From IMG/VR virus record IMGVR_UViG_3300032322_001069, positions 1 through 64,000 of that record: a stretch of 64,000 nt of DNA; one strand, written 5' to 3'. The notes under the pieces are model-generated. The model had not been told where the DNA came from, searched no databases, and saw nothing but the letters and a program-made list of their open reading frames with translations. The position numbers and the translations under genes were made by a program. Positions 1 to 64,000 of this stretch are shown one piece after another. Position 1 is the first letter of the stretch; every line of letters begins with the position of its first letter. Source of the DNA: a virus.

Positions 1-28
1 CCAACTTGATTATTGTATAAGTATGACA

Positions 29-1570
29 TTATATTATTCTCCACCCATTTCTGTAAATAAAATGTAACCCGGCATTGTCTAAATTGATTATTGCTGAACT
101 TTGATTATCTATCTTATGGGATGCAGTGGCTCCGACAATAGTGATTTGGCGATTGACTCCGTTTCCTGCGTTTCCCGATTCGTCTTTTACCACCATTTCT
201 CTTCCAGTTTCTGGACTAGTAGGAAGAGTTATTGTAACAGGTCCAGCGTAACTCACCCCGATATAATAGTCTGTGGGAAGTGCTGCATAAGTTGCACCAG
301 TTACACCAGTAGTTGCAAGAATTGATATTGAGGATATACTGGGACTTCCAGTATTTGTTGGCTGTATCCATTGGCTGGAATTGCCATCATTTATGTAAAC
401 AAATTCAATACCAGTATCAGAATCCATCCACCTTTGGCCCATCGTGATACCAGGATCTGATGGTGCGTTACTTTGATAATAATAAGTTAATCCGCTAGCA
501 GACCCACCGCCTGATCCGCCACTGATAGCATCAACTCTTACATTTGACCCGGATCGCGTAACAGTAAGATTATTGCCGAAGTCAATAAAAGCGACACCAG
601 TACGAAGTACAACGCTACCATTTCTTTTTACTCCTAAACCGCTACCACCGCTATTGTGTAGCGGATCTGTTGTCATTGGATTAACTGGTATTGCTGCTAG
701 TTTATCATTGACAAACTTTATGTCAAAAGAAAGTTCTTTTTTCTTTTCATCATATCTTAACGGATAAGAAGCTGAAACGACACCAGACTCTCCTTGTTCG
801 CCTCTTTCACCCTGTGGTCCTTGGGGACCCATAGGCCCAACTGGTCCTTGTTCCCCTTGAGGTCCCTGTGAACCTACCTTGCCATCTTTTCCGGCTGGCC
901 CTATTGGTCCCTTTTCGCCTTGTGGTCCCTGTGGCCCGATAGGACCTTCTGGGCCGATTGGACCCATAGGACCAACTGGACCTCGTTCTCCTTGTGGTCC
1001 CTGTTGTCCCTTTTCGCCTTTTTGTCCTTTTGGTCCTTGCTTTCCATCAATACCAGCAGGACCTTGTTCTCCCTGTGGCCCCTGTTCTCCCTGTAAGCCT
1101 CTTGGACCCATAATACCCTGTGGGCCGGGTGGACCTTGATCTCCCTTATCTCCCTTTTCTCCATCTTTACCATCGTTACCAGGAAGACCATCTGCGCCAG
1201 CATCACCCATGATACCCTGTCGGCCTCTTGGTCCCTGTGGGCCTTGAATACCGGGTGGGCCTGCTGCTCCGGGAGTTCCCGGAAGACCTATTTGTTCTAT
1301 TATTTGGGTTTTAGTCTTATGGGGAGAAGATATTGTTTTTACTGGCTTACTTGGTTCAGGAATAACAGAAAAGTATTCATTTAAATTATTTTCGTGCTTT
1401 ATGCAAATAATTTCTCCATCAGAATCTTTTAAGAATAATGATGTTTTGCCTGAACCTAATTGATAGCTTTTAGAATACCATTGCGCCCCAACGCATTCGA
1501 AGATTGTATCTCTTTTGAGATTTGCGATGGTTCTCTTTAGAACTATTTTTTTTCCTAGAGAGAAGTTCAT
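29..1570 (-). CDS. Collagen-like tail fibre protein
   Basis: 513 aa. Residues 1-94 form a non-repetitive, presumably virion-attaching N-terminus. Residues 95-263 are an uninterrupted Gly-X-Y array (57 glycines at exact three-residue spacing, encoded at about 782-1288), rich in GPQ, GEQ and GEK triplets. The rest is a beta-rich C-terminal head with a '[10 protein letters not shown]' module near residue 375, ending in 'YRNGWRII'. Collagen-like repeats in phages normally form trimeric fibre shafts, so a fibre or adhesin role is inferred. Its ATG shares one base with the stop of the upstream virion gene. Lys occurs often at the Y position of triplets, as in collagens that become modified. The bacterial receptor is unknown. 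An antisense Pro/Cys-rich frame across the array is only a shadow. Confidence 0.9.
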
Positions 1571-2949
1571 TACTTATAGTGTCGTTCAATAATTGTTTCT
1601 TTTTTGATTTTTACCTTATGAATCGATTTACCGGAACTATATTTATTTGTTTCTACGGTCAATTTTTTATTGAATTTTTTTGTATTAATTTTCATGCTGC
1701 TATATTCGGTAGTTTGAACAGGTATAAAATCGTCAATTTTATATAGGCTATCATAATCAAAGAATTCAGTCAATGTAGGTTCACCCATTAGAGATAAAAA
1801 TGAATTGATATCATCAATTCCATATCTCCCATTGATTAAACTCCAATTATATTGAAGATATTGCCCCAATCTAGCACCGACAGGCCAAACACTTATGCCG
1901 GATTTAGAAAAATATATAAAATTTGTTCCACTATCGCCAGTAACTGCTCCAACAAATTTGGGTTGTATTACATCTTTTATAACTGACTTATATTGGCCTG
2001 ATATAATCGGTGTGCTGTATAATGATGTTACAGTCAATTGTGTTAAAGAATTAAAAGAAGAATATGGAAAATACCATAAAGCAAATATACCATTTGCATT
2101 TACCATAAATGCAGCTAACTTTTCATTTAAATTTTTACCAGAATATTGAATATATTCTTTTAGAGAATAGGGATTTAAATAGTATTGGTGATATACTGGA
2201 AATGTTACTCCAGCATTTCTTATCTTACCTATTCTAATATCTCTTTCGCCACTCAATCTTTGAGTATACTGATTATAATTTATATCATAAACATCAACTA
2301 TAACGGTTTCAAATTGCTGTGTTGATGGATTATAATACGAAACAGTTCGATTCATTCCAGAACTATATCCTACGCAGTGAGCACAAAATGCGGCGTGAGT
2401 GGGTGAAATAAAAGTAACAGTGTCGCTTCCTGGACCATATAATCCTATTTTTTTTCTTGCTTTGTCTATTCCACCGTCACATATGGAAAATATTTCAATT
2501 CTAAGAGATTCTTCTATATCCGGGTCAGTGAAACACGGCTCATCATAATCGCCATCACAGTCTATACTAGGATAAAAAATTTCGGTAAAATACGATGCCC
2601 CAAATGATCTTCTAGATACTGATTGTGGAAACTGTGGCTTCGGAGAATTCCCAAATAGACTATTAATCCAACAGTCGGGGTTTATTGCATTTACAGCTAC
2701 GGCATAAGTTTGATTTGTTTGACCGTTGGGAGCAACAGATGGGTGTGTTATTCCTGATGTTACTTGATCTGAACTATAAGTATAATAATCCCATGTACTA
2801 TCGACATGATCTTGATATCTCGTAGGCGAATTTGCATGGACGCAATCGCATACAAATTCTCCTAAAATTAAAGTTTGTTGTGGTCCGTCACCTTCGCCAA
2901 AGTCGAAAGATATTCCTCTTTGACTATATTCTCTACTCGAAAAGAACAT
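1570..2949 (-). CDS. Virion-like protein with trypsin-like (PA clan) protease signature
   Basis: 459 aa, not recognised over its full length. It carries the three motif blocks of chymotrypsin-fold proteases in the right order: '[12 protein letters not shown]' with His191-Cys192 (compare TAAHC), 'RDIRIGKI' with Asp237 (compare NDIALLKL), and 'VTGDSGTNF' with Ser340 in a GDSG motif. The region before residue 150 is Cys- and Tyr-rich; the tail after about residue 410 is Lys-rich. It lies immediately upstream of the collagen-like fibre and is probably cotranscribed, so a tail-associated adhesin or host-surface hydrolase is inferred. The motifs are seen in the sequence; catalytic activity and virion location are inference. 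It could instead be an inactive protease fold used for binding. Confidence 0.75.
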
Positions 2950-2955
2950 TTTAGG

Positions 2956-3384
2956 TTATAACAATCCGCCGTCTTCGTTAGTTAAATCGAATCTTCCTCT
3001 GCATAGAGTATCAGAAAAAGTTGTCCCCTTTATGACTTCTATATTATAGAAATGTCTTCCTGCTGGAAGCCTATCCATTACATCAGACTGAAATTCAAAG
3101 AAAATAGATCCAGTAGATGATGCATTATTTTCATCTTTATTAGGTTTAATAAACCGCTTAGAAGTATCATGCGATAAACCAGAAACACCTGTACTTAAAA
3201 AATAAGTCACTCCTGTTAAGCCAGCATACAAAATAAGATTATCCAGAGGAGGAACTGTTTTAAAAACTTTAAACTCGATTCTTTCAAATGTTGCTGAAAT
3301 TGCAGCATCATTTTCGTCAAAATAACTTAAAAGAAAGTTAAAATTGTTACCTTTAATTCCTGAAAGATCGATTTGTGGAGTCAT
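2956..3384 (-). CDS. Unknown protein, possibly virion-associated
   Basis: 142 aa, not recognised. The N-terminus 'MTPQIDLSGIKGNNFNF' and alternating hydrophobic/polar segments suggest a small beta-sandwich. There is no signal peptide or membrane segment. Its ATG overlaps the TGA of the upstream TPR glycosyltransferase (ATGA), so translation is probably coupled, and six bases separate it from the protease-like gene. Position suggests a tail or fibre accessory protein; function is not assigned. Confidence 0.7.
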   Translation of the reverse strand: MTPQIDLSGIKGNNFNFLLSYFDENDAAISATFERIEFKVFKTVPPLDNLILYAGLTGVTYFLSTGVSGLSHDTSKRFIKPNKDENNASSTGSIFFEFQSDVMDRLPAGRHFYNIEVIKGTTFSDTLCRGRFDLTNEDGGLL

Positions 3385-4598
3385 TTTTGTACCTTGTGCT
3401 TCTTCTTATTTATCTTCTTAAGCTCCTTTTGTTTTTGCTTCTCTGCCATTTCTTGTACCCCTCGTTCTTGTTGAATCTGGGCAACAATCTTCTTGTAGGA
3501 TTCAAAATTGTTTTGAATCCTCTCTCTATGTTCTGGAGGAAATTTATTTTCACATAATAGCTTATGGCAAGCTTGCATTCCTAAATGGTACTTACCGACA
3601 CTATGAGCCACTGCACCTAGTTCATCCAAATTGCCCCAAGCATAAGGGATTTCCTCAACGAACAATGTATCTTCAGTTGGTCTTGGAAGTTCTAGTGCCA
3701 TACGAGCATACTGATATGCTGCTCTAGGTCTATTGTGCATTCTATGCAGCCTTGCTAGTTGATATAAAGGTTCGGCACGAATTGGACGGGCCTCATAAGA
3801 TCGCATAAACATATCATAGACTTCTGGCCAGGGATGTTGTAAGAAAACCTTACAAATTGCCATGCGGTAAATTGAGAAGAATATTTCTTCATCCCATCCA
3901 CCCATTTCGGATCTCTTGGTATATGCGGCAAGAGCCTTTTCCCATTGCTGTGAATCAAAATAACTTTGAGCTAGATAAAATTGATAACGAACATTTGTGG
4001 GGTCATCTGCGATGGCCTTTTCTAGTGCTTCTGCGTCTTTGGCATATTTTTCCTTTGGATCAATTCCAAGATTTCTAGCACCTTCAGTACGAGCTTCTAT
4101 TGCATAGTTGCCATGCAATTTTTCTATCTTATATGGCTTTGGTTCTGAATCTGGATATTCGTGAAGAACTCCAACATATTTCCAATCACGATTGTTCTTG
4201 AAGATTTGTGTTCTCCACCATGTGAATTCACCTCTACTAAACTGTAGGGTATAAGCATCCGCAGTTGGGTTATCAGGGAATTTGAACTGGCCCAAAACAC
4301 TATCGTCAGCGTCAATTACCCAAGCGTAATCTGCCTTGCCCTTGGCGTTCTGGAATGCCTCTGTACGAGATCCTATCTTACCAGCATGATCACCGAACCC
4401 CTTCCAGTCAGACTGGTAAATTTCTCCGGGGATGTTCTTCTCGGCAAAGAACTTACGAATCATATCCTGGGTTCCATCAGTAGAACCAGTGTCTGTAATA
4501 TCGTAACGATCTATGTACTTATAGATTGATTCAAGGCAACGAAGAATGACATGTGTTTCATTCTTCACGATCATGCATAGTGTAATTGTAGGCTTCAT
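3381..4598 (-). CDS. Family 2 glycosyltransferase with C-terminal TPR repeats
   Basis: 405 aa. The N-terminal GT-A domain begins 'TLCMIVKNE' and has the nucleotide-binding signature 'DTGSTDGT' (36-43) and a metal-binding DADD (96-99). From about residue 190, helical TPR-like pairs follow ('NVRYQFYLAQSYFDSQQWEKAL', abbreviated here by its N/C ends: NVRYQFY...EKAL). The C-terminus is a Lys-rich tail. The architecture matches the GT2-plus-TPR proteins common in phages and bacteria. It has its own sigma70-like promoter just upstream (4608-4635) and is visibly less AT-rich than the sugar genes that precede it, so it may be regulated separately. Its acceptor could be a surface glycan or a virion protein; neither is shown. 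Confidence 0.88.
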   Translation of the reverse strand: MKPTITLCMIVKNETHVILRCLESIYKYIDRYDITDTGSTDGTQDMIRKFFAEKNIPGEIYQSDWKGFGDHAGKIGSRTEAFQNAKGKADYAWVIDADDSVLGQFKFPDNPTADAYTLQFSRGEFTWWRTQIFKNNRDWKYVGVLHEYPDSEPKPYKIEKLHGNYAIEARTEGARNLGIDPKEKYAKDAEALEKAIADDPTNVRYQFYLAQSYFDSQQWEKALAAYTKRSEMGGWDEEIFFSIYRMAICKVFLQHPWPEVYDMFMRSYEARPIRAEPLYQLARLHRMHNRPRAAYQYARMALELPRPTEDTLFVEEIPYAWGNLDELGAVAHSVGKYHLGMQACHKLLCENKFPPEHRERIQNNFESYKKIVAQIQQERGVQEMAEKQKQKELKKINKKKHKVQK

Positions 4599-4607
4599 AT
4601 TGTATCT

Positions 4608-4635
4608 ATTCTACTTTTTTGGGCGATAAAATCAA
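4608..4635 (-). promoter_or_regulatory. Sigma70-like promoter before the GT2-TPR gene
   Basis: On the minus strand a TTGATT -35 (4630-4635) and a TAGAAT -10 (4608-4613) are separated by exactly 16 bases. The -35 overlaps the end of the epimerase gene. Transcription would start just before the ATG at 4598. This is a consensus match only. Confidence 0.45.
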
Positions 4636-5525
4636 GTGTTATTCTTAATCCAAGTTTCAACATCTATCTTTGGCTTCCATCCTAGATAGCTTATTCGTTC
4701 TATATTTGCTAAAGTTGATTCAGCTTCTCCCTCTCTTGGAGGCAAATGCTTGGTTGGTCCACCAACCATTTTTGCTATTTCGTTCATTGAATAATTTTTT
4801 CCTGTTCCAACATTCAATGTTCTTGTCAAGAGATTAGTGTTTCCAAAATCATAATTAGCCAAAAGAATATTTGCTTCTACTACATCAGAAACATGAACAA
4901 AATCTCTTCTTTGTTCCCCATTTCCAACAATTGTTAGTGGCTGTCCTGCTTTTTTTTGTCTTTGAAATATTCCTATAACTGGAGCGTATTGCCCCTTCAC
5001 TGGTTGTCTTTCTCCATACACATTAAAATATCTTAAAATGTGGGTTTCTAAACCATACATTTTAGAATACAAATGAAACAAATCTTCCGAATTGTACTTT
5101 GTAACAGAATAAGAATTTAAACAATCTTTATCTACTATTTCATTACTACCTTCACTATTTCCGTAGATAGCTGATGTAGAAGATAAAATAATTTTTTTAA
5201 CTTTTTTTGTTCTACAAAGTTCTAAAACAGTTGCTGTTCCAAGAACATTAGTATATACAGTTTTTAAAGGGTCTTCTATACAATTTTGTAATCTACATTC
5301 TGCTGCTAAATGAAACACTATATCAATATGATTATACATGTCGCTTGTCATGATATAATCAGTTATGCAATGATGATTATACTTAGCTTTTTCATTAAAA
5401 TAAAATTTTTCATGTGCATCTGAAGATAGATTATCAATGATTGAAACTTCATGTCCATCATCAACTAATCTATCTACTAAATTAGATCCTATAAAACCGC
5501 AACCACCAGTAACTAAACATTTCAT
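4632..5525 (-). CDS. NAD-dependent sugar epimerase/dehydratase (GalE-like)
   Basis: 297 aa extended-SDR enzyme. The Rossmann motif TGGCGFIG spans 6-13. The catalytic YxxxK is Tyr139-Lys143, preceded by 'SSTSAIYG' (115-122). The substrate-binding half has 'RYFNVYGERQ' and 'RRDFVHVSDVV', typical of UDP-glucose or UDP-N-acetylglucosamine 4-epimerases. It is slightly shorter than GalE proteins of about 330 residues. It sits three bases after the GDP-fucose-synthase-like gene in the glycan operon, so it probably supplies a nucleotide sugar for the island's transferases. The exact substrate cannot be read from the sequence. Confidence 0.88.
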   Translation of the reverse strand: MKCLVTGGCGFIGSNLVDRLVDDGHEVSIIDNLSSDAHEKFYFNEKAKYNHHCITDYIMTSDMYNHIDIVFHLAAECRLQNCIEDPLKTVYTNVLGTATVLELCRTKKVKKIILSSTSAIYGNSEGSNEIVDKDCLNSYSVTKYNSEDLFHLYSKMYGLETHILRYFNVYGERQPVKGQYAPVIGIFQRQKKAGQPLTIVGNGEQRRDFVHVSDVVEANILLANYDFGNTNLLTRTLNVGTGKNYSMNEIAKMVGGPTKHLPPREGEAESTLANIERISYLGWKPKIDVETWIKNNT

Positions 5526-5527
5526 AA

Positions 5528-6475
5528 TTAATTTCTTTCATAAAAATTTTTATTTTTCAAATACCAATCTATAGTTATTTGTAAACCATCTTCTAAATTA
5601 GTGGACGGATTCCATCCTAATGATTTAATTTTTTTTGTACAAAGTTTTCTTAGTGGTGCTCCATTTGACTTTGTTTTATCCCAAATTATTTCACCAGTAT
5701 AATTTAATTTTTTACTTATTAATTCTACCAAATCCTTAATAGAAATTTCTAAGTTAGAACCAACATTTATAATTTCTGGGGAATTATAATTATTCATTAG
5801 AAAAATACAAGCATCTGCAAGATCGTCAGAAAATAAAAATTCTCTTCTAGGACTACCATCTCCAAAACAAATTATATCTTTTGAATTATTTTCTTTAGAA
5901 TCTAATATTTTACGAATAAATGCTGGTATTACATGACATTTTTCTAAATTAAAATTATCATTAATTCCGTATAAATTTGCAGGCATTGCTGAAATACAAT
6001 TAAAACCATATTGTTTATGATAATAATTGCACATTTTTAAACCTAAAATTTTAGACAAAGAATATGCTTCATTTGTAGGCTCAAGTTCACTTGTCATCAA
6101 ATATTCTTCTCTTATTGGCTGCTCTGTTATTTTGGGGTATATACAGGCAGAACCTAAAAATAATAATTTTTTTACATTTACTAAAAATGATTCGTGTATG
6201 ACATTAGTTTGAATTTGAATATTATCATAAATAAAATCTGCTGGATAATTTTTATTGTACATTATGCCGCCTACTTTTGCGGCGGCTAAAAAGACATATT
6301 CTGGTTTTTCTACACTAAAAAAATCTTTAATTTGATTTTTATCACGAAGATCTAATTCTTCTTTAGTTTTAGTAATTATATTATCATAGCCATAATAATT
6401 TAATTTACGCAATAAAGCAGAGCCTACCAATCCTTTATGACCAGCAACAAATATTTTACTATCTTTATTCATCAT
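5528..6475 (-). CDS. GDP-L-fucose synthase / GDP-L-colitose synthase-like epimerase-reductase
   Basis: About 315 aa. 'FVAGHKGLVGSAL' is the NADP-binding motif of the GDP-fucose synthase family. 'AAAKVGGI', 'LGSACIYPK', the YxxxK pair in 'EAYSLSK' and 'KCHVIPAF' follow in family order. The conserved Cys and His that act in C3/C5 epimerisation are both present, so the enzyme looks intact. GDP-fucose synthase (Fcl) reduces and epimerises GDP-4-keto-6-deoxymannose; the homologous ColC does the equivalent step to GDP-L-colitose. The upstream neighbour is a ColD-like dehydratase, so either product is possible. Three in-frame ATGs exist (6487, 6475, 6472); 6475 or 6472 best fits family length. The gene overlaps the end of its upstream neighbour. 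Confidence 0.88.
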   Translation of the reverse strand: MMNKDSKIFVAGHKGLVGSALLRKLNYYGYDNIITKTKEELDLRDKNQIKDFFSVEKPEYVFLAAAKVGGIMYNKNYPADFIYDNIQIQTNVIHESFLVNVKKLLFLGSACIYPKITEQPIREEYLMTSELEPTNEAYSLSKILGLKMCNYYHKQYGFNCISAMPANLYGINDNFNLEKCHVIPAFIRKILDSKENNSKDIICFGDGSPRREFLFSDDLADACIFLMNNYNSPEIINVGSNLEISIKDLVELISKKLNYTGEIIWDKTKSNGAPLRKLCTKKIKSLGWNPSTNLEDGLQITIDWYLKNKNFYERN

Positions 6476-7640
6476 TAATAGACTCATTCACTATATTGCA
6501 TATGTAGCTCACATCATCTTCGGTCATATCTGGATTGTTTGGTAAATACAAACCAAAATCATGTACTATATCAGAAAATGGATATGTTATATGTCCATAT
6601 TTTTTATAATAGAATGGCTGTCTAGACATACTTCCGCATATTAAAGGTCTACATTCTATCTGCCCATCTAATAATTTTTTTGCTAATTTATTTTTATTAG
6701 GGTGAATAATAGGATACGCAAAGTTACTTATATAACCATTAAATTTAATTTTCCAATAAGAATTTTTAATTAGCTTATCATATAAAATAAAATTTTTATA
6801 TCTATTATTATTTTTATCATCCAATGTTTTTAATTGATTTATTCCAAGAAATGCTTGTAGATCAGTCGATCTTAGATTAAATCCGGGATAATAAAAAGTA
6901 TAAAGATTCTTGAACGAATCGATGTCATGTTCTTTTTGCAATTTTTCTTGTGTTTCTACAGATAAATCTCTACTCCATCCATGAGATCTTATAGATTTTA
7001 AAATTTCATAAAGCTCAAAATCGTCAGTAGAAACAAAACCGCCCTCTATCGTGGAGTAATGATGTCCAAAATATGTAGAAAAAGAAGACATTAAACCAAA
7101 AGTGCCCGTTTTCTTTTCATTTATTACTGTTCCCACACTCTCGCAAGAATCTTCAAGAAGAATTACATTATATTTCTTGCATATATCAATTATTTCATTC
7201 ATCTTATTTGGTATACCAAGAACATGAACTATGACAACACATGCAGGATCATGTTTCTTACATAATTCTTCAAAATAATTTACATCTATTCCTAAAGAAT
7301 CTCTATCAGTTTCACATAGAATCGGCTCTAATCCTAATTGAATAACCGGACTTACCGTAGTTACCCACGAAACACAGGGTACTATAATTTTATTATTTTT
7401 TAATCTATTTGCTACCTTTAAGGCATAGATCATAGCTAAATTAGCAGAAGATCCAGAATTTAAAAAAACTGAATATTTAATTCCTAACCACTTAGACCAT
7501 AATTCTTCAAACTCTATAGTTTTTGGTCCTTTAGTTAATTGCGGATATGATGATAACCAATCTTTTAACTCATCTATTTCTAGATTTGAAATTGTATTTT
7601 TTACTAATTTAATAGGTAAATTCATTGACATATCTTTCAT
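6465..7640 (-). CDS. PLP-dependent sugar 3-dehydratase-like enzyme (ColD type)
   Basis: 391 aa, DegT/DnrJ/EryC1/StrS fold. 'FLNSGSSANLAMIYAL' (59-74) is the cofactor phosphate-binding region and 'LLEDSCESVGT' (161-171) holds the PLP-contacting Asp. At the position where sugar aminotransferases carry the Schiff-base Lys, this protein has 'YFGHHYSTIEGG' (190-201), with His193/His194. Lys-to-His replacement is the hallmark of ColD and RfbH, which remove the C3 hydroxyl of a 4-keto-6-deoxysugar instead of aminating it. The following gene is GDP-fucose/colitose-synthase-like, matching the ColD-ColC pairing. The dehydratase call rests on this residue and on context. The GDP-mannose 4,6-dehydratase expected upstream is not recognised in the window. 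Confidence 0.85.
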   Translation of the reverse strand: MKDMSMNLPIKLVKNTISNLEIDELKDWLSSYPQLTKGPKTIEFEELWSKWLGIKYSVFLNSGSSANLAMIYALKVANRLKNNKIIVPCVSWVTTVSPVIQLGLEPILCETDRDSLGIDVNYFEELCKKHDPACVVIVHVLGIPNKMNEIIDICKKYNVILLEDSCESVGTVINEKKTGTFGLMSSFSTYFGHHYSTIEGGFVSTDDFELYEILKSIRSHGWSRDLSVETQEKLQKEHDIDSFKNLYTFYYPGFNLRSTDLQAFLGINQLKTLDDKNNNRYKNFILYDKLIKNSYWKIKFNGYISNFAYPIIHPNKNKLAKKLLDGQIECRPLICGSMSRQPFYYKKYGHITYPFSDIVHDFGLYLPNNPDMTEDDVSYICNIVNESINDE

Positions 7641-8391
7641 AATTTTTATTCCATATACTTGGATATGGAGTTTCCAGTAATTTGCATAATTCAGAATTAC
7701 ATAATACTATATTTTTATTAAAAAATCCAGCAGAAATGCTGAAAGTTGATGATCCTACAACTAAAATATCTGAATGAACCAAAGAATTAAAATCCTCTAA
7801 AAAAACATCTCCTGAGTTACTAATATGATTAATAATATTAGGATAATCTATATTTAGCTTAGGATCAGACCAAGAAAAAATATGAAATTTTGCATTTTTT
7901 ATTTTTTTATTTAATATCTTTATTAAATTTTCATATATTGAATTTTCTATAATTCTAACTTTTATATCTCCTGGATTGAATATATCATCACCTCTTCTAA
8001 TATGAATTGCTATATTCGTATATCCATTTTCATAAAATAAAGGTTTTTCTAAAGGATATGAGGAGCTAATAAATTTTAAGAAAGATTCATCATAAAAATT
8101 ATCTACACCATAAGTAGATATTTCCTTATGAAAAAAAGGCTTTACTAATGGAGTATGCATACTAGTTCTAAATTCTAGATTTAAATTTTTAATAATTTTA
8201 TTTATTAAATTATTTGCTTTTTCTAATTCTAAATTTTGACATTCTGCTTTATTTAATAATTTTATTCCTTGTAATTCTGAATGAAGATATTCGCTATTTG
8301 TAGTTTTACAAAAAGCTATACCTGAAATAATACTGTACAATTGTGATCCAAATCCATCATTTCCTCTACAAACAGTAAATTGGTCTTTCAT
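7609..8391 (-). CDS. Glycosyltransferase with HxRRGD motif (GT11/fucosyltransferase-like)
   Basis: 260 aa. It begins with a Gly-rich 'VCRGNDGFGSQLYS' loop and has 'AIHIRRGDD' near residues 128-135, the His-x-Arg-Arg signature used by GT11 alpha-1,2-fucosyltransferases and related GDP-fucose enzymes. The C-terminal third includes 'ILVVGSSTFS', like the 'SSYSWW' region of GT11. Very AT-rich. It overlaps the PLP enzyme downstream by 32 bases. Family assignment is from motifs only; donor and linkage are inferred. Confidence 0.75.
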   Translation of the reverse strand: MKDQFTVCRGNDGFGSQLYSIISGIAFCKTTNSEYLHSELQGIKLLNKAECQNLELEKANNLINKIIKNLNLEFRTSMHTPLVKPFFHKEISTYGVDNFYDESFLKFISSSYPLEKPLFYENGYTNIAIHIRRGDDIFNPGDIKVRIIENSIYENLIKILNKKIKNAKFHIFSWSDPKLNIDYPNIINHISNSGDVFLEDFNSLVHSDILVVGSSTFSISAGFFNKNIVLCNSELCKLLETPYPSIWNKNYERYVNEFTY

Positions 8392-8398
8392 ATTAAAT

Positions 8399-9244
8399 TT
8401 ATGATCCTAAAAAGGTTGCAAGTCTTCCGAAACTGCTTTCTTTATTGTATATAATTTTTCCGCATTTTGCTAATAGAAAAACATCGATAAGAGCTTCTTT
8501 TACCTGATCGCTAGATCTAAAAGTATTATTTATCCATGTATTTTTATTTTTATCTACAGCTATGGTAATTGATTGTTTTTCTCTAAAAATTATATTATTT
8601 GGATATTTCTGCACAACTTCTTGTTCCCAAGAAGGTTCATCGGAGCAAAAAAAAATTTTAACATTTGAATTTTCATATATTAATTTTTGTATAATACTAA
8701 TATATTCTGAAATACTAGCGTTAGCAAAATCTGTTCCTCTGGCATGAATAGAAATCCAATCTTTATTTATTTGATTGTTTTTCACAAACTCATCTATTTT
8801 ATCTTGAATTTCTTTTTTTATTTTTATTGACTTTAGAGCATTTTTAGATAAATCTAAAGTCTCGATTGAATCTATGAAAGAATTTGAATAAACACAACAG
8901 TTTTCATACTTATCGTCAGAAAAAAAATTAATAGGATATTTTTTTATAGTATTATTCTCATAGAGTTCTTTTAATGAAGAATTTCCATATAAAGAACAAT
9001 CCTGATAAATATCAGATACATTTAAAAAAAATAAAGTATCGATTCTTTCTTTTAATTGATTTTTATTTATTACTTCAATATCATCTTTTTCAAAAAGATC
9101 ATAGTATTCGGCGTGACATATTGAGGTCTTTTCCCAACAAATAATAGGTTGTATCTCTTTTCTTCTGGCATACGAGAGACAAGAGGCAAAAGGAAGAAGT
9201 CTATTGCATAGACCGCCTGAAGCATATGATGTTATTGAGTTCAT
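8399..9244 (-). CDS. Glycosyltransferase-like protein with H-x-R-G-T-D motif
   Basis: 281 aa. 'ASGGLCNRLLPFASCLSYA' near the start and 'WISIHARGTDF' (163-173) resemble the GDP-binding segments of O-fucosyltransferase/NodZ-like and GT11-like enzymes. No signal peptide or membrane segment, so it should act in the cytoplasm. It sits two bases upstream... in transcription order between the AsnB-like gene and another HxRRGD transferase, in the AT-rich core of the island. Substrate unknown; a fucose donor is plausible given the neighbouring GDP-fucose-type genes. Confidence 0.7.
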   Translation of the reverse strand: MNSITSYASGGLCNRLLPFASCLSYARRKEIQPIICWEKTSICHAEYYDLFEKDDIEVINKNQLKERIDTLFFLNVSDIYQDCSLYGNSSLKELYENNTIKKYPINFFSDDKYENCCVYSNSFIDSIETLDLSKNALKSIKIKKEIQDKIDEFVKNNQINKDWISIHARGTDFANASISEYISIIQKLIYENSNVKIFFCSDEPSWEQEVVQKYPNNIIFREKQSITIAVDKNKNTWINNTFRSSDQVKEALIDVFLLAKCGKIIYNKESSFGRLATFLGS

Positions 9245-9245
9245 A

Positions 9246-10565
9246 TTAAAAACCGGTCTTTATTCCATCTTCGAATGGAAAATTATTAATAATAAGATAT
9301 TCGTGCAGAACGCTCTTATATTTTTTATTTTTGATATCCGAAGTCAACCAAAGAAATTCTTGCACTACATGTCTATCTAGAAACGGATACCGAGTCTCGA
9401 CACCATATGAACCTCCTATCTGTTCCTCTTTAAGAAGATATGATCTCATAGTACTTCCATAGAAACTATTCCAAGGAAATATACTACCCAGATCAGACGG
9501 GAAAAGACCACCAAAATTACTGTGTTTATACTTTCTTTGCCCAGAAAAACCATAATCTGAAAAAATTTCGTCGCCGCCCATTCCCGATAATGTGATTCTT
9601 TTCCCCCGACTAATGCCTTCTTGACACACAGAACATAACCACTTTGTTCCATTGTCTTCTTCCATTCTTGTGTTTTCTTGGTAGTCTCCAACGGAGGAGG
9701 ATATGTCAAATCTCTTATTTTCTGTATTTTCTCTTATATGCTGTATTGCCTTGCTTTCTATTTCTCTATTTTTCCACCAATATCCATAAGAATATTTATT
9801 TGCCCCAACAGAATTTAGATATTTAATTCTTTGCTCTATAATAGTTGTGTTTTCTGTTCCTAGAACAGAAAATGTTGTAAATTCAACTCCTTGTTTAGCA
9901 AGTTCACACGCAATAACACCGCTATCATAACCAGAACTCATCCCAAGAAATATTCCTCTTCCTTTTCTTGAGTCAGTTCTCTTGCTTATTGATCTTGAAA
10001 AGGCAGTAAACCAATCCTCATATGAGGTCTTATATTGTTTTAAGTCAAAAACATATAAGCATTCTGTACTTTGTACTATAAGATTTGTTAGACAAATAGA
10101 TATTATTTTACCACACGGCGGTTCTACTATATTCTGTCTATTTAAATTCTTTAAATAAGACTCATAGCTTGAAAATGAAAATCCTTCTTGTAGCGAATAG
10201 AATATTGGTTTTGTCCTAAAGTCATCTGTGATGATATATGCTAATTTTTTATTCTTGTCTATTAGAACAATGGCAAACTCTCCATCAAGAGCCTTAAAGG
10301 AATCTTTGCCACTTTTCATGTATTCTCTGATAATGAAATTAGTTTCGGGTATATCCATTTCATTATACAATTCTCCGTTAAATACAACTAGAATATCATT
10401 TTCAATATATGGCTGAGAAGACGATAGATGATCTAGATTGAGAATATGATGTGTTATAACAAAATTATCAAAATGAACAGTGTTGCTGCCATCTGGTCCT
10501 CTTCTAGATATTAGAGGATCAATTGTATGCTTTGTTTTTATATTTGTTCCGTAGAATCCACACAT
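9246..10565 (-). CDS. Asparagine-synthase-like glutamine amidotransferase
   Basis: 439 aa. The ATG at 10565 gives Cys2 as the class II amidotransferase nucleophile (MCGFYG). 'SRRGPDG' and 'FNGELYN' are glutaminase-domain signatures. The synthetase half has a PP-loop near residue 210 reading SSGYDS instead of SGGxDS. It is about 110 residues shorter than E. coli AsnB. In surface-glycan clusters such proteins often amidate sugar carboxyl groups rather than make asparagine, and that role is inferred here. The start overlaps the upstream stop (TGATG). The PP-loop Gly-to-Ser change could alter activity. Confidence 0.85.
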   Translation of the reverse strand: MCGFYGTNIKTKHTIDPLISRRGPDGSNTVHFDNFVITHHILNLDHLSSSQPYIENDILVVFNGELYNEMDIPETNFIIREYMKSGKDSFKALDGEFAIVLIDKNKKLAYIITDDFRTKPIFYSLQEGFSFSSYESYLKNLNRQNIVEPPCGKIISICLTNLIVQSTECLYVFDLKQYKTSYEDWFTAFSRSISKRTDSRKGRGIFLGMSSGYDSGVIACELAKQGVEFTTFSVLGTENTTIIEQRIKYLNSVGANKYSYGYWWKNREIESKAIQHIRENTENKRFDISSSVGDYQENTRMEEDNGTKWLCSVCQEGISRGKRITLSGMGGDEIFSDYGFSGQRKYKHSNFGGLFPSDLGSIFPWNSFYGSTMRSYLLKEEQIGGSYGVETRYPFLDRHVVQEFLWLTSDIKNKKYKSVLHEYLIINNFPFEDGIKTGF

Positions 10566-11290
10566 CAACGATTTCCTGCTGAAATAAAATAAGGATTGTC
10601 TTGGGCATTTCCGGGTAAAATTTTTCCTTCCAATATCACAGGTTTTTCCTTAAATTGATTTAAAACAAAAGGAAGACTCAGTTGATCTCTTGAAGAGAAT
10701 CTATTAATATGATTAAACCATTCTAATCTAATGTATTTTGATTTATCATTATTTTTAAAAATAAAACAAGTGCATTCGTATAAACCATTATTTGCAGGAT
10801 AATTAAAAGCAGATTTGTAAGCCATTATCTGAAAATCTACTATAGAATTATCATCATAATTAATTTGTTTGATCAATTCTGCTTCTTCATATACACAATT
10901 TCTCTGACTATGTTTGAATAGACAAAAATTTGAAACCGAGGTATCAAAACTAGTATTTAAAATTATTAAACGCGGATCATTTTTTAGTTCAAAATAAGCA
11001 TCCATCCAGATATAATAATCATAGTTAGGAATAAAAATATCTGGAAGAATTTTGTATATTTTTCCTTGTCTTCTTGATCTAAATTTTGTAGATCCCACTG
11101 GAGAATCTATAAAACAATTATCCTGATTCACATCAATTACATTTACTCCGCGCGTCTTAAGATTGTTTTTTGATATTTCATCATTTGAATCTGTAAAATA
11201 ATAATAGTCAACATTTTCTATTTTGGGTAAATTATTCCAAAAAACAGAATTTCTAGAACCAAAATTTGATTTGACTATTGCTATTTTCAT
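10565..11290 (-). CDS. Putative glycosyltransferase (TOD1/MUCI70-like)
   Basis: 241 aa from the ATG at 11290, which overlaps the upstream TGA (ATGA). The fold looks like GT-A: 'MKIAIVKSNFGSRNS' at the N-terminus, 'DYYYFTDSND', and 'YYIWMDAYFEL' where a DxD-like metal site is expected. These features resemble the DUF616/TOD1-MUCI70 family. No membrane segment. It is coupled to the dTDP-glucose-dehydratase-like gene upstream and the AsnB-like gene downstream. Assignment is tentative. Confidence 0.62.
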   Translation of the reverse strand: MKIAIVKSNFGSRNSVFWNNLPKIENVDYYYFTDSNDEISKNNLKTRGVNVIDVNQDNCFIDSPVGSTKFRSRRQGKIYKILPDIFIPNYDYYIWMDAYFELKNDPRLIILNTSFDTSVSNFCLFKHSQRNCVYEEAELIKQINYDDNSIVDFQIMAYKSAFNYPANNGLYECTCFIFKNNDKSKYIRLEWFNHINRFSSRDQLSLPFVLNQFKEKPVILEGKILPGNAQDNPYFISAGNR

Positions 11291-12285
11291 AGACCTATCC
11301 ACTTGGGATTTTTTAGTGACCAATCTACAAGATTTTCAATAGATTTTTCTAGATTATTAATTGGCTTCCAGCCCATTAGTTCTAGTTTAGAACCATCTAA
11401 AGCATATCTCAAATCATGTCCTGGTCTAGAACTATGGAAATCCACCATCTCGTAATTTAATTCTTTTCCTACAAAAGTGCTAATAAGTTTTGCTAGGGTA
11501 AGATTATCAACTTCTTTTTCGCCAACAATGTTATATTTTTCGCCGTGCTTACCATTTCTAAGTAAGAATTGTACTGCACTACAAACATTTTTTGCGTGAA
11601 TATAATATCTACTACCAGCTTCTGTTAACAATTTATTGGCGTGTATGGTTATCTTGCCTCCGGTAAAGCTATTTCTAATACAGAGAGGAATAAATTTTTC
11701 TGGGTGCTGCCTTTCACCAAAAATATTCATACAATGAGTCACCATAACTGGTAACTTATATGTATTATGGAATGCCATACACAATTCTTCTCCCCCAGCC
11801 TTAGAAGCTGAGTAAGGATTACCAGAATTATATCTATCATTTTCTTTGTAATTTACGCCTAGAGGAGCTGGACCAAAAATTTCATCAGTAGAAAAATACA
11901 CAAAATTATCTAAATTTTCTTGGGTTCTTGCATAATTAAGAATGTTGCAAGTGCCAACTACATTATCCATGACAAAACTCAATGGATCTTCTATTGATCT
12001 ATCTACATGGGATGATGCTCCAATATGGAGAATAGTATTAATTTTTCCTATCTGGGATTTGAGTATAGTATTATTCTGCATTTCTGCTTTCATATCATGC
12101 CAAATAAAACTAACTCGCTTTCCTTCTTTTTCCCATATAGGCAATTCTGTTAGTCTGTTAAGATTGCCAGAAACATCTAATCTATCAATAATGATAATTT
12201 CGCAATCATCATTTTTTAGAAGATGTTCGACCATATGGTGACCAACAAAACCACAACCTCCAGTTATAAGCGTTCTATTTTTCAT
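11287..12285 (-). CDS. Nucleotide-sugar 4,6-dehydratase (RmlB-like)
   Basis: 332 aa extended-SDR enzyme. TGGCGFVG spans 8-15. 'YFSTDEIFG' contains the Thr-Asp-Glu (133-135) used for 4,6-dehydration, and 'NPYSASKAGGEEL' supplies the YxxxK pair (Tyr158, Lys162). 'SRPGHDLRYA' near residue 285 is characteristic of dTDP-glucose 4,6-dehydratases. RmlB makes dTDP-4-keto-6-deoxyglucose; GDP-mannose dehydratases lack the RPGHD signature, so this is unlikely to feed the ColD/fucose branch directly. ATGA overlaps occur at both ends. Confidence 0.87.
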   Translation of the reverse strand: MKNRTLITGGCGFVGHHMVEHLLKNDDCEIIIIDRLDVSGNLNRLTELPIWEKEGKRVSFIWHDMKAEMQNNTILKSQIGKINTILHIGASSHVDRSIEDPLSFVMDNVVGTCNILNYARTQENLDNFVYFSTDEIFGPAPLGVNYKENDRYNSGNPYSASKAGGEELCMAFHNTYKLPVMVTHCMNIFGERQHPEKFIPLCIRNSFTGGKITIHANKLLTEAGSRYYIHAKNVCSAVQFLLRNGKHGEKYNIVGEKEVDNLTLAKLISTFVGKELNYEMVDFHSSRPGHDLRYALDGSKLELMGWKPINNLEKSIENLVDWSLKNPKWIGL

Positions 12286-12971
12286 ATTTTTTCCTTAAAT
12301 TTATTTTTACAATATTCTATTTCTCTGCTCAATAAATGAGCATGTGTATTTTGCATTTGATTTTGATGAAGTCTATTTGCGACTAGCAAATTTTTTATAA
12401 TAAAAGGTTCTCCGTAGATATTATACAATCTTTTGTAAATATCGCAATCCATAAGCATAATTAATTCTTCATCAAAAAAATGTTTCCCTCTAAATGCTAG
12501 AACACTAGGAGAACTTATAGTATTTTTTCCCAAATGGATATTATGGTTATATTGAGGGATCAATGGCCTGTCTAAAAAATGTATATTTTTACAATGAACG
12601 CAACCACTTAATATCCATTGCGCGTCTTTATTAAAAGCATCTACAATATAATTTAATGAATTTTCATCAATAAAAAAATCATCTTGAAAAATAACTTTAA
12701 TAAAATCTGATGAGCAATTTTTTATTGCATTATTTGCATTACATGAATTTGTTCTTTTTATATTATGACCAGAAATATATTTAATATTCATATTTTTTTC
12801 ATAATATGCACATAATAATTTAATTTTATCATCTGAACTTTGATCACTAATTACAACTTCATAATCTTTGAATGTTTGTTTGTAAATACTATTCAAAAGT
12901 TCTGATAAGTACAGCCAACCATTTCCATTAGCTTCATATACTGGTATCGCTATTGATAAAGTGTTTTTCAT
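12282..12971 (-). CDS. Family 2 glycosyltransferase
   Basis: 229 aa from the ATG at 12971; a longer frame would need a TTG start. 'SIAIPVYEANGNGW' and 'YEVVISDQSSDD' are the GT2 N-terminal and nucleotide-binding signatures, and 'IFQDDFF' supplies the acidic metal-binding pair. Short, single-domain and soluble. It overlaps the upstream GT10 gene by 38 bases and the downstream dehydratase by ATGA. Donor sugar unknown. Confidence 0.83.
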   Translation of the reverse strand: MKNTLSIAIPVYEANGNGWLYLSELLNSIYKQTFKDYEVVISDQSSDDKIKLLCAYYEKNMNIKYISGHNIKRTNSCNANNAIKNCSSDFIKVIFQDDFFIDENSLNYIVDAFNKDAQWILSGCVHCKNIHFLDRPLIPQYNHNIHLGKNTISSPSVLAFRGKHFFDEELIMLMDCDIYKRLYNIYGEPFIIKNLLVANRLHQNQMQNTHAHLLSREIEYCKNKFKEKI

Positions 12972-13752
12972 AATGATAAATTCCAGAACAAAAATATTTT
13001 TCAAATGATGGATTTAATTCTAAAGCTTTATTGTAATTATGTTTTATATAGGGCATCATACTTTGATATTTTTCAAATGATAAATTATTAATATCAAAGG
13101 TTGAATCTAAAAATATTATTCCTCGCACATCAAATGTTTTTCCTATAGAAGGATTACCATAATATATTGGAACTGTTCCTGTTAAAAAACAATCTAATAT
13201 TTTTTCTGTTGTGTATCCAGGTGCAATACAATTTTCTATAGCAAAGGAAAAACAATAATCATTTAAACCTTCTTCTTTATTTTTAATGTATTTGTAGCCT
13301 TCTCCGTACAGATCAATTTTTTTACCAAAATGATTTATTATTAAATGTCTAAGCTTATGTCCATAAGTTGCATTTTTGTTGGAAGCAATTATAGAACACA
13401 ATTTAGTTTTCGATGGTATTTTAGGTTCTTTTATCCAAGAATTTAATGGAGCTTCAGAATAAAAATATTTTTTTCCATCATAAAGATTTTCGTAGTAAGT
13501 AACAACAATATCTGGATTTAAATCTTTAATTATAGTTTCATAATTTGTATTTACAGTTTTTAAAATTTCTTCTGGTTCTACTAAATATAAAATTTTTGGT
13601 TTATTTGAATCTACTTTTATAGAATTATCAATATAAAAAATATAATCACATTCATTTATATTTTTAGTTCTTTCCCATATAATATTATTATCTTTGTAAT
13701 TGGACCATGTAATAGGGTCTAGTTTAGAAGAAGAAATAAAAATTTTTTTCAA
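12934..13752 (-). CDS. GT10 (alpha-1,3/4-type) fucosyltransferase
   Basis: 272 aa. Residues 167-199 contain the diagnostic GT10 block: 'CFSFAIENCIAPGYTTEK' followed by 'FLTGTVPIYYG'. This block binds GDP-fucose in FucT and Lewis enzymes, so the family call is firm; linkage is not readable. The frame has no ATG before about residue 235, so initiation must be at the TTG at 13752, which overlaps the upstream TGA as TTGA. No membrane segment. It sits directly after a GT11 gene, giving two fucosyltransferase families side by side. Confidence 0.88.
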   Translation of the reverse strand: MKKIFISSSKLDPITWSNYKDNNIIWERTKNINECDYIFYIDNSIKVDSNKPKILYLVEPEEILKTVNTNYETIIKDLNPDIVVTYYENLYDGKKYFYSEAPLNSWIKEPKIPSKTKLCSIIASNKNATYGHKLRHLIINHFGKKIDLYGEGYKYIKNKEEGLNDYCFSFAIENCIAPGYTTEKILDCFLTGTVPIYYGNPSIGKTFDVRGIIFLDSTFDINNLSFEKYQSMMPYIKHNYNKALELNPSFEKYFCSGIYHYEKHFINSDTSI

Positions 13753-14516
13753 ATTAACACCATATCTTTTCTATAAATTTCTTGCCAATTTTTTGGTGCT
13801 CTTTTATTGTACCACCTATCAGGAGCAATAATTTTTTTATTATTATTTTCATTTAACCAAGATCCCCACCAGGAATATGAACTATTAGAAATAATATTAT
13901 GATCGCATAGAGACATTAAAATTATGTCTTTTTCTGCATCATTATTCATAATAATATTTGGTAAATTTTTAAAACTTTCAGAACACCATTTTGGATCATC
14001 TGTAAAGATTACAAAAAAATAAGACGGACCAAAACAATCAATTGCTTTTTTAAAATAATTCATATCGCAAACAAAATGAGTATCTTTGATTAATAAAAAA
14101 TCAGTTCTTCTTACATGTATCCCTACTAATTCTTTATTAACTTTTTCTTTTAATTTTTTCATAAAATCGTAACACATTTTATGTTTTTCTTCATCAAAAA
14201 TAAATATTTTTTTTAAATCTAATTCATTTTCTTCTACATATGTTTTATTTTGAAAATAACCAATAAAATCTGTTCCGTCTTCAATATTAGAAACATCAAA
14301 ATATGCAAAATCATTTTTTTCTATTCCCATGAATTTAGGTATGATATTATTAGAATTTTGCGCGGGAAGTTTAAAAATTTTTGCTATAATTGGATTATTT
14401 TTAAAATCATATCCTATTTCAATTCCCTTTTTTTTACCTACTCCGTATAAAAAAGAAAATTGAAACATTTGATTGCCCAACCATCCATATTTGCCTAAAT
14501 TTTTAAATGTAATCAT
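13749..14516 (-). CDS. GT11 alpha-1,2-fucosyltransferase-like
   Basis: 255 aa from the ATG at 14516 (ATGA overlap with the upstream gene). 'GWLGNQMFQFSFLYG' (11-25), 'GIHVRRTDF', 'FVIFTDDPKW' and 'IISNSSYSWWGSWL' are the ordered motifs I-IV of bacterial alpha-1,2-fucosyltransferases. Length is close to family members (~280-300). A GDP-fucose donor is well supported by the family. It probably acts with the adjacent GT10 enzyme on one glycan. Confidence 0.9.
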   Translation of the reverse strand: MITFKNLGKYGWLGNQMFQFSFLYGVGKKKGIEIGYDFKNNPIIAKIFKLPAQNSNNIIPKFMGIEKNDFAYFDVSNIEDGTDFIGYFQNKTYVEENELDLKKIFIFDEEKHKMCYDFMKKLKEKVNKELVGIHVRRTDFLLIKDTHFVCDMNYFKKAIDCFGPSYFFVIFTDDPKWCSESFKNLPNIIMNNDAEKDIILMSLCDHNIISNSSYSWWGSWLNENNNKKIIAPDRWYNKRAPKNWQEIYRKDMVLI

Positions 14517-15139
14517 GGTTTTATCTCTAATTCGCATTTAGTAAGATATTCCCATTTATTTGCACTATCAGCAGCATCTGCTTGGTAAAAAACTGGTTTG
14601 TTTGGAGTCAATACTTGAAAATATCTTTGAAGAAAAGCACAACCGACATCAAATGGAGTTTGGCGATTATAAACCAAATCCTTTGACATAATTATTGCAT
14701 CTTTTCTGTATCTTTCGCTTGTGTATAGGATTGCGTGAGTTGCCAAAATTCCAGCAATTCTTTTATAATCTGTATTATATTGGATACAAGTATATCCTCT
14801 ATTACCTATACTAACCCCCAGATATACTGCATCTGTTTCATCTGGAAATTCTAATATAGGATTAAAGTTCTCCTCAATGACTTCAGCATCATCTTCAAGA
14901 ATTAAAAATGGCGTTTTTAGATCTGAAAGTTCAAATATATCAATATGAGATTGAGCACATCCGACATAGTGTTTATTTGACGGTATCGTATCCGGTGGAG
15001 ATGGAATAACTCTAGCAGACTTTCTAATAGTGTTCTTGAAGCCTAGCTTCTCAAACATCTTAGTCATTCGTTCTGCGTTTTTTGTTGCTGTATCTAGATT
15101 AATCCAATATACTGGTATTTCACGAAGATCTATTTTCAT
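14513..15139 (-). CDS. GT25-like glycosyltransferase
   Basis: 208 aa. 'IPVYWINLDTATKNAERM', 'GCAQSHIDIFE' and 'PFLILEDDAEV' are the ordered signatures of GT25, which includes LPS galactosyltransferases (LgtB type) and animal procollagen galactosyltransferases. EDD is the metal-binding motif. The protein is soluble and a little shorter than the ~250-residue family norm. It overlaps the small upstream gene by 20 bases. Substrate not shown; the collagen-like fibre about 13 kb downstream in the same direction makes a virion target conceivable but unproven. Confidence 0.82.
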   Translation of the reverse strand: MKIDLREIPVYWINLDTATKNAERMTKMFEKLGFKNTIRKSARVIPSPPDTIPSNKHYVGCAQSHIDIFELSDLKTPFLILEDDAEVIEENFNPILEFPDETDAVYLGVSIGNRGYTCIQYNTDYKRIAGILATHAILYTSERYRKDAIIMSKDLVYNRQTPFDVGCAFLQRYFQVLTPNKPVFYQADAADSANKWEYLTKCELEIKP

Positions 15140-15428
15140 AATTAATAAATTTGTTAGAGTATTCTAAAAGTTCTTGAGAATTTGTCAAGATATAATCAAA
15201 GCGAGATTCTACTTCAGCAAGATTCTGTAATGCAAATTCAGTCATCACAGGATCATCTATGAAGGCTAAAGTTGTCTTAGTCTTATCTTTGCTGTAGAGA
15301 AACACGGCTTCATCTATACCTCTACCCCAGTAGACCTCTACTGGCTTGGTAACATTTCTCTTATTTAAAAACTTGTAAACGGCCTCTTTTATGTCGAGGG
15401 GCATATAATCTTCATTACAAATATACAT
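15120..15428 (-). CDS. Small protein, possibly a truncated glycosyltransferase
   Basis: 102 aa. 'MYICNEDY' at the start and 'SRFDYILTNSQELLEY' near the end resemble the N-terminal half of Leloir glycosyltransferases, where the donor domain should follow. Here the frame stops and the next gene starts 20 bases inside it. It could be a remnant of a larger transferase or a short independent protein. Its start shares one base with the regA stop, so it belongs to the same transcript. I do not assign a function. Confidence 0.6.
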   Translation of the reverse strand: MYICNEDYMPLDIKEAVYKFLNKRNVTKPVEVYWGRGIDEAVFLYSKDKTKTTLAFIDDPVMTEFALQNLAEVESRFDYILTNSQELLEYSNKFINYENRSS

Positions 15429-15838
15429 TATTTTTTACCGATATGATATTTTTGAATTAAAGTCCAATCCTTCTTTTCCGAGTGGGGAAGAATCTTGATT
15501 TGATTAATCCCTAACTGTGGTTCTTTGTATTTATCTGGATTTGTGGGATGAATCAATCCCCATTCGGTAAGAAGTTTCACTATTACATTTCTTCTGCCAA
15601 GATCGTTCTCGTCCATGTCGCTATTCAGACCATCAAGAACAAACATCTCCTTGAAGTGCATGATTGCGTATCTTCCTCTCTTATGCAGAATATGACATGA
15701 TTGATAAAGCTTCTTTTCTTGTTTAGAAGAAACACCTATACGGGTTAATGTTTCCTTAACCTTCAGAAAGTCTTGTTCAGACTTTAGCTTTACTTCTACG
15801 CCTAAACCTTGAAAAATATCCTCGTCAACTGGGTTCAT
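15428..15838 (-). CDS. regA: Translational repressor RegA
   Basis: 136 aa. 'EVKLKSEQDFLKVKETLTRIG', 'LYQSCHILHKRGRYAIMHFKE' and 'LLTEWGLI' (only parts quoted: DFLKVKETLTRIG, LYQSCHIL, HFKEMF) match T4 RegA closely along the protein. RegA binds initiation regions of early mRNAs and shuts off their translation. The ATG at 15838 is chosen because a GGAG lies five bases before it; an upstream in-frame ATG would include that Shine-Dalgarno. The order clamp, loader large, loader small, RegA is the T4 order. T4 gene 43 would follow; here a sugar island does. Confidence 0.95.
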   Translation of the reverse strand: MNPVDEDIFQGLGVEVKLKSEQDFLKVKETLTRIGVSSKQEKKLYQSCHILHKRGRYAIMHFKEMFVLDGLNSDMDENDLGRRNVIVKLLTEWGLIHPTNPDKYKEPQLGINQIKILPHSEKKDWTLIQKYHIGKK

Positions 15839-15862
15839 AATATCTCCATACAAGGATATTTA

Positions 15863-16231
15863 TTAAATTTTAAATGTTTCTACATGCTTTACGATAGCAT
15901 CCTTTTGGTCCTGGGTCAAAAGAACCTCATATTCACATGCTTTACGATAGGAGACATCGTAATACTTGATAATAGCCTGAATTACATCACTCTTGTCTTT
16001 CTTGGCCCATCCGCTGAACCGCTTTCGCTTACGGACAGCCAATCTGTAGTAATCGTACTGCATTCTTTTGTCTAGGAATGGGTACTTGTTCATTTCGTTG
16101 GCATAGGCCACGGTATCCATGAAATAAGAGAGAGACTTGTTAACTATAAAAGGAACATAATCCCGACCATCTTGATCGAGAATATCTTCCTTAGTATAGT
16201 TGATGGATTCTAGAACCTTCCCTAGATTCAT
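15863..16231 (-). CDS. 62: Clamp loader small subunit gp62
   Basis: 122 aa, shorter than the 187-residue T4 protein but similar to short forms in other T4-like phages. 'YVPFIVNKSLSYFMDTVAYANEMN' region (key residues PFIVNKSLSYF and ANEMN) followed by 'LDKRMQYDYY' is the conserved core. gp62 joins four gp44 subunits to open and load the gp45 clamp. Its ATG overlaps the gp44 TGA (ATGA), which fits a need for fixed stoichiometry. Function is inferred from core similarity and strict synteny. Confidence 0.9.
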   Translation of the reverse strand: MNLGKVLESINYTKEDILDQDGRDYVPFIVNKSLSYFMDTVAYANEMNKYPFLDKRMQYDYYRLAVRKRKRFSGWAKKDKSDVIQAIIKYYDVSYRKACEYEVLLTQDQKDAIVKHVETFKI

Positions 16232-17178
16232 TTGTTGATACCCTTAAACTCGCAGTTCATCATGATTTCCACCATCATAGCTGTGAGATTGATCTCTTGA
16301 TCAGCTACGAAAGCAGACTTGTATTGATACTCAGCAATGATGGTAATTGCTTGCGGAATGCTGCTTGGGACTAGCATCTCCTGTAGATTGTCGTAGATCT
16401 TACGGAAGATATCCGTGCTATTATCCAGATTCTTCACAATCCATTCACGAACAGACTTGAAGTTCTTTTGTGCCATGAAACCGATCAGCTTGGCAACATC
16501 AACATCCTTGACCTCAGATAGAATTCCGATGTCGATCTTTCCAGACACAGAATACCTCTGAAGTTCATTGATGATTCGCCTGAAGTCCGGGAAATGCTTG
16601 ATTACGAGTTGTCTAACTGCATTGTCATTGTATTCAATATTTTCAGCAGTTAGAATTTTGCAAACTCGCTTGTACATTTCAAGACCGAGCGTGGAGTTTT
16701 CCCCTGATTGAATATTGAAGTTGATCTCTGTGCAGCGAGAGTGAAGAGGTTCAATGATTCGATACTTCCAGTTACAGGTCATGATGAATCGACAGTTGGC
16801 TGCAAATTCCTCAATGGCCCCGCGCAAAGCAGGCTGAATGCTCTGGGCATTGGAGTAATCGAACTCATCCAGAATCACTACCTTCTTGGCATTGGTTAAT
16901 GATACAGTGCTAGCAAAGCCACGAATCTTTGTTCGCAGAGTATCGATATTTCCATCTTCTGAGCAGTTGATAAGAATATAATCGCAGCCTAGATCATTGC
17001 AGAGAGCCTTGGCAACGGTAGTCTTACCGCACCCAGGCTTACCGACAAACATCATGTTCTGCAATTCACCACCCTTAATCATTTCGCTAAAGGTGGCTTT
17101 TAGTTCCTTTGGAAGAACACAATCGGATAGCGTCTGGGGTCGATACTTCTCGACCCACAGGTACTGGTCAGTTGTCAT
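16228..17178 (-). CDS. 44: Clamp loader large subunit gp44 (AAA+ ATPase)
   Basis: 316 aa. 'WVEKYRPQTLSDCVLP' opens the AAA+ domain. Walker A is GKPGCGKT (46-53), Walker B is 'VVILDEFD', and 'LHSRCTEINF' carries the SRC arginine finger seen in clamp loaders. A C-terminal collar domain follows from about residue 230. It hydrolyses ATP to place gp45 on primer-template DNA. It is two bases downstream of gp45 and overlaps gp62. More balanced in base composition than the glycan island. Confidence 0.97.
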   Translation of the reverse strand: MTTDQYLWVEKYRPQTLSDCVLPKELKATFSEMIKGGELQNMMFVGKPGCGKTTVAKALCNDLGCDYILINCSEDGNIDTLRTKIRGFASTVSLTNAKKVVILDEFDYSNAQSIQPALRGAIEEFAANCRFIMTCNWKYRIIEPLHSRCTEINFNIQSGENSTLGLEMYKRVCKILTAENIEYNDNAVRQLVIKHFPDFRRIINELQRYSVSGKIDIGILSEVKDVDVAKLIGFMAQKNFKSVREWIVKNLDNSTDIFRKIYDNLQEMLVPSSIPQAITIIAEYQYKSAFVADQEINLTAMMVEIMMNCEFKGINK

Positions 17179-17180
17179 GA

Positions 17181-17891
17181 TTAGCTCCCGCTATTGCTGC
17201 TAGATTCCAGAGCGATCCAATAAGTAAGATTTAGATTCTTTGAAGTAAACTTGCTGATGACCTTGCTTCCAATTTGGACATCGTAAGAACCTGGGATCAT
17301 CTTGAGGTTTTCCATCTTTAGACGGAACTCAAAATCATCATCGAAATCGGCATCAAGGCAGTCTTCGGTGCTCCCAAGACTAATTGAGTAGGTATTTGTG
17401 GTGCTGTCCTTGACATCACAGACCTTGGCAAACACTTCCCCGTCCTCAGAATAGATTGACATATCAGCGACCTGAAGGACTCCAGAAGCCTTCTGAAGCT
17501 CGTTCAGCTTCTTGTCCGAGAGGCCGAACTCCAGGACTACGGAAGGCATCGTAAGGGCCTTTGGTGGGTTGCTGGTGATCAGCTTTGGCTCACAGTAGAA
17601 GTACTTGACCGAAGATCCGGTATCGTTCGAAATTTCAAGATACTTATCGTGGAACTCCAGTTCCGGGTTTTCAAATAGCGACAGAATACCTAGGAACTGG
17701 GATAGATCCCAGATACCGAATTCCTGGTCAAATGTCTCCTCTACCGTGGCTTCAGCCACGATATTCTTGTATGAAGACATTGTAGCAAGCTTGTTTCCGG
17801 GACGAATCAGCAGATTGCTGTTGATCGTTGAGAAGTTCTTCAGGATCTGAAGAGTGGGCTTGCTGAGAGTTAGTTTGGATGTAGTTTTCAT
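17181..17891 (-). CDS. 45: Sliding clamp gp45
   Basis: 236 aa (T4: 228). 'TLSKPTLQILKNFSTINSNLLIRPGNKL' (quoted in part: LQILKNFSTINSNL) is the conserved N-terminus and 'YDVQIGSKVISKF' belongs to the second clamp domain. The trimeric ring gives the polymerase processivity and, with gp33 and gp55, activates late transcription in T4. All of those partners are encoded in this window. A GAAAGGCG Shine-Dalgarno-like stretch precedes the ATG. Confidence 0.95.
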   Translation of the reverse strand: MKTTSKLTLSKPTLQILKNFSTINSNLLIRPGNKLATMSSYKNIVAEATVEETFDQEFGIWDLSQFLGILSLFENPELEFHDKYLEISNDTGSSVKYFYCEPKLITSNPPKALTMPSVVLEFGLSDKKLNELQKASGVLQVADMSIYSEDGEVFAKVCDVKDSTTNTYSISLGSTEDCLDADFDDDFEFRLKMENLKMIPGSYDVQIGSKVISKFTSKNLNLTYWIALESSSNSGS

Positions 17892-17912
17892 AATATAAAA
17901 TTCGCCTTTCGA

Positions 17913-18074
17913 TCAGGTATTGTCCTGCAAATAGTCGTAAAAGTCAAGGCTCCCGTCACGCAAATCATGCATTAATTTCTTCGTGGTGTGACGCAAATCA
18001 CGAAGTTTTTTCTTTCTAAAGAATCTTGCGAGTTTTCTGGCCCGAATGATTTTCCAAAGTGGATGTTTTTTCAT
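17913..18074 (-). CDS. Small basic protein between gp45 and gp46
   Basis: 53 aa, beginning MKKHPLWKIIRARKLARFF and ending DYLQDNT. The N-terminal half is strongly basic (RFFRKKKLRDLRH). The ATG overlaps the TGA of the upstream 101-aa gene (ATGA), an AGG lies seven bases before it, and the frame fills almost the whole gap to gp45, which supports it as real. T4 has small genes (45.1, 45.2) at this spot, but I see no clear similarity. A nucleic-acid-binding role would fit the charge but is only a guess. Confidence 0.65.
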   Translation of the reverse strand: MKKHPLWKIIRARKLARFFRKKKLRDLRHTTKKLMHDLRDGSLDFYDYLQDNT

Positions 18075-18376
18075 AAGATACCTACCCAAGAATACGAGTT
18101 GCCGTCGTAGATATACTCATACAACATACCATTCGTTGTATTGAGCCATCTTTGACCAACAACTGGTTCGTAAGGGGCAGATTCTCCTGTATAAACTCCA
18201 GCAGAGTTCAAGAGTTTCCAACCCCTTGTTTCGCCATGCTCCGGGGAGAAGCCGCTTATTTCAGCAGAAGCGTAATAATACTTACCTTCTCGCTCAACAA
18301 TATCCCCTTCGCCGTATACCTTGAGTGTACCGTCTGGGTTTGAAATTTTAAATTTTCCAATAAAATTCAAACTCAT
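18071..18376 (-). CDS. Small protein with fibre-like GQRW module
   Basis: 101 aa. After 'GKFKISNPDGTLKVYGEGD', the C-terminal 35 residues contain 'APYEPVVGQRWLNTTNG' and 'YIYDGNSYSWV'. The same pattern occurs in the collagen-like fibre ([19 protein letters not shown], then [11 protein letters not shown]). Such modules are common in phage fibres, yet this gene lies in the replication operon between gp46 and gp45, sharing one base with the gp46 stop (TAATG). Function unknown; it may be a displaced fibre-tip or carbohydrate-binding domain. Confidence 0.75.
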   Translation of the reverse strand: MSLNFIGKFKISNPDGTLKVYGEGDIVEREGKYYYASAEISGFSPEHGETRGWKLLNSAGVYTGESAPYEPVVGQRWLNTTNGMLYEYIYDGNSYSWVGIL

Positions 18377-20091
18377 TAGTTTTGTACCAGTTTGCTAAAA
18401 TTATTTTTCTTTTCTAGAGTAACCGTATTCTTGAACTTATCATGTAGTTGATCTGTCTTGTGGCTGATTACAAAGACATTACACCCCTTCTTCAGGCCGT
18501 TGAGCAACTTCATAAGTTCATCGGTTCCGATAGAATCCAGCGAAGAATCAAATACTTCGTCAAGGATGAGTAGGTTGCAGTGAAGACTGTTCTTCATTCT
18601 TGCAACTTCTCGCCATGCTAGGAGTAGAGAAATGTCGATTCTCATCTTTTCTCCTTCACTGAAACTCAAATACGAAAATTCGTCACGATGCCTGCTTTCA
18701 ATCTTTTCGTTAAATTCACCGTCAAGATTGAACTTCACAAAGAATCCCATGTTACTGAGATTCTTATTCACTAACTTATTTATAATCGGAAGATAGTGAT
18801 TTATAATCTTTCCCTTGATTCCACTATCTTTCAAGAGATCTACTACAAGTTCGTGGTCATTTTGCTGTTTTTCGAGAGAGATCAAAGCAGTTTCTTTTAT
18901 TTTTTTCTCAATTTTAACAGATTCTAACTGTTCTTTTGTAGAAGCTATCTGATCTTCGTTGACCGAATGCTTATCAGCCTCATATCCTGCCTTTACCTTT
19001 TCTAGACTAGCTACTTCTCGTTCAAGTGACTTGACCTCTCTAACAAGCTCTTTGATTCGTTCTTGGACTTCTTTGCTCTTGGTTAGAATATCGTTATGCC
19101 AAGCTATTGAATTAATAATCTCTTCTGCATTGATTCCTAGTTTGGTTAGTCTATTCTTCTTGGTTGAAACAATAGAACATTTATGGGATTCTTCAATGGC
19201 TTGCTTACAAGTTGGGCAAGTCTCATTATTATTAAAGAATTCTAGTTCTTCATTTATGGTATTGATACTAACAGTAAGATCGGCTTTTTTTTCTCTTAAG
19301 AGAGCCAAATCTTCGTCTGTAATCTTAAATTGTTCTAGCTTTTTGCCTTCTTGAAGGATCTCTTTATTTAAAAGCTTAATCTTTCTTTTAGATCCATCAA
19401 TCTCTTCAGTCGCCTCTTTGATTTTATTATCCAACACCTCAAGGCTCTTCTCCATATTGGACTGTAAATTTTTGAGATTAGTTTCATACAGTTTTATCTT
19501 TTCGTCTATAACTCTTTGGTCAAGCTTATTAATCTTAATGCTTTCCCTTATCTGTGAAAGCTTGCCCTTTAGGATCAAGTTCATTGACGAGAAGACATCA
19601 ATATCTAGGATTGTTTCAATAACCTGGCGGCGATCAGCTGGGGGTAATTCCATGAAAGGAACGAACGAAGACTTACCAAGAATGATGACTTGCATGAAAG
19701 TCTTTCTGTTCATCTTGAGTATCTGATTCTCAAGCATGTCTTGGTAATCTTTGGTCTTGGCTGCTTGCTCTATCATCTCCCCGTTCTTATAGATCTCAAA
19801 GACCTTCGGGGCAAGACCGCGCCGAATCATGTACTCGGTTTTGTTAATCTCAAACTCTAGTTCAACAAGGCACTTGCCTTTGTTTACGCTATTTACAAGT
19901 TGCGGTATGTTAATGTTTCTAAAAGGATTGCCGAAGAGGGCAAATGTAATTGCATCAAGAAACGCAAACGACTTACCGTTTCCGTTTGATCCGCTGACAA
20001 GCGTACTCTGACTCTTCTGAAAATCAATCTCAGAAAAAGTGTTTCCGAATGAGCCAAAATTCTTGAATTTAATCTTTTTGAAGTTAATCAT
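18376..20091 (-). CDS. 46: Recombination endonuclease subunit gp46 (Rad50/SbcC-like)
   Basis: 571 aa. Walker A GSNGNGKS (34-41) opens the ATPase head. Long coiled coils flank a zinc hook CPTC (292-295). The C-terminal head has the ABC signature 'SFSEGEKMRID' near residue 480 and Walker B 'NLLILDEVFD'. With gp47 it resects DNA ends for recombination-dependent replication. It overlaps gp47 by 8 bases. Length equals the T4 protein (560). Confidence 0.97.
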   Translation of the reverse strand: MINFKKIKFKNFGSFGNTFSEIDFQKSQSTLVSGSNGNGKSFAFLDAITFALFGNPFRNINIPQLVNSVNKGKCLVELEFEINKTEYMIRRGLAPKVFEIYKNGEMIEQAAKTKDYQDMLENQILKMNRKTFMQVIILGKSSFVPFMELPPADRRQVIETILDIDVFSSMNLILKGKLSQIRESIKINKLDQRVIDEKIKLYETNLKNLQSNMEKSLEVLDNKIKEATEEIDGSKRKIKLLNKEILQEGKKLEQFKITDEDLALLREKKADLTVSINTINEELEFFNNNETCPTCKQAIEESHKCSIVSTKKNRLTKLGINAEEIINSIAWHNDILTKSKEVQERIKELVREVKSLEREVASLEKVKAGYEADKHSVNEDQIASTKEQLESVKIEKKIKETALISLEKQQNDHELVVDLLKDSGIKGKIINHYLPIINKLVNKNLSNMGFFVKFNLDGEFNEKIESRHRDEFSYLSFSEGEKMRIDISLLLAWREVARMKNSLHCNLLILDEVFDSSLDSIGTDELMKLLNGLKKGCNVFVISHKTDQLHDKFKNTVTLEKKNNFSKLVQN

Positions 20092-21136
20092 CTATGGTAA
20101 GGGATTCTTGATAAAGATCTTTAATGATGTTCTTGATATCGTCCTTGTTCGTGATCTCAGATAGATCGTCTATCTCTTTGCAGATCATCGTTATTGTATC
20201 CATATTCATATCAATATCAATAGACGAATAATTCATTTCAATTTCTTCATCCACCACAGTTACATCATATGGCTTGGCTTCGTTTAGCTTTGTCATGAAC
20301 TTTTCGTAAAAGACTGGCTTGTTTCTTCTCTGAACAATCAGTCTTACATACTTATCCTTGAAACTCGGAAAGTCAAGTTTCTCAAGATCTTCTGGAAGAG
20401 AATCATCATAAACGATTCTATGAAATAGCTCTTCTGTATTCTGTACAAATTCTAGATCTCTGGTCTTTGTGTCAAAGATATGAAATCCTTTTCGCTCGTT
20501 GACATCAGTGAATCCCATTTGATACTGAGTGCCAAGATATTCAATGTTCTTATGTCTTGATTTTAAGTGGAAATGTCCCGACATAACAGTTTCAAACTTA
20601 TTGAACATTTCTCTCTGAAGTCCGCTGTCGTGATATACTCCACGAAGAACTTCAAATCCAACGATCTCAAAGTGGCCTAATAGTATATGAGCCTTTGTGT
20701 TCTTTATAAATTCAACACAGGCATCCATATTATCTTCGCACATCCAAGGAACAGCACCGACAGAAACATCTGGATAGATAAGTTCCTTTGGCTCATTCAC
20801 CACTTCAATATGAAAATACTTTTCTAGAAGTTCCTGTGGAGAATTTGTCTTATTCGTATTTCTGAAATAGGTGTCATGATTGCCAATGATAATCTTCATT
20901 GACATGCCCATCTTTTCCATAGGCTCAATGACCCTAGTACGAACTTGATTCAGCGTATTAAAATTAACATACTTACGACGATCAAAGAAATCACCAAGAT
21001 GAATGATCTCTTCTATATTATTCTTCTGACAATACGGGAAAAATTGCCTTTCAAAGAACTGAATAAAATGTTCTAATAGAACTGGAGAATCGTTCTTTGC
21101 GCCGAAATGTGTATCGTTAATTATTGCAATTTTCAT
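20084..21136 (-). CDS. 47: Recombination endonuclease subunit gp47 (Mre11/SbcD-like)
   Basis: 350 aa. Calcineurin-like phosphoesterase motifs in order: 'NDTHFG' (Asp8, His10), 'HLGDFFDRR' (Asp49), 'IGNHDTY' (Asn86, His87), 'LLGHFE' and 'MSGHFHLKS'. These bind two metal ions for nuclease activity. T4 gp47 is 339 aa. It partners with gp46 immediately downstream and overlaps the gp55 stop (ATGA). Confidence 0.97.
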   Translation of the reverse strand: MKIAIINDTHFGAKNDSPVLLEHFIQFFERQFFPYCQKNNIEEIIHLGDFFDRRKYVNFNTLNQVRTRVIEPMEKMGMSMKIIIGNHDTYFRNTNKTNSPQELLEKYFHIEVVNEPKELIYPDVSVGAVPWMCEDNMDACVEFIKNTKAHILLGHFEIVGFEVLRGVYHDSGLQREMFNKFETVMSGHFHLKSRHKNIEYLGTQYQMGFTDVNERKGFHIFDTKTRDLEFVQNTEELFHRIVYDDSLPEDLEKLDFPSFKDKYVRLIVQRRNKPVFYEKFMTKLNEAKPYDVTVVDEEIEMNYSSIDIDMNMDTITMICKEIDDLSEITNKDDIKNIIKDLYQESLTIDD

Positions 21137-21726
21137 TTGCGATTTTTTAGTTTCTTTTTCTTCTTTTTATCGTCAGTAAAACGATTTACATCGTTTTCCG
21201 TAAGATTAAAAATTTCTCTGAAACTGGCTGAACTATCTTTTGCAAAATAATTTTCTTTGAACCATCGATGAAATTTTTCATCGGCATTGTCTTCCATTAT
21301 CTTATACTTGATATAAGACTGCTTCTTTTCCTTTTCTATGCGTCTTAGAAAGGCAAAGTATATGATTTGGGTAAAATAAGAAAAGGGATTTTTTGATTTT
21401 TCTGGATCAAAATTATGAGCATACATCAAACAATTTTCTACCCCATCACCCACCATCTCTTCCCTATAGGGGTAATTCATAAAATTTGGTCTATAAGAAA
21501 GATGCTCTGCTATCTTTAAAAAAGATTCTGCTATGTAATTTGAAACTGGAGGCTTTTTTCTTCCAGATTCTTCGGCTGTATTATATTTTTTTTTCCATTT
21601 TATCATCTCAGCCAAAAATTCTTTATTATCCACATAGTGGGATGTTTCTTCCTCTTCTTCTACTATGGGTATTAAATCTGGCTCTATTATGTCATCAGAT
21701 TCTTCTATTTTTTTCTTTTTTCTCAT
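21133..21726 (-). CDS. 55: Late-transcription sigma factor gp55
   Basis: 197 aa from the ATG at 21726; a slightly longer frame needs TTG. 'YVDNKEFLAEMIKWKKKY', 'EEMVGDGVENCL' and 'FDPEKSKNPFSYFTQI' match conserved region 2 of T4 gp55, which recognises TATAAATA late promoters. An acidic N-terminal extension and a Lys-rich tail are present. Late promoters of this type occur in the window, and the coactivator gp33 is also encoded. The order gp55-gp47-gp46 is as in T4. Confidence 0.95.
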   Translation of the reverse strand: MRKKKKIEESDDIIEPDLIPIVEEEEETSHYVDNKEFLAEMIKWKKKYNTAEESGRKKPPVSNYIAESFLKIAEHLSYRPNFMNYPYREEMVGDGVENCLMYAHNFDPEKSKNPFSYFTQIIYFAFLRRIEKEKKQSYIKYKIMEDNADEKFHRWFKENYFAKDSSASFREIFNLTENDVNRFTDDKKKKKKLKNRK

Positions 21727-21737
21727 TGCCAAATAAT

Positions 21738-21767
21738 ATCATAATTCCAGAAAAAATCAATTGACAA
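21738..21767 (-). promoter_or_regulatory. Possible sigma70-like promoter before gp55
   Basis: On the minus strand TTGTCA (21762-21767) and TATGAT (21738-21743) are 18 bases apart. An alternative pair TTGATT/TATTAT (21755-21760/21733-21738) has 16-base spacing. Either start would leave almost no leader before the ATG. The 99-base gap 21733-21831 holds nothing else convincing except a weak hairpin at about 21782-21797. Confidence 0.3.
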
Positions 21768-21831
21768 AATTGGGGTTTATCGATACACTTCGCTGTGTAG
21801 GCGATCAACAAGGGAATTTATAACTAATTAG

Positions 21832-22548
21832 TTACTCTTTAGTATCATCAGATATATCATCGATATACTTACGAGGGTCATCAGGGAAGTCTTCTAAATT
21901 AATTCCCTTTCTCTTCATCTTTTCTTTTTCTTTTTCTGATATAAATTCCATCTCGGGAATAAGTTCTTCCATTTCATCATCTTCTTCTGGAAGACCCATA
22001 AACGCATCAAAATCTAAAAGACCATTTTCTAAAAGTTCTTCAAAGAGATTTGGTGGTATAGAGAAGAACATTCCAACAGTATTTGCAGAATTTCCAAAAG
22101 GAAATGGCATTGTTGGTAGTTTAGAAGGAGTATCTTTTGATTTTTCTATGTCTTGCCCAGGTTCTCCACCCATCAAATCCTTAAGCATTTGATTTAAAGT
22201 ATCTTCATCAGAAAGAATCTCATCAATTTGCTTTTGAGCTTCTTCTACTGCTTTTTTTGTTTTATCTTCTTTACGGATACTATTTTGATATAGAGTAACT
22301 GTGCTATCGCTTGGTTTTAGAATAGTAGCAATATGATCTTTTGGAATATCTACTTCTTCTGCTTCAGTAAATTCTAACCAATTTCTTAAAACTGTAATTT
22401 CTCTTGTAACTCCAAATGTATCATAAGTCATATGAGACTTAATAACCATTGGGCGAAGAACATGAATCATAGATTCATTCTCTCCAGCTAGCAGACATAA
22501 CACTTCTTCCCCACTTCTCAGCTTGAGTAATCTGCAAGTAGTTTCCAT
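21832..22548 (-). CDS. Sm-like (Lsm fold) phage protein, long form
   Basis: 238 aa. The N-terminal 90 residues, beginning 'CRLLKLRSGEEVLCLL' and ending 'IPKDHIATILKPSDSTV', look like the Sm-like domain proteins of T4-like phages and resemble the 106-aa protein at 59765-60085. A coiled-coil stretch (about 95-130) and an acidic C-terminal half rich in Met, Pro and Glu follow. RNA binding would fit the fold but is not shown. It lies between UvsW and gp55. No clear Shine-Dalgarno at usual spacing. Confidence 0.7.
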   Translation of the reverse strand: METTCRLLKLRSGEEVLCLLAGENESMIHVLRPMVIKSHMTYDTFGVTREITVLRNWLEFTEAEEVDIPKDHIATILKPSDSTVTLYQNSIRKEDKTKKAVEEAQKQIDEILSDEDTLNQMLKDLMGGEPGQDIEKSKDTPSKLPTMPFPFGNSANTVGMFFSIPPNLFEELLENGLLDFDAFMGLPEEDDEMEELIPEMEFISEKEKEKMKRKGINLEDFPDDPRKYIDDISDDTKE

Positions 22549-22564
22549 ATGACTATTTATCTCC

Positions 22565-24037
22565 TCAAAGATCTATAGGAACCAAATTAAAAGAAAAAGA
22601 TTCGCTCTCGTAAATTTTTATTCGCTCAAGAAAATGATTGAATGCATGATTTCGATATTTCTTGTGTCTCAAATCATCAACCAAATCAAAGACCATTACA
22701 CGATCTTTTGTTTCCGACATTCTTAAACCACGACCGATAGATTGAAGAACACGCACAACTGATTTTGACGGATGAAGAAATACAATGTTGTGAATGTTCT
22801 TGATATTTATGCCAGTGCTGCAAGTTCCATAAGAAGCAACAAGAATAGAATTTTCTGACTTATCCACAATCTTACGAATCTCTTCTCTATCTTCAGCATC
22901 AGTCATTCCAGAAATAAAGTAACACTTCTTATCTGTGCAAGTTTTTTGTATTGATTCGAAGAATGGAAGACCATGCTTCTGAACTTGCGAGAATAGAACT
23001 AAAGTATTTCCTTTGAGAGAAGCGCAAAGTTTTTCTGCAACTTTATTTCTTCTCTCATGTGATATAATGTAATCTATTTCTTCTTGATATGTTTTCTTCT
23101 TCATGCTATCGCATTCTTCTTTTGCGTACTTCAATTGAATGCAATTGATATCAAGATTAGAAAGCACTTTATTATCGATTAGATCTTTTGTGCTTGTAAC
23201 ACGAATCGGTGGGCCAAATAGTCCTTCAAGAACTAGTTTATGTACCTGGATATTATCAAGCGTTCCTGTAGTCCCAATGCGAACATGACAGTTTCTGAGC
23301 TTATTCATTAGGCGAACAAGCGACTTAGCCTTGAATAGATGACATTCATCGCCAATAACAGCATCATATTCGGCAAAGAATTTTTCTGGAAGATCATAAA
23401 CACTTTGCCATGTGGATATTGCTATGGGCTTTGTAGTTTCCTTGTCTTTACCAGCATAGATGATATGAATGTTCTTATCTGCATTCCAGTCTTTGCCAGA
23501 GTATTCAATAAAGTCTGAACGCATCTGGTGAACTAGACTTGTGGTAGGAACAAGGACAAGAATCTTCTTATTCTTGCTTAGAAGATATCTTAGTATCGTG
23601 TAGATGATAAGAGACTTGCCGCTACCAGTTGGAGATATTAGTAGGCTACGCTTATGATCAAGAGCCATCTCCACCGCCCTCTGCTGATAGTCTCTGAGCT
23701 TGATTTGGCCAGAATCTGAGTATAGAGGTAGAGCATCAATAAAAGACTTATAATCTTCAAAAAATTCTTCCTTAAAGTTTTCAAACTTGCAATCATAATG
23801 TCTGTCAAGACAAAACTGAACAATTTTGTTTCTTAGACCAGTATAGATCTTGCGAGTGAAGTAATTGAATAGGCGAATTTGACCATCCCATATTCTACGC
23901 TTGAATGCTGGGGAATATTGCGAATTAGGAACTTTGAATGTGAAGTAATCGGATAGCTCTTTTGCTACTGAATTTTCGCAATGAACTTTGATGAATGTAC
24001 CATCTATTTTTTCTATTTTTACTTCTTCATTGGCCAT
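22565..24037 (-). CDS. uvsW: Recombination helicase UvsW
   Basis: 490 aa (T4: 503). Superfamily 2 motifs: Walker A SPTGSGKS (135-142), DECH (230-233), 'IGTTGTLDN' motif III and 'QSIGRGLRMSE' motif VI. The N-terminal 100 residues match the UvsW double-stranded-DNA-recognition domain ('FKRRIWDGQIRLFNY'). UvsW unwinds R-loops and branched DNA and helps switch from origin- to recombination-dependent replication. The ATG at 24037 is preferred over an upstream TTG. It overlaps uvsY by 11 bases. Confidence 0.96.
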   Translation of the reverse strand: MANEEVKIEKIDGTFIKVHCENSVAKELSDYFTFKVPNSQYSPAFKRRIWDGQIRLFNYFTRKIYTGLRNKIVQFCLDRHYDCKFENFKEEFFEDYKSFIDALPLYSDSGQIKLRDYQQRAVEMALDHKRSLLISPTGSGKSLIIYTILRYLLSKNKKILVLVPTTSLVHQMRSDFIEYSGKDWNADKNIHIIYAGKDKETTKPIAISTWQSVYDLPEKFFAEYDAVIGDECHLFKAKSLVRLMNKLRNCHVRIGTTGTLDNIQVHKLVLEGLFGPPIRVTSTKDLIDNKVLSNLDINCIQLKYAKEECDSMKKKTYQEEIDYIISHERRNKVAEKLCASLKGNTLVLFSQVQKHGLPFFESIQKTCTDKKCYFISGMTDAEDREEIRKIVDKSENSILVASYGTCSTGINIKNIHNIVFLHPSKSVVRVLQSIGRGLRMSETKDRVMVFDLVDDLRHKKYRNHAFNHFLERIKIYESESFSFNLVPIDL

Positions 24038-24461
24038 GACTGAACTTGATCCACTCAATCGCTGAACGAATATTCCATTGTCTATTTGCGACTATCTTTA
24101 CTACTCCGTCCAAGTAACTGACTAATTCTTTCTTTTCTGTGATCTGACGCTCAAGTTTGATAACATCATCATCTGCGTCAATAAACTTATCAACATCTGT
24201 TTTCAGAATATTTAGGTCAAATGGCTCCCACTTAAATTGGTCTAGCTCCTCTTTAGAGAGCTTTCCTGTATAATAGAGCCACTTGTACTTCTTCATCACG
24301 CGAAGGGTTCTCTCGTCCTCTGCAAGGGCTTCCTTGTGCTTCTTAAGGAAGAGTAGATACTTGTTATGGATCTGTGGAGTGTTTACAGATTCAATGGCAA
24401 GTTCTGTGGAATCTATCTTGAGATCTTCTTGTACTTGTTGTTTTAATTCATCAAAATTCAT
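24027..24461 (-). CDS. uvsY: Recombination mediator UvsY
   Basis: 144 aa (T4: 137). 'FDELKQQVQEDLKID', 'NKYLLFLKKHKEAL' and 'RQWNIRSAIEWIKF' are conserved UvsY segments. It loads UvsX recombinase on gp32-coated ssDNA. It is followed directly by uvsW, as in many T4-like phages. A sigma70-like promoter (24468-24494) lies just upstream, allowing expression independent of the late head genes. Confidence 0.93.
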   Translation of the reverse strand: MNFDELKQQVQEDLKIDSTELAIESVNTPQIHNKYLLFLKKHKEALAEDERTLRVMKKYKWLYYTGKLSKEELDQFKWEPFDLNILKTDVDKFIDADDDVIKLERQITEKKELVSYLDGVVKIVANRQWNIRSAIEWIKFSHGQ

Positions 24462-24467
24462 AATTTA

Positions 24468-24494
24468 AGTATACACAATAGTAAATAAAATCAA
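24468..24494 (-). promoter_or_regulatory. Sigma70-like promoter before uvsY
   Basis: Minus strand TTGATT (24489-24494) and TATACT (24468-24473) with 15-base spacing. The -35 overlaps the end of the preceding tail gene. The same TATACT hexamer is used before gp32 and before the 60085 gene. Confidence 0.4.
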
Positions 24495-25000
24495 CTAGTT
24501 ATATTGCCTGGATCTGGTTCAAATCTGTAATAAGTATAGGAAAAAGTTGCAGTCGCTATTTGCGGCTGATAAGAAGCAGCTGTAGATGTAAATCTAAGGC
24601 CAGAAAGAGCTATAGGAAAAATTTCTTGAAATATAACCTTCAAGTTATCTTTATATGTTCCTTTTGTGATGTGAAGAGTAGCAGTTGTCATCCATCTAGA
24701 AAATGGTAATGAGTTATTTGTACAATCACTATCAATATTTCCCAAATGACGCATCCATTTATAAATTTCTAACCAATTATTCATAGTTTCATCAACCAAA
24801 AAAGAAATTTGAAGATTGTCGAATTTATATGCGCCTATTGGTCTTTTTATGGGGATACCAAGAGTTGTTGGCTGATCTTGATCGGCCATAGTAAGATTTG
24901 GTAAAGCCACTTCTTGAACATTGTAAATAATATTTGGAATTCTTGCCAATTCAAAATGAAAGAAATTCTGACCAAGATTGGAAATATTATTACCAGGCAT
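24491..25000 (-). CDS. Tail-tube-fold protein in the gp3 position
   Basis: 169 aa. 'FHFELARIPNIIYNVQEVALP', with 'PIKRPIGAYKFDNLQISFLVDE' and 'NWLEIYKWMRHLG' (quoted in part), has the features of the gp19/tail-tube-like fold. In several T4-like phages the gene between gp23 and uvsY is annotated gp3, the tail-tube terminator. Synteny therefore suggests gp3; sequence alone only says tube-like. The start lacks a Shine-Dalgarno and lies within a 16-base element repeated at 57101-57116. Confidence 0.75.
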   Translation of the reverse strand: MPGNNISNLGQNFFHFELARIPNIIYNVQEVALPNLTMADQDQPTTLGIPIKRPIGAYKFDNLQISFLVDETMNNWLEIYKWMRHLGNIDSDCTNNSLPFSRWMTTATLHITKGTYKDNLKVIFQEIFPIALSGLRFTSTAASYQPQIATATFSYTYYRFEPDPGNITS

Positions 25001-25012
25001 ATACTATGTAGA
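24997..25012 (-). repeat. 16-base start-codon element, copy 1
   Basis: The minus strand reads TCTACATAGTATATGC, including the ATG of the tube-like gene. An identical 16-mer covers the start of the nucleotidyltransferase at 57101-57116. A near match (TACTACATAATATATGG) is at the start of the 31363-31881 gene. Confidence 0.55.
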
Positions 25013-25043
25013 AAAGAAAACGGGAGCCATTTCTGGCTCCCGT
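25011..25043 (-). terminator. Rho-independent terminator after gp23
   Basis: A perfect 10-bp stem (25020-25029 with 25034-25043, GC-rich) and a 4-base loop are followed on the minus strand by TTTTCTTTTC. It ends 28 bases downstream of the gp23 stop and should insulate the very highly expressed capsid message. Confidence 0.88.
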
Positions 25044-25070
25044 CCCCGAAGTCTTAGATACTACTACTTA

Positions 25071-26495
25071 TCAGTTGGTGTTGCCGTGGAGGTTGGTAAC
25101 ACGGAAGATACGGTAGTACTGGTTGGTATTTCCTGTCATTGCTTCTCCGTCTGGAGTTCCACCAGCGTTGAGAACGAACGGATTGGCGACCATGCCGTAG
25201 CGGGTCTTGAAGCCGATCTTGGGCTGGAAGGTATCAGGATCGACTGCACGGACCATCTGGAGTGGGACATAGGGGCAGTAGAAGAGGCCAGCGTCGTATG
25301 GGCTTGCACCACGGTAGCCGACGCAAACGAAATCTACACCAGACTGGACATAAGGATCGATATAAACGCGCATCTTGCCATTGAGTACGCCAGCAAAGGT
25401 ATTGCCAGTGTCATCAATTTCAAGCTGGTTGTTTAGAGCGGGGCTGATGTTTAGCCATCCACCCATTGCTAGAGCTGAAGCAACATCTGACGAGCAGATG
25501 ATGAAGTTGCCCTTGCCACGACGAGTTTCCTTGGCGATCTGGTTGGCTTCGCGTTCGATCTGGAACATGAGGCCACGGAAGCGTTCAGCTGACCAACGAC
25601 CGTCTGAGTCGGTTAGGAGGTCATACACGCCACCACCGAAGGTGGTTGACGATAGATCACTCTGCTTTGCGCCGAGCTTGGAAACATGGTAGATGCCACG
25701 AACGACTTCGCGGTTGATTTCAGCAAGGATTTCCGTGCTGAGAATGTTGGCGAGTTCGGTTTCAGCATCAAGTCCGTGAACAGCCTTGAGGTCCTGAGCA
25801 AGTTCAGTGGTGTAATCGGCCTTTAGAGCGCGAGTCTTAGCCTGAACAGCAACCTTGTCGATAGTAAAGGCCATTTCACCGAACTGCTTTCCACCAGCAC
25901 TTCCGAGTGATTCAGCATCACCAACTAGCATACCCTTGAAGTTATCTCCATAGAAGCTTGAAGTTGTTGTGCTAGCACCTCTTGTTGCACCAGTAGTACC
26001 GCCGAATAGAGTTAGACCGTAATCAGCAGAACCGCCGAAGTAAGATGGATAAAGAGTACCACCAGCAGTACCACCTGATCCACCGAACGGGACAAAGGGT
26101 TCTTGATACATTGCTTCTTTGCGTTCTGAAGCAATACCTGGATCGTACTTGGGACGCATTGCAAAGATGAGTCCGGTTGGAGCGGTCATGGGCTGAACGC
26201 CGCAGATGTCGTAAGCAATGAGGTTTGGCATTGCGCGACGAACGAGGCTGATTAGGATTGGGTCATAACCAGCGATTGAGGTTGAAGCTGGGCTAGCAAC
26301 ATTGCTGATGACTCCACCGAGGGTGGTGTCTTCGGTTAGTCTCTGAGCACGCATGGCCTGCTCTTGGTTCTCAAGAAGAACAGCAGTTACCTTGGTCTTG
26401 TAAGTATCTTCGATGGAAGGAAGAGCATCATGCTTGAGCACTGGCTCCCACTTCTCAGTTAAAATGTCGTATGGTGTTGTATCGTCAAAATTCAT
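25071..26495 (-). CDS. 23: Major capsid protein gp23
   Basis: 474 aa. 'LISLVRRAMPNLIAYDICGVQPM' region (key words RRAMPNLIAYDICGVQPM) is the signature of T4-like capsid proteins, and the C-terminal 'FRVTNLHGNTN' is also typical. A gp21-type site LTE at 53-55 in 'AQRLTEDTTLGG' suggests removal of a 55-residue propeptide, leaving 419 residues. Codons are visibly more GC-rich than in neighbouring genes, as expected for the most abundant protein. A TATAAATA late promoter lies 20 bases upstream with AGGAG between, and a strong terminator follows. Confidence 0.98.
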   Translation of the reverse strand: MNFDDTTPYDILTEKWEPVLKHDALPSIEDTYKTKVTAVLLENQEQAMRAQRLTEDTTLGGVISNVASPASTSIAGYDPILISLVRRAMPNLIAYDICGVQPMTAPTGLIFAMRPKYDPGIASERKEAMYQEPFVPFGGSGGTAGGTLYPSYFGGSADYGLTLFGGTTGATRGASTTTSSFYGDNFKGMLVGDAESLGSAGGKQFGEMAFTIDKVAVQAKTRALKADYTTELAQDLKAVHGLDAETELANILSTEILAEINREVVRGIYHVSKLGAKQSDLSSTTFGGGVYDLLTDSDGRWSAERFRGLMFQIEREANQIAKETRRGKGNFIICSSDVASALAMGGWLNISPALNNQLEIDDTGNTFAGVLNGKMRVYIDPYVQSGVDFVCVGYRGASPYDAGLFYCPYVPLQMVRAVDPDTFQPKIGFKTRYGMVANPFVLNAGGTPDGEAMTGNTNQYYRIFRVTNLHGNTN

Positions 26496-26514
26496 TTGTA
26501 TCTCCTAGTAATTT

Positions 26515-26522
26515 TATTTATA
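26515..26522 (-). promoter_or_regulatory. T4-type late promoter before gp23
   Basis: The minus strand reads TATAAATA, the gp55 -10 consensus, about 20 bases before the gp23 ATG. AGGAG lies between it and the start codon. Confidence 0.85.
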
Positions 26523-26526
26523 ATCC

Positions 26527-27495
26527 TTATTTCTTTAAGTGTCTACTCAAGGCTCTGCTATAGACATTCATGACACCTTCTGTAAGTGTTTCAGGCTCAC
26601 TTGAGGTATCAAGAATATCTAAAACGCGGGGTTGTTGTCTAAAGGAAGATGCTTGAATTGCTGGCTGCTGAGGAGCTGCAAAATAGCTTTCCTTTAGAAT
26701 TTGTAATTTGTTACGGAATTGCTCTGGATTTTCGTAGTCAAGACCTTCAGCAAGTGAAGCAAGCTTCTCAACCTGAGTTGCGGCTAAACCGTGTGTTTCC
26801 TGAGCAAAGATATTAATTGCGTGTGATTCAAGCAAGTTCTTACGAAGTTTAACATTTTCATTGATGGCTTTGTTAAGCTCATTGTTGCTTTCTTCAATCT
26901 GAGTGTATAGTTCGTCAAGAACATCGTACTTCTCATCAGGAACATCGATGAAATTGCTTTCAAAGAGTTTCTTTAGACCAAAGATGAAGTTTTCAGCGAG
27001 TTCGATCTTGATGCCGCGCTCAACCTGAAGCTTGTTCTGATCAACCCATTCTTCTACAACATAGGTTAGATAATCATCAACCTTTTCAGTTAGTTCTGAA
27101 ACGGTTGTCTGAAGAGCATTGCTGTATTCGACCTGATAGTGTTCAGATAGTTGAGTGCCGATTTCACGGGCCTTCTCATTGACGGCAGCAACAAAGATTG
27201 TCTTTGCCTTCTCAACGAAATCTTCAGATAGATTTAGATTGGCAAATAGAGCTGCTAAATGTTCCTTTAGTGCTTCCTCTGCGCCTTCTTCTTCCTCTTC
27301 TTCTCCTTGTTGAGCAGCTGGCATAGCACCAGGCATTCCAGCAGCTGGAATCTTTGGTGTTGCGATTGTGCTCATATTGATTTGAGCTAATCCTTCAGCT
27401 GGAGGATAAGCAGTTCCTAATACGAAGCTCTTTCCTTCTGCATCGAAAGAACCTTTTCCTTCAAAATCATGTTCAATTTGTGTACCTTGTGGCAT
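26527..27495 (-). CDS. 22: Prohead scaffold core protein gp22
   Basis: 322 aa, mostly helical and acidic. A run of Glu residues at about 70-80, long amphipathic helices from 85 to 230, and the C-terminus 'TLTEGVMNVYSRALSRHLKK' match gp22, whose end contacts the shell. The LTE near the C-terminus is a likely gp21 cleavage site. It is the main internal scaffold and is degraded on maturation. It has its own late promoter and precedes gp23, as in T4. Confidence 0.93.
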   Translation of the reverse strand: MPQGTQIEHDFEGKGSFDAEGKSFVLGTAYPPAEGLAQINMSTIATPKIPAAGMPGAMPAAQQGEEEEEEGAEEALKEHLAALFANLNLSEDFVEKAKTIFVAAVNEKAREIGTQLSEHYQVEYSNALQTTVSELTEKVDDYLTYVVEEWVDQNKLQVERGIKIELAENFIFGLKKLFESNFIDVPDEKYDVLDELYTQIEESNNELNKAINENVKLRKNLLESHAINIFAQETHGLAATQVEKLASLAEGLDYENPEQFRNKLQILKESYFAAPQQPAIQASSFRQQPRVLDILDTSSEPETLTEGVMNVYSRALSRHLKK

Positions 27496-27512
27496 ATAGT
27501 TTTCTCCGTTTG

Positions 27513-27520
27513 TATTTATA
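27513..27520 (-). promoter_or_regulatory. T4-type late promoter before gp22
   Basis: TATAAATA on the minus strand ends 17 bases before the gp22 ATG; GGAG follows it at the expected position. Confidence 0.82.
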
Positions 27521-27522
27521 AA

Positions 27523-28185
27523 TTATTGTTCAGCAGCTCCAATGCCTTTTAAGTAATTGGAGATGTTTGCTCTTCTTAATTGAGCATTTCCGATAGAGGC
27601 AATTGTTCCTAAAGTTGGAACCATTATTGGTTTTAATAAAGCACTTAAAGATGCTTTTTTGATTTCAGATCCAATATTACCTAAAATTCCTTTAGGTCTT
27701 TCTTTTTTTTCTCCTCCCGTGGCAGCACCAGCCAAAGCACCAGTTACAGCTGCCGCACCAGCATTCTCATGTAGAGGATTTGGAAGTCCTGCTGCTTTTA
27801 TGGCTTGTGCATGATGCATATCAGCATTATCAGGATCATTTATCGCATTTTCTAAATGTGCTCTAACGATTGGATTATTTCCAGAATGATATTCTGAATG
27901 TTGTGGATTGAGAACTTTATCACTTAATGCTTTAATAGTAGCATCGTGCTGACTTCTCTTTACTCCCGAAACTCTTGCTTGTTCTTGTCTGCCTGCTTCT
28001 ATCTGTGCTTGTTGATTTTTATAAGCAGATCCTCGTCTAAGAGCCATATTAGCAAGACCAAGAATAGGATTACTTTCTGGATTATTTAATTGTGTTGGCA
28101 TTTGAAATCCAAAAAGCCCCTCATTCAAGACTTGGCTTGATACTAGGTTTAATTGTCTTTCTTGTTTTGCCGATAATTTCTTCAT
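27523..28185 (-). CDS. Unknown head-cluster protein between gp21 and gp22
   Basis: 220 aa, not recognised. It is Ala-, Gln- and Asn-rich, with a predicted helical N-terminus ('KKLSAKQERQLNLVSSQVLNEG') whose LNEG fits a (L/I)xE-type processing context, and an 'AAAVTGALAGAATGG' low-complexity segment near residue 140. The ATG overlaps the gp21 TGA (ATGA), so it is coupled to head genes. A prohead core or internal protein is plausible. Confidence 0.78.
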   Translation of the reverse strand: MKKLSAKQERQLNLVSSQVLNEGLFGFQMPTQLNNPESNPILGLANMALRRGSAYKNQQAQIEAGRQEQARVSGVKRSQHDATIKALSDKVLNPQHSEYHSGNNPIVRAHLENAINDPDNADMHHAQAIKAAGLPNPLHENAGAAAVTGALAGAATGGEKKERPKGILGNIGSEIKKASLSALLKPIMVPTLGTIASIGNAQLRRANISNYLKGIGAAEQ

Positions 28186-28826
28186 TTAATTTTTCTTAAG
28201 AAATCTGCAAAAAGTTTTATAGATTCTGCCTGTAGTTTTCTTGAAGGAGTTTTCTTTAAGGAATTGTGATATTCAGCAATCTGTTGTTCCTTGAGAATAC
28301 CGTTGTCCCAGATCCATTCTCTACCTTCCATGATTCCATTTACGAAAGCATTTGGGGCTGAAGGATCAGCAACAATATCGATAGCGGCAAGCATGAAGTC
28401 TTCTTTGACAACATTGACCCCGCCTCTCTTCTCTAGTGAACCCATTCCACGGGTTGAAACTCCGAGCTTAACACCTTCATTCATTAGATTTTTTACAATC
28501 TGTCCGCATGGAGTGTCAAGAATCTTAGCCTTCCCATAGAAATCATTGTTGTTTTCGTATAGCCAAGTTACCTTGTGAGATACGCGATCTAGATTAACTG
28601 AAGGTCCAGTTGGGTGATTTAGTTCACCGAGAGCACGGTTCTTGTTCACATATTCTGTGACATAACGCTGTGCTTCTTTAACAAGAATTGGCTTTGGATA
28701 AACTCTGCCATTTTTGTTTTTGGTTTCAGCCTGCATGAAAACGCCTTCGATGAAATGTTGTTTTTCACCATTAGCGTTTTCTGTCAGGTATGCTACTTCT
28801 TCAATTGTTTCGGTGATTAGTTTCAT
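28182..28826 (-). CDS. 21: Prohead maturation protease gp21
   Basis: 214 aa (T4: 212). 'GELNHPTG' with His71 and 'LGVSTRGMGSL' with Ser124 are the catalytic signatures of the gp21/U9 serine protease family. It digests the scaffold and trims gp23 after (L/I)-x-E sites, which are visible in gp22, gp23 and the core protein. The Lys/Leu-rich C-terminus contains 'LQAESIK', a possible self-processing site. Position between core protein and gp22 is as in T4. Confidence 0.95.
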   Translation of the reverse strand: MKLITETIEEVAYLTENANGEKQHFIEGVFMQAETKNKNGRVYPKPILVKEAQRYVTEYVNKNRALGELNHPTGPSVNLDRVSHKVTWLYENNNDFYGKAKILDTPCGQIVKNLMNEGVKLGVSTRGMGSLEKRGGVNVVKEDFMLAAIDIVADPSAPNAFVNGIMEGREWIWDNGILKEQQIAEYHNSLKKTPSRKLQAESIKLFADFLRKIK

Positions 28827-28829
28827 TTA

Positions 28830-29228
28830 TTATCCGTTATATGATAGACGAACATCAAATCCTGTAGGGGTCTGTGCTGGAGCTTGCATATTCATTCTGG
28901 GGGCTTCCTCTTCGCCCTCTTCTTCTTCACCTTCTTCTTCGCCTTCTTCTTCGCCTTCTTCCTCTTCGCCTTCGGACATAGCTTTTCCTATGGCCTTTCT
29001 GCGGTTTGTAAGATATTTGTCACTTTCATCGGAATCGCCGTCGTTATCAACATCTTCGTCTTCTTCCCCAACAGGGTCCATTGCCTCATTAAAAGTTGTC
29101 TTGGCAACGCGGACATACTCTTCAGCAAGTCTTTGACCGAGTTTTATGGTCAAATCTTCTGAAATTAAGTTTTTTGCAGCTACTGCATTTTCATCAAGGA
29201 TTGATAGAATGATCTTTTTTGCTTTCAT
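28830..29228 (-). CDS. Prohead core protein (gp67/gp68-like) with acidic repeats
   Basis: 132 aa. The N-terminus 'ILDENAVAAKNLISEDLTIKLG' (quoted in part) contains ISE, a potential gp21 site. Residues about 85-110 are a near-pure run of Glu and Gly in EEEG-type repeats. Tyr/Pro/Gln-rich end. It lies between gp20 and gp21, where T4 encodes core proteins gp67 and gp68. The acidic run suggests an internal scaffold or DNA-packaging filler peptide. An antisense Ser/Pro-rich frame over the repeat is a shadow. Confidence 0.82.
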   Translation of the reverse strand: MKAKKIILSILDENAVAAKNLISEDLTIKLGQRLAEEYVRVAKTTFNEAMDPVGEEDEDVDNDGDSDESDKYLTNRRKAIGKAMSEGEEEEGEEEGEEEGEEEEGEEEAPRMNMQAPAQTPTGFDVRLSYNG

Positions 29229-29262
29229 AGTGTTTTCCCTTTCTATTTAGAATTTTTTAATA

Positions 29263-30807
29263 TTATGCTTGTTCTGGTTGTTCGCCCATAGCCTGTTGCA
29301 TTTGCATTTGTTCCATTTCGGCCTGTCTTTGTTTTGCAATATCAATCTGCATTTCTGCGTCAATTTGATTGATTTCTTCTTCAGTTTGCTTCAAAATATT
29401 CTTTCTGATATAGGCAGAAGAATAATATTTACCGATCATGGGTTCCATAGCAGCAGCTAATTCCATTCTTGCAGATAGAATTTCAGCATCTTTCATATCG
29501 TTAAAATATGAATCACGGGTGAAAGAGAAGTTTATATGAGGACTAATAACATCCCAGTCCTCTTCTGTTATTATGCCCTTCAAAATTAATTGAATTCTTA
29601 TAAGCTGAAGGAACATAGTTGAGAACTTATAACGCAATCTTTCAATAAATTTATAGAACTTGACCTCATCTCGCGTGATATCAGCCGATCTTCCGAGATT
29701 GAATCCGTTTTCCCCTACAAGTCTTGAGGGAGGAATATTCAAAGCGTAGTAGAGCTTTTTCTTAAAATATTCAACATCGGTCAATTCACCGAGATTCTGT
29801 CCCCCGTCTAGGGTAGAAATTTCAGTTCCTCTACCACCTTCGCGGCGAGGTAGCCAGTAATCTTCAATCATGGCCATCTGATTTCTATCGTCCTTTATTT
29901 CCCCCGTAGTCTGGTTGTAAATGAGCTTATTACGATACTTGTTCATAAGCTCACGGACATACTGTTCAGCCTTTTGCTTTGGTAGATTGCCGACATCGAT
30001 ATAGAAAATACGACGCTCTGGGGCGCGAGAAATGCGATATACGACTATCGCATCTTCGATCTGTCTAAGCATGTTTAGAGGTCTAATGGCCTTGTGAAGG
30101 TAACCAATGACTCTCTTGGTGTTCATATCCACCATTCCAGAATGCACAAAGCAGATTGAATCTGGGGATATCTTCAAACCAGATGTTGGCGTAGCAATAA
30201 CTGAGTTTTTATCTGTATTTGTATAAAGATAATATTCCTCAATATCCTGGATTAGAGATAAACTAGCCCCATCCTGTTTTGCATTTTTTGTCTTTAATTT
30301 TCTAACTTTTTTTATCTTGGTGGCATCAAGAGGAATCAATTGCTTGATTCCTTCACCAGGACTATTTGTATTGATAGTAATATAGTAAAATAATTTAGAA
30401 TCAATATACCATCTTCTAAAAATTTCATATCCTTTATCATTAAAATCTAATAATTTTAAGATATTATCGAATTCGTAGTATATTTTGCTCTTGATATTAT
30501 CTGAAAAATCAATTTTTGATAAATCAAGCTTTATTGGCTTTCTATCAAATCCCATTACTATTGATTCATTAGTAATTTCGTCAATTGCAGTATCACACTC
30601 TGGAAAAAGTGCCATTGCTCTATACTGAGCAATTAAAGCATTGTCGTTCTTCTGAGAACCCATGAAGTCAACGAATGTTCCGTAGACTCCTGCTCCTTCA
30701 GTTACATAAGCACCATCAAATTCTTCAGGTGTAGTAAAGTTTTGTAATGGAAGAATGTCTTCCTTATTTTTTTTACTTATCTGAAAACCAAATAGATTAA
30801 AGGCCAT
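29263..30807 (-). CDS. 20: Portal vertex protein gp20
   Basis: 514 aa (T4: 524). 'YVTEGAGVYGTFVDFMGSQKND' region, 'ECDTAIDEITNESIV', 'LPKQKAEQYVRELMNKYRNK' region, and 'LPRREGGRGTEISTL' are hallmark segments of T4-like portals. It nucleates prohead assembly and is the packaging channel. The C-terminus is Gln/Met-rich (QMQMQQAMGEQ). GGAG sits six bases before the ATG. It is followed by head core genes and preceded by tail tube genes. Confidence 0.97.
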   Translation of the reverse strand: MAFNLFGFQISKKNKEDILPLQNFTTPEEFDGAYVTEGAGVYGTFVDFMGSQKNDNALIAQYRAMALFPECDTAIDEITNESIVMGFDRKPIKLDLSKIDFSDNIKSKIYYEFDNILKLLDFNDKGYEIFRRWYIDSKLFYYITINTNSPGEGIKQLIPLDATKIKKVRKLKTKNAKQDGASLSLIQDIEEYYLYTNTDKNSVIATPTSGLKISPDSICFVHSGMVDMNTKRVIGYLHKAIRPLNMLRQIEDAIVVYRISRAPERRIFYIDVGNLPKQKAEQYVRELMNKYRNKLIYNQTTGEIKDDRNQMAMIEDYWLPRREGGRGTEISTLDGGQNLGELTDVEYFKKKLYYALNIPPSRLVGENGFNLGRSADITRDEVKFYKFIERLRYKFSTMFLQLIRIQLILKGIITEEDWDVISPHINFSFTRDSYFNDMKDAEILSARMELAAAMEPMIGKYYSSAYIRKNILKQTEEEINQIDAEMQIDIAKQRQAEMEQMQMQQAMGEQPEQA

Positions 30808-30821
30808 TTATTTCTCCAATT

Positions 30822-31361
30822 TTAAATACCATTCACTTCATAATAATCAAACGCAAATGTAGCATTAAAAGTTACATACTCATCGTTCAACGACATATTT
30901 AGGTCGATTGGTCCAATCATAAATGGCCAGCAACCAGATAATGTAATACTTTTTAATACAGTAGAGCAATCCAGATCTAATTGTTCTACTATCCAACCAT
31001 CTCGTTTATAACTTACAGGATTTATTTGGGTTCCTGTGTTTAATTCGTGATTGTTTATAGAACTGCTCCAAGCATGTAGCTTGGACCAAAGAGGATTTGA
31101 ATTTTGCTCATTATCATCCAAAACAACAACATTCCAGTTTGTTCCGCCGGGTTGAGAACCGTAGATACGATCTCCAGGAACTAAAAGTTTTCTACCTCTA
31201 TGATCAAAAACATTTGTTAATGTAGCTGCTTGAGGCAAGCTGGCAGCACTAACCAAAAATTCATTCCATTCTCCGTTTGGAAATCTACCAGAAAGCCTAA
31301 AGCGATTTTTTCTAGTGCCACCAAAGAAACTATTTTTAAAATCATTTATTGATTGTGCCAT
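30822..31361 (-). CDS. 19: Tail tube protein gp19, copy A
   Basis: 179 aa (T4: 163). 'FFGGTRKNRFRLSG' at the N-terminus, 'NVVVLDDNEQ' and the C-terminal 'FNATFAFDYYEVNGI' are tube-protein features. It polymerises as hexamer rings inside the sheath. A second tube-like gene follows immediately upstream in coordinates at 31363, with the matching 'FKGGTRRNRFLITG' start. Which one is the main tube subunit cannot be decided from sequence. Confidence 0.9.
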   Translation of the reverse strand: MAQSINDFKNSFFGGTRKNRFRLSGRFPNGEWNEFLVSAASLPQAATLTNVFDHRGRKLLVPGDRIYGSQPGGTNWNVVVLDDNEQNSNPLWSKLHAWSSSINNHELNTGTQINPVSYKRDGWIVEQLDLDCSTVLKSITLSGCWPFMIGPIDLNMSLNDEYVTFNATFAFDYYEVNGI

Positions 31362-31362
31362 T

Positions 31363-31881
31363 TTAGACTCCAGTATAGAAATCGTAATTCATTCTAACAG
31401 CAAAGGTGTTAAATGTGTTTTCTTTCATGTTGAATTGAACTGGAGCAACTAGAGCAGGCCAACACCCCTTTAGTAACATAGTTTTAATTACACTACCATT
31501 TAAATTTAAATGCTGCACTCTCCAATCCTTTTTCAAAGTATTGAAAGAGTCGTTTGAAGCAGTATGAGTATTATTTTTATGATCGTTTATCGATTTTTGC
31601 CATTGATGAAAAGACTTCCACAAATTTACATTTGCTCCAGTATCATCCAATACGATTATTTCCCAAGGATCATATTGCCTATCACCAGCAAAATTAATTT
31701 CTCTCCCTCTCCAAGGAATTGTTACCATTCCAAGGTTTGATGCGGGTAAATTTGCGGTTAAGATATGAAAAGTCGTTGTCGCGTTTACTGATCCTGCTGG
31801 CCATGTCCCAGTAATCAAAAAGCGATTGCGTCTAGTTCCGCCTTTAAAATTTGAGATAAACTGCGATAAAGTTGTTGCCAT
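31363..31881 (-). CDS. Tail tube protein gp19, copy B
   Basis: 172 aa paralogue of the next tube gene: 'GGTRRNRF', 'WEIIVLDDTGAN', 'VIKTMLLKGCWP' and 'VRMNYDFYTGV' align with GGTRKNRF, WNVVVLDDNEQ, 'LKSITLSGCWP' and 'FAFDYYEVNGI' in copy A. One base separates the two genes. Two tube proteins could build tip and main tube or alternate. The start lacks a Shine-Dalgarno and carries a variant of the TCTACATAGTATATGC element. Confidence 0.88.
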   Translation of the reverse strand: MATTLSQFISNFKGGTRRNRFLITGTWPAGSVNATTTFHILTANLPASNLGMVTIPWRGREINFAGDRQYDPWEIIVLDDTGANVNLWKSFHQWQKSINDHKNNTHTASNDSFNTLKKDWRVQHLNLNGSVIKTMLLKGCWPALVAPVQFNMKENTFNTFAVRMNYDFYTGV

Positions 31882-31884
31882 ATA

Positions 31885-33195
31885 TTATGTAGTAAAGCTC
31901 AATTCGACAAAATTTATACTTTGTGATGGCTTAATATACACATCTACATTCAGTTTTCTATTTAAAACATCAGTTTGGCTATTATTAGATCCATCGCAAA
32001 CTATTCTATACTCGTCAATTCCTTGATTTGCTACTATTGGTTGCAAGAAACTTTCAATCCTAAATTTTGTACTATTTCTAAGTCCCTCATCGTTTATTTC
32101 AAATAAAGCTGAATTTAGAATAGTTTTTACGCCAAAGCTAATATATGAAATTAAATTGCCATAAGATATAGATGTTTTTATTGGTGTTGCGCTTTGAGTT
32201 ATGCCACAAAAATCACTTAATAAGAAATATTCATTCACATTTGCTTGGTTTGGTACATTGAGAAATGTATTTAACCCTCTTGAATACACAATACCCAATG
32301 CACTGGTAGATGAGCCAGATAGATCAGATGGCGTATATGGAAGAATTTCTTCCGATGATGGTGCATTTTCGGCAGTAGTAAAATTTTGATTTAGTATTTT
32401 TCCTCTTTCAAAACCAGCTGGAGAATACCAAGGATATTGAGTGAAGGATCTAGACATTGCTCCTGCGGCATCTGAAACTAAAGAAATCGGAACATAATAT
32501 AAAGTCCCAAATTCACCAGTTACATCATCGCGGCTATAGTATCTTTGAATTAATTTTACTCCAGTAGAACAAAATACAAATGGTTTAAAATCTTCACTTA
32601 CCGTTTGCAACCCAGAAATTCTATTATAATCCGTATATTGAAGAGCAAAAGCTATATTTCTATTAGTAATATATTCGCTTTCTATAAAAATAGGACCGCA
32701 ACTAGGGCATGGATAATTTACTGTAGAATTAAAAATTACAGGAATTTTTGCTTCTATTAAAACATCAATTTGAGTAGATACTAATGATTGAAATCGTGGA
32801 TCGTAAATTATAAATTTTACAGAATTTTCGTTAAGAGATAATTTTAAGTTTGCTAATTTAGTTGCGGCATCGCCCGACATATCTACAAGAATAAGATTAT
32901 AATTGTAATGAAGAGCGTCTATGATAAAATTAATATAAAAATCTAGTTGTCTTGCTGTACTGCCTAAACCTATATTAGATGATATTTTAGAAATTAAATC
33001 TTCAAAATTGGCAAATCCAAGACTAGAAAAATTTCCATTTTTTACTAAATCTGTAAATGCATTTATATCAGTTATTTTTTTATATTTTTCAGTTATTCTT
33101 AAAAAAGAAAAAAACGCATTATAATCATAGATGAGCAAAGCAACATCTATGTCCTTTTTTGCTTCTATAGTTTTAAGCTGAAAAACTACTGACAT
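31885..33195 (-). CDS. Tail sheath paralogue A (gp18-like)
   Basis: 436 aa. The C-terminal half matches sheath proteins: 'QYPWYSPAGFERGKI', then 'LFEINDEGLRNSTKFRIESFL' (partly quoted) and 'GIDEYRIVCDGSNNS'. The N-terminal half is divergent, with a Cys pair in 'YPCPSCGP'. It is followed by the tube genes and preceded by a second sheath gene. T4 gp18 has 659 residues, so a protruding domain is absent. It may form a minority sheath ring or have a distinct role. Confidence 0.85.
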   Translation of the reverse strand: MSVVFQLKTIEAKKDIDVALLIYDYNAFFSFLRITEKYKKITDINAFTDLVKNGNFSSLGFANFEDLISKISSNIGLGSTARQLDFYINFIIDALHYNYNLILVDMSGDAATKLANLKLSLNENSVKFIIYDPRFQSLVSTQIDVLIEAKIPVIFNSTVNYPCPSCGPIFIESEYITNRNIAFALQYTDYNRISGLQTVSEDFKPFVFCSTGVKLIQRYYSRDDVTGEFGTLYYVPISLVSDAAGAMSRSFTQYPWYSPAGFERGKILNQNFTTAENAPSSEEILPYTPSDLSGSSTSALGIVYSRGLNTFLNVPNQANVNEYFLLSDFCGITQSATPIKTSISYGNLISYISFGVKTILNSALFEINDEGLRNSTKFRIESFLQPIVANQGIDEYRIVCDGSNNSQTDVLNRKLNVDVYIKPSQSINFVELSFTT

Positions 33196-34364
33196 TACGA
33201 TTGATTAACTGTAAATCTGAATGTGATGCTATTTACTGAGAAGTTGGGCTTGAAAGACAAATCTACTACGAATTGTCTTGCTCCAACCACAGCAGCATTA
33301 TTGTTTGATTCGTCGCAAACTACGGAATATGAAGAAATTCCTCTACCGGATTTAATGAATTCCATTATCGCAGTTGCCCCAGTAACAAATCTTGCTCTAG
33401 TTTCAGAATCATTGATTTCAAACAATACGGAATCAAGTAATGGTCTAAATGATCTCTTGATGTAGGTAATCAAGCGAGAGATGCCAACTTGTTTCTTATT
33501 GACATCTGTGGTTTCTGCTGTTTTATCGCCCAAGAGATAGATCCCCTCAGAACCGAAAAGACTATTGAATGAATTTATATTTTGGTTGTCTATTAAATTT
33601 GTAACATCGGTATCATTTAGTGTTGGGGTGAGAGCAATAATACTATTTACTTTTCCTCTATTGATTCCTGCTGGAGCAAACCAAGGATAAGAAACCGAAT
33701 CAGTTCTGGCAAAACAACCAGCAGCATCAGATGTCATTAGAATGTCTATGGGGGCAGTTTCGCCGCCATAAATTCTATTTCTAGATTTTCTACCAACTAC
33801 TGAATAGAAAAGATCTTCATAAAGAGTCACGCCATTGATTCCAGGAAGTGCATTAAAGGCCAATGCTGAGAAATTAGATGGATAAGATCCAGCAGATCCA
33901 GAATAATACTCATAAGAAGAACCTATAATACCAACACAATCTTGTCTTAGGGTTATTAAATTAATTACATCCCCGAATTTTGTATTGTTTTCACAGAAAA
34001 CAGAATCAATATTTAAATCGTTTCTATTGAGCTGCGTTGCCCCAGTTGCGGCTATAAGGATTCCGCCGTATTCAAGATAATTTAATGCTGCATGTAATTC
34101 TCTATCAGTAGTTACTCCACCAGTAAATCCTCTTCCAGATCCGGCAAAGCCAGAAGAAGTTCCGGCCAAAACAGATGAATCAAATTCTGAAAGCAATTCT
34201 TGAGAATTGTTATAAATTTTATATGATGGGACGGGATTATCTCCTTCTACTAATTTATTATAGAATGAAGCACCACACATAAAGGCAGAAATGTGAGCAG
34301 AAGCTTGTTCTGCTGCGGCAATTGTGATATTTGTTGCGTTTTCGTTTATATTAATCTGTGGCAT
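33195..34364 (-). CDS. 18: Tail sheath protein gp18
   Basis: 389 aa. 'SYPWFAPAGINRGKV', 'SFRPLLDSVLFEINDSETR' and 'GISSYSVVCDESNNN' are the conserved sheath core and C-terminal arm, more canonical than in the neighbouring paralogue. Subunits contract to drive the tube. The lack of large insertions explains the short length relative to T4. GAGGAATAATAC precedes the ATG. It lies between terminase and the second sheath gene; the two share one base (TAATG-type junction). Confidence 0.93.
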   Translation of the reverse strand: MPQININENATNITIAAAEQASAHISAFMCGASFYNKLVEGDNPVPSYKIYNNSQELLSEFDSSVLAGTSSGFAGSGRGFTGGVTTDRELHAALNYLEYGGILIAATGATQLNRNDLNIDSVFCENNTKFGDVINLITLRQDCVGIIGSSYEYYSGSAGSYPSNFSALAFNALPGINGVTLYEDLFYSVVGRKSRNRIYGGETAPIDILMTSDAAGCFARTDSVSYPWFAPAGINRGKVNSIIALTPTLNDTDVTNLIDNQNINSFNSLFGSEGIYLLGDKTAETTDVNKKQVGISRLITYIKRSFRPLLDSVLFEINDSETRARFVTGATAIMEFIKSGRGISSYSVVCDESNNNAAVVGARQFVVDLSFKPNFSVNSITFRFTVNQS

Positions 34365-34367
34365 GTA

Positions 34368-36008
34368 TTATTCCTCGGTGAACCAAAGCGCATTATCCTC
34401 ACGAATGGCATTTTCTGGCATTTCTGGACCCATAAAAAATGTCGTATTCTCCTCGTCTTCTTCAGCTTTATGTATGATTTTTTTCCGTTGTAGTTCAATG
34501 ATCTCCTCAAAGTAGCCTTGGCGGGTTAGCCATCCAAAAAGAACAAGACACATAACCAAATCGTCCGTATAACCATCATCGGCGCAAAATGTCTGGTGTT
34601 TCGAAACAAATGTCATCAATTCTTGAATGATATCAAAATCTCTGACCAAGAGCCTATCTTGCTCAATTAAATTTTTTAAAACCGCACAACCCAGTTTTTT
34701 GACCGCAGAGCTGGTTCTTACGCCTCTTTGTTTTGTTCCGCGACCGAATCCCAAGGTTACTTTTTGTCCTGCGCGTCCCATCATCTGAGTCTGAATGATA
34801 TTTTCATACTCATAATCTTCATGCATGGCATCGGCAATCTGACCGCCGATATCGTTTACTTCAATCAGTAAGTGTGCGTTATTATATTTTATTGCCAGGT
34901 TGTAAAGTTCTGGTGGAACATCAAATGGAGATATAAGATTATTTCTATACCTCGCCACAACCTTATGAGGTTTTTCGGTGGAATCAACCACCACCATAGC
35001 CGTATAGTCTCTACCCTGACCTCTGGCGACATCGACCATGATGAAGTATGCATGGCCCTCAACTGGCTCGTCGTAGATATAAAGACCTCCTGGCTCCTTT
35101 GCCAGAGGTTTATCAAACTGAAGCAAATTTAGTTTGCTGGCACTAATCAGGGTATTTGACGAACCAAGGAACGAACATTCGAATTCCTGATCAAACTGCT
35201 GTTCGCTGGTCTGGGCAATCATCTGCTGCTTCCACTGCTCGTCACGCAGAGGCCCACCAGCGTACTTAGGAACCTGTCTCCAGGATACCTCTATTGGTAT
35301 GTACTCGTTCTTGCCCTCCTCGCCCTGCTTCCTTGTAGCCCCCTTCCAGAAGGAATAGAACATGTTGAGTCCGTTTGGGGTGGATACCATGAATACCTTC
35401 GTTGTTTGACCGGAGGTAATTGTAGGGTAAACTGAACTGAAGAACTCTTCTGCTATGTTTTGAGAGACATGGGCAAATTCGTCCAAGAAGATGAGGTTGA
35501 ATGATCCACCACGAACTGCCGATGAGGATGTGGCCGATGCCATGACCTTTGAGCCATTCTCAAGCTGAATGGATGTCTTGTTCCATTCGATGATGCCCTG
35601 CTGAAGCCATTTGGGAAGATACTCATAGGCCAGACGAAGACGGCCAAGAATTTCTCTAGCCGTATTCATCTTGTTGGCCAGAATACCGACGCTCATGCTC
35701 TGGTTGAAAAGAATATAGTGAAGAATGAACGCAACAATCGTTGTGCTCTTACCAGACTGACGCGGCAGCTTGGCAATAATATAACGATTGTCATGCATCT
35801 TGTTAATCATATCCTCTTGGTAATCATATAACTCAAAAGGAACAAGACCTTTATCAAGAGATACTACCTTGACATATTTCTTAATAAAGTAAATTGGGTC
35901 TTGGGAGCAACGAACATATTCCCGAATTTGTTCTTCGGTGAAGTCAATCTTTACTCCAGATTCTTTTAGATTTGGATTACCTAAGTAACCCTTAAATTTC
36001 CTTGACAT
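34368..36008 (-). CDS. 17: Terminase large subunit gp17
   Basis: 546 aa. The ATPase domain has Walker A LPRQSGKST (81-89), Walker B LIFLDEFA (172-179) and coupling motif VSTPNG (208-213). The nuclease domain has 'MVDVARGQGRDYTAM' with Asp326 and 'LLIEVNDIGG' with Glu383. It cuts concatemers and pumps DNA into the prohead through gp20. It overlaps gp16 by 17 bases. About 35150-35750 appears more GC-rich than the flanks, which could reflect recombination or codon selection. Confidence 0.98.
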   Translation of the reverse strand: MSRKFKGYLGNPNLKESGVKIDFTEEQIREYVRCSQDPIYFIKKYVKVVSLDKGLVPFELYDYQEDMINKMHDNRYIIAKLPRQSGKSTTIVAFILHYILFNQSMSVGILANKMNTAREILGRLRLAYEYLPKWLQQGIIEWNKTSIQLENGSKVMASATSSSAVRGGSFNLIFLDEFAHVSQNIAEEFFSSVYPTITSGQTTKVFMVSTPNGLNMFYSFWKGATRKQGEEGKNEYIPIEVSWRQVPKYAGGPLRDEQWKQQMIAQTSEQQFDQEFECSFLGSSNTLISASKLNLLQFDKPLAKEPGGLYIYDEPVEGHAYFIMVDVARGQGRDYTAMVVVDSTEKPHKVVARYRNNLISPFDVPPELYNLAIKYNNAHLLIEVNDIGGQIADAMHEDYEYENIIQTQMMGRAGQKVTLGFGRGTKQRGVRTSSAVKKLGCAVLKNLIEQDRLLVRDFDIIQELMTFVSKHQTFCADDGYTDDLVMCLVLFGWLTRQGYFEEIIELQRKKIIHKAEEDEENTTFFMGPEMPENAIREDNALWFTEE

Positions 36009-36411
36009 CCTCTACCACCTTCGCATCAATCATTTCTATAGATTTATTCTTACTTCTTTCAGGGTTGATTAGATCCTGTAGATCACTAGTGGAGCCTATG
36101 AAGAATGAATTATTGTTTGTTGTTTTTATAGTGGTCTTATTTGCTTCGTTCTTTATCTTTTCAAGATCTATTAGATCTTTATTAATCTCAGACATTGTTT
36201 TCAGCATTTGAGTTACCACTTCGTATGCTCTGGGAGAATCGCCTTCAGTTGCAACTTTCATAATCCCTTCAAGAGCAAGCTTTGACTTCTCAATAATGTC
36301 GTACATATTGCGCTTGGCAAATTCAAAGTCCTTGTCTGGAGTTTGCTCAAGTACAATTTCTTTAGATTTTTTTGCTTCTTCAATATTAAAAAATTTATCA
36401 AGATTTTCCAT
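35992..36411 (-). CDS. 16: Terminase small subunit gp16
   Basis: 139 aa (T4: 164). Helical, charged, with 'RAYEVVTQMLKTMSEINKDLIDL' as the central coiled coil typical of gp16. It forms oligomeric rings that recognise DNA and stimulate gp17. The overlap with gp17 and the order 15-16-17 support the call more than sequence identity does. Confidence 0.9.
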   Translation of the reverse strand: MENLDKFFNIEEAKKSKEIVLEQTPDKDFEFAKRNMYDIIEKSKLALEGIMKVATEGDSPRAYEVVTQMLKTMSEINKDLIDLEKIKNEANKTTIKTTNNNSFFIGSTSDLQDLINPERSKNKSIEMIDAKVVEDVKEI

Positions 36412-36414
36412 AAA

Positions 36415-38163
36415 TTAACCTAAACATAGTTGATTTGCTACTTGTGTTATTGTAAATGTTCTAGATCCGACACTTGCACCATTTGTAATTCTTAAAGTAT
36501 AAACAAATGTTCCAGAAACATTAATACCACAGGCATTTAAATCTGTTACAATTGCACTGATTATTGCGGTATATTGGCCACTAGAAACTGAAGTTACACT
36601 ATTTGCAACTGTTGTTGTGTATATTATATTTGAATCAGAATCCAAAACTTGTATAGTAGTATTTGGATTTGCGTATGATGGTGCGCTCCATGTCATTCTA
36701 GATTGAAGCAAGGCATTAGATCCAGGTATTTTATAACTAGCAGTTAATGCAGGATTGACTGTTAATGTTATTGGACAAATTGCAACGCCATCGACATAAT
36801 TTACAATAAAAGAAACACTATCGGTCAATGCTCCATTTTCGACCTTGAATGTCCAAGCACTTAAATCGTTATAAACTGCACCACATGTACTTAGATCATT
36901 TGCTATTGCAAGAACAATATCGTCTATATCTTCAAATACCAATCTTTCTACGCCAGCATTTACAACCTTAGAATAGATCAAATTGTCTTCATCATCGAAA
37001 ATTTTAGCAGCCGTAGTAGCTCCTAAAACATTACTTTCATCCCAGAACAATTGTGTTGTTAATAGACTGTTTTGACTTGGCACTGAGTAATTCAGCAACG
37101 GCAAACCTGTATTAATCAACAAGCTTCTAACAGGCTCACACACTCCAGTACCATTAAAGCTATTGATTTTAAATGTCTTCGAATCACTGAGTTGACCGTT
37201 TTGAACAATCAGAGTGTAGGTTCTAAGACCAGTTACTACAGTACCGCAAGCGTTTAAATAATTCGCAATACTTTCAAGAACATCATTATACATCGCAGTT
37301 GTTAATGATTGTCTTCCTGCTTCTGTTGCTCCGGAATATAAAACTTCAGAATCATCGTTCAATACCAATACTGTTGTTGTTGAATTTGGAACATTTTCTT
37401 CTGTCCATATAAGATTACTAAACAAAACTTCTGTATCTGCTGGATAGTTATAATTAAATGCAGGGAGACTTGAATTTATAGTCAATGAGGTTACTGGAGG
37501 AACATAGTCTTCAGTCAACAAGTCAGCAATTCTTAGAGATGTGCTTGTTGGTGGATTGCCAGACTTTATTTCCCCAAAAACATAGCTGCTGGCAACAAAA
37601 ACCATAGTGCCGACGAGTATTCTTCTATTGTTGGTTAAAGCCCCTTCATAATCATCAAGAATTCTGAAATCTCTATAATTAATAGGAACATTTATATCAT
37701 TATATAATTCGTTGAAATTAATTCTTATATTGAATTCGGGATTGAAATATGGCAAAATTTGTTCTGCCATCTGAAGAATTTCTTCCATGCTTCTTGAATA
37801 AAAATAAACACGAAACTCTATATCAACTGGAGTTTCAGCAAATGATTTATAAGAAAGCCCAGAATTATCCATTCCCGTAGCTACTCTTAACTTATTTCTT
37901 TTTCTATTACGATCATATGCTACAGTATTCATCTCAAAACTCAAATATGGTAAATTGATTTGAGTTTTTACTTTATCTGTAATTGAAGAATTTGATTCCA
38001 ATCTTCTTAGAAATTTTTCCTTTGAAGCAAAAGTAATTGGTACTTTTATGTTTTCTTCTACTCCAGTCGTATCATTTTTTCTTGTTACATAAATTTGGTC
38101 AAACAATGAACCAAAGGCAACTACCAGTTTTCTAATAGATTGGTTGTTAAATGTATTGAACAT
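36415..38163 (-). CDS. 15: Tail terminator gp15 with three appended repeats
   Basis: 582 aa, more than twice T4 gp15 (272). Residues 1-200 are gp15-like: 'IRKLVVAFGSLFDQIYV', 'LPYLSFEMN', 'YFYSRSMEEILQM' and 'RDFRILDDYEGAL'. Residues about 225-580 are three tandem repeats of about 120 residues, each with 'NACG' or 'STCG' and a second Cys. The pairs are Cys306/342, 427/463 and 545/580. Each repeat reads like an Ig-like or decoration domain. gp15 caps the tail tube and sheath and joins the neck, so the repeats would project at the head-tail junction. Confidence 0.9.
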   Translation of the reverse strand: MFNTFNNQSIRKLVVAFGSLFDQIYVTRKNDTTGVEENIKVPITFASKEKFLRRLESNSSITDKVKTQINLPYLSFEMNTVAYDRNRKRNKLRVATGMDNSGLSYKSFAETPVDIEFRVYFYSRSMEEILQMAEQILPYFNPEFNIRINFNELYNDINVPINYRDFRILDDYEGALTNNRRILVGTMVFVASSYVFGEIKSGNPPTSTSLRIADLLTEDYVPPVTSLTINSSLPAFNYNYPADTEVLFSNLIWTEENVPNSTTTVLVLNDDSEVLYSGATEAGRQSLTTAMYNDVLESIANYLNACGTVVTGLRTYTLIVQNGQLSDSKTFKINSFNGTGVCEPVRSLLINTGLPLLNYSVPSQNSLLTTQLFWDESNVLGATTAAKIFDDEDNLIYSKVVNAGVERLVFEDIDDIVLAIANDLSTCGAVYNDLSAWTFKVENGALTDSVSFIVNYVDGVAICPITLTVNPALTASYKIPGSNALLQSRMTWSAPSYANPNTTIQVLDSDSNIIYTTTVANSVTSVSSGQYTAIISAIVTDLNACGINVSGTFVYTLRITNGASVGSRTFTITQVANQLCLG

Positions 38164-39101
38164 TAGTAATTGCCCTCTGAGAACGGATCAGTTTGATTAA
38201 AATTAATTATAGGAGTATCGTACTTGCTTCCAGAGCCAGTAAATCCTCTTTGATAATCTAGAGGAGGATTTTCCCCATCCGCATCTCCTAGTATTGGATT
38301 TATCAAACCATAATTTCCCGTATTGTCTGTTGATAGCAGTCCGAATGTTGCTCCGGTATTTACTCTGGTTATTACGGTTGGATATCCGAATGTAACTCCG
38401 TCTAATGCCATTATCTCCAACTCAAGATTATCCTCATTGAGAGTAGAATCAAGTAGTCTGAAATATGCAGTAGTTCCAGCTAGGCTACCAGTAACATACA
38501 ATTTTTCTCCCAGCGTGAGATTTCTATATGCATTCTGGAATCCAGCTGTATTGATGTTTGCCAAGAAGACATATGTACTTTGTTTGACATCTTCCACGGT
38601 ATCCATTTCGCTGTTGCCAGTATTGAACTCTTCGGCAGAATAGGTGAAAGTTTCGCAGAATAAACTATAAACATATAGTTTGTCCAACTGGTAGAATGGA
38701 GTTTCATGTTCTACAAAGTTGACTTCAAACATTGTTTTTGAGAGGGGAAAATAAATTATATCACCCTCTCTTGGGCGAACGATAGTGGAATTATGCGTAG
38801 TTACTTCGTTCGTAAATCTTTTTCTACTTACTACTAAATTCACTCTATCTTTTACTTCAAGACCAAATTTTGTAATTACATCTGTACCATCATAACCAGT
38901 AATAGAGGCAAGATACATTTCAATTGGATATGCCTTTGTAAATTTATTGAGCTGATCTTCTCCAAAAAGTCTATCAAGATTTACAAATTCTCTTGGAATG
39001 TACCAAACATTCTGGCCCATCATTTTGATAATTTCAATAATGATATCTTCAGAAACATTCTGTTCGCTTGATTGAAATTTGAAATAAGGATTACGAGCCA
39101 T
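38163..39101 (-). CDS. 14: Neck protein gp14
   Basis: 312 aa (T4: 256). 'NVWYIPREFVNLDRLFGED', 'FTKAYPIEMYLASITGYDG' and 'FGLEVKDRVNLVVSRKRF' are the conserved neck-protein segments. With gp13 it closes the filled head and docks the tail. It shares one base with gp15 and has one base to gp13. A Gly/Asn-rich C-terminal extension contains 'YQRGFTGSGSKYDTP'. Confidence 0.95.
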   Translation of the reverse strand: MARNPYFKFQSSEQNVSEDIIIEIIKMMGQNVWYIPREFVNLDRLFGEDQLNKFTKAYPIEMYLASITGYDGTDVITKFGLEVKDRVNLVVSRKRFTNEVTTHNSTIVRPREGDIIYFPLSKTMFEVNFVEHETPFYQLDKLYVYSLFCETFTYSAEEFNTGNSEMDTVEDVKQSTYVFLANINTAGFQNAYRNLTLGEKLYVTGSLAGTTAYFRLLDSTLNEDNLELEIMALDGVTFGYPTVITRVNTGATFGLLSTDNTGNYGLINPILGDADGENPPLDYQRGFTGSGSKYDTPIINFNQTDPFSEGNY

Positions 39102-39102
39102 T

Positions 39103-39906
39103 TTATCCCGTCATCATATCTGGAGGAAGTTCATAAGCAGAGATAATTTGATCTTCAAGGATAGCTACTTCTCTTTCAGCTTCTGCTAAAATAGTACCTC
39201 CTCTTAGAGCAACACCACCCGGTAAAGCAATACCATCAAATTTTGATAAATTTTGTCCCCATTGCTTCTTTACAAGAGCAGTAAAATATTTCTTTAACAT
39301 TCTATCATTAAAAATTTCTGTGTAAACATCAGGATTTAAATTTACATAAGCTTCAACAGTGATATATGTTCCCGCTGAAACTGCCGTCCAATCCATTTCA
39401 ATGTAGATTTTATTTGTAACTTTATTAAAACGAACGGTTCTTTCTGGATCGAACATCATTTCAATAAGGCGAATATATCTTTTTGTTATATCAAAATTTG
39501 CAATTGGTGAAGAATTAACAAAACCTAAATTGGTATTAATGCCGTAAACATCGTTTAATGCTAATTGATAGCGAACATCAAACAAATAATTACTTGTTAA
39601 AGTTCCAAAAGGAAGAATCCTTATTACTGATAAAATATCGTATCCTGTGGGACTACCCGAACTTGAACCTACAATTGGTCCTAAGTTATTTGTATCGATA
39701 TACTTGTTTGTAATATCCTGAGCAGTAAGCTGGTAAGTAAAAAATGCCCTCTCAACCCCATCAAAATGGCGTTCTGAGAAGAATTGTAGAGCATCATCAA
39801 GCCTATCCTGGGCTTGTTGATAATCTACATTTATTTCTACAACCGGAGCACCTAGCTGCCGGAAAGCGTATTGAATTATCGATTCTCTGGAGTTTGGTTG
39901 TGCCAT
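39103..39906 (-). CDS. 13: Neck protein gp13
   Basis: 267 aa (T4: 309). 'IQYAFRQLGAPVVEINVDYQQAQDRLDDALQFF' (quoted in part: AFRQLGAPVVEINVD, RLDDALQFF), 'VRYQLALNDVYG' and 'WGQNLSKFDGIALPGG' are typical. It forms the connector ring under the portal with gp14. CATAAATA lies seven bases before the ATG but too close to be a convincing late promoter. Confidence 0.95.
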   Translation of the reverse strand: MAQPNSRESIIQYAFRQLGAPVVEINVDYQQAQDRLDDALQFFSERHFDGVERAFFTYQLTAQDITNKYIDTNNLGPIVGSSSGSPTGYDILSVIRILPFGTLTSNYLFDVRYQLALNDVYGINTNLGFVNSSPIANFDITKRYIRLIEMMFDPERTVRFNKVTNKIYIEMDWTAVSAGTYITVEAYVNLNPDVYTEIFNDRMLKKYFTALVKKQWGQNLSKFDGIALPGGVALRGGTILAEAEREVAILEDQIISAYELPPDMMTG

Positions 39907-39928
39907 TTAGAGTATTTATGCACAGCCA

Positions 39929-40489
39929 TTACTTCGGAGTCTCCTTATTCTTCTCTACGGTCTGAAGAGCATCAATCACATCTGCAACTTCTTTTGGTGT
40001 TTCTGGAGAAGTTACTTCTACCTTTTGAACTTCCATGAAGTTCATGTTCTCGACATAATGTTTTCTGCTTTGTGGCTCATTTGCTTCATGTGGCTGACTT
40101 GGAGTATAGTTTGAGAATCCAGGCATTCCGATAGGACAATTTACCTTTGGATAATCAAGTTTACTATATTCCTGGTCGCTGCCGTTGAGCCATGTGGCCT
40201 TTCTATCTCCACAGCCACAGGCTCCACAAAAGAACTTTCCGTCTGTCTCTGATTTTTTTAGATGGCTACACGGAGGCAATTCTCCTCCCTGTCCTTCATT
40301 ACCAAAGCAACTTAATACTCTAAGTTGCTTTACGGTCTTATCGACCTTCTTATCTTTAAATCCACGCGATGCCATAGCCATGGCATAGCCTTGGATCATA
40401 CTAACGGACTTTTTAATTTTTGATTGTTCTAGTGGTGAGTCTGAAAATTTCTTCTTATTTGCACAATTACAAGGTTTCTTTTCACTCAT
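39929..40489 (-). CDS. Cys-rich putative zinc-binding protein
   Basis: 186 aa, not recognised. Cys residues come in pairs: PCNC near the start, 'PPCSHLKK', 'FFCGACGCGDRKATW' and 'VNCPIGMPGF'. A similar arrangement (C..C, FC..CGCG, then CP) is in the 171-aa protein at 61585-62100. A structural zinc site is likely. Basic N-terminus and an acidic Pro/Glu-rich tail. It sits between baseplate and neck genes, which is odd for a nucleic-acid or redox protein. Confidence 0.75.
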   Translation of the reverse strand: MSEKKPCNCANKKKFSDSPLEQSKIKKSVSMIQGYAMAMASRGFKDKKVDKTVKQLRVLSCFGNEGQGGELPPCSHLKKSETDGKFFCGACGCGDRKATWLNGSDQEYSKLDYPKVNCPIGMPGFSNYTPSQPHEANEPQSRKHYVENMNFMEVQKVEVTSPETPKEVADVIDALQTVEKNKETPK

Positions 40490-40497
40490 ATAATTCC

Positions 40498-41205
40498 TCA
40501 GATTGTTGTACCATTAATATATTTGATAGTCAAAGTAGATCCAACAGCATTAAAACTCAAAATTCTATTGAAGGTGTCGTTGTTAAATCCTGAAGCTCCT
40601 GTGATCTGAGCAGCAGAGAAACTGATTTGATATCTATCCGCTCCACAAATGCTTGTGTTTGGAGCACCGCTTGAATTGTCGCTAAGTGACGAATCATCAG
40701 TGCATGTAATATAATCTATCCCAAAAGAAAGTCCAGCGTAATATTCTACGCTTGCTGTGGGGCTAATTCTTACAGTTTTATCTGTATTGTTGTAAACCCA
40801 GTCCTTCACGCCAGAGGGTAGTGTAGCTAGATACCAACCTTCTCTGAAGGATATAGTGATACCGTTAGAGCTATTGAAGGTATAGCCGACCAATGGAAGG
40901 GCTGTACCGCCTTGTGGGTGGCTCTTGGGGAATAGGGGAGTAGAACCATCCCAGGCTGGACCTTTGGCTGTAGTGCCTGCCAAATGGCTAGTCCATTCAT
41001 GAATCATATTCATGTTTAGACTATTCTGAAGGAACAAAATTTCTTGCAGTTCGTTTAGTTCAGATGCCTGTAGTTTGCTACCAGCCTTGAACGCCACCAT
41101 AGAATGGTTTTTCTTGGTGGTAGAATCAACACTTCCGCCCCATGTTCTGCTTGAATAGGGGTAATTAGTTAATGGAAATTGATCGTCAAAGGGGTATGCG
41201 GCCAT
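40498..41205 (-). CDS. Virion protein downstream of gp8 (baseplate/fibre region)
   Basis: 235 aa, not recognised. 'FKAGSKLQASELNELQEIL' resembles the N-terminal helix found in some phage tail and fibre proteins. The rest is beta-rich with Trp and Gly. In T4 this position holds gp9-gp12 (baseplate and short-fibre proteins), so a fibre-socket or baseplate-periphery role is inferred. One base separates it from gp8. Confidence 0.75.
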   Translation of the reverse strand: MAAYPFDDQFPLTNYPYSSRTWGGSVDSTTKKNHSMVAFKAGSKLQASELNELQEILFLQNSLNMNMIHEWTSHLAGTTAKGPAWDGSTPLFPKSHPQGGTALPLVGYTFNSSNGITISFREGWYLATLPSGVKDWVYNNTDKTVRISPTASVEYYAGLSFGIDYITCTDDSSLSDNSSGAPNTSICGADRYQISFSAAQITGASGFNNDTFNRILSFNAVGSTLTIKYINGTTI

Positions 41206-41206
41206 G

Positions 41207-43069
41207 TTAGATATTGAATATTAGGTTAAATGTATTTTCCGACTGAATAAGTGTATCTGTTGTGAACAATACGGTACAATCACTCATATTTATACTAGGT
41301 CCAGTAATTGATGTTACTGTAAAACTAGAGGTGACTCCACCGCTAAATTGTACGGTGTATGAACCACCAGTACCAATTGCGTAAGCATCATAGGAAGAAA
41401 TTTCAACAGACCCGGAAGTACTACCAGCAAAAACACCGAATCCTAGATTGAAACTAGAGGTTGGTTTTCCTGGAACAAATGCTCTTGATCCGCTGCCTAT
41501 GGTCTTTGTTGCAGATGTTTTATTTGTTAAGTAATTTACATCAATTGGATCGCTAAAGTCTGCAACGAAATCTCCTGGAGTAACAGAATCGATACCTCCC
41601 GAAATAGAGGTAATAATTGCCGAGGCACTTGCCTTTATAGGAGCCTTTGAATAACTTCTAGCACCGTCAGATTGAATTCTGTATCCGCTGGAATTCTTTA
41701 GACCCGTTACCAAGAAAGCCGACTCAAAAGAATACGAGGCTGGAGTATTAAACAGCGTATTGATTTCCGCTTCTGAAAGTTCTACTGCTACAGATATTTG
41801 CGTAGTTCGCAACAAATCATAAATTTTAAGGTAAGATTCGTTTGAAATCGGAGCAAGATTGAACTGAATCGAAGCTAAACAACTTGAGGGATCGGTCGGT
41901 GCTCCCTGAGAGCCAAGAGAAGCAATACTAAGATTTCCAGTTACGAGAGATGGTGCTTCAACATAAGTACAATTACTTGATGTTAATTGGTTTGTTAGAT
42001 AAACTCCAATAACTTTATATCGATTGATACCACCAACAAATTCTGTTTTCAAATAAGCTTTGCATGATCCTATAGTACCATCAGTGTCTAGATTTATTTC
42101 AGGATCTTCTATATCAGAATAATATGTAACATCACTTCTATCGTTAAACATTACGCTTAGAATACAACCAGATGGAATAGCAGTAAGAATATCTGTATTT
42201 TGTCTATAAACATTACCAGCCGTATAACCTCCAGATCCTCCAGCATTGAACAAGGCAAGAGGAGTAACAGTAGAATAAGTAGCTCCGCATGGAGTGCAAC
42301 CGGAGGGACCAGAAATATTAAAGAATCCGCCGTATTCGGTGGAGGTTACGGAAGGTAAAAATACCCCTTCAAAGTCTAATTGGCTGGCTAAATATCCGCA
42401 AGTCCAGCGATTAGGAACTTTGTAAGATGCTACGATATCACCAGCATTATATGTCTTTCCTGTTACTGGTTCTATCCAGGATTCAGTGGCATATAGGCAG
42501 CAAGTACCAAAGGTAAGTCCAGTTGATCCTCCACCTGTTGGACCAGTAGCATCTAGAGTAGAACCTCTAAAATCAACTAAAGATTCAATACCAGTTACTT
42601 TGATATAATTTGAAGATATTGGAGCTGGATCATAGTTTACTTTTACCCAGCTATACCCATCTCCCATGTTAATTACAGTACCATTCGAACCGCTTGGTGC
42701 AAATTTGCTCGGTGCAGAATTATTTCTAGTAGAGAGTTTATTGTAATTTGTATCACCAACGCACAAATATAGCTCTTTTGTGGTCGAATTGAAGCAAAGG
42801 CTATTTGTTATAGTTGGATCTGTATAGTCAAAAACTTTAAATGTTTTTGCTGCAACCCAGTCGTTTCGGGTAAAAACAGCAGATACATTGTCTAAGGTGA
42901 CTCGTTTTATAAAGCTAGCTGAATTAGCGACATCCTTCGAAACTCTGCTGCTCTTATCGGCATATCCAACTTCAACTACGCCAAAGCCAGCATAGTAATC
43001 CCAATACAAAGAATCAGTCAAAAAATTACTTACAGCTTCTGAATATCTGTTGGACGAGTCATTTGGCAT
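41207..43069 (-). CDS. 8: Baseplate wedge protein gp8-like
   Basis: 620 aa, longer than T4 gp8 (334). Residues 1-160 match gp8 of T4-like phages: 'DWVAAKTFKVFDYTDP', 'YLCVGDTNYNKLST', 'PSGSNGTVINMGDGYSWVKV'. The larger C-terminal part is unfamiliar and has paired Cys (GTCCLYATES, SGCTPCGA). gp8 dimers link wedges. The gene follows a gp7-like gene, as in T4. The start has no strong Shine-Dalgarno; TATAAATA overlaps the upstream stop. Confidence 0.8.
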   Translation of the reverse strand: MPNDSSNRYSEAVSNFLTDSLYWDYYAGFGVVEVGYADKSSRVSKDVANSASFIKRVTLDNVSAVFTRNDWVAAKTFKVFDYTDPTITNSLCFNSTTKELYLCVGDTNYNKLSTRNNSAPSKFAPSGSNGTVINMGDGYSWVKVNYDPAPISSNYIKVTGIESLVDFRGSTLDATGPTGGGSTGLTFGTCCLYATESWIEPVTGKTYNAGDIVASYKVPNRWTCGYLASQLDFEGVFLPSVTSTEYGGFFNISGPSGCTPCGATYSTVTPLALFNAGGSGGYTAGNVYRQNTDILTAIPSGCILSVMFNDRSDVTYYSDIEDPEINLDTDGTIGSCKAYLKTEFVGGINRYKVIGVYLTNQLTSSNCTYVEAPSLVTGNLSIASLGSQGAPTDPSSCLASIQFNLAPISNESYLKIYDLLRTTQISVAVELSEAEINTLFNTPASYSFESAFLVTGLKNSSGYRIQSDGARSYSKAPIKASASAIITSISGGIDSVTPGDFVADFSDPIDVNYLTNKTSATKTIGSGSRAFVPGKPTSSFNLGFGVFAGSTSGSVEISSYDAYAIGTGGSYTVQFSGGVTSSFTVTSITGPSINMSDCTVLFTTDTLIQSENTFNLIFNI

Positions 43070-43073
43070 ACTT

Positions 43074-43081
43074 TATTTATA
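43074..43081 (-). promoter_or_regulatory. TATAAATA before gp8, doubtful promoter
   Basis: An exact late -10 octamer on the minus strand, but it includes the upstream stop codon and ends only four bases before the gp8 ATG, so transcripts would be leaderless. May be chance in an AT-rich junction. Confidence 0.25.
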
Positions 43082-43838
43082 GTACCAAAGTGCTAGGTGA
43101 ATATCTCTCAGCAGCGTTAATAAAAGTTACAGAACTCTTCTGGCCCTTGATAAGATCAAATCTAATTCCAAGAGGTTTCATTAGAGAAATGAAATCGTCT
43201 TGGTATTTCTCAGGAATATAAGCAGTTAGAATAATTGCAAATTCCTGTCTATTTCTGCCTTCTGTTAAATAATCGGTGTTTAGAGTACCTTGATTCAATA
43301 CCATTGTATCATTAACACCGAAAGTGATGCTATAATCATCAAGAATCGAATCAAAGAATGTCTGGATAAAATATTTAAACGAATCTTGATTTCCTTTATT
43401 TACTATAAATCTTTTCTTGTTAGAAATCAAGAATTCTCTAAGTTCTTTATCGTAATCTTCTCCAAAATCATCGAAATCGAAGTCTGCAAATAACGACTTA
43501 TAAGTTTCTTTGATGGAGGCAAAATTTGTGTAAAAGACATTTTGAATGTCTTCATAGTTTGGATATAAGTCAAGTCCACTAGTAGAAAAAACCCAATCAT
43601 AATACCGCTGAATTAATTCTATAATTTTGATATCAGAATCAGTTTTTGATTCTTTTACTAGCCACGAAGGAAATTGGTGTTCTACTGAATAGAAAAATTT
43701 TCTATCAGTTGAGGCAATTGTTGCTAGATCATATTGGGAATTTAATACCCCCAAAGCATATTCACAACCCGCATCGACATTATATTGGGTGATATTGGCT
43801 GTGGCCCCAAGATTTGGATTTGTGAAAAAGAAAATCAT
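43077..43838 (-). CDS. Baseplate wedge-like protein (gp7 position)
   Basis: 253 aa. 'SNKKRFIVNKGNQDSFKYFIQTFFDS' (key words FIVNKGNQDSFKYF) is a motif found in gp7-like and related baseplate proteins of large myoviruses, where it precedes a fibre- or wedge-docking part. An acidic stretch 'FADFDFDDFGEDYD' occurs near residue 125. T4 gp7 is 1032 aa, so this would be only the N-terminal-like module. It overlaps gp6 by ATGA. Role by position and motif. Confidence 0.75.
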   Translation of the reverse strand: MIFFFTNPNLGATANITQYNVDAGCEYALGVLNSQYDLATIASTDRKFFYSVEHQFPSWLVKESKTDSDIKIIELIQRYYDWVFSTSGLDLYPNYEDIQNVFYTNFASIKETYKSLFADFDFDDFGEDYDKELREFLISNKKRFIVNKGNQDSFKYFIQTFFDSILDDYSITFGVNDTMVLNQGTLNTDYLTEGRNRQEFAIILTAYIPEKYQDDFISLMKPLGIRFDLIKGQKSSVTFINAAERYSPSTLVL

Positions 43839-45559
43839 GTTACGGTTAATGTATCTACTTCATATTCTACGGCCATATTATTTTGTGGAACTATGGATGT
43901 AGCATTTGCTGTAATTGAAATTGTGAATGTAGAGCTAGGATCTACACTATCATAGAACAATATGTGTCCTGTAGTAGGATTAAAGACACCCACCTTAGAA
44001 TTAACCAGAGTACCATTCGATAGATAAGCAGCAATATACTTGTATCCATTCAATTCAGGAACATTAGTACTAGTGTTGTTAAATTTTACCTGACTTGTAG
44101 AAAGATTTGTGGTTACAAGAGTGGTGCTAAAACTGCTTATAGCATGATAAAAACGAATATTTCTTGAGACATCAAGATCTATTACTTTATCGAATACGAA
44201 ACTGATATTGCTATCTGTAATTGATAGACCAGGATCATAATCAGTAACTAAAGTTATAAGGTCTGATTTTGAAATCGCATGATTAAACTCATTGTCCCCA
44301 TAAGAATTATTAATTTCTACAATCAATTCGGATCTTAATTGAGATGCAGTTTTATTAGTTTTTCTTGAATCGTATGTTATAGCTAGTGTAAGTTTCCCAG
44401 TAAAATCATCGCTTTCAAGATATTCAATCCCAAGACCAACTATAGATTTAGCAGATAATTTAGTAGTCAATGAAGTAACTTGAGAAGAACTCGCACCAAG
44501 ACCAATTATTGAGTAATAAATTTTTCCATACACTCCGTTATAGTCCTGACCATCAAAAACTGCTATCTGGTTGCCTATAGTTGTTTCGTCAGGAACATAT
44601 CCAGACGCAGCAATGGCTGCTTCATAATCGCTTTTTGTCACCAACGATGAGTAGCCATAGTAGCGAGGACCAAGATATTTTAAATAATTAATATCTGGAG
44701 AATCAAATCCGCCAGAAGAAGTGGTAGAAGATACGGTTGCAGCAGGAATTGCTAGAGCATTATTTGACGAAAACTGAGAGATGGAATCAAATATAACTCC
44801 ATTTCCCTGTTGGCCCGATGCCACGACATAAGAAATCGTTACAGCATCAGTGCTGATTATGGATTTGCCTATGCTATTCACATCTTCAGATTGAAGATTT
44901 TTACCAAATTTAACACAGTAATAATCTCCTTTCTTGATCATGAAGAATATCTGAGAGTCTTCTGTTGTTCCCACAATAGGCTCATTTGTATAATTAGTCC
45001 AATAAATTCCATTTACTGAAATTAAAACTGTTCTAATATCAACATTTTTGTCTGGTATTTGATATTCTTGATTATCCAAATCAACGCTAATTGTGGATTC
45101 TTTTATTAATTTTGTTCCAGCATAAAATTCAAATGTGCTGGAAGTATCAATTGTAGTTCTTGGACCGATATAGTAAAAGTTAATAAGATTGTTGTTACTG
45201 TTTCTAGCTCTCATGCTAGCAAATCGATCTATTTGGGCAAGATTAGAATTTGTTTTCGTGAATGTTACTAAAGCCAAAGAAGATTTTTTTGTGGGTGGAG
45301 TAAAACCTGTAACCTGTAATAATTTAGATACAGATTCTACATTTTTGGCACTTGAAATGAAAGACTCATTGTTTAAAATGTGAAGATAATGTAACCAAAT
45401 GAGTGTATTATAGGTAAATAGCCCATTGACCATATCAATGGCTGTATTTGGACTATCAAGATCGAACTGCTTACCAACATCAGTTGATTTCAAATAGGTA
45501 ACAAGATTTGCCTTTAGAGTGTCGTAATCTAAATCAACTAGGTTAATTGGCTGGGTCAT
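43835..45559 (-). CDS. 6: Baseplate wedge protein gp6
   Basis: 574 aa (T4: 660). 'LVDLDYDTLKANLVTYLKS', 'NTAIDMVNGLFTYNTLIWLHYL' (quoted in part) and 'VSKLLQVTGFTPPTKKS' match the gp6/gpJ baseplate family. gp6 dimers tie the six wedges into a ring and trigger contraction. Ser/Thr-rich later half. Position before gp7-like and gp8 is as in T4. Confidence 0.92.
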   Translation of the reverse strand: MTQPINLVDLDYDTLKANLVTYLKSTDVGKQFDLDSPNTAIDMVNGLFTYNTLIWLHYLHILNNESFISSAKNVESVSKLLQVTGFTPPTKKSSLALVTFTKTNSNLAQIDRFASMRARNSNNNLINFYYIGPRTTIDTSSTFEFYAGTKLIKESTISVDLDNQEYQIPDKNVDIRTVLISVNGIYWTNYTNEPIVGTTEDSQIFFMIKKGDYYCVKFGKNLQSEDVNSIGKSIISTDAVTISYVVASGQQGNGVIFDSISQFSSNNALAIPAATVSSTTSSGGFDSPDINYLKYLGPRYYGYSSLVTKSDYEAAIAASGYVPDETTIGNQIAVFDGQDYNGVYGKIYYSIIGLGASSSQVTSLTTKLSAKSIVGLGIEYLESDDFTGKLTLAITYDSRKTNKTASQLRSELIVEINNSYGDNEFNHAISKSDLITLVTDYDPGLSITDSNISFVFDKVIDLDVSRNIRFYHAISSFSTTLVTTNLSTSQVKFNNTSTNVPELNGYKYIAAYLSNGTLVNSKVGVFNPTTGHILFYDSVDPSSTFTISITANATSIVPQNNMAVEYEVDTLTVT

Positions 45560-45588
45560 GGAAATATTTAGGGTTTAAAAACTTAATG

Positions 45589-45966
45589 TTATTTTTGGAC
45601 TATAAACTTATAAGTAGATGAAATTAAGGTATTTGCGTCTTCATCTGAGACTGTATATGTTGCAATAACATTCAAATTTTTATTGAATACATTTGATTTG
45701 TCTAAAGAAAATTCTATACTTTTGATGCCCTTAGCTTTATATGCGACTATAGAATTAAGATCTGCAAGAATTACAAATTCTTTCATGGTATTCTTGTTAA
45801 ATTTTAATTCATCTATAGAAAAGGGAGTAGAAACAAATCTACCATCTCCCTGTTTGGCCAAACAAATTATCTTAATTTGTTGATTCGTAAATGCAGTTTT
45901 TGCTATTTTTGCGATATCATTTTTTGAATCGGTTTTAAAATATATGCTTAAATCTTTTAAACTCAT
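45589..45966 (-). CDS. Unknown baseplate-cluster protein
   Basis: 125 aa, not recognised. Lys- and Ile-rich, soluble, with a beta-rich pattern ('VNKNLNVIATYTVSDEDANTL' region). It lacks the gp25 lysozyme-like signature expected for that small wedge protein. The start overlaps the upstream hub-like gene (ATGA), so it is coupled to hub assembly genes. Confidence 0.75.
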   Translation of the reverse strand: MSLKDLSIYFKTDSKNDIAKIAKTAFTNQQIKIICLAKQGDGRFVSTPFSIDELKFNKNTMKEFVILADLNSIVAYKAKGIKSIEFSLDKSNVFNKNLNVIATYTVSDEDANTLISSTYKFIVQK

Positions 45967-46685
45967 CTCTGAATCCTCTCTAATGAATCTGTATCTGAAT
46001 ATGTAACATCCTCAAATACATCACCTTCGACTGCGCTACCAAATCTAGACAATGTTAAAACCATTTCATGGTGTCTATCTTTGAAAATATTGTGTTTAAT
46101 GGACAATACTAACCATCTACCATTTAATTTTCCATAGTTGGTTTGATATTCAGGGTTTGCTTGGTCGTATAGAGTCACTACATCTCCCGGAGCAACATTA
46201 AATGATCCAGCCACTTTTATATCTACCTTTATTGCATTCATCAGAGACAATAAAGCTTTTCGGTATAAAGGACTTACAGGATCTGTATTCCAAAATGTTG
46301 AATTCTTAAAAGCAACATTCAATAATTTATCAAATTCTTTTCCAGATTTTGGGCAATCACAAGAATATGGGGCATTAGGATCTATCAATAAACAGCCCAG
46401 ATATTCTCCACCTAACTGCGTTTGTATCTCATTACATAATTTTATATCCTGAAATGCTTCTTGTAAGCAGCATTCTGTTGGTTCACATTCAGATGGTCTT
46501 AATGTAATTCCAGTATAGCCTTGAAAAAATCTTTGTTCGCATTCCTGAATAGTTCTTGGAGATCCATGAAAAATAGCTTCTGGATTTGCACAGGTATAGT
46601 CCCGGCCTTCCATAAAGATTTCATTTGCATCTCTATATTGGCTAGTTCTGGTTATAATTGTCTGTAATAATTTTAGATCTAGCAT
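45963..46685 (-). CDS. Cys-rich hub-domain protein
   Basis: 240 aa from the ATG at 46685; a TTG lies three codons upstream. Residues about 10-110 contain many Cys (CANPEAIF, ECEPTECCLQ, YSCDCPKSG). The C-terminal part, 'FNVAPGDVVTLYD', 'GKLNGRWLVLSIKHNIFKDRHH' (quoted in part) and 'MVLTLSRFG', resembles the last domain of tail-hub proteins, where the hub binds the tube. The upstream gene carries hub-like N-terminal sequence, so the hub may be split over two chains. The Cys pattern suggests metal sites or disulphides in the finished virion. Confidence 0.72.
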   Translation of the reverse strand: MLDLKLLQTIITRTSQYRDANEIFMEGRDYTCANPEAIFHGSPRTIQECEQRFFQGYTGITLRPSECEPTECCLQEAFQDIKLCNEIQTQLGGEYLGCLLIDPNAPYSCDCPKSGKEFDKLLNVAFKNSTFWNTDPVSPLYRKALLSLMNAIKVDIKVAGSFNVAPGDVVTLYDQANPEYQTNYGKLNGRWLVLSIKHNIFKDRHHEMVLTLSRFGSAVEGDVFEDVTYSDTDSLERIQR

Positions 46686-48778
46686 TCTATACAAGGCCCT
46701 TCTTTATCATTCTGTGCGTCAAAGAGATATAGGTAAGGAGTTCTCTTGAGTAAATCAGGACAGAAAGTAAGACCGCGAATGCTATGCATTTCTATCTGGT
46801 ACATCTTTACTATATGTCCATGAGAAGCCACTGTACATGCATCGTCTTTTGTTGGATGATTTCCTACTGCCTGATTTATAGTTCCTAGAGGATAACCATC
46901 AGCTATTAGATTTGTTCCTGGACCAGCGTACTTTTTATTCTCATTTTCAAAATTCATTATCTCATTGATATTGAAAGCTTCAAATCCCTGAGTGAATCCT
47001 CCAGATCTACCCCACTCGTAACTAACAACCTTGAATCCTGGATGAGATTCTGTGTATTCGTATTCTGCCCCCTCAAAGCCAAAGGTCTGACCAGTGCAAG
47101 TTGTTTCACAAGCTTCACAGATATCAGCACCAGCAATTGAATCTACCGGAGCACATGTAGAACCATTTAATGTGACTCCAGCAATTCTTATAGGAATAAA
47201 TTCAATTTCTTGCCAAGAATACCTATACGCTTTTGCTCTGGTATTAGGTTCAGTTTGGCCTTCTCCCTTTATAGCCGATGCTCCAGTAATCAATGCCCAG
47301 AAAGAATTATTAGAATCTAAACAGCAAACAACATATTTGAAAATATTCCATTTTTCTTTAATTCGTCTAAGAGCCAAGTATGTTGCTCTTTTTTGTGCTG
47401 CTGTCTTTTTAATATCGATATAAATTTTTGCTACATTTTTGTCTGACGGTGTTTGGCCACCTAACGGATCTGTTATGATTTCTCCTACTTTAGGATTAAA
47501 TTCATCTATATCGAACATGGTTTGCCACATTAACTGTGTCTGTCTGTGGCCCATCAACTCTTCTGCTGTTACTCCTTGTTCAGTATAAAAAGTATAGCTT
47601 GGCTCATATACGCTATTATTGTAGAATGAATTATCAAAATAACCAAACTTACCATCATCATAAAAGCGTTTGGTATAAGTAGCCATAGTTGCACCTACAG
47701 CAGGATCATAAAATTCTAAATTTACTTGATCATATTTTATTAACTTTTCTACATCTCCAGGCTCAAATGGATTTTGATTTGAAGGTGAAGTTTCATATAT
47801 TTTATAAATTTCTTCTGGAAAATGTTCTTCTATTTTATAGAGAATATTAGATTTGGTTATACCAACTCCATAATCTGAATAGCTAAAAAATGGATTTGAA
47901 AGATTTGGCGCAACTCTTTCATAGTAAGAAGAGAACGCTCCAGAGTTTTCCAATTCCATCATCGATAAAGCAGGGTGGAATCTAACGCTGTCTATTTTCT
48001 GGCGACCTTCACTTAAAGCTGTATCTAAGCTATCTCTGGCCTGAATTACATAATTCATTTTAGATTCTGCTTTGATCATATCGCCCAAGGACATGAAATT
48101 AGTAGATGTTAGATCTTTCCAAAAGAAAAAATCTGCTCTAACTTTATCTTCTTCTTTTTTAGAATTCGCGTTTTCTGCCAAATAATTTAATAGTGGTAGT
48201 ACTTTACTATGATCTACTACTCTACCGCTTGGATATGTCATTGGTCTTGGTTTTAGCCAAGCGTAATTTTCTGTACTTGAAAGATTATATTCTTCATCTA
48301 TAAAATATCTTTCGAATAGTTCTTTTATCCAACTATCCCCGTCAAATTCTCCTTCGGCAGAACTTTTGCAAATTTCTTTAATATCCTCTTCAAATTTAAA
48401 TGGCAATCTTTCATTAAAAAAGTAAGATTCATGAATAAATTTTAATATTACTAATCTTGGCTGTGTTCTATCGGCATAATCGGTTGCTCTTGCTGCTTGA
48501 TAAACATGATAATATGGTAAATCTACCATATTTCCAAATCTATCTGTTATATTAATTTTAATTACATCTTTACCAGTAAAATTAAAATCACCGATCATGT
48601 CTCCAGGATCTCTTAATATAAGAGTTCCAGAAGGAATAGTTCCAAAAATACTTTCATCAAAAGTAAGCTGCTCCAAATAACCATTGCTTTGATTATTATT
48701 TACAACTACCCATTCTTTATTGGTTCTAGCATGAGTAATTGTTATACTATTAATACTTAGTAGATTAGCTACTGCCAT
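46679..48778 (-). CDS. Baseplate hub-like protein (gp27-type N-terminus)
   Basis: 699 aa. 'YLEQLTFDESIFGTIPSGTLILRDP' (key words IFGTIPSGTLILRD) and 'FTGKDVIKINITDRFGN' match the first domain of hub proteins. A long middle region is unfamiliar. Near residue 560 there is a Cys cluster 'DICEACETTCTG', and the protein ends in 'EGPCIEC'. It is larger than T4 gp27 (391). Overlaps the next gene by a few bases and gp53-like by 14. Hub role is inferred from the N-terminus and position between wedge genes. Confidence 0.75.
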   Translation of the reverse strand: MAVANLLSINSITITHARTNKEWVVVNNNQSNGYLEQLTFDESIFGTIPSGTLILRDPGDMIGDFNFTGKDVIKINITDRFGNMVDLPYYHVYQAARATDYADRTQPRLVILKFIHESYFFNERLPFKFEEDIKEICKSSAEGEFDGDSWIKELFERYFIDEEYNLSSTENYAWLKPRPMTYPSGRVVDHSKVLPLLNYLAENANSKKEEDKVRADFFFWKDLTSTNFMSLGDMIKAESKMNYVIQARDSLDTALSEGRQKIDSVRFHPALSMMELENSGAFSSYYERVAPNLSNPFFSYSDYGVGITKSNILYKIEEHFPEEIYKIYETSPSNQNPFEPGDVEKLIKYDQVNLEFYDPAVGATMATYTKRFYDDGKFGYFDNSFYNNSVYEPSYTFYTEQGVTAEELMGHRQTQLMWQTMFDIDEFNPKVGEIITDPLGGQTPSDKNVAKIYIDIKKTAAQKRATYLALRRIKEKWNIFKYVVCCLDSNNSFWALITGASAIKGEGQTEPNTRAKAYRYSWQEIEFIPIRIAGVTLNGSTCAPVDSIAGADICEACETTCTGQTFGFEGAEYEYTESHPGFKVVSYEWGRSGGFTQGFEAFNINEIMNFENENKKYAGPGTNLIADGYPLGTINQAVGNHPTKDDACTVASHGHIVKMYQIEMHSIRGLTFCPDLLKRTPYLYLFDAQNDKEGPCIEC

Positions 48779-49496
48779 TTACATTATCCTCAATAAGCTG
48801 AACAACACTCTCTTTAGGCACATTAATTATATTTGTGTTGTTGATCAATTTTTCCTTTTCGTTTACTGTAACATAACCACCAGTCGGTGTTCCTGTCAAG
48901 TAATATAGATTCACATCTGAATCTGTAATAACAATATTATTTTCATTTATAAACTCTACAGGAGAATCTGAATAATTTTGAGTTCCATAAATTAATATTG
49001 AGTTTGTTTGTTGCCATTGGCCGTTTATTTTTTTGAATACTGGTAAATTGCCAGTACCTAAAGTGCCAACCATCAATGCTTTGATCTTTTTAATCTCTAC
49101 ATCCTGATCTATGACATAAGCAAAATTAGTTGTTATGTCAAATCCAGCACTAAAGCCAGAAGTTGGTGTTCCAATAAGATCTCCAAACCCAAGAGTTGCA
49201 CTGAAATTTCCAAATATTGCAGTAAATTTTTCTAGACTATCCTCTATCTTTTTTGTTGGCGGTGGAAATTGTTCAAAGGGGTTTATAATGTCTGAAGTAT
49301 AAATTGGAGCAAAATAATAAGCAGGATCTTTGAATAATTCAATGGAAAGTTTATCCAGCAATAAATTATTGTCTATTCTTTTTCCATATAGATCAGAATT
49401 GTATTCGGCTAAATCATATTCTGAACCAAAATCCTTTACAGATCCGGTTGTACCATTAAAATTATAAGAAATTGTATTAAATTTTCCAAAAATCAT
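48765..49496 (-). CDS. Baseplate wedge gp53-like protein
   Basis: 243 aa. The N-terminal pattern 'LLLDKLSIELFKDPAYYFAPIYTSDIINPFEQFPP' (key: LFKDPAYYFAPIY, NPFEQFPP) resembles the gp53 motif in which a short wedge protein reads 'GDP..YW.....N...P'. The C-terminal part is beta-rich. T4 gp53 is 196 aa. It lies between gp48 and the hub gene. Similarity is weak, so the call is tentative. Confidence 0.68.
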   Translation of the reverse strand: MIFGKFNTISYNFNGTTGSVKDFGSEYDLAEYNSDLYGKRIDNNLLLDKLSIELFKDPAYYFAPIYTSDIINPFEQFPPPTKKIEDSLEKFTAIFGNFSATLGFGDLIGTPTSGFSAGFDITTNFAYVIDQDVEIKKIKALMVGTLGTGNLPVFKKINGQWQQTNSILIYGTQNYSDSPVEFINENNIVITDSDVNLYYLTGTPTGGYVTVNEKEKLINNTNIINVPKESVVQLIEDNVNGSS

Positions 49497-50260
49497 GGTG
49501 GAATTATTCGAGAAATTTCAGATTTGCTATAAACAGCACCTTTGTAGGATGTTCCTGTTTCAAACTCTTTGAAAATTAAAGTCAGGGATGTTGCCATTGG
49601 AGCACCATCTTGGAAGAATCTAGATGTGTCTTCATCACCAAAAGGAATTTTATTAATTTCTACAGTAGCCAAAACACAAACTAAAGGATCGCCAAGCCAT
49701 AGAGTAGTTAATTGGGCGGGATTGCCTTGGCCAACGACTTGTAGTCTCCACAAGAACGGAGGAAGGACTCTTTCTGGTACATTCGTGGCTAAAGGATAGG
49801 AAGCAGTCCTAAAAGCCTCACATATATTCCCAATGGCAGTTGATTCGTTGAAGGTTTTTGGAACCATCAAATATTTCAACCTAAATTCTCTTCTTGCCTC
49901 GGAAGAAAGAGACATTTCAGTAATGTTTGAAAACATTTGCTGAGTTGTCGTTGAATTCATATTTTCAGCTATAACTGCTACAGGGTCTGCAAATGCTCTT
50001 TTCAATAATGCCGATGCCGAACCAGCATTGGCTTCTCCTGCCGCACTTAACATGGGGCCAACCGGATTTGGACCTTCATTAAACCCGTGCTGTGTGGATA
50101 TGTTTATGCCAAGGGGCAGAGGAAGAAGGATGTAGTCCAATCTTCTTTGTGAGATAGCTGTTCTGGTTCTATCAGCCGCCAATACGCTGTATTCAGCGGC
50201 CTCAAAAAGGACACCGTAAGGTATTTCTGCAACATCTTCTAGTGGAAATTGAAATGGCAT
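49493..50260 (-). CDS. 48: Baseplate tube-cap protein gp48-like
   Basis: 255 aa (T4: 364). 'FRLKYLMVPKTFNEST', 'ICEAFRTASYPLAT', 'LWLGDPLVCVLATVEIN' and 'DGAPMATSLTLIFKEFE' follow the pattern of gp48, which caps the hub and starts the tube with gp54. It is the first minus-strand gene of the tail block; the 23-base gap to plus-strand gp4 is a divergent control region. No clear Shine-Dalgarno precedes the ATG. Confidence 0.78.
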   Translation of the reverse strand: MPFQFPLEDVAEIPYGVLFEAAEYSVLAADRTRTAISQRRLDYILLPLPLGINISTQHGFNEGPNPVGPMLSAAGEANAGSASALLKRAFADPVAVIAENMNSTTTQQMFSNITEMSLSSEARREFRLKYLMVPKTFNESTAIGNICEAFRTASYPLATNVPERVLPPFLWRLQVVGQGNPAQLTTLWLGDPLVCVLATVEINKIPFGDEDTSRFFQDGAPMATSLTLIFKEFETGTSYKGAVYSKSEISRIIPP

Positions 50261-50276
50261 TTTTGGTTCATACTAT
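50249..50276 (+). promoter_or_regulatory. Possible plus-strand promoter in the gp48/gp4 divergent gap
   Basis: TTGAAA (50249-50254) and TACTAT (50271-50276) are 16 bases apart and would start transcription almost at the gp4 ATG (50284). The -35 lies inside gp48. On the minus strand the gap reads TATATAGTATG. Confidence 0.3.
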
Positions 50277-50283
50277 ATATTCT

Positions 50284-50712
50284 ATGCCGTACAAAACAAA
50301 ATTTGTACCATCTAACAAAGATAAGTATGTCGGTAATTGTGAAAAAATACTATGCAAATCTTTATGGGAACGGAAACTTTGCAAGTATTTTGATAACACC
50401 GACAGCGTTATAAAATGGTGTTATGAGTGTATCAAAGTACCTTATATTTCGCCTGTAGATAAAAAGAAGCATCATTACTTTCCAGATTTTTTAGTCATGC
50501 TAAAAGATAAAAATAATAGTGTCAAGACTATGATGGTGGAAGTAAAACCGGAAAAACAAACCAAGCAGCCTACCAACCCCAAAAGAAAATCTTATAAAAA
50601 TGAAGTGGTTACTTTCGTAATAAATGAAGCAAAATGGACTGCGGCAAAATCTGTTTGCGAAAACAACGAATGGGAATTTAAACTCTTAACAGAAAAGAAC
50701 CTCTTCAAATGA
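50284..50712 (+). CDS. 4: Head completion protein gp4 (nuclease-like fold)
   Basis: 142 aa (T4: 150). The ATG at 50284 gives 'MPYKTKFVPSNKDKYVG', matching the family start. 'CKSLWERKLCKYFD', 'PVDKKKHHYFPDFLV' and 'MMVEVKPEKQTKQP' form a PD-(D/E)xK-type endonuclease core (Glu, PDF Asp, ExK). gp4 completes DNA-filled heads before tail joining. First gene of the plus-strand operon; no Shine-Dalgarno seen. ATGA overlap with the next gene. Confidence 0.93.
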   Translation: MPYKTKFVPSNKDKYVGNCEKILCKSLWERKLCKYFDNTDSVIKWCYECIKVPYISPVDKKKHHYFPDFLVMLKDKNNSVKTMMVEVKPEKQTKQPTNPKRKSYKNEVVTFVINEAKWTAAKSVCENNEWEFKLLTEKNLFK

Positions 50713-51257
50713 ATTCAATAGAAGATATCAAAAGAATTATTAATCAGGCTGGCGGTTTACAGAGAACAAATCGATTTAATGTAAATCTATATTCGCCTAC
50801 AGAATCAACAAATAGCATTCCTGCACAAAAAGTAGTTTTTGGTGGAAGAGAAATACAGGCAATTTCTGATAAACTTCCTGGTCCAGGATTAGGTAGATTA
50901 ATTCCAATAAACATCGGATATGGTGGTAGAGATCCATCTTTGCAAATAACCTTTCCAGTAGAACAAGACTGGAAAACATATAAGATGATTGAGCTTTGGA
51001 TGAATACTTTAGCAAACGATGGTAGCAATCCTGCATTTTTCTACGGATTTAGCTTTGCTCGTCCATATGCATTGTATGCTAAAAATGGTGGAGCAGAAGT
51101 ACAATGTTTAGATACAAACGGTTCGATTAAAGCTACATTTAGATTTAGAGAAGTGTATCCTATAAGAATAATCCCCATAGAAATGGATGCATCTATCTCC
51201 AATTCATTTTTAACTTATGATGTTATTTTTAACTTTAGATCTTATCATGTTTATTGA
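50709..51257 (+). CDS. 54: Tube-initiator-like protein (gp54/gp19 fold)
   Basis: 182 aa. 'GGLQRTNRFNVNLYSP' matches the tube-type N-terminus (compare GGTRKNRF in the gp19 copies), and 'KTYKMIELWMNTLA' and 'FNFRSYHVY' fit the fold. gp54 starts the tube on gp48; T4 gp54 is 320 aa, so this is a shorter form or another tube-like protein. The start overlaps the gp4 stop (ATGA). Confidence 0.75.
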   Translation: MNSIEDIKRIINQAGGLQRTNRFNVNLYSPTESTNSIPAQKVVFGGREIQAISDKLPGPGLGRLIPINIGYGGRDPSLQITFPVEQDWKTYKMIELWMNTLANDGSNPAFFYGFSFARPYALYAKNGGAEVQCLDTNGSIKATFRFREVYPIRIIPIEMDASISNSFLTYDVIFNFRSYHVY

Positions 51258-51266
51258 AAAATTATT

Positions 51267-51956
51267 ATGAAAAATTTAACTAGAAATTTACCAAAATATT
51301 CGTGTATTCGTCCAAGCACCGGAAAAGAAACAAAGTTTCGCCCCTTCCTAGTATCAGACGAAAAAACTCTACTGCTTATAAAGCAGGAGCAGAATCCTAG
51401 AATGATAATTCAAAATGTCGTTGAATTATTATCTTCTTGCTTTGATGATCTTGATGTAGATTCAATGACATTACAGGATGTTGAATTCTTGTTCTGTAAT
51501 TTAAGAAGTAAGTCTGTTGGAGAATTGGTTAAAACTAATTTTACCTGTCCAGTGACTTCTGAAAAAATTAAAACTGATTTGGATCTTTCACAGCTAAATG
51601 CATCAAAATCAAATACAACTTTTGAGCTAGCATTGGATACTAATTACAAAATAATATTCAAAGAGCCGAATCTAAGAAAAATATTTTCAGTGGAAGGGAA
51701 CTTTGATATTGATCATCTAATTAAATCTTGTATTGATAAAGTATGTAAAGATGATGTTGTTTACGAGTTTTCTGATTTATCAAATCAAGAAATGTGTGAA
51801 ATTTTAAAGAACTTTACTACCAAAGAATATGAACAAGTAAAAACCTTTGTAGTTAATTTACCAAAAACATTTGCTGTTGTGTCATACACAACAAATGATG
51901 GTGTAGCAAGAAAAATGAGATTGGATGGGGTACTCAATTTTTTTACATTTGCATGA
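51267..51956 (+). CDS. 26: Baseplate hub assembly protein gp26
   Basis: 229 aa (T4: 208). 'CIRPSTGKETKFRPFLVSDEKTLLLIK' region (key: KFRPFLVSDEKTLL), 'LSSCFDDLDVDSMTLQDVEFLF' region and 'NLRSKSVGELVKTNFTCP' match gp26, a tail-assembly chaperone-like component. The last codons contain seven consecutive T (51938-51944), a possible slippery site to the -1 frame, where the next ORF lies open. The ordinary stop is TGA at 51954. Confidence 0.9.
   Translation: MKNLTRNLPKYSCIRPSTGKETKFRPFLVSDEKTLLLIKQEQNPRMIIQNVVELLSSCFDDLDVDSMTLQDVEFLFCNLRSKSVGELVKTNFTCPVTSEKIKTDLDLSQLNASKSNTTFELALDTNYKIIFKEPNLRKIFSVEGNFDIDHLIKSCIDKVCKDDVVYEFSDLSNQEMCEILKNFTTKEYEQVKTFVVNLPKTFAVVSYTTNDGVARKMRLDGVLNFFTFA
51938..51944 (+). 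promoter_or_regulatory. Candidate -1 ribosomal frameshift site
   Basis: Seven T residues read in frame 0 as (AA)T-TTT-TTT, the X-XXY-YYZ form. Slipping back one base gives TAC-ATT-TGC-ATG and continues through the 54-codon downstream frame without a stop. No strong downstream hairpin is visible. Confidence 0.4.
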
Positions 51957-52117
51957 ATCATATTGACTTGATGATTTTTTATAAAATTTCTTATTTCTTA
52001 GCATCAAGCAATGTACTAAGTGTGACGGAAGTAGAAAATTGTATTCCTTGGGAAAGAGAAATATATTTTAATCAACACAAGAGTAAACTAGAAGAGGAAA
52101 AATCTAAGAATGGCTGA
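51953..52117 (+). CDS. Small gp51-position protein, -1 frame to gp26
   Basis: 54 aa, starting MNHIDLMIFYKISYFLASS and containing 'VENCIPWEREIYFNQHK'. The IPWERE core recalls the second halves of tail-assembly chaperones (gpT, P2 E' types). T4 encodes gp51, a hub-assembly factor, at this place. Its ATG overlaps the gp26 TGA, and the frame is -1 relative to gp26, so it could be made by coupling, by frameshift as a ~283-residue gp26 fusion, or both. It overlaps the next gene by 8 bases. Confidence 0.72.
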   Translation: MNHIDLMIFYKISYFLASSNVLSVTEVENCIPWEREIYFNQHKSKLEEEKSKNG

Positions 52118-52817
52118 AACAGATATTTTATCCTTTCCGAGCGAAATACCAACACCAAATTCTGGTTCAAATTCTTTATTTGATTTCGGCAATACTCCCA
52201 ATCTTAATATGGGAAATTATTCTGGAATGATACCAGAAAATAATACTCTTGGTCAGTTTAATTTTGATACTGGTTCCAATATGTTCCCGGAAGAAATGCC
52301 AGTTTATGATCCGGGACTAGAACCTGACGGACAAATGCCATTCTCACCAACAGAACCTGGATTAGGAGAACAGATGTTCCCCGGTGATATGATGCCTGCG
52401 GACATTCCTCCTATGTTCGAACCCACAATGCCAGGATTGGGTGAGCAAATGTTTCCTGAAGATATTCCACAAGAAATGGAAAACGAAATTCCATTTGAAA
52501 TGCAGGATACATCAGAAATTCAACAGAATGAATATGAAAGAGATACACTACTGAATCTTCTTGAATCGGCTCAGGGCCTTGATCAAGATACAAGAAATGT
52601 AGTTCAACAGAAAATTCAATCTTTAAATACAGAAATACAGCAGCAAAAACAAAGAGTTGATATGTTAATGTCCAGAAAAGGTGCTGTTGTAAATCCTGGA
52701 TTTTCCTCTACTATGAATCCACAAAGAGTAGTAAATGCTTCTTCTGGCTATGAAGAAGATTTAAGAGAGTTTTTTATGGAAATAAAAAACCCTCCGGTGT
52801 GGAGGGTTTTAGGCTGA
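52110..52817 (+). CDS. Pro/Met-rich protein of unknown function
   Basis: 235 aa. The first 150 residues are low-complexity, acidic and Pro/Met/Gly-rich, with two similar blocks containing 'EPGLGEQMFPGD' and 'MPGLGEQMFPED'. Then a coiled coil of about 45 residues (LLNLLESAQGL ... QQQKQRVDMLM) and a short C-terminus. AGAGG precedes the ATG. It lies where hub or tape-measure genes are expected but is far too short to be a tape measure. The last nine codons pass through a terminator hairpin. Confidence 0.75.
   Translation: MAETDILSFPSEIPTPNSGSNSLFDFGNTPNLNMGNYSGMIPENNTLGQFNFDTGSNMFPEEMPVYDPGLEPDGQMPFSPTEPGLGEQMFPGDMMPADIPPMFEPTMPGLGEQMFPEDIPQEMENEIPFEMQDTSEIQQNEYERDTLLNLLESAQGLDQDTRNVVQQKIQSLNTEIQQQKQRVDMLMSRKGAVVNPGFSSTMNPQRVVNASSGYEEDLREFFMEIKNPPVWRVLG
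52786..52810. terminator. Bidirectional terminator at the gp32 convergence
   Basis: A 10-bp stem (52786-52795 with 52801-52810) with a 5-base loop. The minus strand continues with six T after GGAGGG, fitting gp32 message termination; the plus strand ends in TTTT. It lies inside the 3' end of the plus-strand gene and 16 bases after the gp32 stop. Confidence 0.85.
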
Positions 52818-52825
52818 GGAAGGTA

Positions 52826-53698
52826 TTAGTCTTCCTTGGCTAGTCGCTTGAAGTACTCAAGCGCATCTTCGTCCTCGTCAGGCTTGGGGGCCTTACGAGC
52901 AGGAGCAGCCTCAACTTCGTCCTCATCTTCCGCTCTCTTTGCGGCAGGGGCAACGCTGCGAATGTCGCCACCGAGAACATCATTGAGCTTCTTCTTGAGT
53001 TCGTCATACGACTTGAACTCAGTCGGAGCAACAAAGTCCTGAAGCTTGTAAAGAGTCTTCCAGAGCTTTTCTAGCTTCTCATCATCACCCTTATAGAGTT
53101 CGCTAGGACCGTCAAACTCAGACTTGTCGTAGTTGGTGTAACCAGCAACCTTACGGATCTTTAGCTTGAAGTTAGCACCCTTCCAGAAGTCGAATGGATT
53201 GATGGCTTCCTCATCCTTGAACTGAGGCTGCATGGCCTCCTGGACCTTCTGGAAGATCTTGGTCCCGTACTTGAAGAGGAACACCTTGCCTTCGTTCTGG
53301 GGGTTGGATGGGTCGCTAACGACGAGAATATTGCTGATGTAGGTCAGCTTACGCTTACGGGTACGAGCAAGATCCTTATCCTTCTCGACTCCGCTATTCC
53401 AGAGTTCACTGTTGGCTTCGCAGATCGGACACTTCTGACCGATGGTGGTTGGGCAGTTATCGATCAGCCAGCCACCCTTGCCCTGAAAGCCGTGTGAGTA
53501 AACCTTGGCCCACGGAACATCTTCGCCTTCACAGGCAGGCAGGAAACGAATGACGGCATAGCCATTGCCAGCCTTATCAACTTCCGGTCGCCAGAACCGA
53601 TCATCCTTGTAATCGGCAGTCTTGTTTAGGTCTTCGATCTTCTTGGTTAGATCTTCAATGCTTGACTTCGAACGCTTCTTAAAATCGCTAAATGACAT
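52826..53698 (-). CDS. 32: Single-stranded DNA-binding protein gp32
   Basis: 290 aa (T4: 301). The N-terminal 'FKKRSKSSIEDLTKKI' is the cooperativity region. Zinc ligands are His69, Cys82, Cys90 and Cys93 (SHGFQGKGG..., NCPT, KCPIC). 'FDFWKGANFKLKIRKVAGYTNYDKS' region is the OB-fold. The acidic tail includes 'EDEDALEYFKRLAKED'. It coats replicating DNA and recruits UvsY and others. GC-richer codons suggest high expression. AAGGAG precedes the ATG; a hairpin and sigma70-like promoter lie upstream. Confidence 0.98.
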   Translation of the reverse strand: MSFSDFKKRSKSSIEDLTKKIEDLNKTADYKDDRFWRPEVDKAGNGYAVIRFLPACEGEDVPWAKVYSHGFQGKGGWLIDNCPTTIGQKCPICEANSELWNSGVEKDKDLARTRKRKLTYISNILVVSDPSNPQNEGKVFLFKYGTKIFQKVQEAMQPQFKDEEAINPFDFWKGANFKLKIRKVAGYTNYDKSEFDGPSELYKGDDEKLEKLWKTLYKLQDFVAPTEFKSYDELKKKLNDVLGGDIRSVAPAAKRAEDEDEVEAAPARKAPKPDEDEDALEYFKRLAKED

Positions 53699-53717
53699 AT
53701 AGTCTCCTTATATTAAC

Positions 53718-53734
53718 CCAAGGAACTCCCTTGG
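53718..53734 (-). promoter_or_regulatory. Leader hairpin before gp32
   Basis: A perfect 6-bp inverted repeat CCAAGG/CCTTGG with a 5-base loop in the gp32 leader, 20 bases before the start codon. T4 gene 32 is autoregulated by gp32 binding a structured leader; this is a candidate counterpart by position only. Confidence 0.4.
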
Positions 53735-53744
53735 CCGATGGTGT

Positions 53745-53772
53745 AGTATACCAAAGATTGGTGTTTAGTCAA
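53745..53772 (-). promoter_or_regulatory. Sigma70-like promoter before gp32
   Basis: Minus strand TTGACT (53767-53772), 16 bases, TATACT (53745-53750), with TG one base before the -10 (extended -10). The -35 overlaps the last codon of gp33. Confidence 0.7.
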
Positions 53773-53993
53773 AAAGGAAGTTTGGCCTTTTTGGGTAATA
53801 GATGCAGATCTCTACCCTCTTCGACTAGTTTTTCGATTATTGGTTTTGTAAGTAATTTTGCGGCTCCTTCTGGTTCAATCTCATAATCTCCGCAAAATTT
53901 TAAAATTGCATCCATATATGTGCAATTTGTTTTTGAAACATGTTCTATTATTAGTCGTGAAAATTCGTTTTTGAAAGTTGGTTCTATAAGCAT
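53769..53993 (-). CDS. 33: Late transcription coactivator gp33
   Basis: 74 aa (T4: 112). 'FSRLIIEHVSKTNCTYMDAILKFCGDYEIEP' region (key: CTYMDAILKFCGDYEIEPE) is the conserved gp33 core; the end 'LPKKAKLPF' may be a clamp- or polymerase-binding tail. gp33 links RNA polymerase to the gp45 clamp for late transcription with gp55. It is next to gp32, but T4's gene 59 between them is absent. First minus gene of a divergent pair with 54032. Confidence 0.85.
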   Translation of the reverse strand: MLIEPTFKNEFSRLIIEHVSKTNCTYMDAILKFCGDYEIEPEGAAKLLTKPIIEKLVEEGRDLHLLPKKAKLPF

Positions 53994-54031
53994 AATGAAT
54001 ACCCTATATAGTAGTGTAATTTGGAGAAAAA

Positions 54032-55087
54032 ATGCCTGATAATACTGATCCCAATTTGAATGTAGGTATCGCTGGTGGTCTTACCGCAACTATTGCAACT
54101 GATTTTGTTGTTGATGTTTATGGTGCTACCGCTCATGTTCAATTAAGTAAAATGGTATTTGGTGGAACTTCAGATGCCACCAGAATCACATCGACCAGTC
54201 CATTACCAGTCTATGTGTCCTCTACTGGAGTCACCTTAAATACCAGAGCCACTATTTCAGGGGGTGGTACTGCGGGATCAGTACAGGTAGTGAATTATAG
54301 CACATCTTCACTAAAAGTAAATGGTTCTGGTCTTAATAGTGCAGTTATTACACAAGACCAAGCTGGTAATACTCTTCTAACAAATATTTACACCGATACC
54401 CAGGCATTTATTTCAAATTTTGGTAGCGGTGGTTATACCATAAAAACAATAGGGGTTGGTCCTACCGGAGCTACTAGCGGGTCTTATGTAAGATTATTCG
54501 ATCCAACAACAAATTTAATTGCTGGTGTTTCAAATGGTGGTGGTAGTCCTGCTCTCATGGTCCAGGTACTTGGTGCGCCAATTACCTTGACAGCCAATGT
54601 AAATCCTTCGGTTGGAATTTTTAACAGCGCAACTGGACCAGTGTATATTCAGGGTTCTACTGGTTCTCCAGTGAGTATAACCGGAGTAACACTAGAATCT
54701 CTTCTTACTACAATAAACCAATCTGGTAATTCTGGGGCAACATTTACCTCAAGAATTCCTCAAATCGAAACATTACTAACAAATGGAACTGCAAAGGTAA
54801 CTGTTAATTCAGAAACTCTACCTTCGACCATTCTTACCGGATTATTCACAGCCACCACTTCGGCTACAGGAATTTATCCTTCTGGATTTACTTGCAGCAA
54901 AGGAGTAAATCTAAAATCATATCCAACAAATACACAATACATCTTTGTTGGAGAAAGCGGTTTTACATATGGATATCCTCTAAACAGCGGACAGGAAATA
55001 TTCCTTGAAGTATCCAATGTAAACAAAATCTTCGCCAAGAGCGGTGGCGGAAGCACAGGACAGGCACTTTACTTTATAGCAAGATAA
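54032..55087 (+). CDS. Virion-like protein (beta-rich)
   Basis: 351 aa, not recognised by name. 'HVQLSKMVFGGTSDATRI' followed by 'SPLPVYVSSTG' is a start pattern seen in phage structural proteins. The rest is Thr/Ser/Gly-rich beta sequence ending in 'STGQALYFIAR'. GGAG lies eight bases before the ATG. One base separates it from the next gene. A fibre or decoration protein is likely. Confidence 0.8.
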   Translation: MPDNTDPNLNVGIAGGLTATIATDFVVDVYGATAHVQLSKMVFGGTSDATRITSTSPLPVYVSSTGVTLNTRATISGGGTAGSVQVVNYSTSSLKVNGSGLNSAVITQDQAGNTLLTNIYTDTQAFISNFGSGGYTIKTIGVGPTGATSGSYVRLFDPTTNLIAGVSNGGGSPALMVQVLGAPITLTANVNPSVGIFNSATGPVYIQGSTGSPVSITGVTLESLLTTINQSGNSGATFTSRIPQIETLLTNGTAKVTVNSETLPSTILTGLFTATTSATGIYPSGFTCSKGVNLKSYPTNTQYIFVGESGFTYGYPLNSGQEIFLEVSNVNKIFAKSGGGSTGQALYFIAR

Positions 55088-55088
55088 A

Positions 55089-56393
55089 ATGAGCATTGAA
55101 AGTGATATTGTAGAAGTAAAATCCATAGCTTCCTATGGAATCAAAATTGTGAATTCTTATTCAGATTTTGATTTGATTGGAAAGAAACTCAATTCCAGTC
55201 CACTAGTTTATTACTACAATACATTTGGCAATGCAATATTTGATTATTCGAATACAACAGATCAAGATGATCTAGATCTATTAGAAATATTCCTTCAAGG
55301 AATTACTAACGGAAATACGTTTACAGTTACAAATGGTTACTATGTAAAAGATCAGGACGGTATAACATCAAACATCAATGGTGTGTATCAGTTCAACGGA
55401 GCTACAGGAAACAATCTATTACTAACAACAGTAATCTCCGCTACTGGAATAAACAGTGCTGAATTTAGATACGAAAGAGATTTCTTTGTCGATCCACCTC
55501 AGTTGGATCTAAATTCTGGATTCACTGGGGATATCGCTTACATAATCACTTCTGTAACAAATCCGGGTGCAATACAGAATCTAGGTTTGTATGAAGATGA
55601 CCTAGTTGAAATTTCATATGCTGGTAATACAGCAAATATTGACAGATATTCGGTAGAAAAAGTTGAGACTTCTACAGACGGAACTGAACTTATTTTTGTA
55701 AAAGAACCATTGGTATCTAACAATAGAATCGGATCGGCAACAACAATTGTTGTTTATAACAGAGGTACGGCTACAGAAGAATATCTGAATAAGAGTAGAG
55801 TACTAAATGGAGCTGCAAGAACATATGATTCCGAAGGCACTCTATTAGAATGCTTTGAATATCAGAATGAACTTCAAGGATATCTAAGAAGATTCCGATA
55901 TTCTGATTCTGAAACCACCAGCGTATGGGGATATGGAACAGATTGTAGCGGTGTTGCAACAAACCCAGATGCGGCTGGCAGCGGAGCACTATACGATACA
56001 TTCGTATCGGTTAAAGTAAGCACCAACGGATTCATAATAAATGGCCAAGTCAGACCAGCAATAACTTTGACTCCAAATGTAACATACTTGTTCTATCAGG
56101 GACATATCAGTAACTACAATAGCATTCTTCCCCATCAAATGGTATTTACTAGAAATAGAGGCAATGTTTCTTCTTCTAGTTTATTGACTGATATTTACAG
56201 TATAAATGGTACTCCAGGAAATTCAGATTCTTATGTGTTGGTAAAACCAACATCACAGACACCAGGAGTATTTTATTACGAGTCTCTAAATCACCCTAAT
56301 ATGGGGGGTGTGATTTATGTCGCAACTACTTTAAATTTGACTAACTTTGCTGCTACTACATCAATCAATCGCAGCGGAAGTCTATACCTTTAA
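55089..56393 (+). CDS. Virion-like protein (fibre or baseplate periphery)
   Basis: 434 aa, not recognised. An N-terminal helical part ('YGIKIVNSYSDFDLIGKKL') is followed by beta-rich sequence with many Asn, Gly and Thr, ending 'TSINRSGSLYL'. No enzymatic motif is seen. It is coupled to the preceding virion-like gene. A fibre-like role is inferred only from composition and partner. Confidence 0.78.
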   Translation: MSIESDIVEVKSIASYGIKIVNSYSDFDLIGKKLNSSPLVYYYNTFGNAIFDYSNTTDQDDLDLLEIFLQGITNGNTFTVTNGYYVKDQDGITSNINGVYQFNGATGNNLLLTTVISATGINSAEFRYERDFFVDPPQLDLNSGFTGDIAYIITSVTNPGAIQNLGLYEDDLVEISYAGNTANIDRYSVEKVETSTDGTELIFVKEPLVSNNRIGSATTIVVYNRGTATEEYLNKSRVLNGAARTYDSEGTLLECFEYQNELQGYLRRFRYSDSETTSVWGYGTDCSGVATNPDAAGSGALYDTFVSVKVSTNGFIINGQVRPAITLTPNVTYLFYQGHISNYNSILPHQMVFTRNRGNVSSSSLLTDIYSINGTPGNSDSYVLVKPTSQTPGVFYYESLNHPNMGGVIYVATTLNLTNFAATTSINRSGSLYL

Positions 56394-57104
56394 TCAAATT
56401 GATAATTTTTTATCGGTCATTGTAATAATAAATTTACGAATCTTATCGATATATCCGCGATTTCTCAATTCCTTAAATACTAGATTGTCCTGAGTAAATT
56501 CACCACTCTTTGCTATGGAATGTTTTCTTAGTTTTTGGAATTTTTCCAACAATTTCTCTGCTGCTTTTGTATCAGTAGTATTCTCCAAAGCATGATCGAT
56601 TTGATAAATCGCATCATCTATTTTTTTCTTTAAAAGATCATCGTGCTCAAAATCAAGTTCAAGATTTTCTGGCTTAACTACCCATTTGCCAGTCTTTAAA
56701 GAATAGACTCCTTGATTCTTAGGAATATTCACCTCTCCTAATTGAGCATATACTTCTACCTCAGCTCCATATACTGAGATATCGTGAGTCAAAGACCAAA
56801 TTAACTTTTTATCCTTGAAGTATTCTTCGTCTGAACAATTTGGTATCTTCGATTTGTCTAGAATGATATGGACATCTATATCAGAATCTTCGGTATAATT
56901 ATAATTTGCATTTCCGCCAGTAAAGACTACATCCTTTACTGCCGAATTTGGTATTTCCGCAAATTTTAGCCATTCTTTGGCAATCTCAAGAAGTTTCTTA
57001 CGAACTTCTTCCTTCAAAAAAATATTTACCCAGAACTTTGGATTAAGATCCGAGTGATACTGAAGGGTCAGTGCCTCCAATAAAAATTTTCTAGGATTCA
57101 GCAT
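56394..57104 (-). CDS. Predicted nucleotidyltransferase
   Basis: 236 aa. 'VVFTGGNANYNYTEDSDIDVHIIL' (key: TGGNANYNYTEDSDIDVH) is the GGx...DxDxH active site of the nucleotidyltransferase superfamily, near residues 61-80. Helical C-terminal half with Lys/Glu. Similar proteins occur in T4-like phages, but substrate is unknown (RNA, antibiotic-like small molecule or protein). It stands alone on the minus strand between plus-strand virion genes, with the TCTACATAGTATATGC element at its start and no Shine-Dalgarno. Confidence 0.83.
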   Translation of the reverse strand: MLNPRKFLLEALTLQYHSDLNPKFWVNIFLKEEVRKKLLEIAKEWLKFAEIPNSAVKDVVFTGGNANYNYTEDSDIDVHIILDKSKIPNCSDEEYFKDKKLIWSLTHDISVYGAEVEVYAQLGEVNIPKNQGVYSLKTGKWVVKPENLELDFEHDDLLKKKIDDAIYQIDHALENTTDTKAAEKLLEKFQKLRKHSIAKSGEFTQDNLVFKELRNRGYIDKIRKFIITMTDKKLSI

Positions 57105-57116
57105 ATACTATGTAGA
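57101..57116 (-). repeat. 16-base start-codon element, copy 2
   Basis: Identical to 24997-25012 (TCTACATAGTATATGC on the minus strand), covering the nucleotidyltransferase ATG. It abuts the plus-strand late promoter at 57118-57125. Confidence 0.55.
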
Positions 57117-57117
57117 T

Positions 57118-57125
57118 TATAAATA
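57118..57125 (+). promoter_or_regulatory. T4-type late promoter (plus strand)
   Basis: Exact TATAAATA on the plus strand, 15 bases before the ATG at 57141, with AGAGG between. It should drive the 57141 and 57413 genes with the virion set. Confidence 0.78.
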
Positions 57126-57140
57126 TAAAGAGGTCAAATA

Positions 57141-57413
57141 ATGAATCATACGCCAATAAGAGCAATAACTGTAAATCAAGGTGCAGCAGCAACCACAATT
57201 TCTGATAAACATAGAGCAGTAATTGTTTCTAATACTGGAACTGGTACAAGCGAAATAACTTTAAAATTTTTAAATATAAATGGCGCAGACACTGGTAATT
57301 TTGTCATAAGATTAGTCGCCAATTCTGGTCCATTTTATATTCCTTGTAGGGTAACTTCAATTTCTGTTACCGCATCTGTTACTGCTGGTGCAACTATACT
57401 CCTCTTAGCATAA
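57141..57413 (+). CDS. Small virion-like protein
   Basis: 90 aa, not recognised. Thr/Ala/Ser/Ile-rich beta protein ('TLKFLNINGADTG', 'CRVTSISVTASVTAG'), like small fibre or head-decoration proteins. It has its own late promoter. Its stop TAA overlaps the next ATG (TAATG). Decoration protein is the likeliest role but unproven. Confidence 0.75.
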   Translation: MNHTPIRAITVNQGAAATTISDKHRAVIVSNTGTGTSEITLKFLNINGADTGNFVIRLVANSGPFYIPCRVTSISVTASVTAGATILLLA

Positions 57414-57823
57414 TGATTTTAAACAATCAAAATATAATGATATATGGATCAGACGAAGAAAAAAGTCTGAATGTTATTGGAATTACTAATGGATTGTTTA
57501 CAGTCCCTGATGGGGAAACCTACACATTTCATGTAGATTTATCGGATATAAAACATAAAAAAATATTATTTTCAGTAGTCCCTGCTTCGGAGGGTTCATT
57601 TACATCAGCTTCTACTATAAATTTTAGTAGAATAACTTTAAATTTAAATGAAAATCAATTTACGCATAATATGTTTGATAATCTTACTAGTGCTTCTGTT
57701 GCTAGACAACCTCTTTTAGAATATATTCCCTCAAATTGTAGAGGGATAACTATGAGCGTTTCTTGCGTACTTGGAGAAGGTCCATTTGAAGATGTAGCAT
57801 ATTATATTGCATTCATTGCATGA
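57413..57823 (+). CDS. Small unknown protein coupled to the 57141 gene
   Basis: 136 aa, not recognised. 'FTVPDGETYTFHVDLSDIKH' and 'ITMSVSCVLGEG' suggest a beta-sandwich. It is translationally coupled to the preceding small virion-like gene and ends just before a terminator. Expression from the late promoter suggests a virion or assembly role. Confidence 0.75.
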   Translation: MILNNQNIMIYGSDEEKSLNVIGITNGLFTVPDGETYTFHVDLSDIKHKKILFSVVPASEGSFTSASTINFSRITLNLNENQFTHNMFDNLTSASVARQPLLEYIPSNCRGITMSVSCVLGEGPFEDVAYYIAFIA

Positions 57824-57825
57824 AA

Positions 57826-57851
57826 AAACCCCCTGCTGGAGCAGAGGGTTT
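57826..57851. terminator. Bidirectional terminator between convergent genes
   Basis: AAACCC and GGGTTT flank a TGC/GCA-containing inner stem with one mismatch and loop TGGA. The minus strand ends in six T, the plus strand in TTT. It separates 57413-57823 (plus) from 57874-58185 (minus). Confidence 0.78.
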
Positions 57852-57873
57852 GAAAACTAACTATTCAGTTGTA

Positions 57874-58185
57874 TTAGATACGATTCTTCGCCTTTGTGCA
57901 GCTATTTGAGCACTGCTCAAGGCGAGTGTGAAGTTCATCCACATTTCGCCACATATCATTTCGGACGCTGTGGATTTCATTATTGAAAGTCACATTGTCA
58001 AACTCCTTTTGGAGTTGGCAAATGTGCTTCTGAAGAGCACGAATTTCACAAACAAGCAGGAAGACCGTCAGGCCAACAAATGACCAAACCAGAGGGGCCT
58101 TTGCATTATCAAGATGCAGAAGCAGAGCACCGAACGCAGTAAACACAGCAAGCCAACGCAAACCAAAAATATTAGAATTAATCAT
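57874..58185 (-). CDS. Small membrane protein
   Basis: 103 aa. Two hydrophobic segments, about 8-25 ('GLRWLAVFTAFGALLLHL') and 32-48 ('LVWSFVGLTVFLLVCEI'), are followed by a cytoplasmic-looking helical coiled-coil tail with two Cys near the end. An inner-membrane protein with unknown role (lysis timing, superinfection exclusion or host takeover). It overlaps the small upstream gene by 8 bases. Confidence 0.75.
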   Translation of the reverse strand: MINSNIFGLRWLAVFTAFGALLLHLDNAKAPLVWSFVGLTVFLLVCEIRALQKHICQLQKEFDNVTFNNEIHSVRNDMWRNVDELHTRLEQCSNSCTKAKNRI

Positions 58186-58330
58186 TTTTATTCTCCTTTT
58201 GAATAATTTTACTTAAAACTGAAACAATTTGGTCAATTTTGCGATTCTCCAGAATCATATTGACCTTGATCTTTTCAATCTCATCCTTGAGAACTAGTAC
58301 GATTTTTCTATCTTCTTCGGTCATAATCAT
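58178..58330 (-). CDS. Small helical protein downstream of tRNA-Ile
   Basis: 50 aa from the ATG at 58330, chosen because GGAG lies eight bases before it and longer frames run into the tRNA. It is a single amphipathic helix, 'DRKIVLVLKDEIEKIKVNMI', Lys/Glu/Ile-rich. Overlaps the membrane protein, so the two may act together. Confidence 0.65.
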   Translation of the reverse strand: MIMTEEDRKIVLVLKDEIEKIKVNMILENRKIDQIVSVLSKIIQKENKND

Positions 58331-58344
58331 ACTTATATCTCCAA

Positions 58345-58417
58345 TGAGTAGGGTGGGGGTCGAACCCACACATCTACCGTTATAAGCGGAAGGTTCTGCC
58401 GATTGAACTACCTACCC
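58345..58417 (-). tRNA. tRNA-Ile (anticodon UAU)
   Basis: A 73-base cloverleaf. Acceptor GGGTAGG/CCTACTC (one G-T pair), D stem GTTC/GAAC, anticodon loop CTTATAA with TAT, T stem GTGGG/CCCAC with loop TTCGACC. The anticodon stem has one T-T mismatch. It reads AUA codons, common in an AT-rich phage. No CCA is encoded. Confidence 0.9.
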
Positions 58418-58422
58418 AATTT

Positions 58423-58477
58423 CAACCCGGCTGTCGCGCCAACCGGGTTGCCAACCTAATGGTTGGACTGTTAGTCC
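58423..58477 (-). other. Hairpin-rich leader of tRNA-Ile
   Basis: Three inverted repeats: CAACCCGG/CCGGGTTG (58423-58430, 58443-58450), CCAACC/GGTTGG (58451-58456, 58461-58466) and GGAC/GTCC (58465-58468, 58474-58477). They lie between the promoter at 58479-58506 and the tRNA. They could guide processing of the tRNA or act as an attenuator. Confidence 0.6.
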
Positions 58478-58478
58478 T

Positions 58479-58506
58479 ATTATACGGAGGAACTATCCTC
58501 TGTCAA
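58479..58506 (-). promoter_or_regulatory. Consensus sigma70 promoter for tRNA-Ile
   Basis: Minus strand TTGACA (58501-58506), 16 bases, TATAAT (58479-58484): both hexamers perfect. It lies in the 3' end of the preceding gene and should start transcription near 58472, ahead of the tRNA and two small genes. Confidence 0.82.
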
Positions 58507-58743
58507 GAGAATCTTACACTTTTGGTTAGTAACATGCCCAGAAGGAGTCAAAACCAAATAATTGCTCTTCTGGCGGTCAGTATCGTCACCAAGGCGATAG
58601 TTGACCTGTGTGCCTTTGTGTAGGCTTACGCACTCTAGGGCCTCTGGAGAGGCCAGACGCTCCATGATGGCCTTAGCAGCCACCACAGCCTCCTCTTGGC
58701 AGGAGGACATGAGAGGAATGTCAATGTGGATTCGGTATGCCAT
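58480..58743 (-). CDS. Small unknown protein
   Basis: 87 aa, not recognised. Alpha/beta pattern with an N-terminal 'YRIHIDIPLMSSCQEEAVVAAKAIMERL' region and a beta-rich C-terminus. Relatively GC-rich codons. Shares one base with the next upstream gene (TAATG), so the two are coupled. Contains the consensus promoter in its last 25 bases. Confidence 0.7.
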   Translation of the reverse strand: MAYRIHIDIPLMSSCQEEAVVAAKAIMERLASPEALECVSLHKGTQVNYRLGDDTDRQKSNYLVLTPSGHVTNQKCKILLTEDSSSV

Positions 58744-58934
58744 TAGTCAATTAGGAACTTCTTTGTGCTTTCTGCCGAGATCCAATCGGTAGAACCATCT
58801 TCATACCGAACGCAATACTCAGTTTCTTCGTAAATCATACCCTTCTTGTCCTTTGCCCGTGAGGTTTGAGATCCAATCACGGTGCAAGGACGGCTATTTT
58901 CCGAATTTACTACTTTTTCTCCGTGCTTATACAT
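58743..58934 (-). CDS. Small KOW/Tudor-like protein
   Basis: 63 aa. 'GEKVVNSENSRPCTVIGSQ' and 'YCVRYEDGSTDWISAES' look like a short SH3/KOW-type beta barrel, a fold often seen in tiny phage proteins. No firm function. Coupled to the preceding and following small genes. Confidence 0.68.
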   Translation of the reverse strand: MYKHGEKVVNSENSRPCTVIGSQTSRAKDKKGMIYEETEYCVRYEDGSTDWISAESTKKFLID

Positions 58935-59330
58935 TTAAATCTCCAATTCTTGAAAACCTTCGTTGTCAGTGTACCAAATTTCGTCAAAGAAGTCAACACA
59001 CCACGCCAAACAATGCTTACAAGGCTTAGAATTTCGCAGTTCATTAAACCGATTCATGCGAAAATTGATCAATTTCAACCTCTTTTCGCCTCTTTTGTAG
59101 CATTTTGGCAGCTTATTGAACGCATCTAGCTCAGAATGGACACAATCGATGACATATCCATACTTACGAGCAAGAGGATGCGTCTTGAATTGGTTAGTTC
59201 CAATCGAAACAAGCTTATTCTTGTGGAAGATCAGACTCACATGCTTCTTTTGCCTCTCCATTTGGAGGCAGATTGGCATTGTCTGGATTAAAATATCGTT
59301 TAGCTTCACGCTCAATTTGGGAATAATCAT
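58935..59330 (-). CDS. Cytidine/deoxycytidylate deaminase-like protein
   Basis: 131 aa. Zinc-deaminase signatures are present: 'DCVHSELDAF' with His65 and Glu67, and 'SKPCKHCLAWC' with Cys104 and Cys107. The order HxE then PCxxC fits the CDA/dCMP/APOBEC-like superfamily. It is shorter than T4 dCMP deaminase (193). The substrate could be dCMP, another base, or RNA. AGGCG lies nine bases before the ATG at 59330. It overlaps the upstream gene by 116 bases. Confidence 0.75.
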   Translation of the reverse strand: MIIPKLSVKLNDILIQTMPICLQMERQKKHVSLIFHKNKLVSIGTNQFKTHPLARKYGYVIDCVHSELDAFNKLPKCYKRGEKRLKLINFRMNRFNELRNSKPCKHCLAWCVDFFDEIWYTDNEGFQELEI

Positions 59331-59535
59331 AATTAGTCGCCTTTGACCCGACTATCTTCTCATTGTAATATCTCTCCACGAAGAAGTCAACCACTATTGG
59401 ATAATGTTTGACAACATTTCTTGCCATCTGCCGAATTGCTTTTGGCACTTTGGGTGTCTGCTTTGGATCTAGAAGGCTGTAAATAAATTCTTTACAGCGT
59501 TGTAGTGCATAGATTTCTTCTTCAAGAGTTGACAT
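59215..59535 (-). CDS. Unknown conserved-type phage protein
   Basis: 106 aa from the ATG at 59535; longer frames begin with GTG inside tRNA-Gly and are rejected. 'RCKEFIYSLLDPKQTPKVPKAIR' region (key: LLDPKQTPKVPKAIRQ) and 'VVKHYP' look like a conserved helical phage protein of unknown function. It overlaps the deaminase-like gene heavily, so one of the two starts might be further downstream. No Shine-Dalgarno is seen. Confidence 0.68.
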   Translation of the reverse strand: MSTLEEEIYALQRCKEFIYSLLDPKQTPKVPKAIRQMARNVVKHYPIVVDFFVERYYNEKIVGSKATNYDYSQIEREAKRYFNPDNANLPPNGEAKEACESDLPQE

Positions 59536-59538
59536 AAA

Positions 59539-59610
59539 AGAGGACGACGGGACTTGAACCCGCAACATTGACCTTGGAAGGGTCACACTCTGCCATTGAG
59601 TTACATCCTC
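59539..59610 (-). tRNA. tRNA-Gly (anticodon UCC)
   Basis: A 72-base cloverleaf. Acceptor GAGGATG/CGTCCTC, D stem ACTC/GAGT, anticodon stem TGACC/GGTCA with loop CTTCCAA (TCC), T stem CGGG-type with loop TTCAAGT. Discriminator U as in bacterial tRNA-Gly. It reads GGA. Confidence 0.93.
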
Positions 59611-59611
59611 A

Positions 59612-59682
59612 TTGAAGATCCTAGATTTGAACTAGGACAAACTGAGTCAGAGTCAGTTGTGCTACCGTTACACCAATCTTCA
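59612..59682 (-). tRNA. tRNA-Gln (anticodon CUG)
   Basis: A 71-base cloverleaf. Acceptor TGAAGAT/ATCTTCA, D stem GTGT/GCAC, anticodon stem ACTGA/TCAGT with loop CTCTGAC (CTG), T stem CCTAG/CTAGG. It reads CAG. One base separates it from tRNA-Gly and from tRNA-Arg. Confidence 0.92.
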
Positions 59683-59683
59683 G

Positions 59684-59758
59684 CATTCCCGATAGGATTC
59701 GAACCTACGACCTAGTGCTTAGAAGGCACTTGCTCTAATCCAACTGAGCTACGGGAAT
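59684..59758 (-). tRNA. tRNA-Arg (anticodon UCU)
   Basis: A 75-base cloverleaf. Acceptor ATTCCCG/CGGGAAT, D stem GCTC/GAGC, anticodon stem AGTGC/GCACT with loop CTTCTAA (TCT), T stem GTAGG/CCTAT with loop TTCGAAT. It reads AGA, the favoured Arg codon in this phage's genes. Confidence 0.94.
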
Positions 59759-59764
59759 ATAATT

Positions 59765-60085
59765 TTAGGTAGTAAGCTTCAGGCCAGAACCTAGAATCTT
59801 ATTTGCTCCCGCTGGGGCAGTAACAAGACCGCTTACTGCTGAAGTGTACTGGGTTTCCATTTCACTCATTGGACGGATCATAAACATAACATGTTCTTCA
59901 CTGATTGTAAAGCCATCCTCTGCGCGGGTATATGGCATATATGGAGCAAATCCAATTTGCCCCTGTCCCATCGGGATCAGGATATATGCCTTACTGATTG
60001 CATAATATCCTTCCTCTTCATGGAAATCCACCCTGCCGATAAGTTCTTCACCACTAGTTAAACGCAAGATTTGTACATTGCTCAT
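59765..60085 (-). CDS. Sm-like (Lsm fold) phage protein, short form
   Basis: 106 aa. 'VQILRLTSGEELIGRVD' and 'ISEEHVMFMIRPMSEMET' parallel 'CRLLKLRSGEEVLCLL' and 'IPKDHIATILKPSDSTV' in the protein at 21832-22548, so the two are paralogues of one Sm-like family. The ATG at 60085 is chosen because GGAG sits seven bases before it; the ATG at 60091 would be too close. A sigma70-like promoter lies at 60108-60135. RNA binding is inferred from fold. Confidence 0.75.
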   Translation of the reverse strand: MSNVQILRLTSGEELIGRVDFHEEEGYYAISKAYILIPMGQGQIGFAPYMPYTRAEDGFTISEEHVMFMIRPMSEMETQYTSAVSGLVTAPAGANKILGSGLKLTT

Positions 60086-60581
60086 TTTCATTCTCCTTTA
60101 GCATTATAGTATACCACTCGGGTTCAGGATTGCAAGTCCATTTTGCAAACTTGCTTTTTTCTCCCACATAGTACTTACGATAAGCAAGTACGGGATCTCC
60201 ATGAACCTTGTATTTATCTGGCATAGCCTGAGCAAAATGAGTCAGACCGCGCTTGGGTAGTTCAGGAATTTGTACGCTCATGGAGTACAAAAGAGGAAAA
60301 GACTTGTGGCACTTGTTATAACGCCTAGCGTAGATATGCGAAAGTGCAAGGGCATGATCCGTGAGCCAGATGTAGTTATCCCTGCTATATGTGGCCCATA
60401 GGGTACAAGGATGATTCACGAAACACTTCTTGTACAAAGTTTCCTTATTGATAAAGCTTTCGCTAACATGATGAACCGTAGAAAGCATTTGTGCGCTTTC
60501 AAGGATCATCTTAACGACATGCTTATCGCACATGTAACTAGCGGCCATGAGTGGGTCTGAATGAAGTGCAAAAATATTCAT
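60054..60581 (-). CDS. Conserved phage protein of unknown function
   Basis: 175 aa. 'AASYMCDKHVVKMILESAQMLSTVHH' region (key: CDKHVVKMILESAQML) is a signature seen in a family of uncharacterised T4-like phage proteins. 'HPCTLWATYSRDNYIWL' and 'WTCNPEPEWY' follow. His, Cys and Trp content suggests an enzyme, but no known catalytic motif is recognised. Three bases... in transcription order after the GMP reductase gene; overlaps the Sm-like gene by about 32 bases. Confidence 0.72.
   Translation of the reverse strand: MNIFALHSDPLMAASYMCDKHVVKMILESAQMLSTVHHVSESFINKETLYKKCFVNHPCTLWATYSRDNYIWLTDHALALSHIYARRYNKCHKSFPLLYSMSVQIPELPKRGLTHFAQAMPDKYKVHGDPVLAYRKYYVGEKSKFAKWTCNPEPEWYTIMLKENENEQCTNLAFN
60108..60135 (-). 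promoter_or_regulatory. Sigma70-like promoter before the short Sm-like gene
   Basis: Minus strand TTGCAA (60130-60135), 16 bases, TATACT (60108-60113) with an extended TGG before it. It resembles the gp32 promoter (both read TGGTATACTA) and lies inside the preceding coding sequence. Confidence 0.55.
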
Positions 60582-60583
60582 AG

Positions 60584-61600
60584 TTAGTGTCCAAAGACAG
60601 CATTATACTGCTGATTGACCTGAATGAATCGGGCATTGTTGAAAAATTCATCAAGATTTTTTGCTCCAACATAGGTACAAGCAGAACGAATACCGCCCAT
60701 GACTTCCGTGACAGTATTCTCAACTGGTCCCTTTGCTTCAACAATTACTCGCTTGCCTTCAGCAGCACGATAGGAGTTTCGTTGATTATAATGAGTCTTC
60801 ATTGCATGTTCCGATGCCATTCCGTAGAAGGTTGGAACCATAGTATTTGTATTATAATCAAACTCCCATCCGCCGCATTCGTCGTGGCCTGCCAGCATAC
60901 CACCGATCATTACCATCTGTGCGCCAGCAGCGAATGCCTTGGCGACATCACCGGGATGTACGCACCCACCATCCGCGACTATTCCCAACCGATTTGGATT
61001 GCTCCGTGCTTCTCTTGCACAGTTCTGGACTGCCGAGAACTGTGGAAACCCTACTCCGGTCATCTTGCGTGTTGTGCAAGCACTTCCGGGTCCGATTCCA
61101 ACCTTGATAAAGTCCGCGCCTGCTTTGCATAGTAGATTTACTCCTTCTGGTGTTACTACATTCCCTGCAATGATATTTACTCTTTCGCCATACTCTTGGC
61201 GAATATTGTACACTAACTCACTAAAATTATCGATGTAACCATTCGCAACATCGATACAAACAAACTTGAACTTGTTCTCAGACTTCATGACTTGCCGGAA
61301 TGTTTGCTGGCTAGTCGTGTCAAGTCCGATAGTTGGAGCAGAGAAATATTGCGCGTGATATGATAGAGACAAAATTTCTTCTGCGGTATAATGCTTGTGG
61401 AGGCATGTGAGCCACTGATACTTGCTCAGGGCTTCTGCCATCTCCAGCGTACCAATCGTCGCCATGTTTGCAGCCACGATTGGAACACCAGTCCAAGAAA
61501 TACGACCAATCGTTCGCATCAGATTGACATCTGAGCGAGAGTTGACCGATGACTGACGAGGTACGATTAGAACATCCGAATAATCTAGTTGCGTTGCCAT
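60584..61600 (-). CDS. guaC: GMP reductase (GuaC-like)
   Basis: 338 aa from the ATG at 61600 (E. coli GuaC: 347). IMPDH/GMPR TIM barrel: 'DYSDVLIVPRQSSVNSRSDV' region, 'GVPIVAANMATIGT', and the catalytic loop 'GIGPGSACTTRKMTGVG' with Cys175 and Thr177. The RKMTGVG ending marks GMP reductase rather than IMP dehydrogenase (which has CTTR.V.G). 'FIKVGIG' and 'ADGGCVHPGDVAKA' are phosphate-binding parts. No CBS domain. It converts GMP to IMP with NADPH, likely adjusting purine pools during infection. It overlaps the upstream Cys-rich gene by 16 bases. Confidence 0.93.
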   Translation of the reverse strand: MATQLDYSDVLIVPRQSSVNSRSDVNLMRTIGRISWTGVPIVAANMATIGTLEMAEALSKYQWLTCLHKHYTAEEILSLSYHAQYFSAPTIGLDTTSQQTFRQVMKSENKFKFVCIDVANGYIDNFSELVYNIRQEYGERVNIIAGNVVTPEGVNLLCKAGADFIKVGIGPGSACTTRKMTGVGFPQFSAVQNCAREARSNPNRLGIVADGGCVHPGDVAKAFAAGAQMVMIGGMLAGHDECGGWEFDYNTNTMVPTFYGMASEHAMKTHYNQRNSYRAAEGKRVIVEAKGPVENTVTEVMGGIRSACTYVGAKNLDEFFNNARFIQVNQQYNAVFGH

Positions 61601-62100
61601 AGTTGCTTGGCATTGTACCATAGAGTCTGGCAAATGCCAATACATGTTTCAGGAATATTTTTGATCGAAAACTTTGTTTTTACAGGATACCATTTATTCA
61701 TCGGGCAAATAGATCCAGCAATAGTTAATTTAATGCTTAGGGCAGCTCTTGGGTTTGTACCACAGCCACACAAATTACAAAATCCAATTGAATCTGTTAA
61801 AGTTTGAATTCTTGCTGGGCATGAAAGACAAGATTGTTTTCTCTGCTCAAAGATTTGTTTAGTTACCTTTGCTTGTGTAATACTCGCAAATTCAAACTTA
61901 ATATATCTGTAAATTTTCTTAAAAATATTTACTGATTTTGGCTCACCGAGAAGTAAAGCCATTCTCTCCTCATATGCATTCTGCATTTCTATGCTTTTTG
62001 CATTTGAAATAGGAAAGTATTGATGCTGCTTCCCGTCTTTATCAGAAAACAATCTACTTCCGCTACCAATAACACCAATATTATTTGTTTGTTTGTTCAT
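61585..62100 (-). CDS. Cys-rich zinc-ribbon-like protein
   Basis: 171 aa. After a helical N-terminus, 'QRKQSCLSCPARIQ', 'GFCNLCGCGTNPRAALS' and 'GSICPMNKW' form a C..C / C..C-C / CP arrangement like the 186-aa protein at 39929-40489. A further Cys pair lies in 'ETCIGICQTLW'. Probably binds zinc or an Fe-S cluster. Its start shares one base with the large virion-like gene upstream. Function unknown. Confidence 0.75.
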   Translation of the reverse strand: MNKQTNNIGVIGSGSRLFSDKDGKQHQYFPISNAKSIEMQNAYEERMALLLGEPKSVNIFKKIYRYIKFEFASITQAKVTKQIFEQRKQSCLSCPARIQTLTDSIGFCNLCGCGTNPRAALSIKLTIAGSICPMNKWYPVKTKFSIKNIPETCIGICQTLWYNAKQLWQRN

Positions 62101-64000
62101 TACACTCTCATCTGTCGATAAGTTTTATTATTATAACCAAATACACAAGGATTACTATTGAAATCCCTGATAGCTAGGAGTATAGCATTCAAATCATTTA
62201 AATCAATACATCCGGGAACAATACTATTAATTGTGTTTATCATTCCCACTCTACATGCTTCAGAAGTTTGTGTCGGATCATCTGAATTATATGGTATACC
62301 AGAACAGACAAAATTATAAGTTGTTTGTATAAACTCTGTTAAAGAACTACCGCCTAATACACCAGCAGCCGTTTGTAAACAATTACCGTTTGTTCCGAAA
62401 ACACCATTTCCAAATTCAGGTTCTTCTGGAATTTCAAGACATCCGCCTGGGTTCTTGCTATTAGGAGCAATTTGTTTTGCTCCCTGTAATAGATCATTTA
62501 GTGTATAAATTCTATTACCGAGATTATCTTTTCTAATATAAACAGTTTCTTCGGCGGGAATATTACCAATAGTGTAATTTAAAACTCCTAGAGCATTTTC
62601 TAGGAATGCGAAGAATGTTGCATCGAAATTGCCGCTTTGAATGAGTGGTTCGTTATCCAATGCCCAATCAACAAAAGTATCATAATCGGAGAAAGGAGAA
62701 TCGGGAAGAGTCTGCATTTCCTGCCAAACTTCTGTTGTTATGACTGCGCTTATCCAGCACATTCCTCCCATAACAATGTTATTTGGAAGATTGCAAGAAG
62801 TATCTACTCTTTGATTTGATGAATTGAGAGCATCAAATTGTAAAGGACATGTAAGAACACTGAGTCCATTAAGTACAGCTTGTTTATGAACACGAAGAAC
62901 CCCAAAGGAATTATTCATCCACGGATTCATTCCACTACTTCGTTCTCCAGTAATTTTATTATTTGTATTGTTATCGTTTTCTGTATTATTGCCGTAATGA
63001 TTACCCAATACACCTATACCCCCACCAATACCACCAGTTTCAGTTGTATCAGGTGAAACATATCCCTTTATGGTTCTTATTGTCTGGTAAGGGAATCTAC
63101 CGTTAGTTTCATCAAAAAATATATTATAAATTTGACCAAATCGTTCAGATCTATCCTTTGGTAAGGTCACACCAGCAGTATTCCAAGTACCATTATAATA
63201 ATTTTGTGGTATTTCGGCACTGTGCAAAATTTCAATACCAGAACAAAGCAATGTCATCATGTATTCGCATACATTTTGATAGAAAATACTATTTTGCTTT
63301 ATTTGATCTGCAAGTGTCATTCTTGCGAAAATTCGACCGATAGGCTCACTTGCATAATTTACATACGGAGAATACGAAACAATATTAAGTTTACTTCCAG
63401 TATCCTCTATGAAGTTAGAATTTATACCATCACCTAAATAAGCTTCACCTACCGGGAAATTAGTAAATCCTTTACAGGGTAAACATGGATTTAAAGTTAT
63501 TGGTTGTATAAATCCAGATTGATGACCTACGACTGCATATGAAGATCTTCTCTTAAAACCTTCAAGCTCAAGTTCAATTGCATCATCACTTCCACATGAA
63601 TAAGCTAGTATTGCATCTTTTCTGTATCCTCTTAGAGCAAATCTAAATTCTGAACCACTTTCTTCAAGTTGCTGATTTATTGTTTCAATAGCATCATATC
63701 TTCTGCATTTTGAGAAATCATTGCTATAATATCCAGAGTAAAGATCAATTGGATAGTTGTTGAAATCAGAAGTAGTTTCTACTCTGAAATGAGGGTCCAT
63801 ATAAGAGCATAGACACTTCTTAAAGAATGCTACTGTGATACCATCTTCCAGACCAGTAGTTTTCTTTATATAATTTAAAAGACCTTGAGTGTTTTCTGAA
63901 CTACTAAAATTATCTGCAAGAGTCTGAAGAACTTTTATACAATTATTCTGTGAAGAAGCACTATTGTTAAAACATGTTCCTGTATATTGAGCAGGAGATC
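62100..64000 (-). CDS. Large virion-like protein, 5' end beyond the window
   Basis: At least 632 codons. An ATG occurs at 63800, but the same frame stays open from there to the window edge (readable residues include SPAQYTGTCFNN and FFKKCLCSY), so the gene starts outside. Cys-rich and Asn/Gly-rich, with a 'GGIGGGIGVLGNHYGNN' stretch and a late 'GCIDLNDLNAILLAI' that faintly recalls a dockerin-type calcium loop. No catalytic motif is recognised. Composition resembles the protein at 1570-2949. A fibre or baseplate-periphery role is inferred. Confidence 0.8.
   Translation of the reverse strand, partial: SPAQYTGTCFNNSASSQNNCIKVLQTLADNFSSSENTQGLLNYIKKTTGLEDGITVAFFKKCLCSYMDPHFRVETTSDFNNYPIDLYSGYYSNDFSKCRRYDAIETINQQLEESGSEFRFALRGYRKDAILAYSCGSDDAIELELEGFKRRSSYAVVGHQSGFIQPITLNPCLPCKGFTNFPVGEAYLGDGINSNFIEDTGSKLNIVSYSPYVNYASEPIGRIFARMTLADQIKQNSIFYQNVCEYMMTLLCSGIEILHSAEIPQNYYNGTWNTAGVTLPKDRSERFGQIYNIFFDETNGRFPYQTIRTIKGYVSPDTTETGGIGGGIGVLGNHYGNNTENDNNTNNKITGERSSGMNPWMNNSFGVLRVHKQAVLNGLSVLTCPLQFDALNSSNQRVDTSCNLPNNIVMGGMCWISAVITTEVWQEMQTLPDSPFSDYDTFVDWALDNEPLIQSGNFDATFFAFLENALGVLNYTIGNIPAEETVYIRKDNLGNRIYTLNDLLQGAKQIAPNSKNPGGCLEIPEEPEFGNGVFGTNGNCLQTAAGVLGGSSLTEFIQTTYNFVCSGIPYNSDDPTQTSEACRVGMINTINSIVPGCIDLNDLNAILLAIRDFNSNPCVFGYNNKTYRQMRV

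Follow-up and report, generated by a model that had tools for sequence, protein, structure and literature searches.

The gp26 homologue of this phage and the small gp51-like open reading frame (ORF) that follows it very probably constitute a single tail assembly chaperone (TAC) gene, whose long form would be produced by -1 ribosomal frameshifting. What points to this reading is the codon phase and conservation of a run of T's close to the gp26 stop, a -1 frame that is open across that stop, coding constraint upstream of the gp51 start, and the natural in-frame fusion of the two parts in T4-type phages. The locus lies in a window of 64,000 nucleotides, the whole stretch of DNA analysed here, which is part of a virus record of 77,969 bases. 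The window phage is marine, and it is a T4-type myovirus, as its portal protein is about 53% identical to cyanophage portals and its other T4-type proteins include a major head protein, a tail sheath stabilizer and baseplate wedge proteins.

Profile matches of both parts place them in the T4 gp26/gp51 family (Table 1). The gp26 ORF matches PF12322 (T4_baseplate; E 2.4e-44) and phrog_150 (baseplate hub; E 1.6e-45), and the ORF downstream matches phrog_634 (baseplate hub assembly catalyst, gp51; E 3.5e-12), with no meaningful match for the gp51 domain in Pfam or NCBIfam. The downstream ORF also matches phrog_150 weakly, in its C-terminal columns 240-273, a first sign that the two parts form one protein in some phages. 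The AlphaFold2 model of gp26 (pLDDT 92) finds its best matches among the gp26 proteins of T4-like phages; against solved structures there was nothing significant, the HK97 TAC (2ob9) standing at E 2.9. The C-terminal domain is modelled as a small set of helices, and this model may bear a weak likeness to the C-domains of several phage tail chaperones, significant in no case.

Table 1. Features at and around the putative TAC locus (positions in the window).
Feature	Position	Strand	Basis
Tail tube-like protein, 5' of gp26	50709..51257	+	phrog_45 tail tube, E 2.7e-19
gp26 homologue, putative TAC-N (short tail assembly chaperone), 229 aa	51267..51956	+	PF12322, phrog_150, AlphaFold2
Putative slippery heptamer T TTT TTT, phased to the gp26 codons	51938..51944	+	Sequence; T TTT TTY in 94/94 loci
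-1 frame extension, putative C-terminal domain of TAC-NC (gp51 domain)	51944..52117	+	phrog_634
gp51-position ORF as annotation would have it, 54 codons, IPWERE	51953..52117	+	ATG overlaps gp26 TGA as ATGA
Predicted 13-bp stem (arms 51960-51973 and 52002-52014), candidate stimulator of frameshifting, 15-nt spacer	51960..52014	+	Folding
235-aa protein in tape-measure position	52110..52817	+	Position and C-terminal motif

The gp26 gene ends in the codons AAT-TTT-TTT-ACA-TTT-GCA-TGA (TGA at 51954-51956). As the initial annotation had proposed, seven T's stand here in the T-TTT-TTT phase, which we checked against the gp26 codons; their distance from the stop, given as four codons, was essentially right, the exact figure being three sense codons (ACA TTT GCA) before the TGA. 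The -1 frame had been described as running through the IPWERE-containing ORF, and indeed no stop codon interrupts it from a point 5' of the heptamer until that ORF ends. After a slip the extension would read TAC ATT TGC ATG and onward, and the fusion, computed at about 284 residues, has the length first put forward. A run of seven T's cannot be called significant by itself, as the window holds 64 such words against 79 expected in shuffles, and the case for the site therefore rests on comparison.

For this comparison, 94 gp26 loci were assembled, comprising the window, six close relatives (L002-L007; amino-acid identity of 97% and 84%, the latter for L003-L007), seven phage records, and 80 IMG/VR loci found by profile search, in which gp26 is mostly 26-36% identical to that of the window. 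The set spans phages of Pelagibacter, Methylophilales, Sinorhizobium, Vibrio and Aeromonas, cyanophages, and IMG/VR contigs, and it falls into 77 clusters at 90% identity, 55 at 70% and 31 at 50%. In every one of the 94 loci an in-phase T TTT TTY is found 0-8 codons 5' of the gp26 stop, and in every one the -1 frame is open across that stop, five loci reaching a contig end before the -1 ORF closes (leaving 89 complete loci). Conservation of the T run in relatives, which had been suggested as a check on the site, is thus borne out, and the loci carry what is used to recognise frameshifting TACs, namely a conserved, in-phase slippery heptamer (X XXY YYZ) shortly before the short ORF ends.

Conservation of two phenylalanines in the protein does not explain this pattern. 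In all 94 loci the two Phe codons follow a codon with T in its third position, and the first of the two is TTT, whereas FF codon pairs elsewhere in the same loci take the form TTTTTTY in only 32 of 294 cases (11%), or in 20-29% when they follow S, D or N, and the remaining parts of these gp26 genes seldom have runs of six or more T's (38 in 21,273 codons). Since the loci share kinship, naive chance figures for this agreement would be overstated.

A T run can give rise to a fusion, or to the appearance of a broken gene, by routes other than the ribosome. Transcriptional slippage is possible on poly-T runs, and RNA polymerase slipping here would yield a mixed mRNA pool in which some transcripts encode the fusion. 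Around half of the loci, however, carry just six T's followed by another base, which is below the length usually needed for such slippage, and the phase of the run relative to the codons is always the one required for a tandem tRNA slip; even a locus with 58% GC (L060) retains exactly T TTT TTC. We therefore regard polymerase slippage as very unlikely. Sequencing errors are likewise common in T runs, and an assembly or homopolymer error could in principle have split one continuous gene, but the same frame break occurs in 94 of 94 loci, in isolate genomes of different groups and with differing stop codons, which refutes an artefact and leaves it a practically negligible probability.

A more substantial alternative to frameshifting is that gp51 is made as a separate protein, by translational coupling at the ATGA or by re-initiation, the former having been offered in the initial annotation as a second route. 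The ATGA is present in the window and in L002, where the overlap could permit some separate gp51, at least in the window, and P-SSM2-type phages have an ATG two bases 3' of the gp26 stop. This arrangement is not conserved, however. In the five relatives with 84% identity the ATGA has become CTAA (ATG to CTA), although the T run and the peptide FFYICxNHIDLM remain, so that coupling is not the conserved route. More broadly, 51 of the 89 complete loci, those of HTVC008M and Melnitz-1 included, lack ATG, GTG and TTG alike throughout the first nine -1 codons, and ATG is absent there in 41 of 53 clusters. In these start-less loci, differences across -1 codons 3-9 fall mainly at third positions (202, against 101 at first and 64 at second positions), and this excess is the pattern of a sequence translated in the -1 frame, even though the stretch offers no start. 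In addition, the 5-12 nt upstream of the window's ATG (TTTTTTTACATTTGC) hold no Shine-Dalgarno-like sequence, and coupling would leave both the T run and the coding constraint upstream of the ATG unexplained. A separately initiated gp51 is, in our estimation, improbable as the account of this locus.

Frameshifting is probably raised by a stem-loop downstream of the slippery site, and the RNA past the site is more structured than elsewhere in the gene. The 80 nt 3' of the site have a mean folding z of -1.53, as compared with -0.34 in gp26 control stretches, a difference whose p value calls for caution because the sequences are related. No consensus structure was found for all loci together (RNAalifold, 90 ungapped sequences; energy 0), and a single common RNA structure was rejected; stems differ by lineage, and subgroups were tested for this reason. 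In 14 loci a nine-pair stem begins 7 nt past the site, with 87% of cells paired and three pairs with two-sided changes, whereas 17-39% are paired when the stem is slid as a control. P-SSM2-type phages have an eleven-pair stem from 5 nt past the site. These subgroups were picked after their folds had been seen, so that the pair counts lean towards structure, a bias that the slid controls reduce but do not fully remove. The window's own stem has a z of about -2.2 to -2.7, and all 13 of its pairs are kept in L002-L007; among the four distinct sequences there are three changes, all one-sided, and no two-sided compensatory change. Its longish spacer counts against a role as stimulator. Overall, the lineage-specific stem-loops are candidate frameshift stimulators. 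Shine-Dalgarno-like words also occur upstream of the site in 63 of 94 loci, a raw count without a control, which we do not claim as a stimulator.

Phage T4 itself provides a natural counterpart of the fusion. T4 gp26 consists of PF12322 alone, and T4 gp51, which is annotated as a chaperone, carries the gp51 domain behind a PF12322 domain in a single reading frame; relatives covering at least 80% of T4 gp51 are found in 1334 phage records. The fusion of gp26 to gp51 envisaged at the outset thus has both its parts contiguous in one protein, and the long product exists as such. The corresponding codons in the two T4 genes are GAG TTC TTT and GTG TTT AAG, neither of them slippery, which means that the slippery site is absent where the products have their own separate genes. 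T4 has two genes without a slippery site, whereas the window phage retains the frameshift version. Aeromonas phage Aswh_1 has a gp51 domain that is unannotated and appears once the frame is followed (L013, 2202-2376), and together with the case of Vibrio phage PVA23 this indicates that the frameshift version occurs in part of the Straboviridae, too. In HTVC008M (L010, 2151-2370) and Melnitz-1 (L014, 2160-2364), the annotated gp51 start is internal and too far downstream, well inside the domain. The comparison therefore corrects a habit of annotation, as the gp51 part in the annotated relatives examined is given as a separate, truncated or missed gene.

The T4-like TACs belong to a literature of their own. 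Vladimirov, Gautam and Davidson are said to have identified the TAC genes of T4-like phages in 2022, in Virology 566, pages 9-15. The families described there for TAC-N and TAC-NC appear to be those of the window (PF12322/phrog_150 for gp26 and phrog_634 for gp51), with short and long forms alike. According to the account given with PRFect, some T4-like phages dispense with the frameshift and have one short gene and a second, long one that encodes the fusion (Vladimirov et al., 2022, cited in PMC10885494), and a later paper credits the same study with poly-T signals for -1 frameshifting in the TAC-N genes of T4-like phages (PMC12846349). As these accounts have it, T4-like TACs, their frameshift and the poly-T signal were already in the literature, and the window case belongs to a known kind. 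Relative to the accessible literature, the present analysis contributes the wide conservation, the absence of start codons, and the stems particular to each lineage.

The comparison with the tail chaperones of lambda and P2, made when the site was first noticed, is apt, and the same parallel had been drawn earlier for T4-like phages. As proposed for the window, lambda gpG/gpGT involves a -1 frameshift that adds a C-terminal domain, at a site close to where the short chaperone gene ends and 5' of the tape measure gene. The lambda slippery heptamer is GGGAAAG. The lambda genes thus differ from those of the window in their heptamer, gp26 is larger, and no detectable sequence similarity was found. 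Xu, Hendrix and Duda reportedly grouped P2 E/E+E', HK97 and other phages with lambda gpG/gpGT in 2004. A further example is phage Adele, where a conserved -1 frame with a GTTTTT motif at the end of TAC-N has been described for the TAC locus of Vandenendeviridae/Andersonviridae (PMC12846349). Adele and the window share a T-rich slippery motif, but Adele belongs to other phage families and its motif is GTTTTT rather than T TTT TTY.

In the reading preferred here, most ribosomes would stop at the gp26 TGA and release TAC-N, and a minority, with tRNA-Phe in both the P and the A site on T TTT TTT, would slip one base back and read past the TGA in the -1 frame, giving a TAC-NC that bears the helical gp51 domain. 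If lambda gpG/gpGT is a guide, TAC-N would coat the tape measure protein, and the C-terminal domain of TAC-NC would recruit the tail tube protein during tail assembly. The comparisons above lead us to infer the slip and how often it occurs, the influence of the stem-loop, and a chaperone role in the window phage. The T4 "baseplate hub assembly catalyst" gp51 would thereby gain a molecular meaning, with gp51 as the long and gp26 as the short form of one tail chaperone, and the loci collected here offer a large comparative set for testing the slippery site and the candidate stimulatory stem-loops. It is tempting to go further and, on balance, we lean towards the view that T4-type phages outside the T4 subfamily have T TTT TTY frameshifting, assisted by lineage-specific stem-loops, as their ancestral and almost universal TAC route, that T4 genes 26 and 51 descend from it through duplication, with the slippery site lost, and that the window lineage adds an unusually short tape measure protein.

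The genome setting is also that of frameshifting TACs, in that a tail tube-like gene, gp26/gp51 and an ORF in the tape-measure position follow one another, which puts the gene where lambda has G/GT, and in HTVC008M and phiM12 the tape measure gene lies 3' of the gp26/gp51 locus. In the window the ORF in this position overlaps the extension ORF by 8 nt. It has no significant family match and no homologues in phage records, and its putative identity as a tape measure protein comes from its position and from a C-terminal motif, P-x-WR-x-x-(L/M)-G. The protein ends in NPPVWRVLG, and the motif is common to the ORFs in the same position in L016 (316 aa), L017 (322 aa), L027 (420 aa) and L047 (502 aa). 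Its length is the same in L002-L007, while most relatives have roughly 420-600 or more residues; at 1.5 angstrom per residue, a tape measure of 235 aa would give a tail of about 35 nm. Farther along the window, three genes on the minus strand encode a protein with a nucleotidyltransferase domain (56394-57104; PF01909), a pyrimidine dimer DNA glycosylase-like protein (60054-60581; PF03013, E 2e-7), and an enzyme of the GMP reductase / IMP dehydrogenase family (60584-61645; PF00478, with NF003470 at E 8.5e-116, just under the cut-off).
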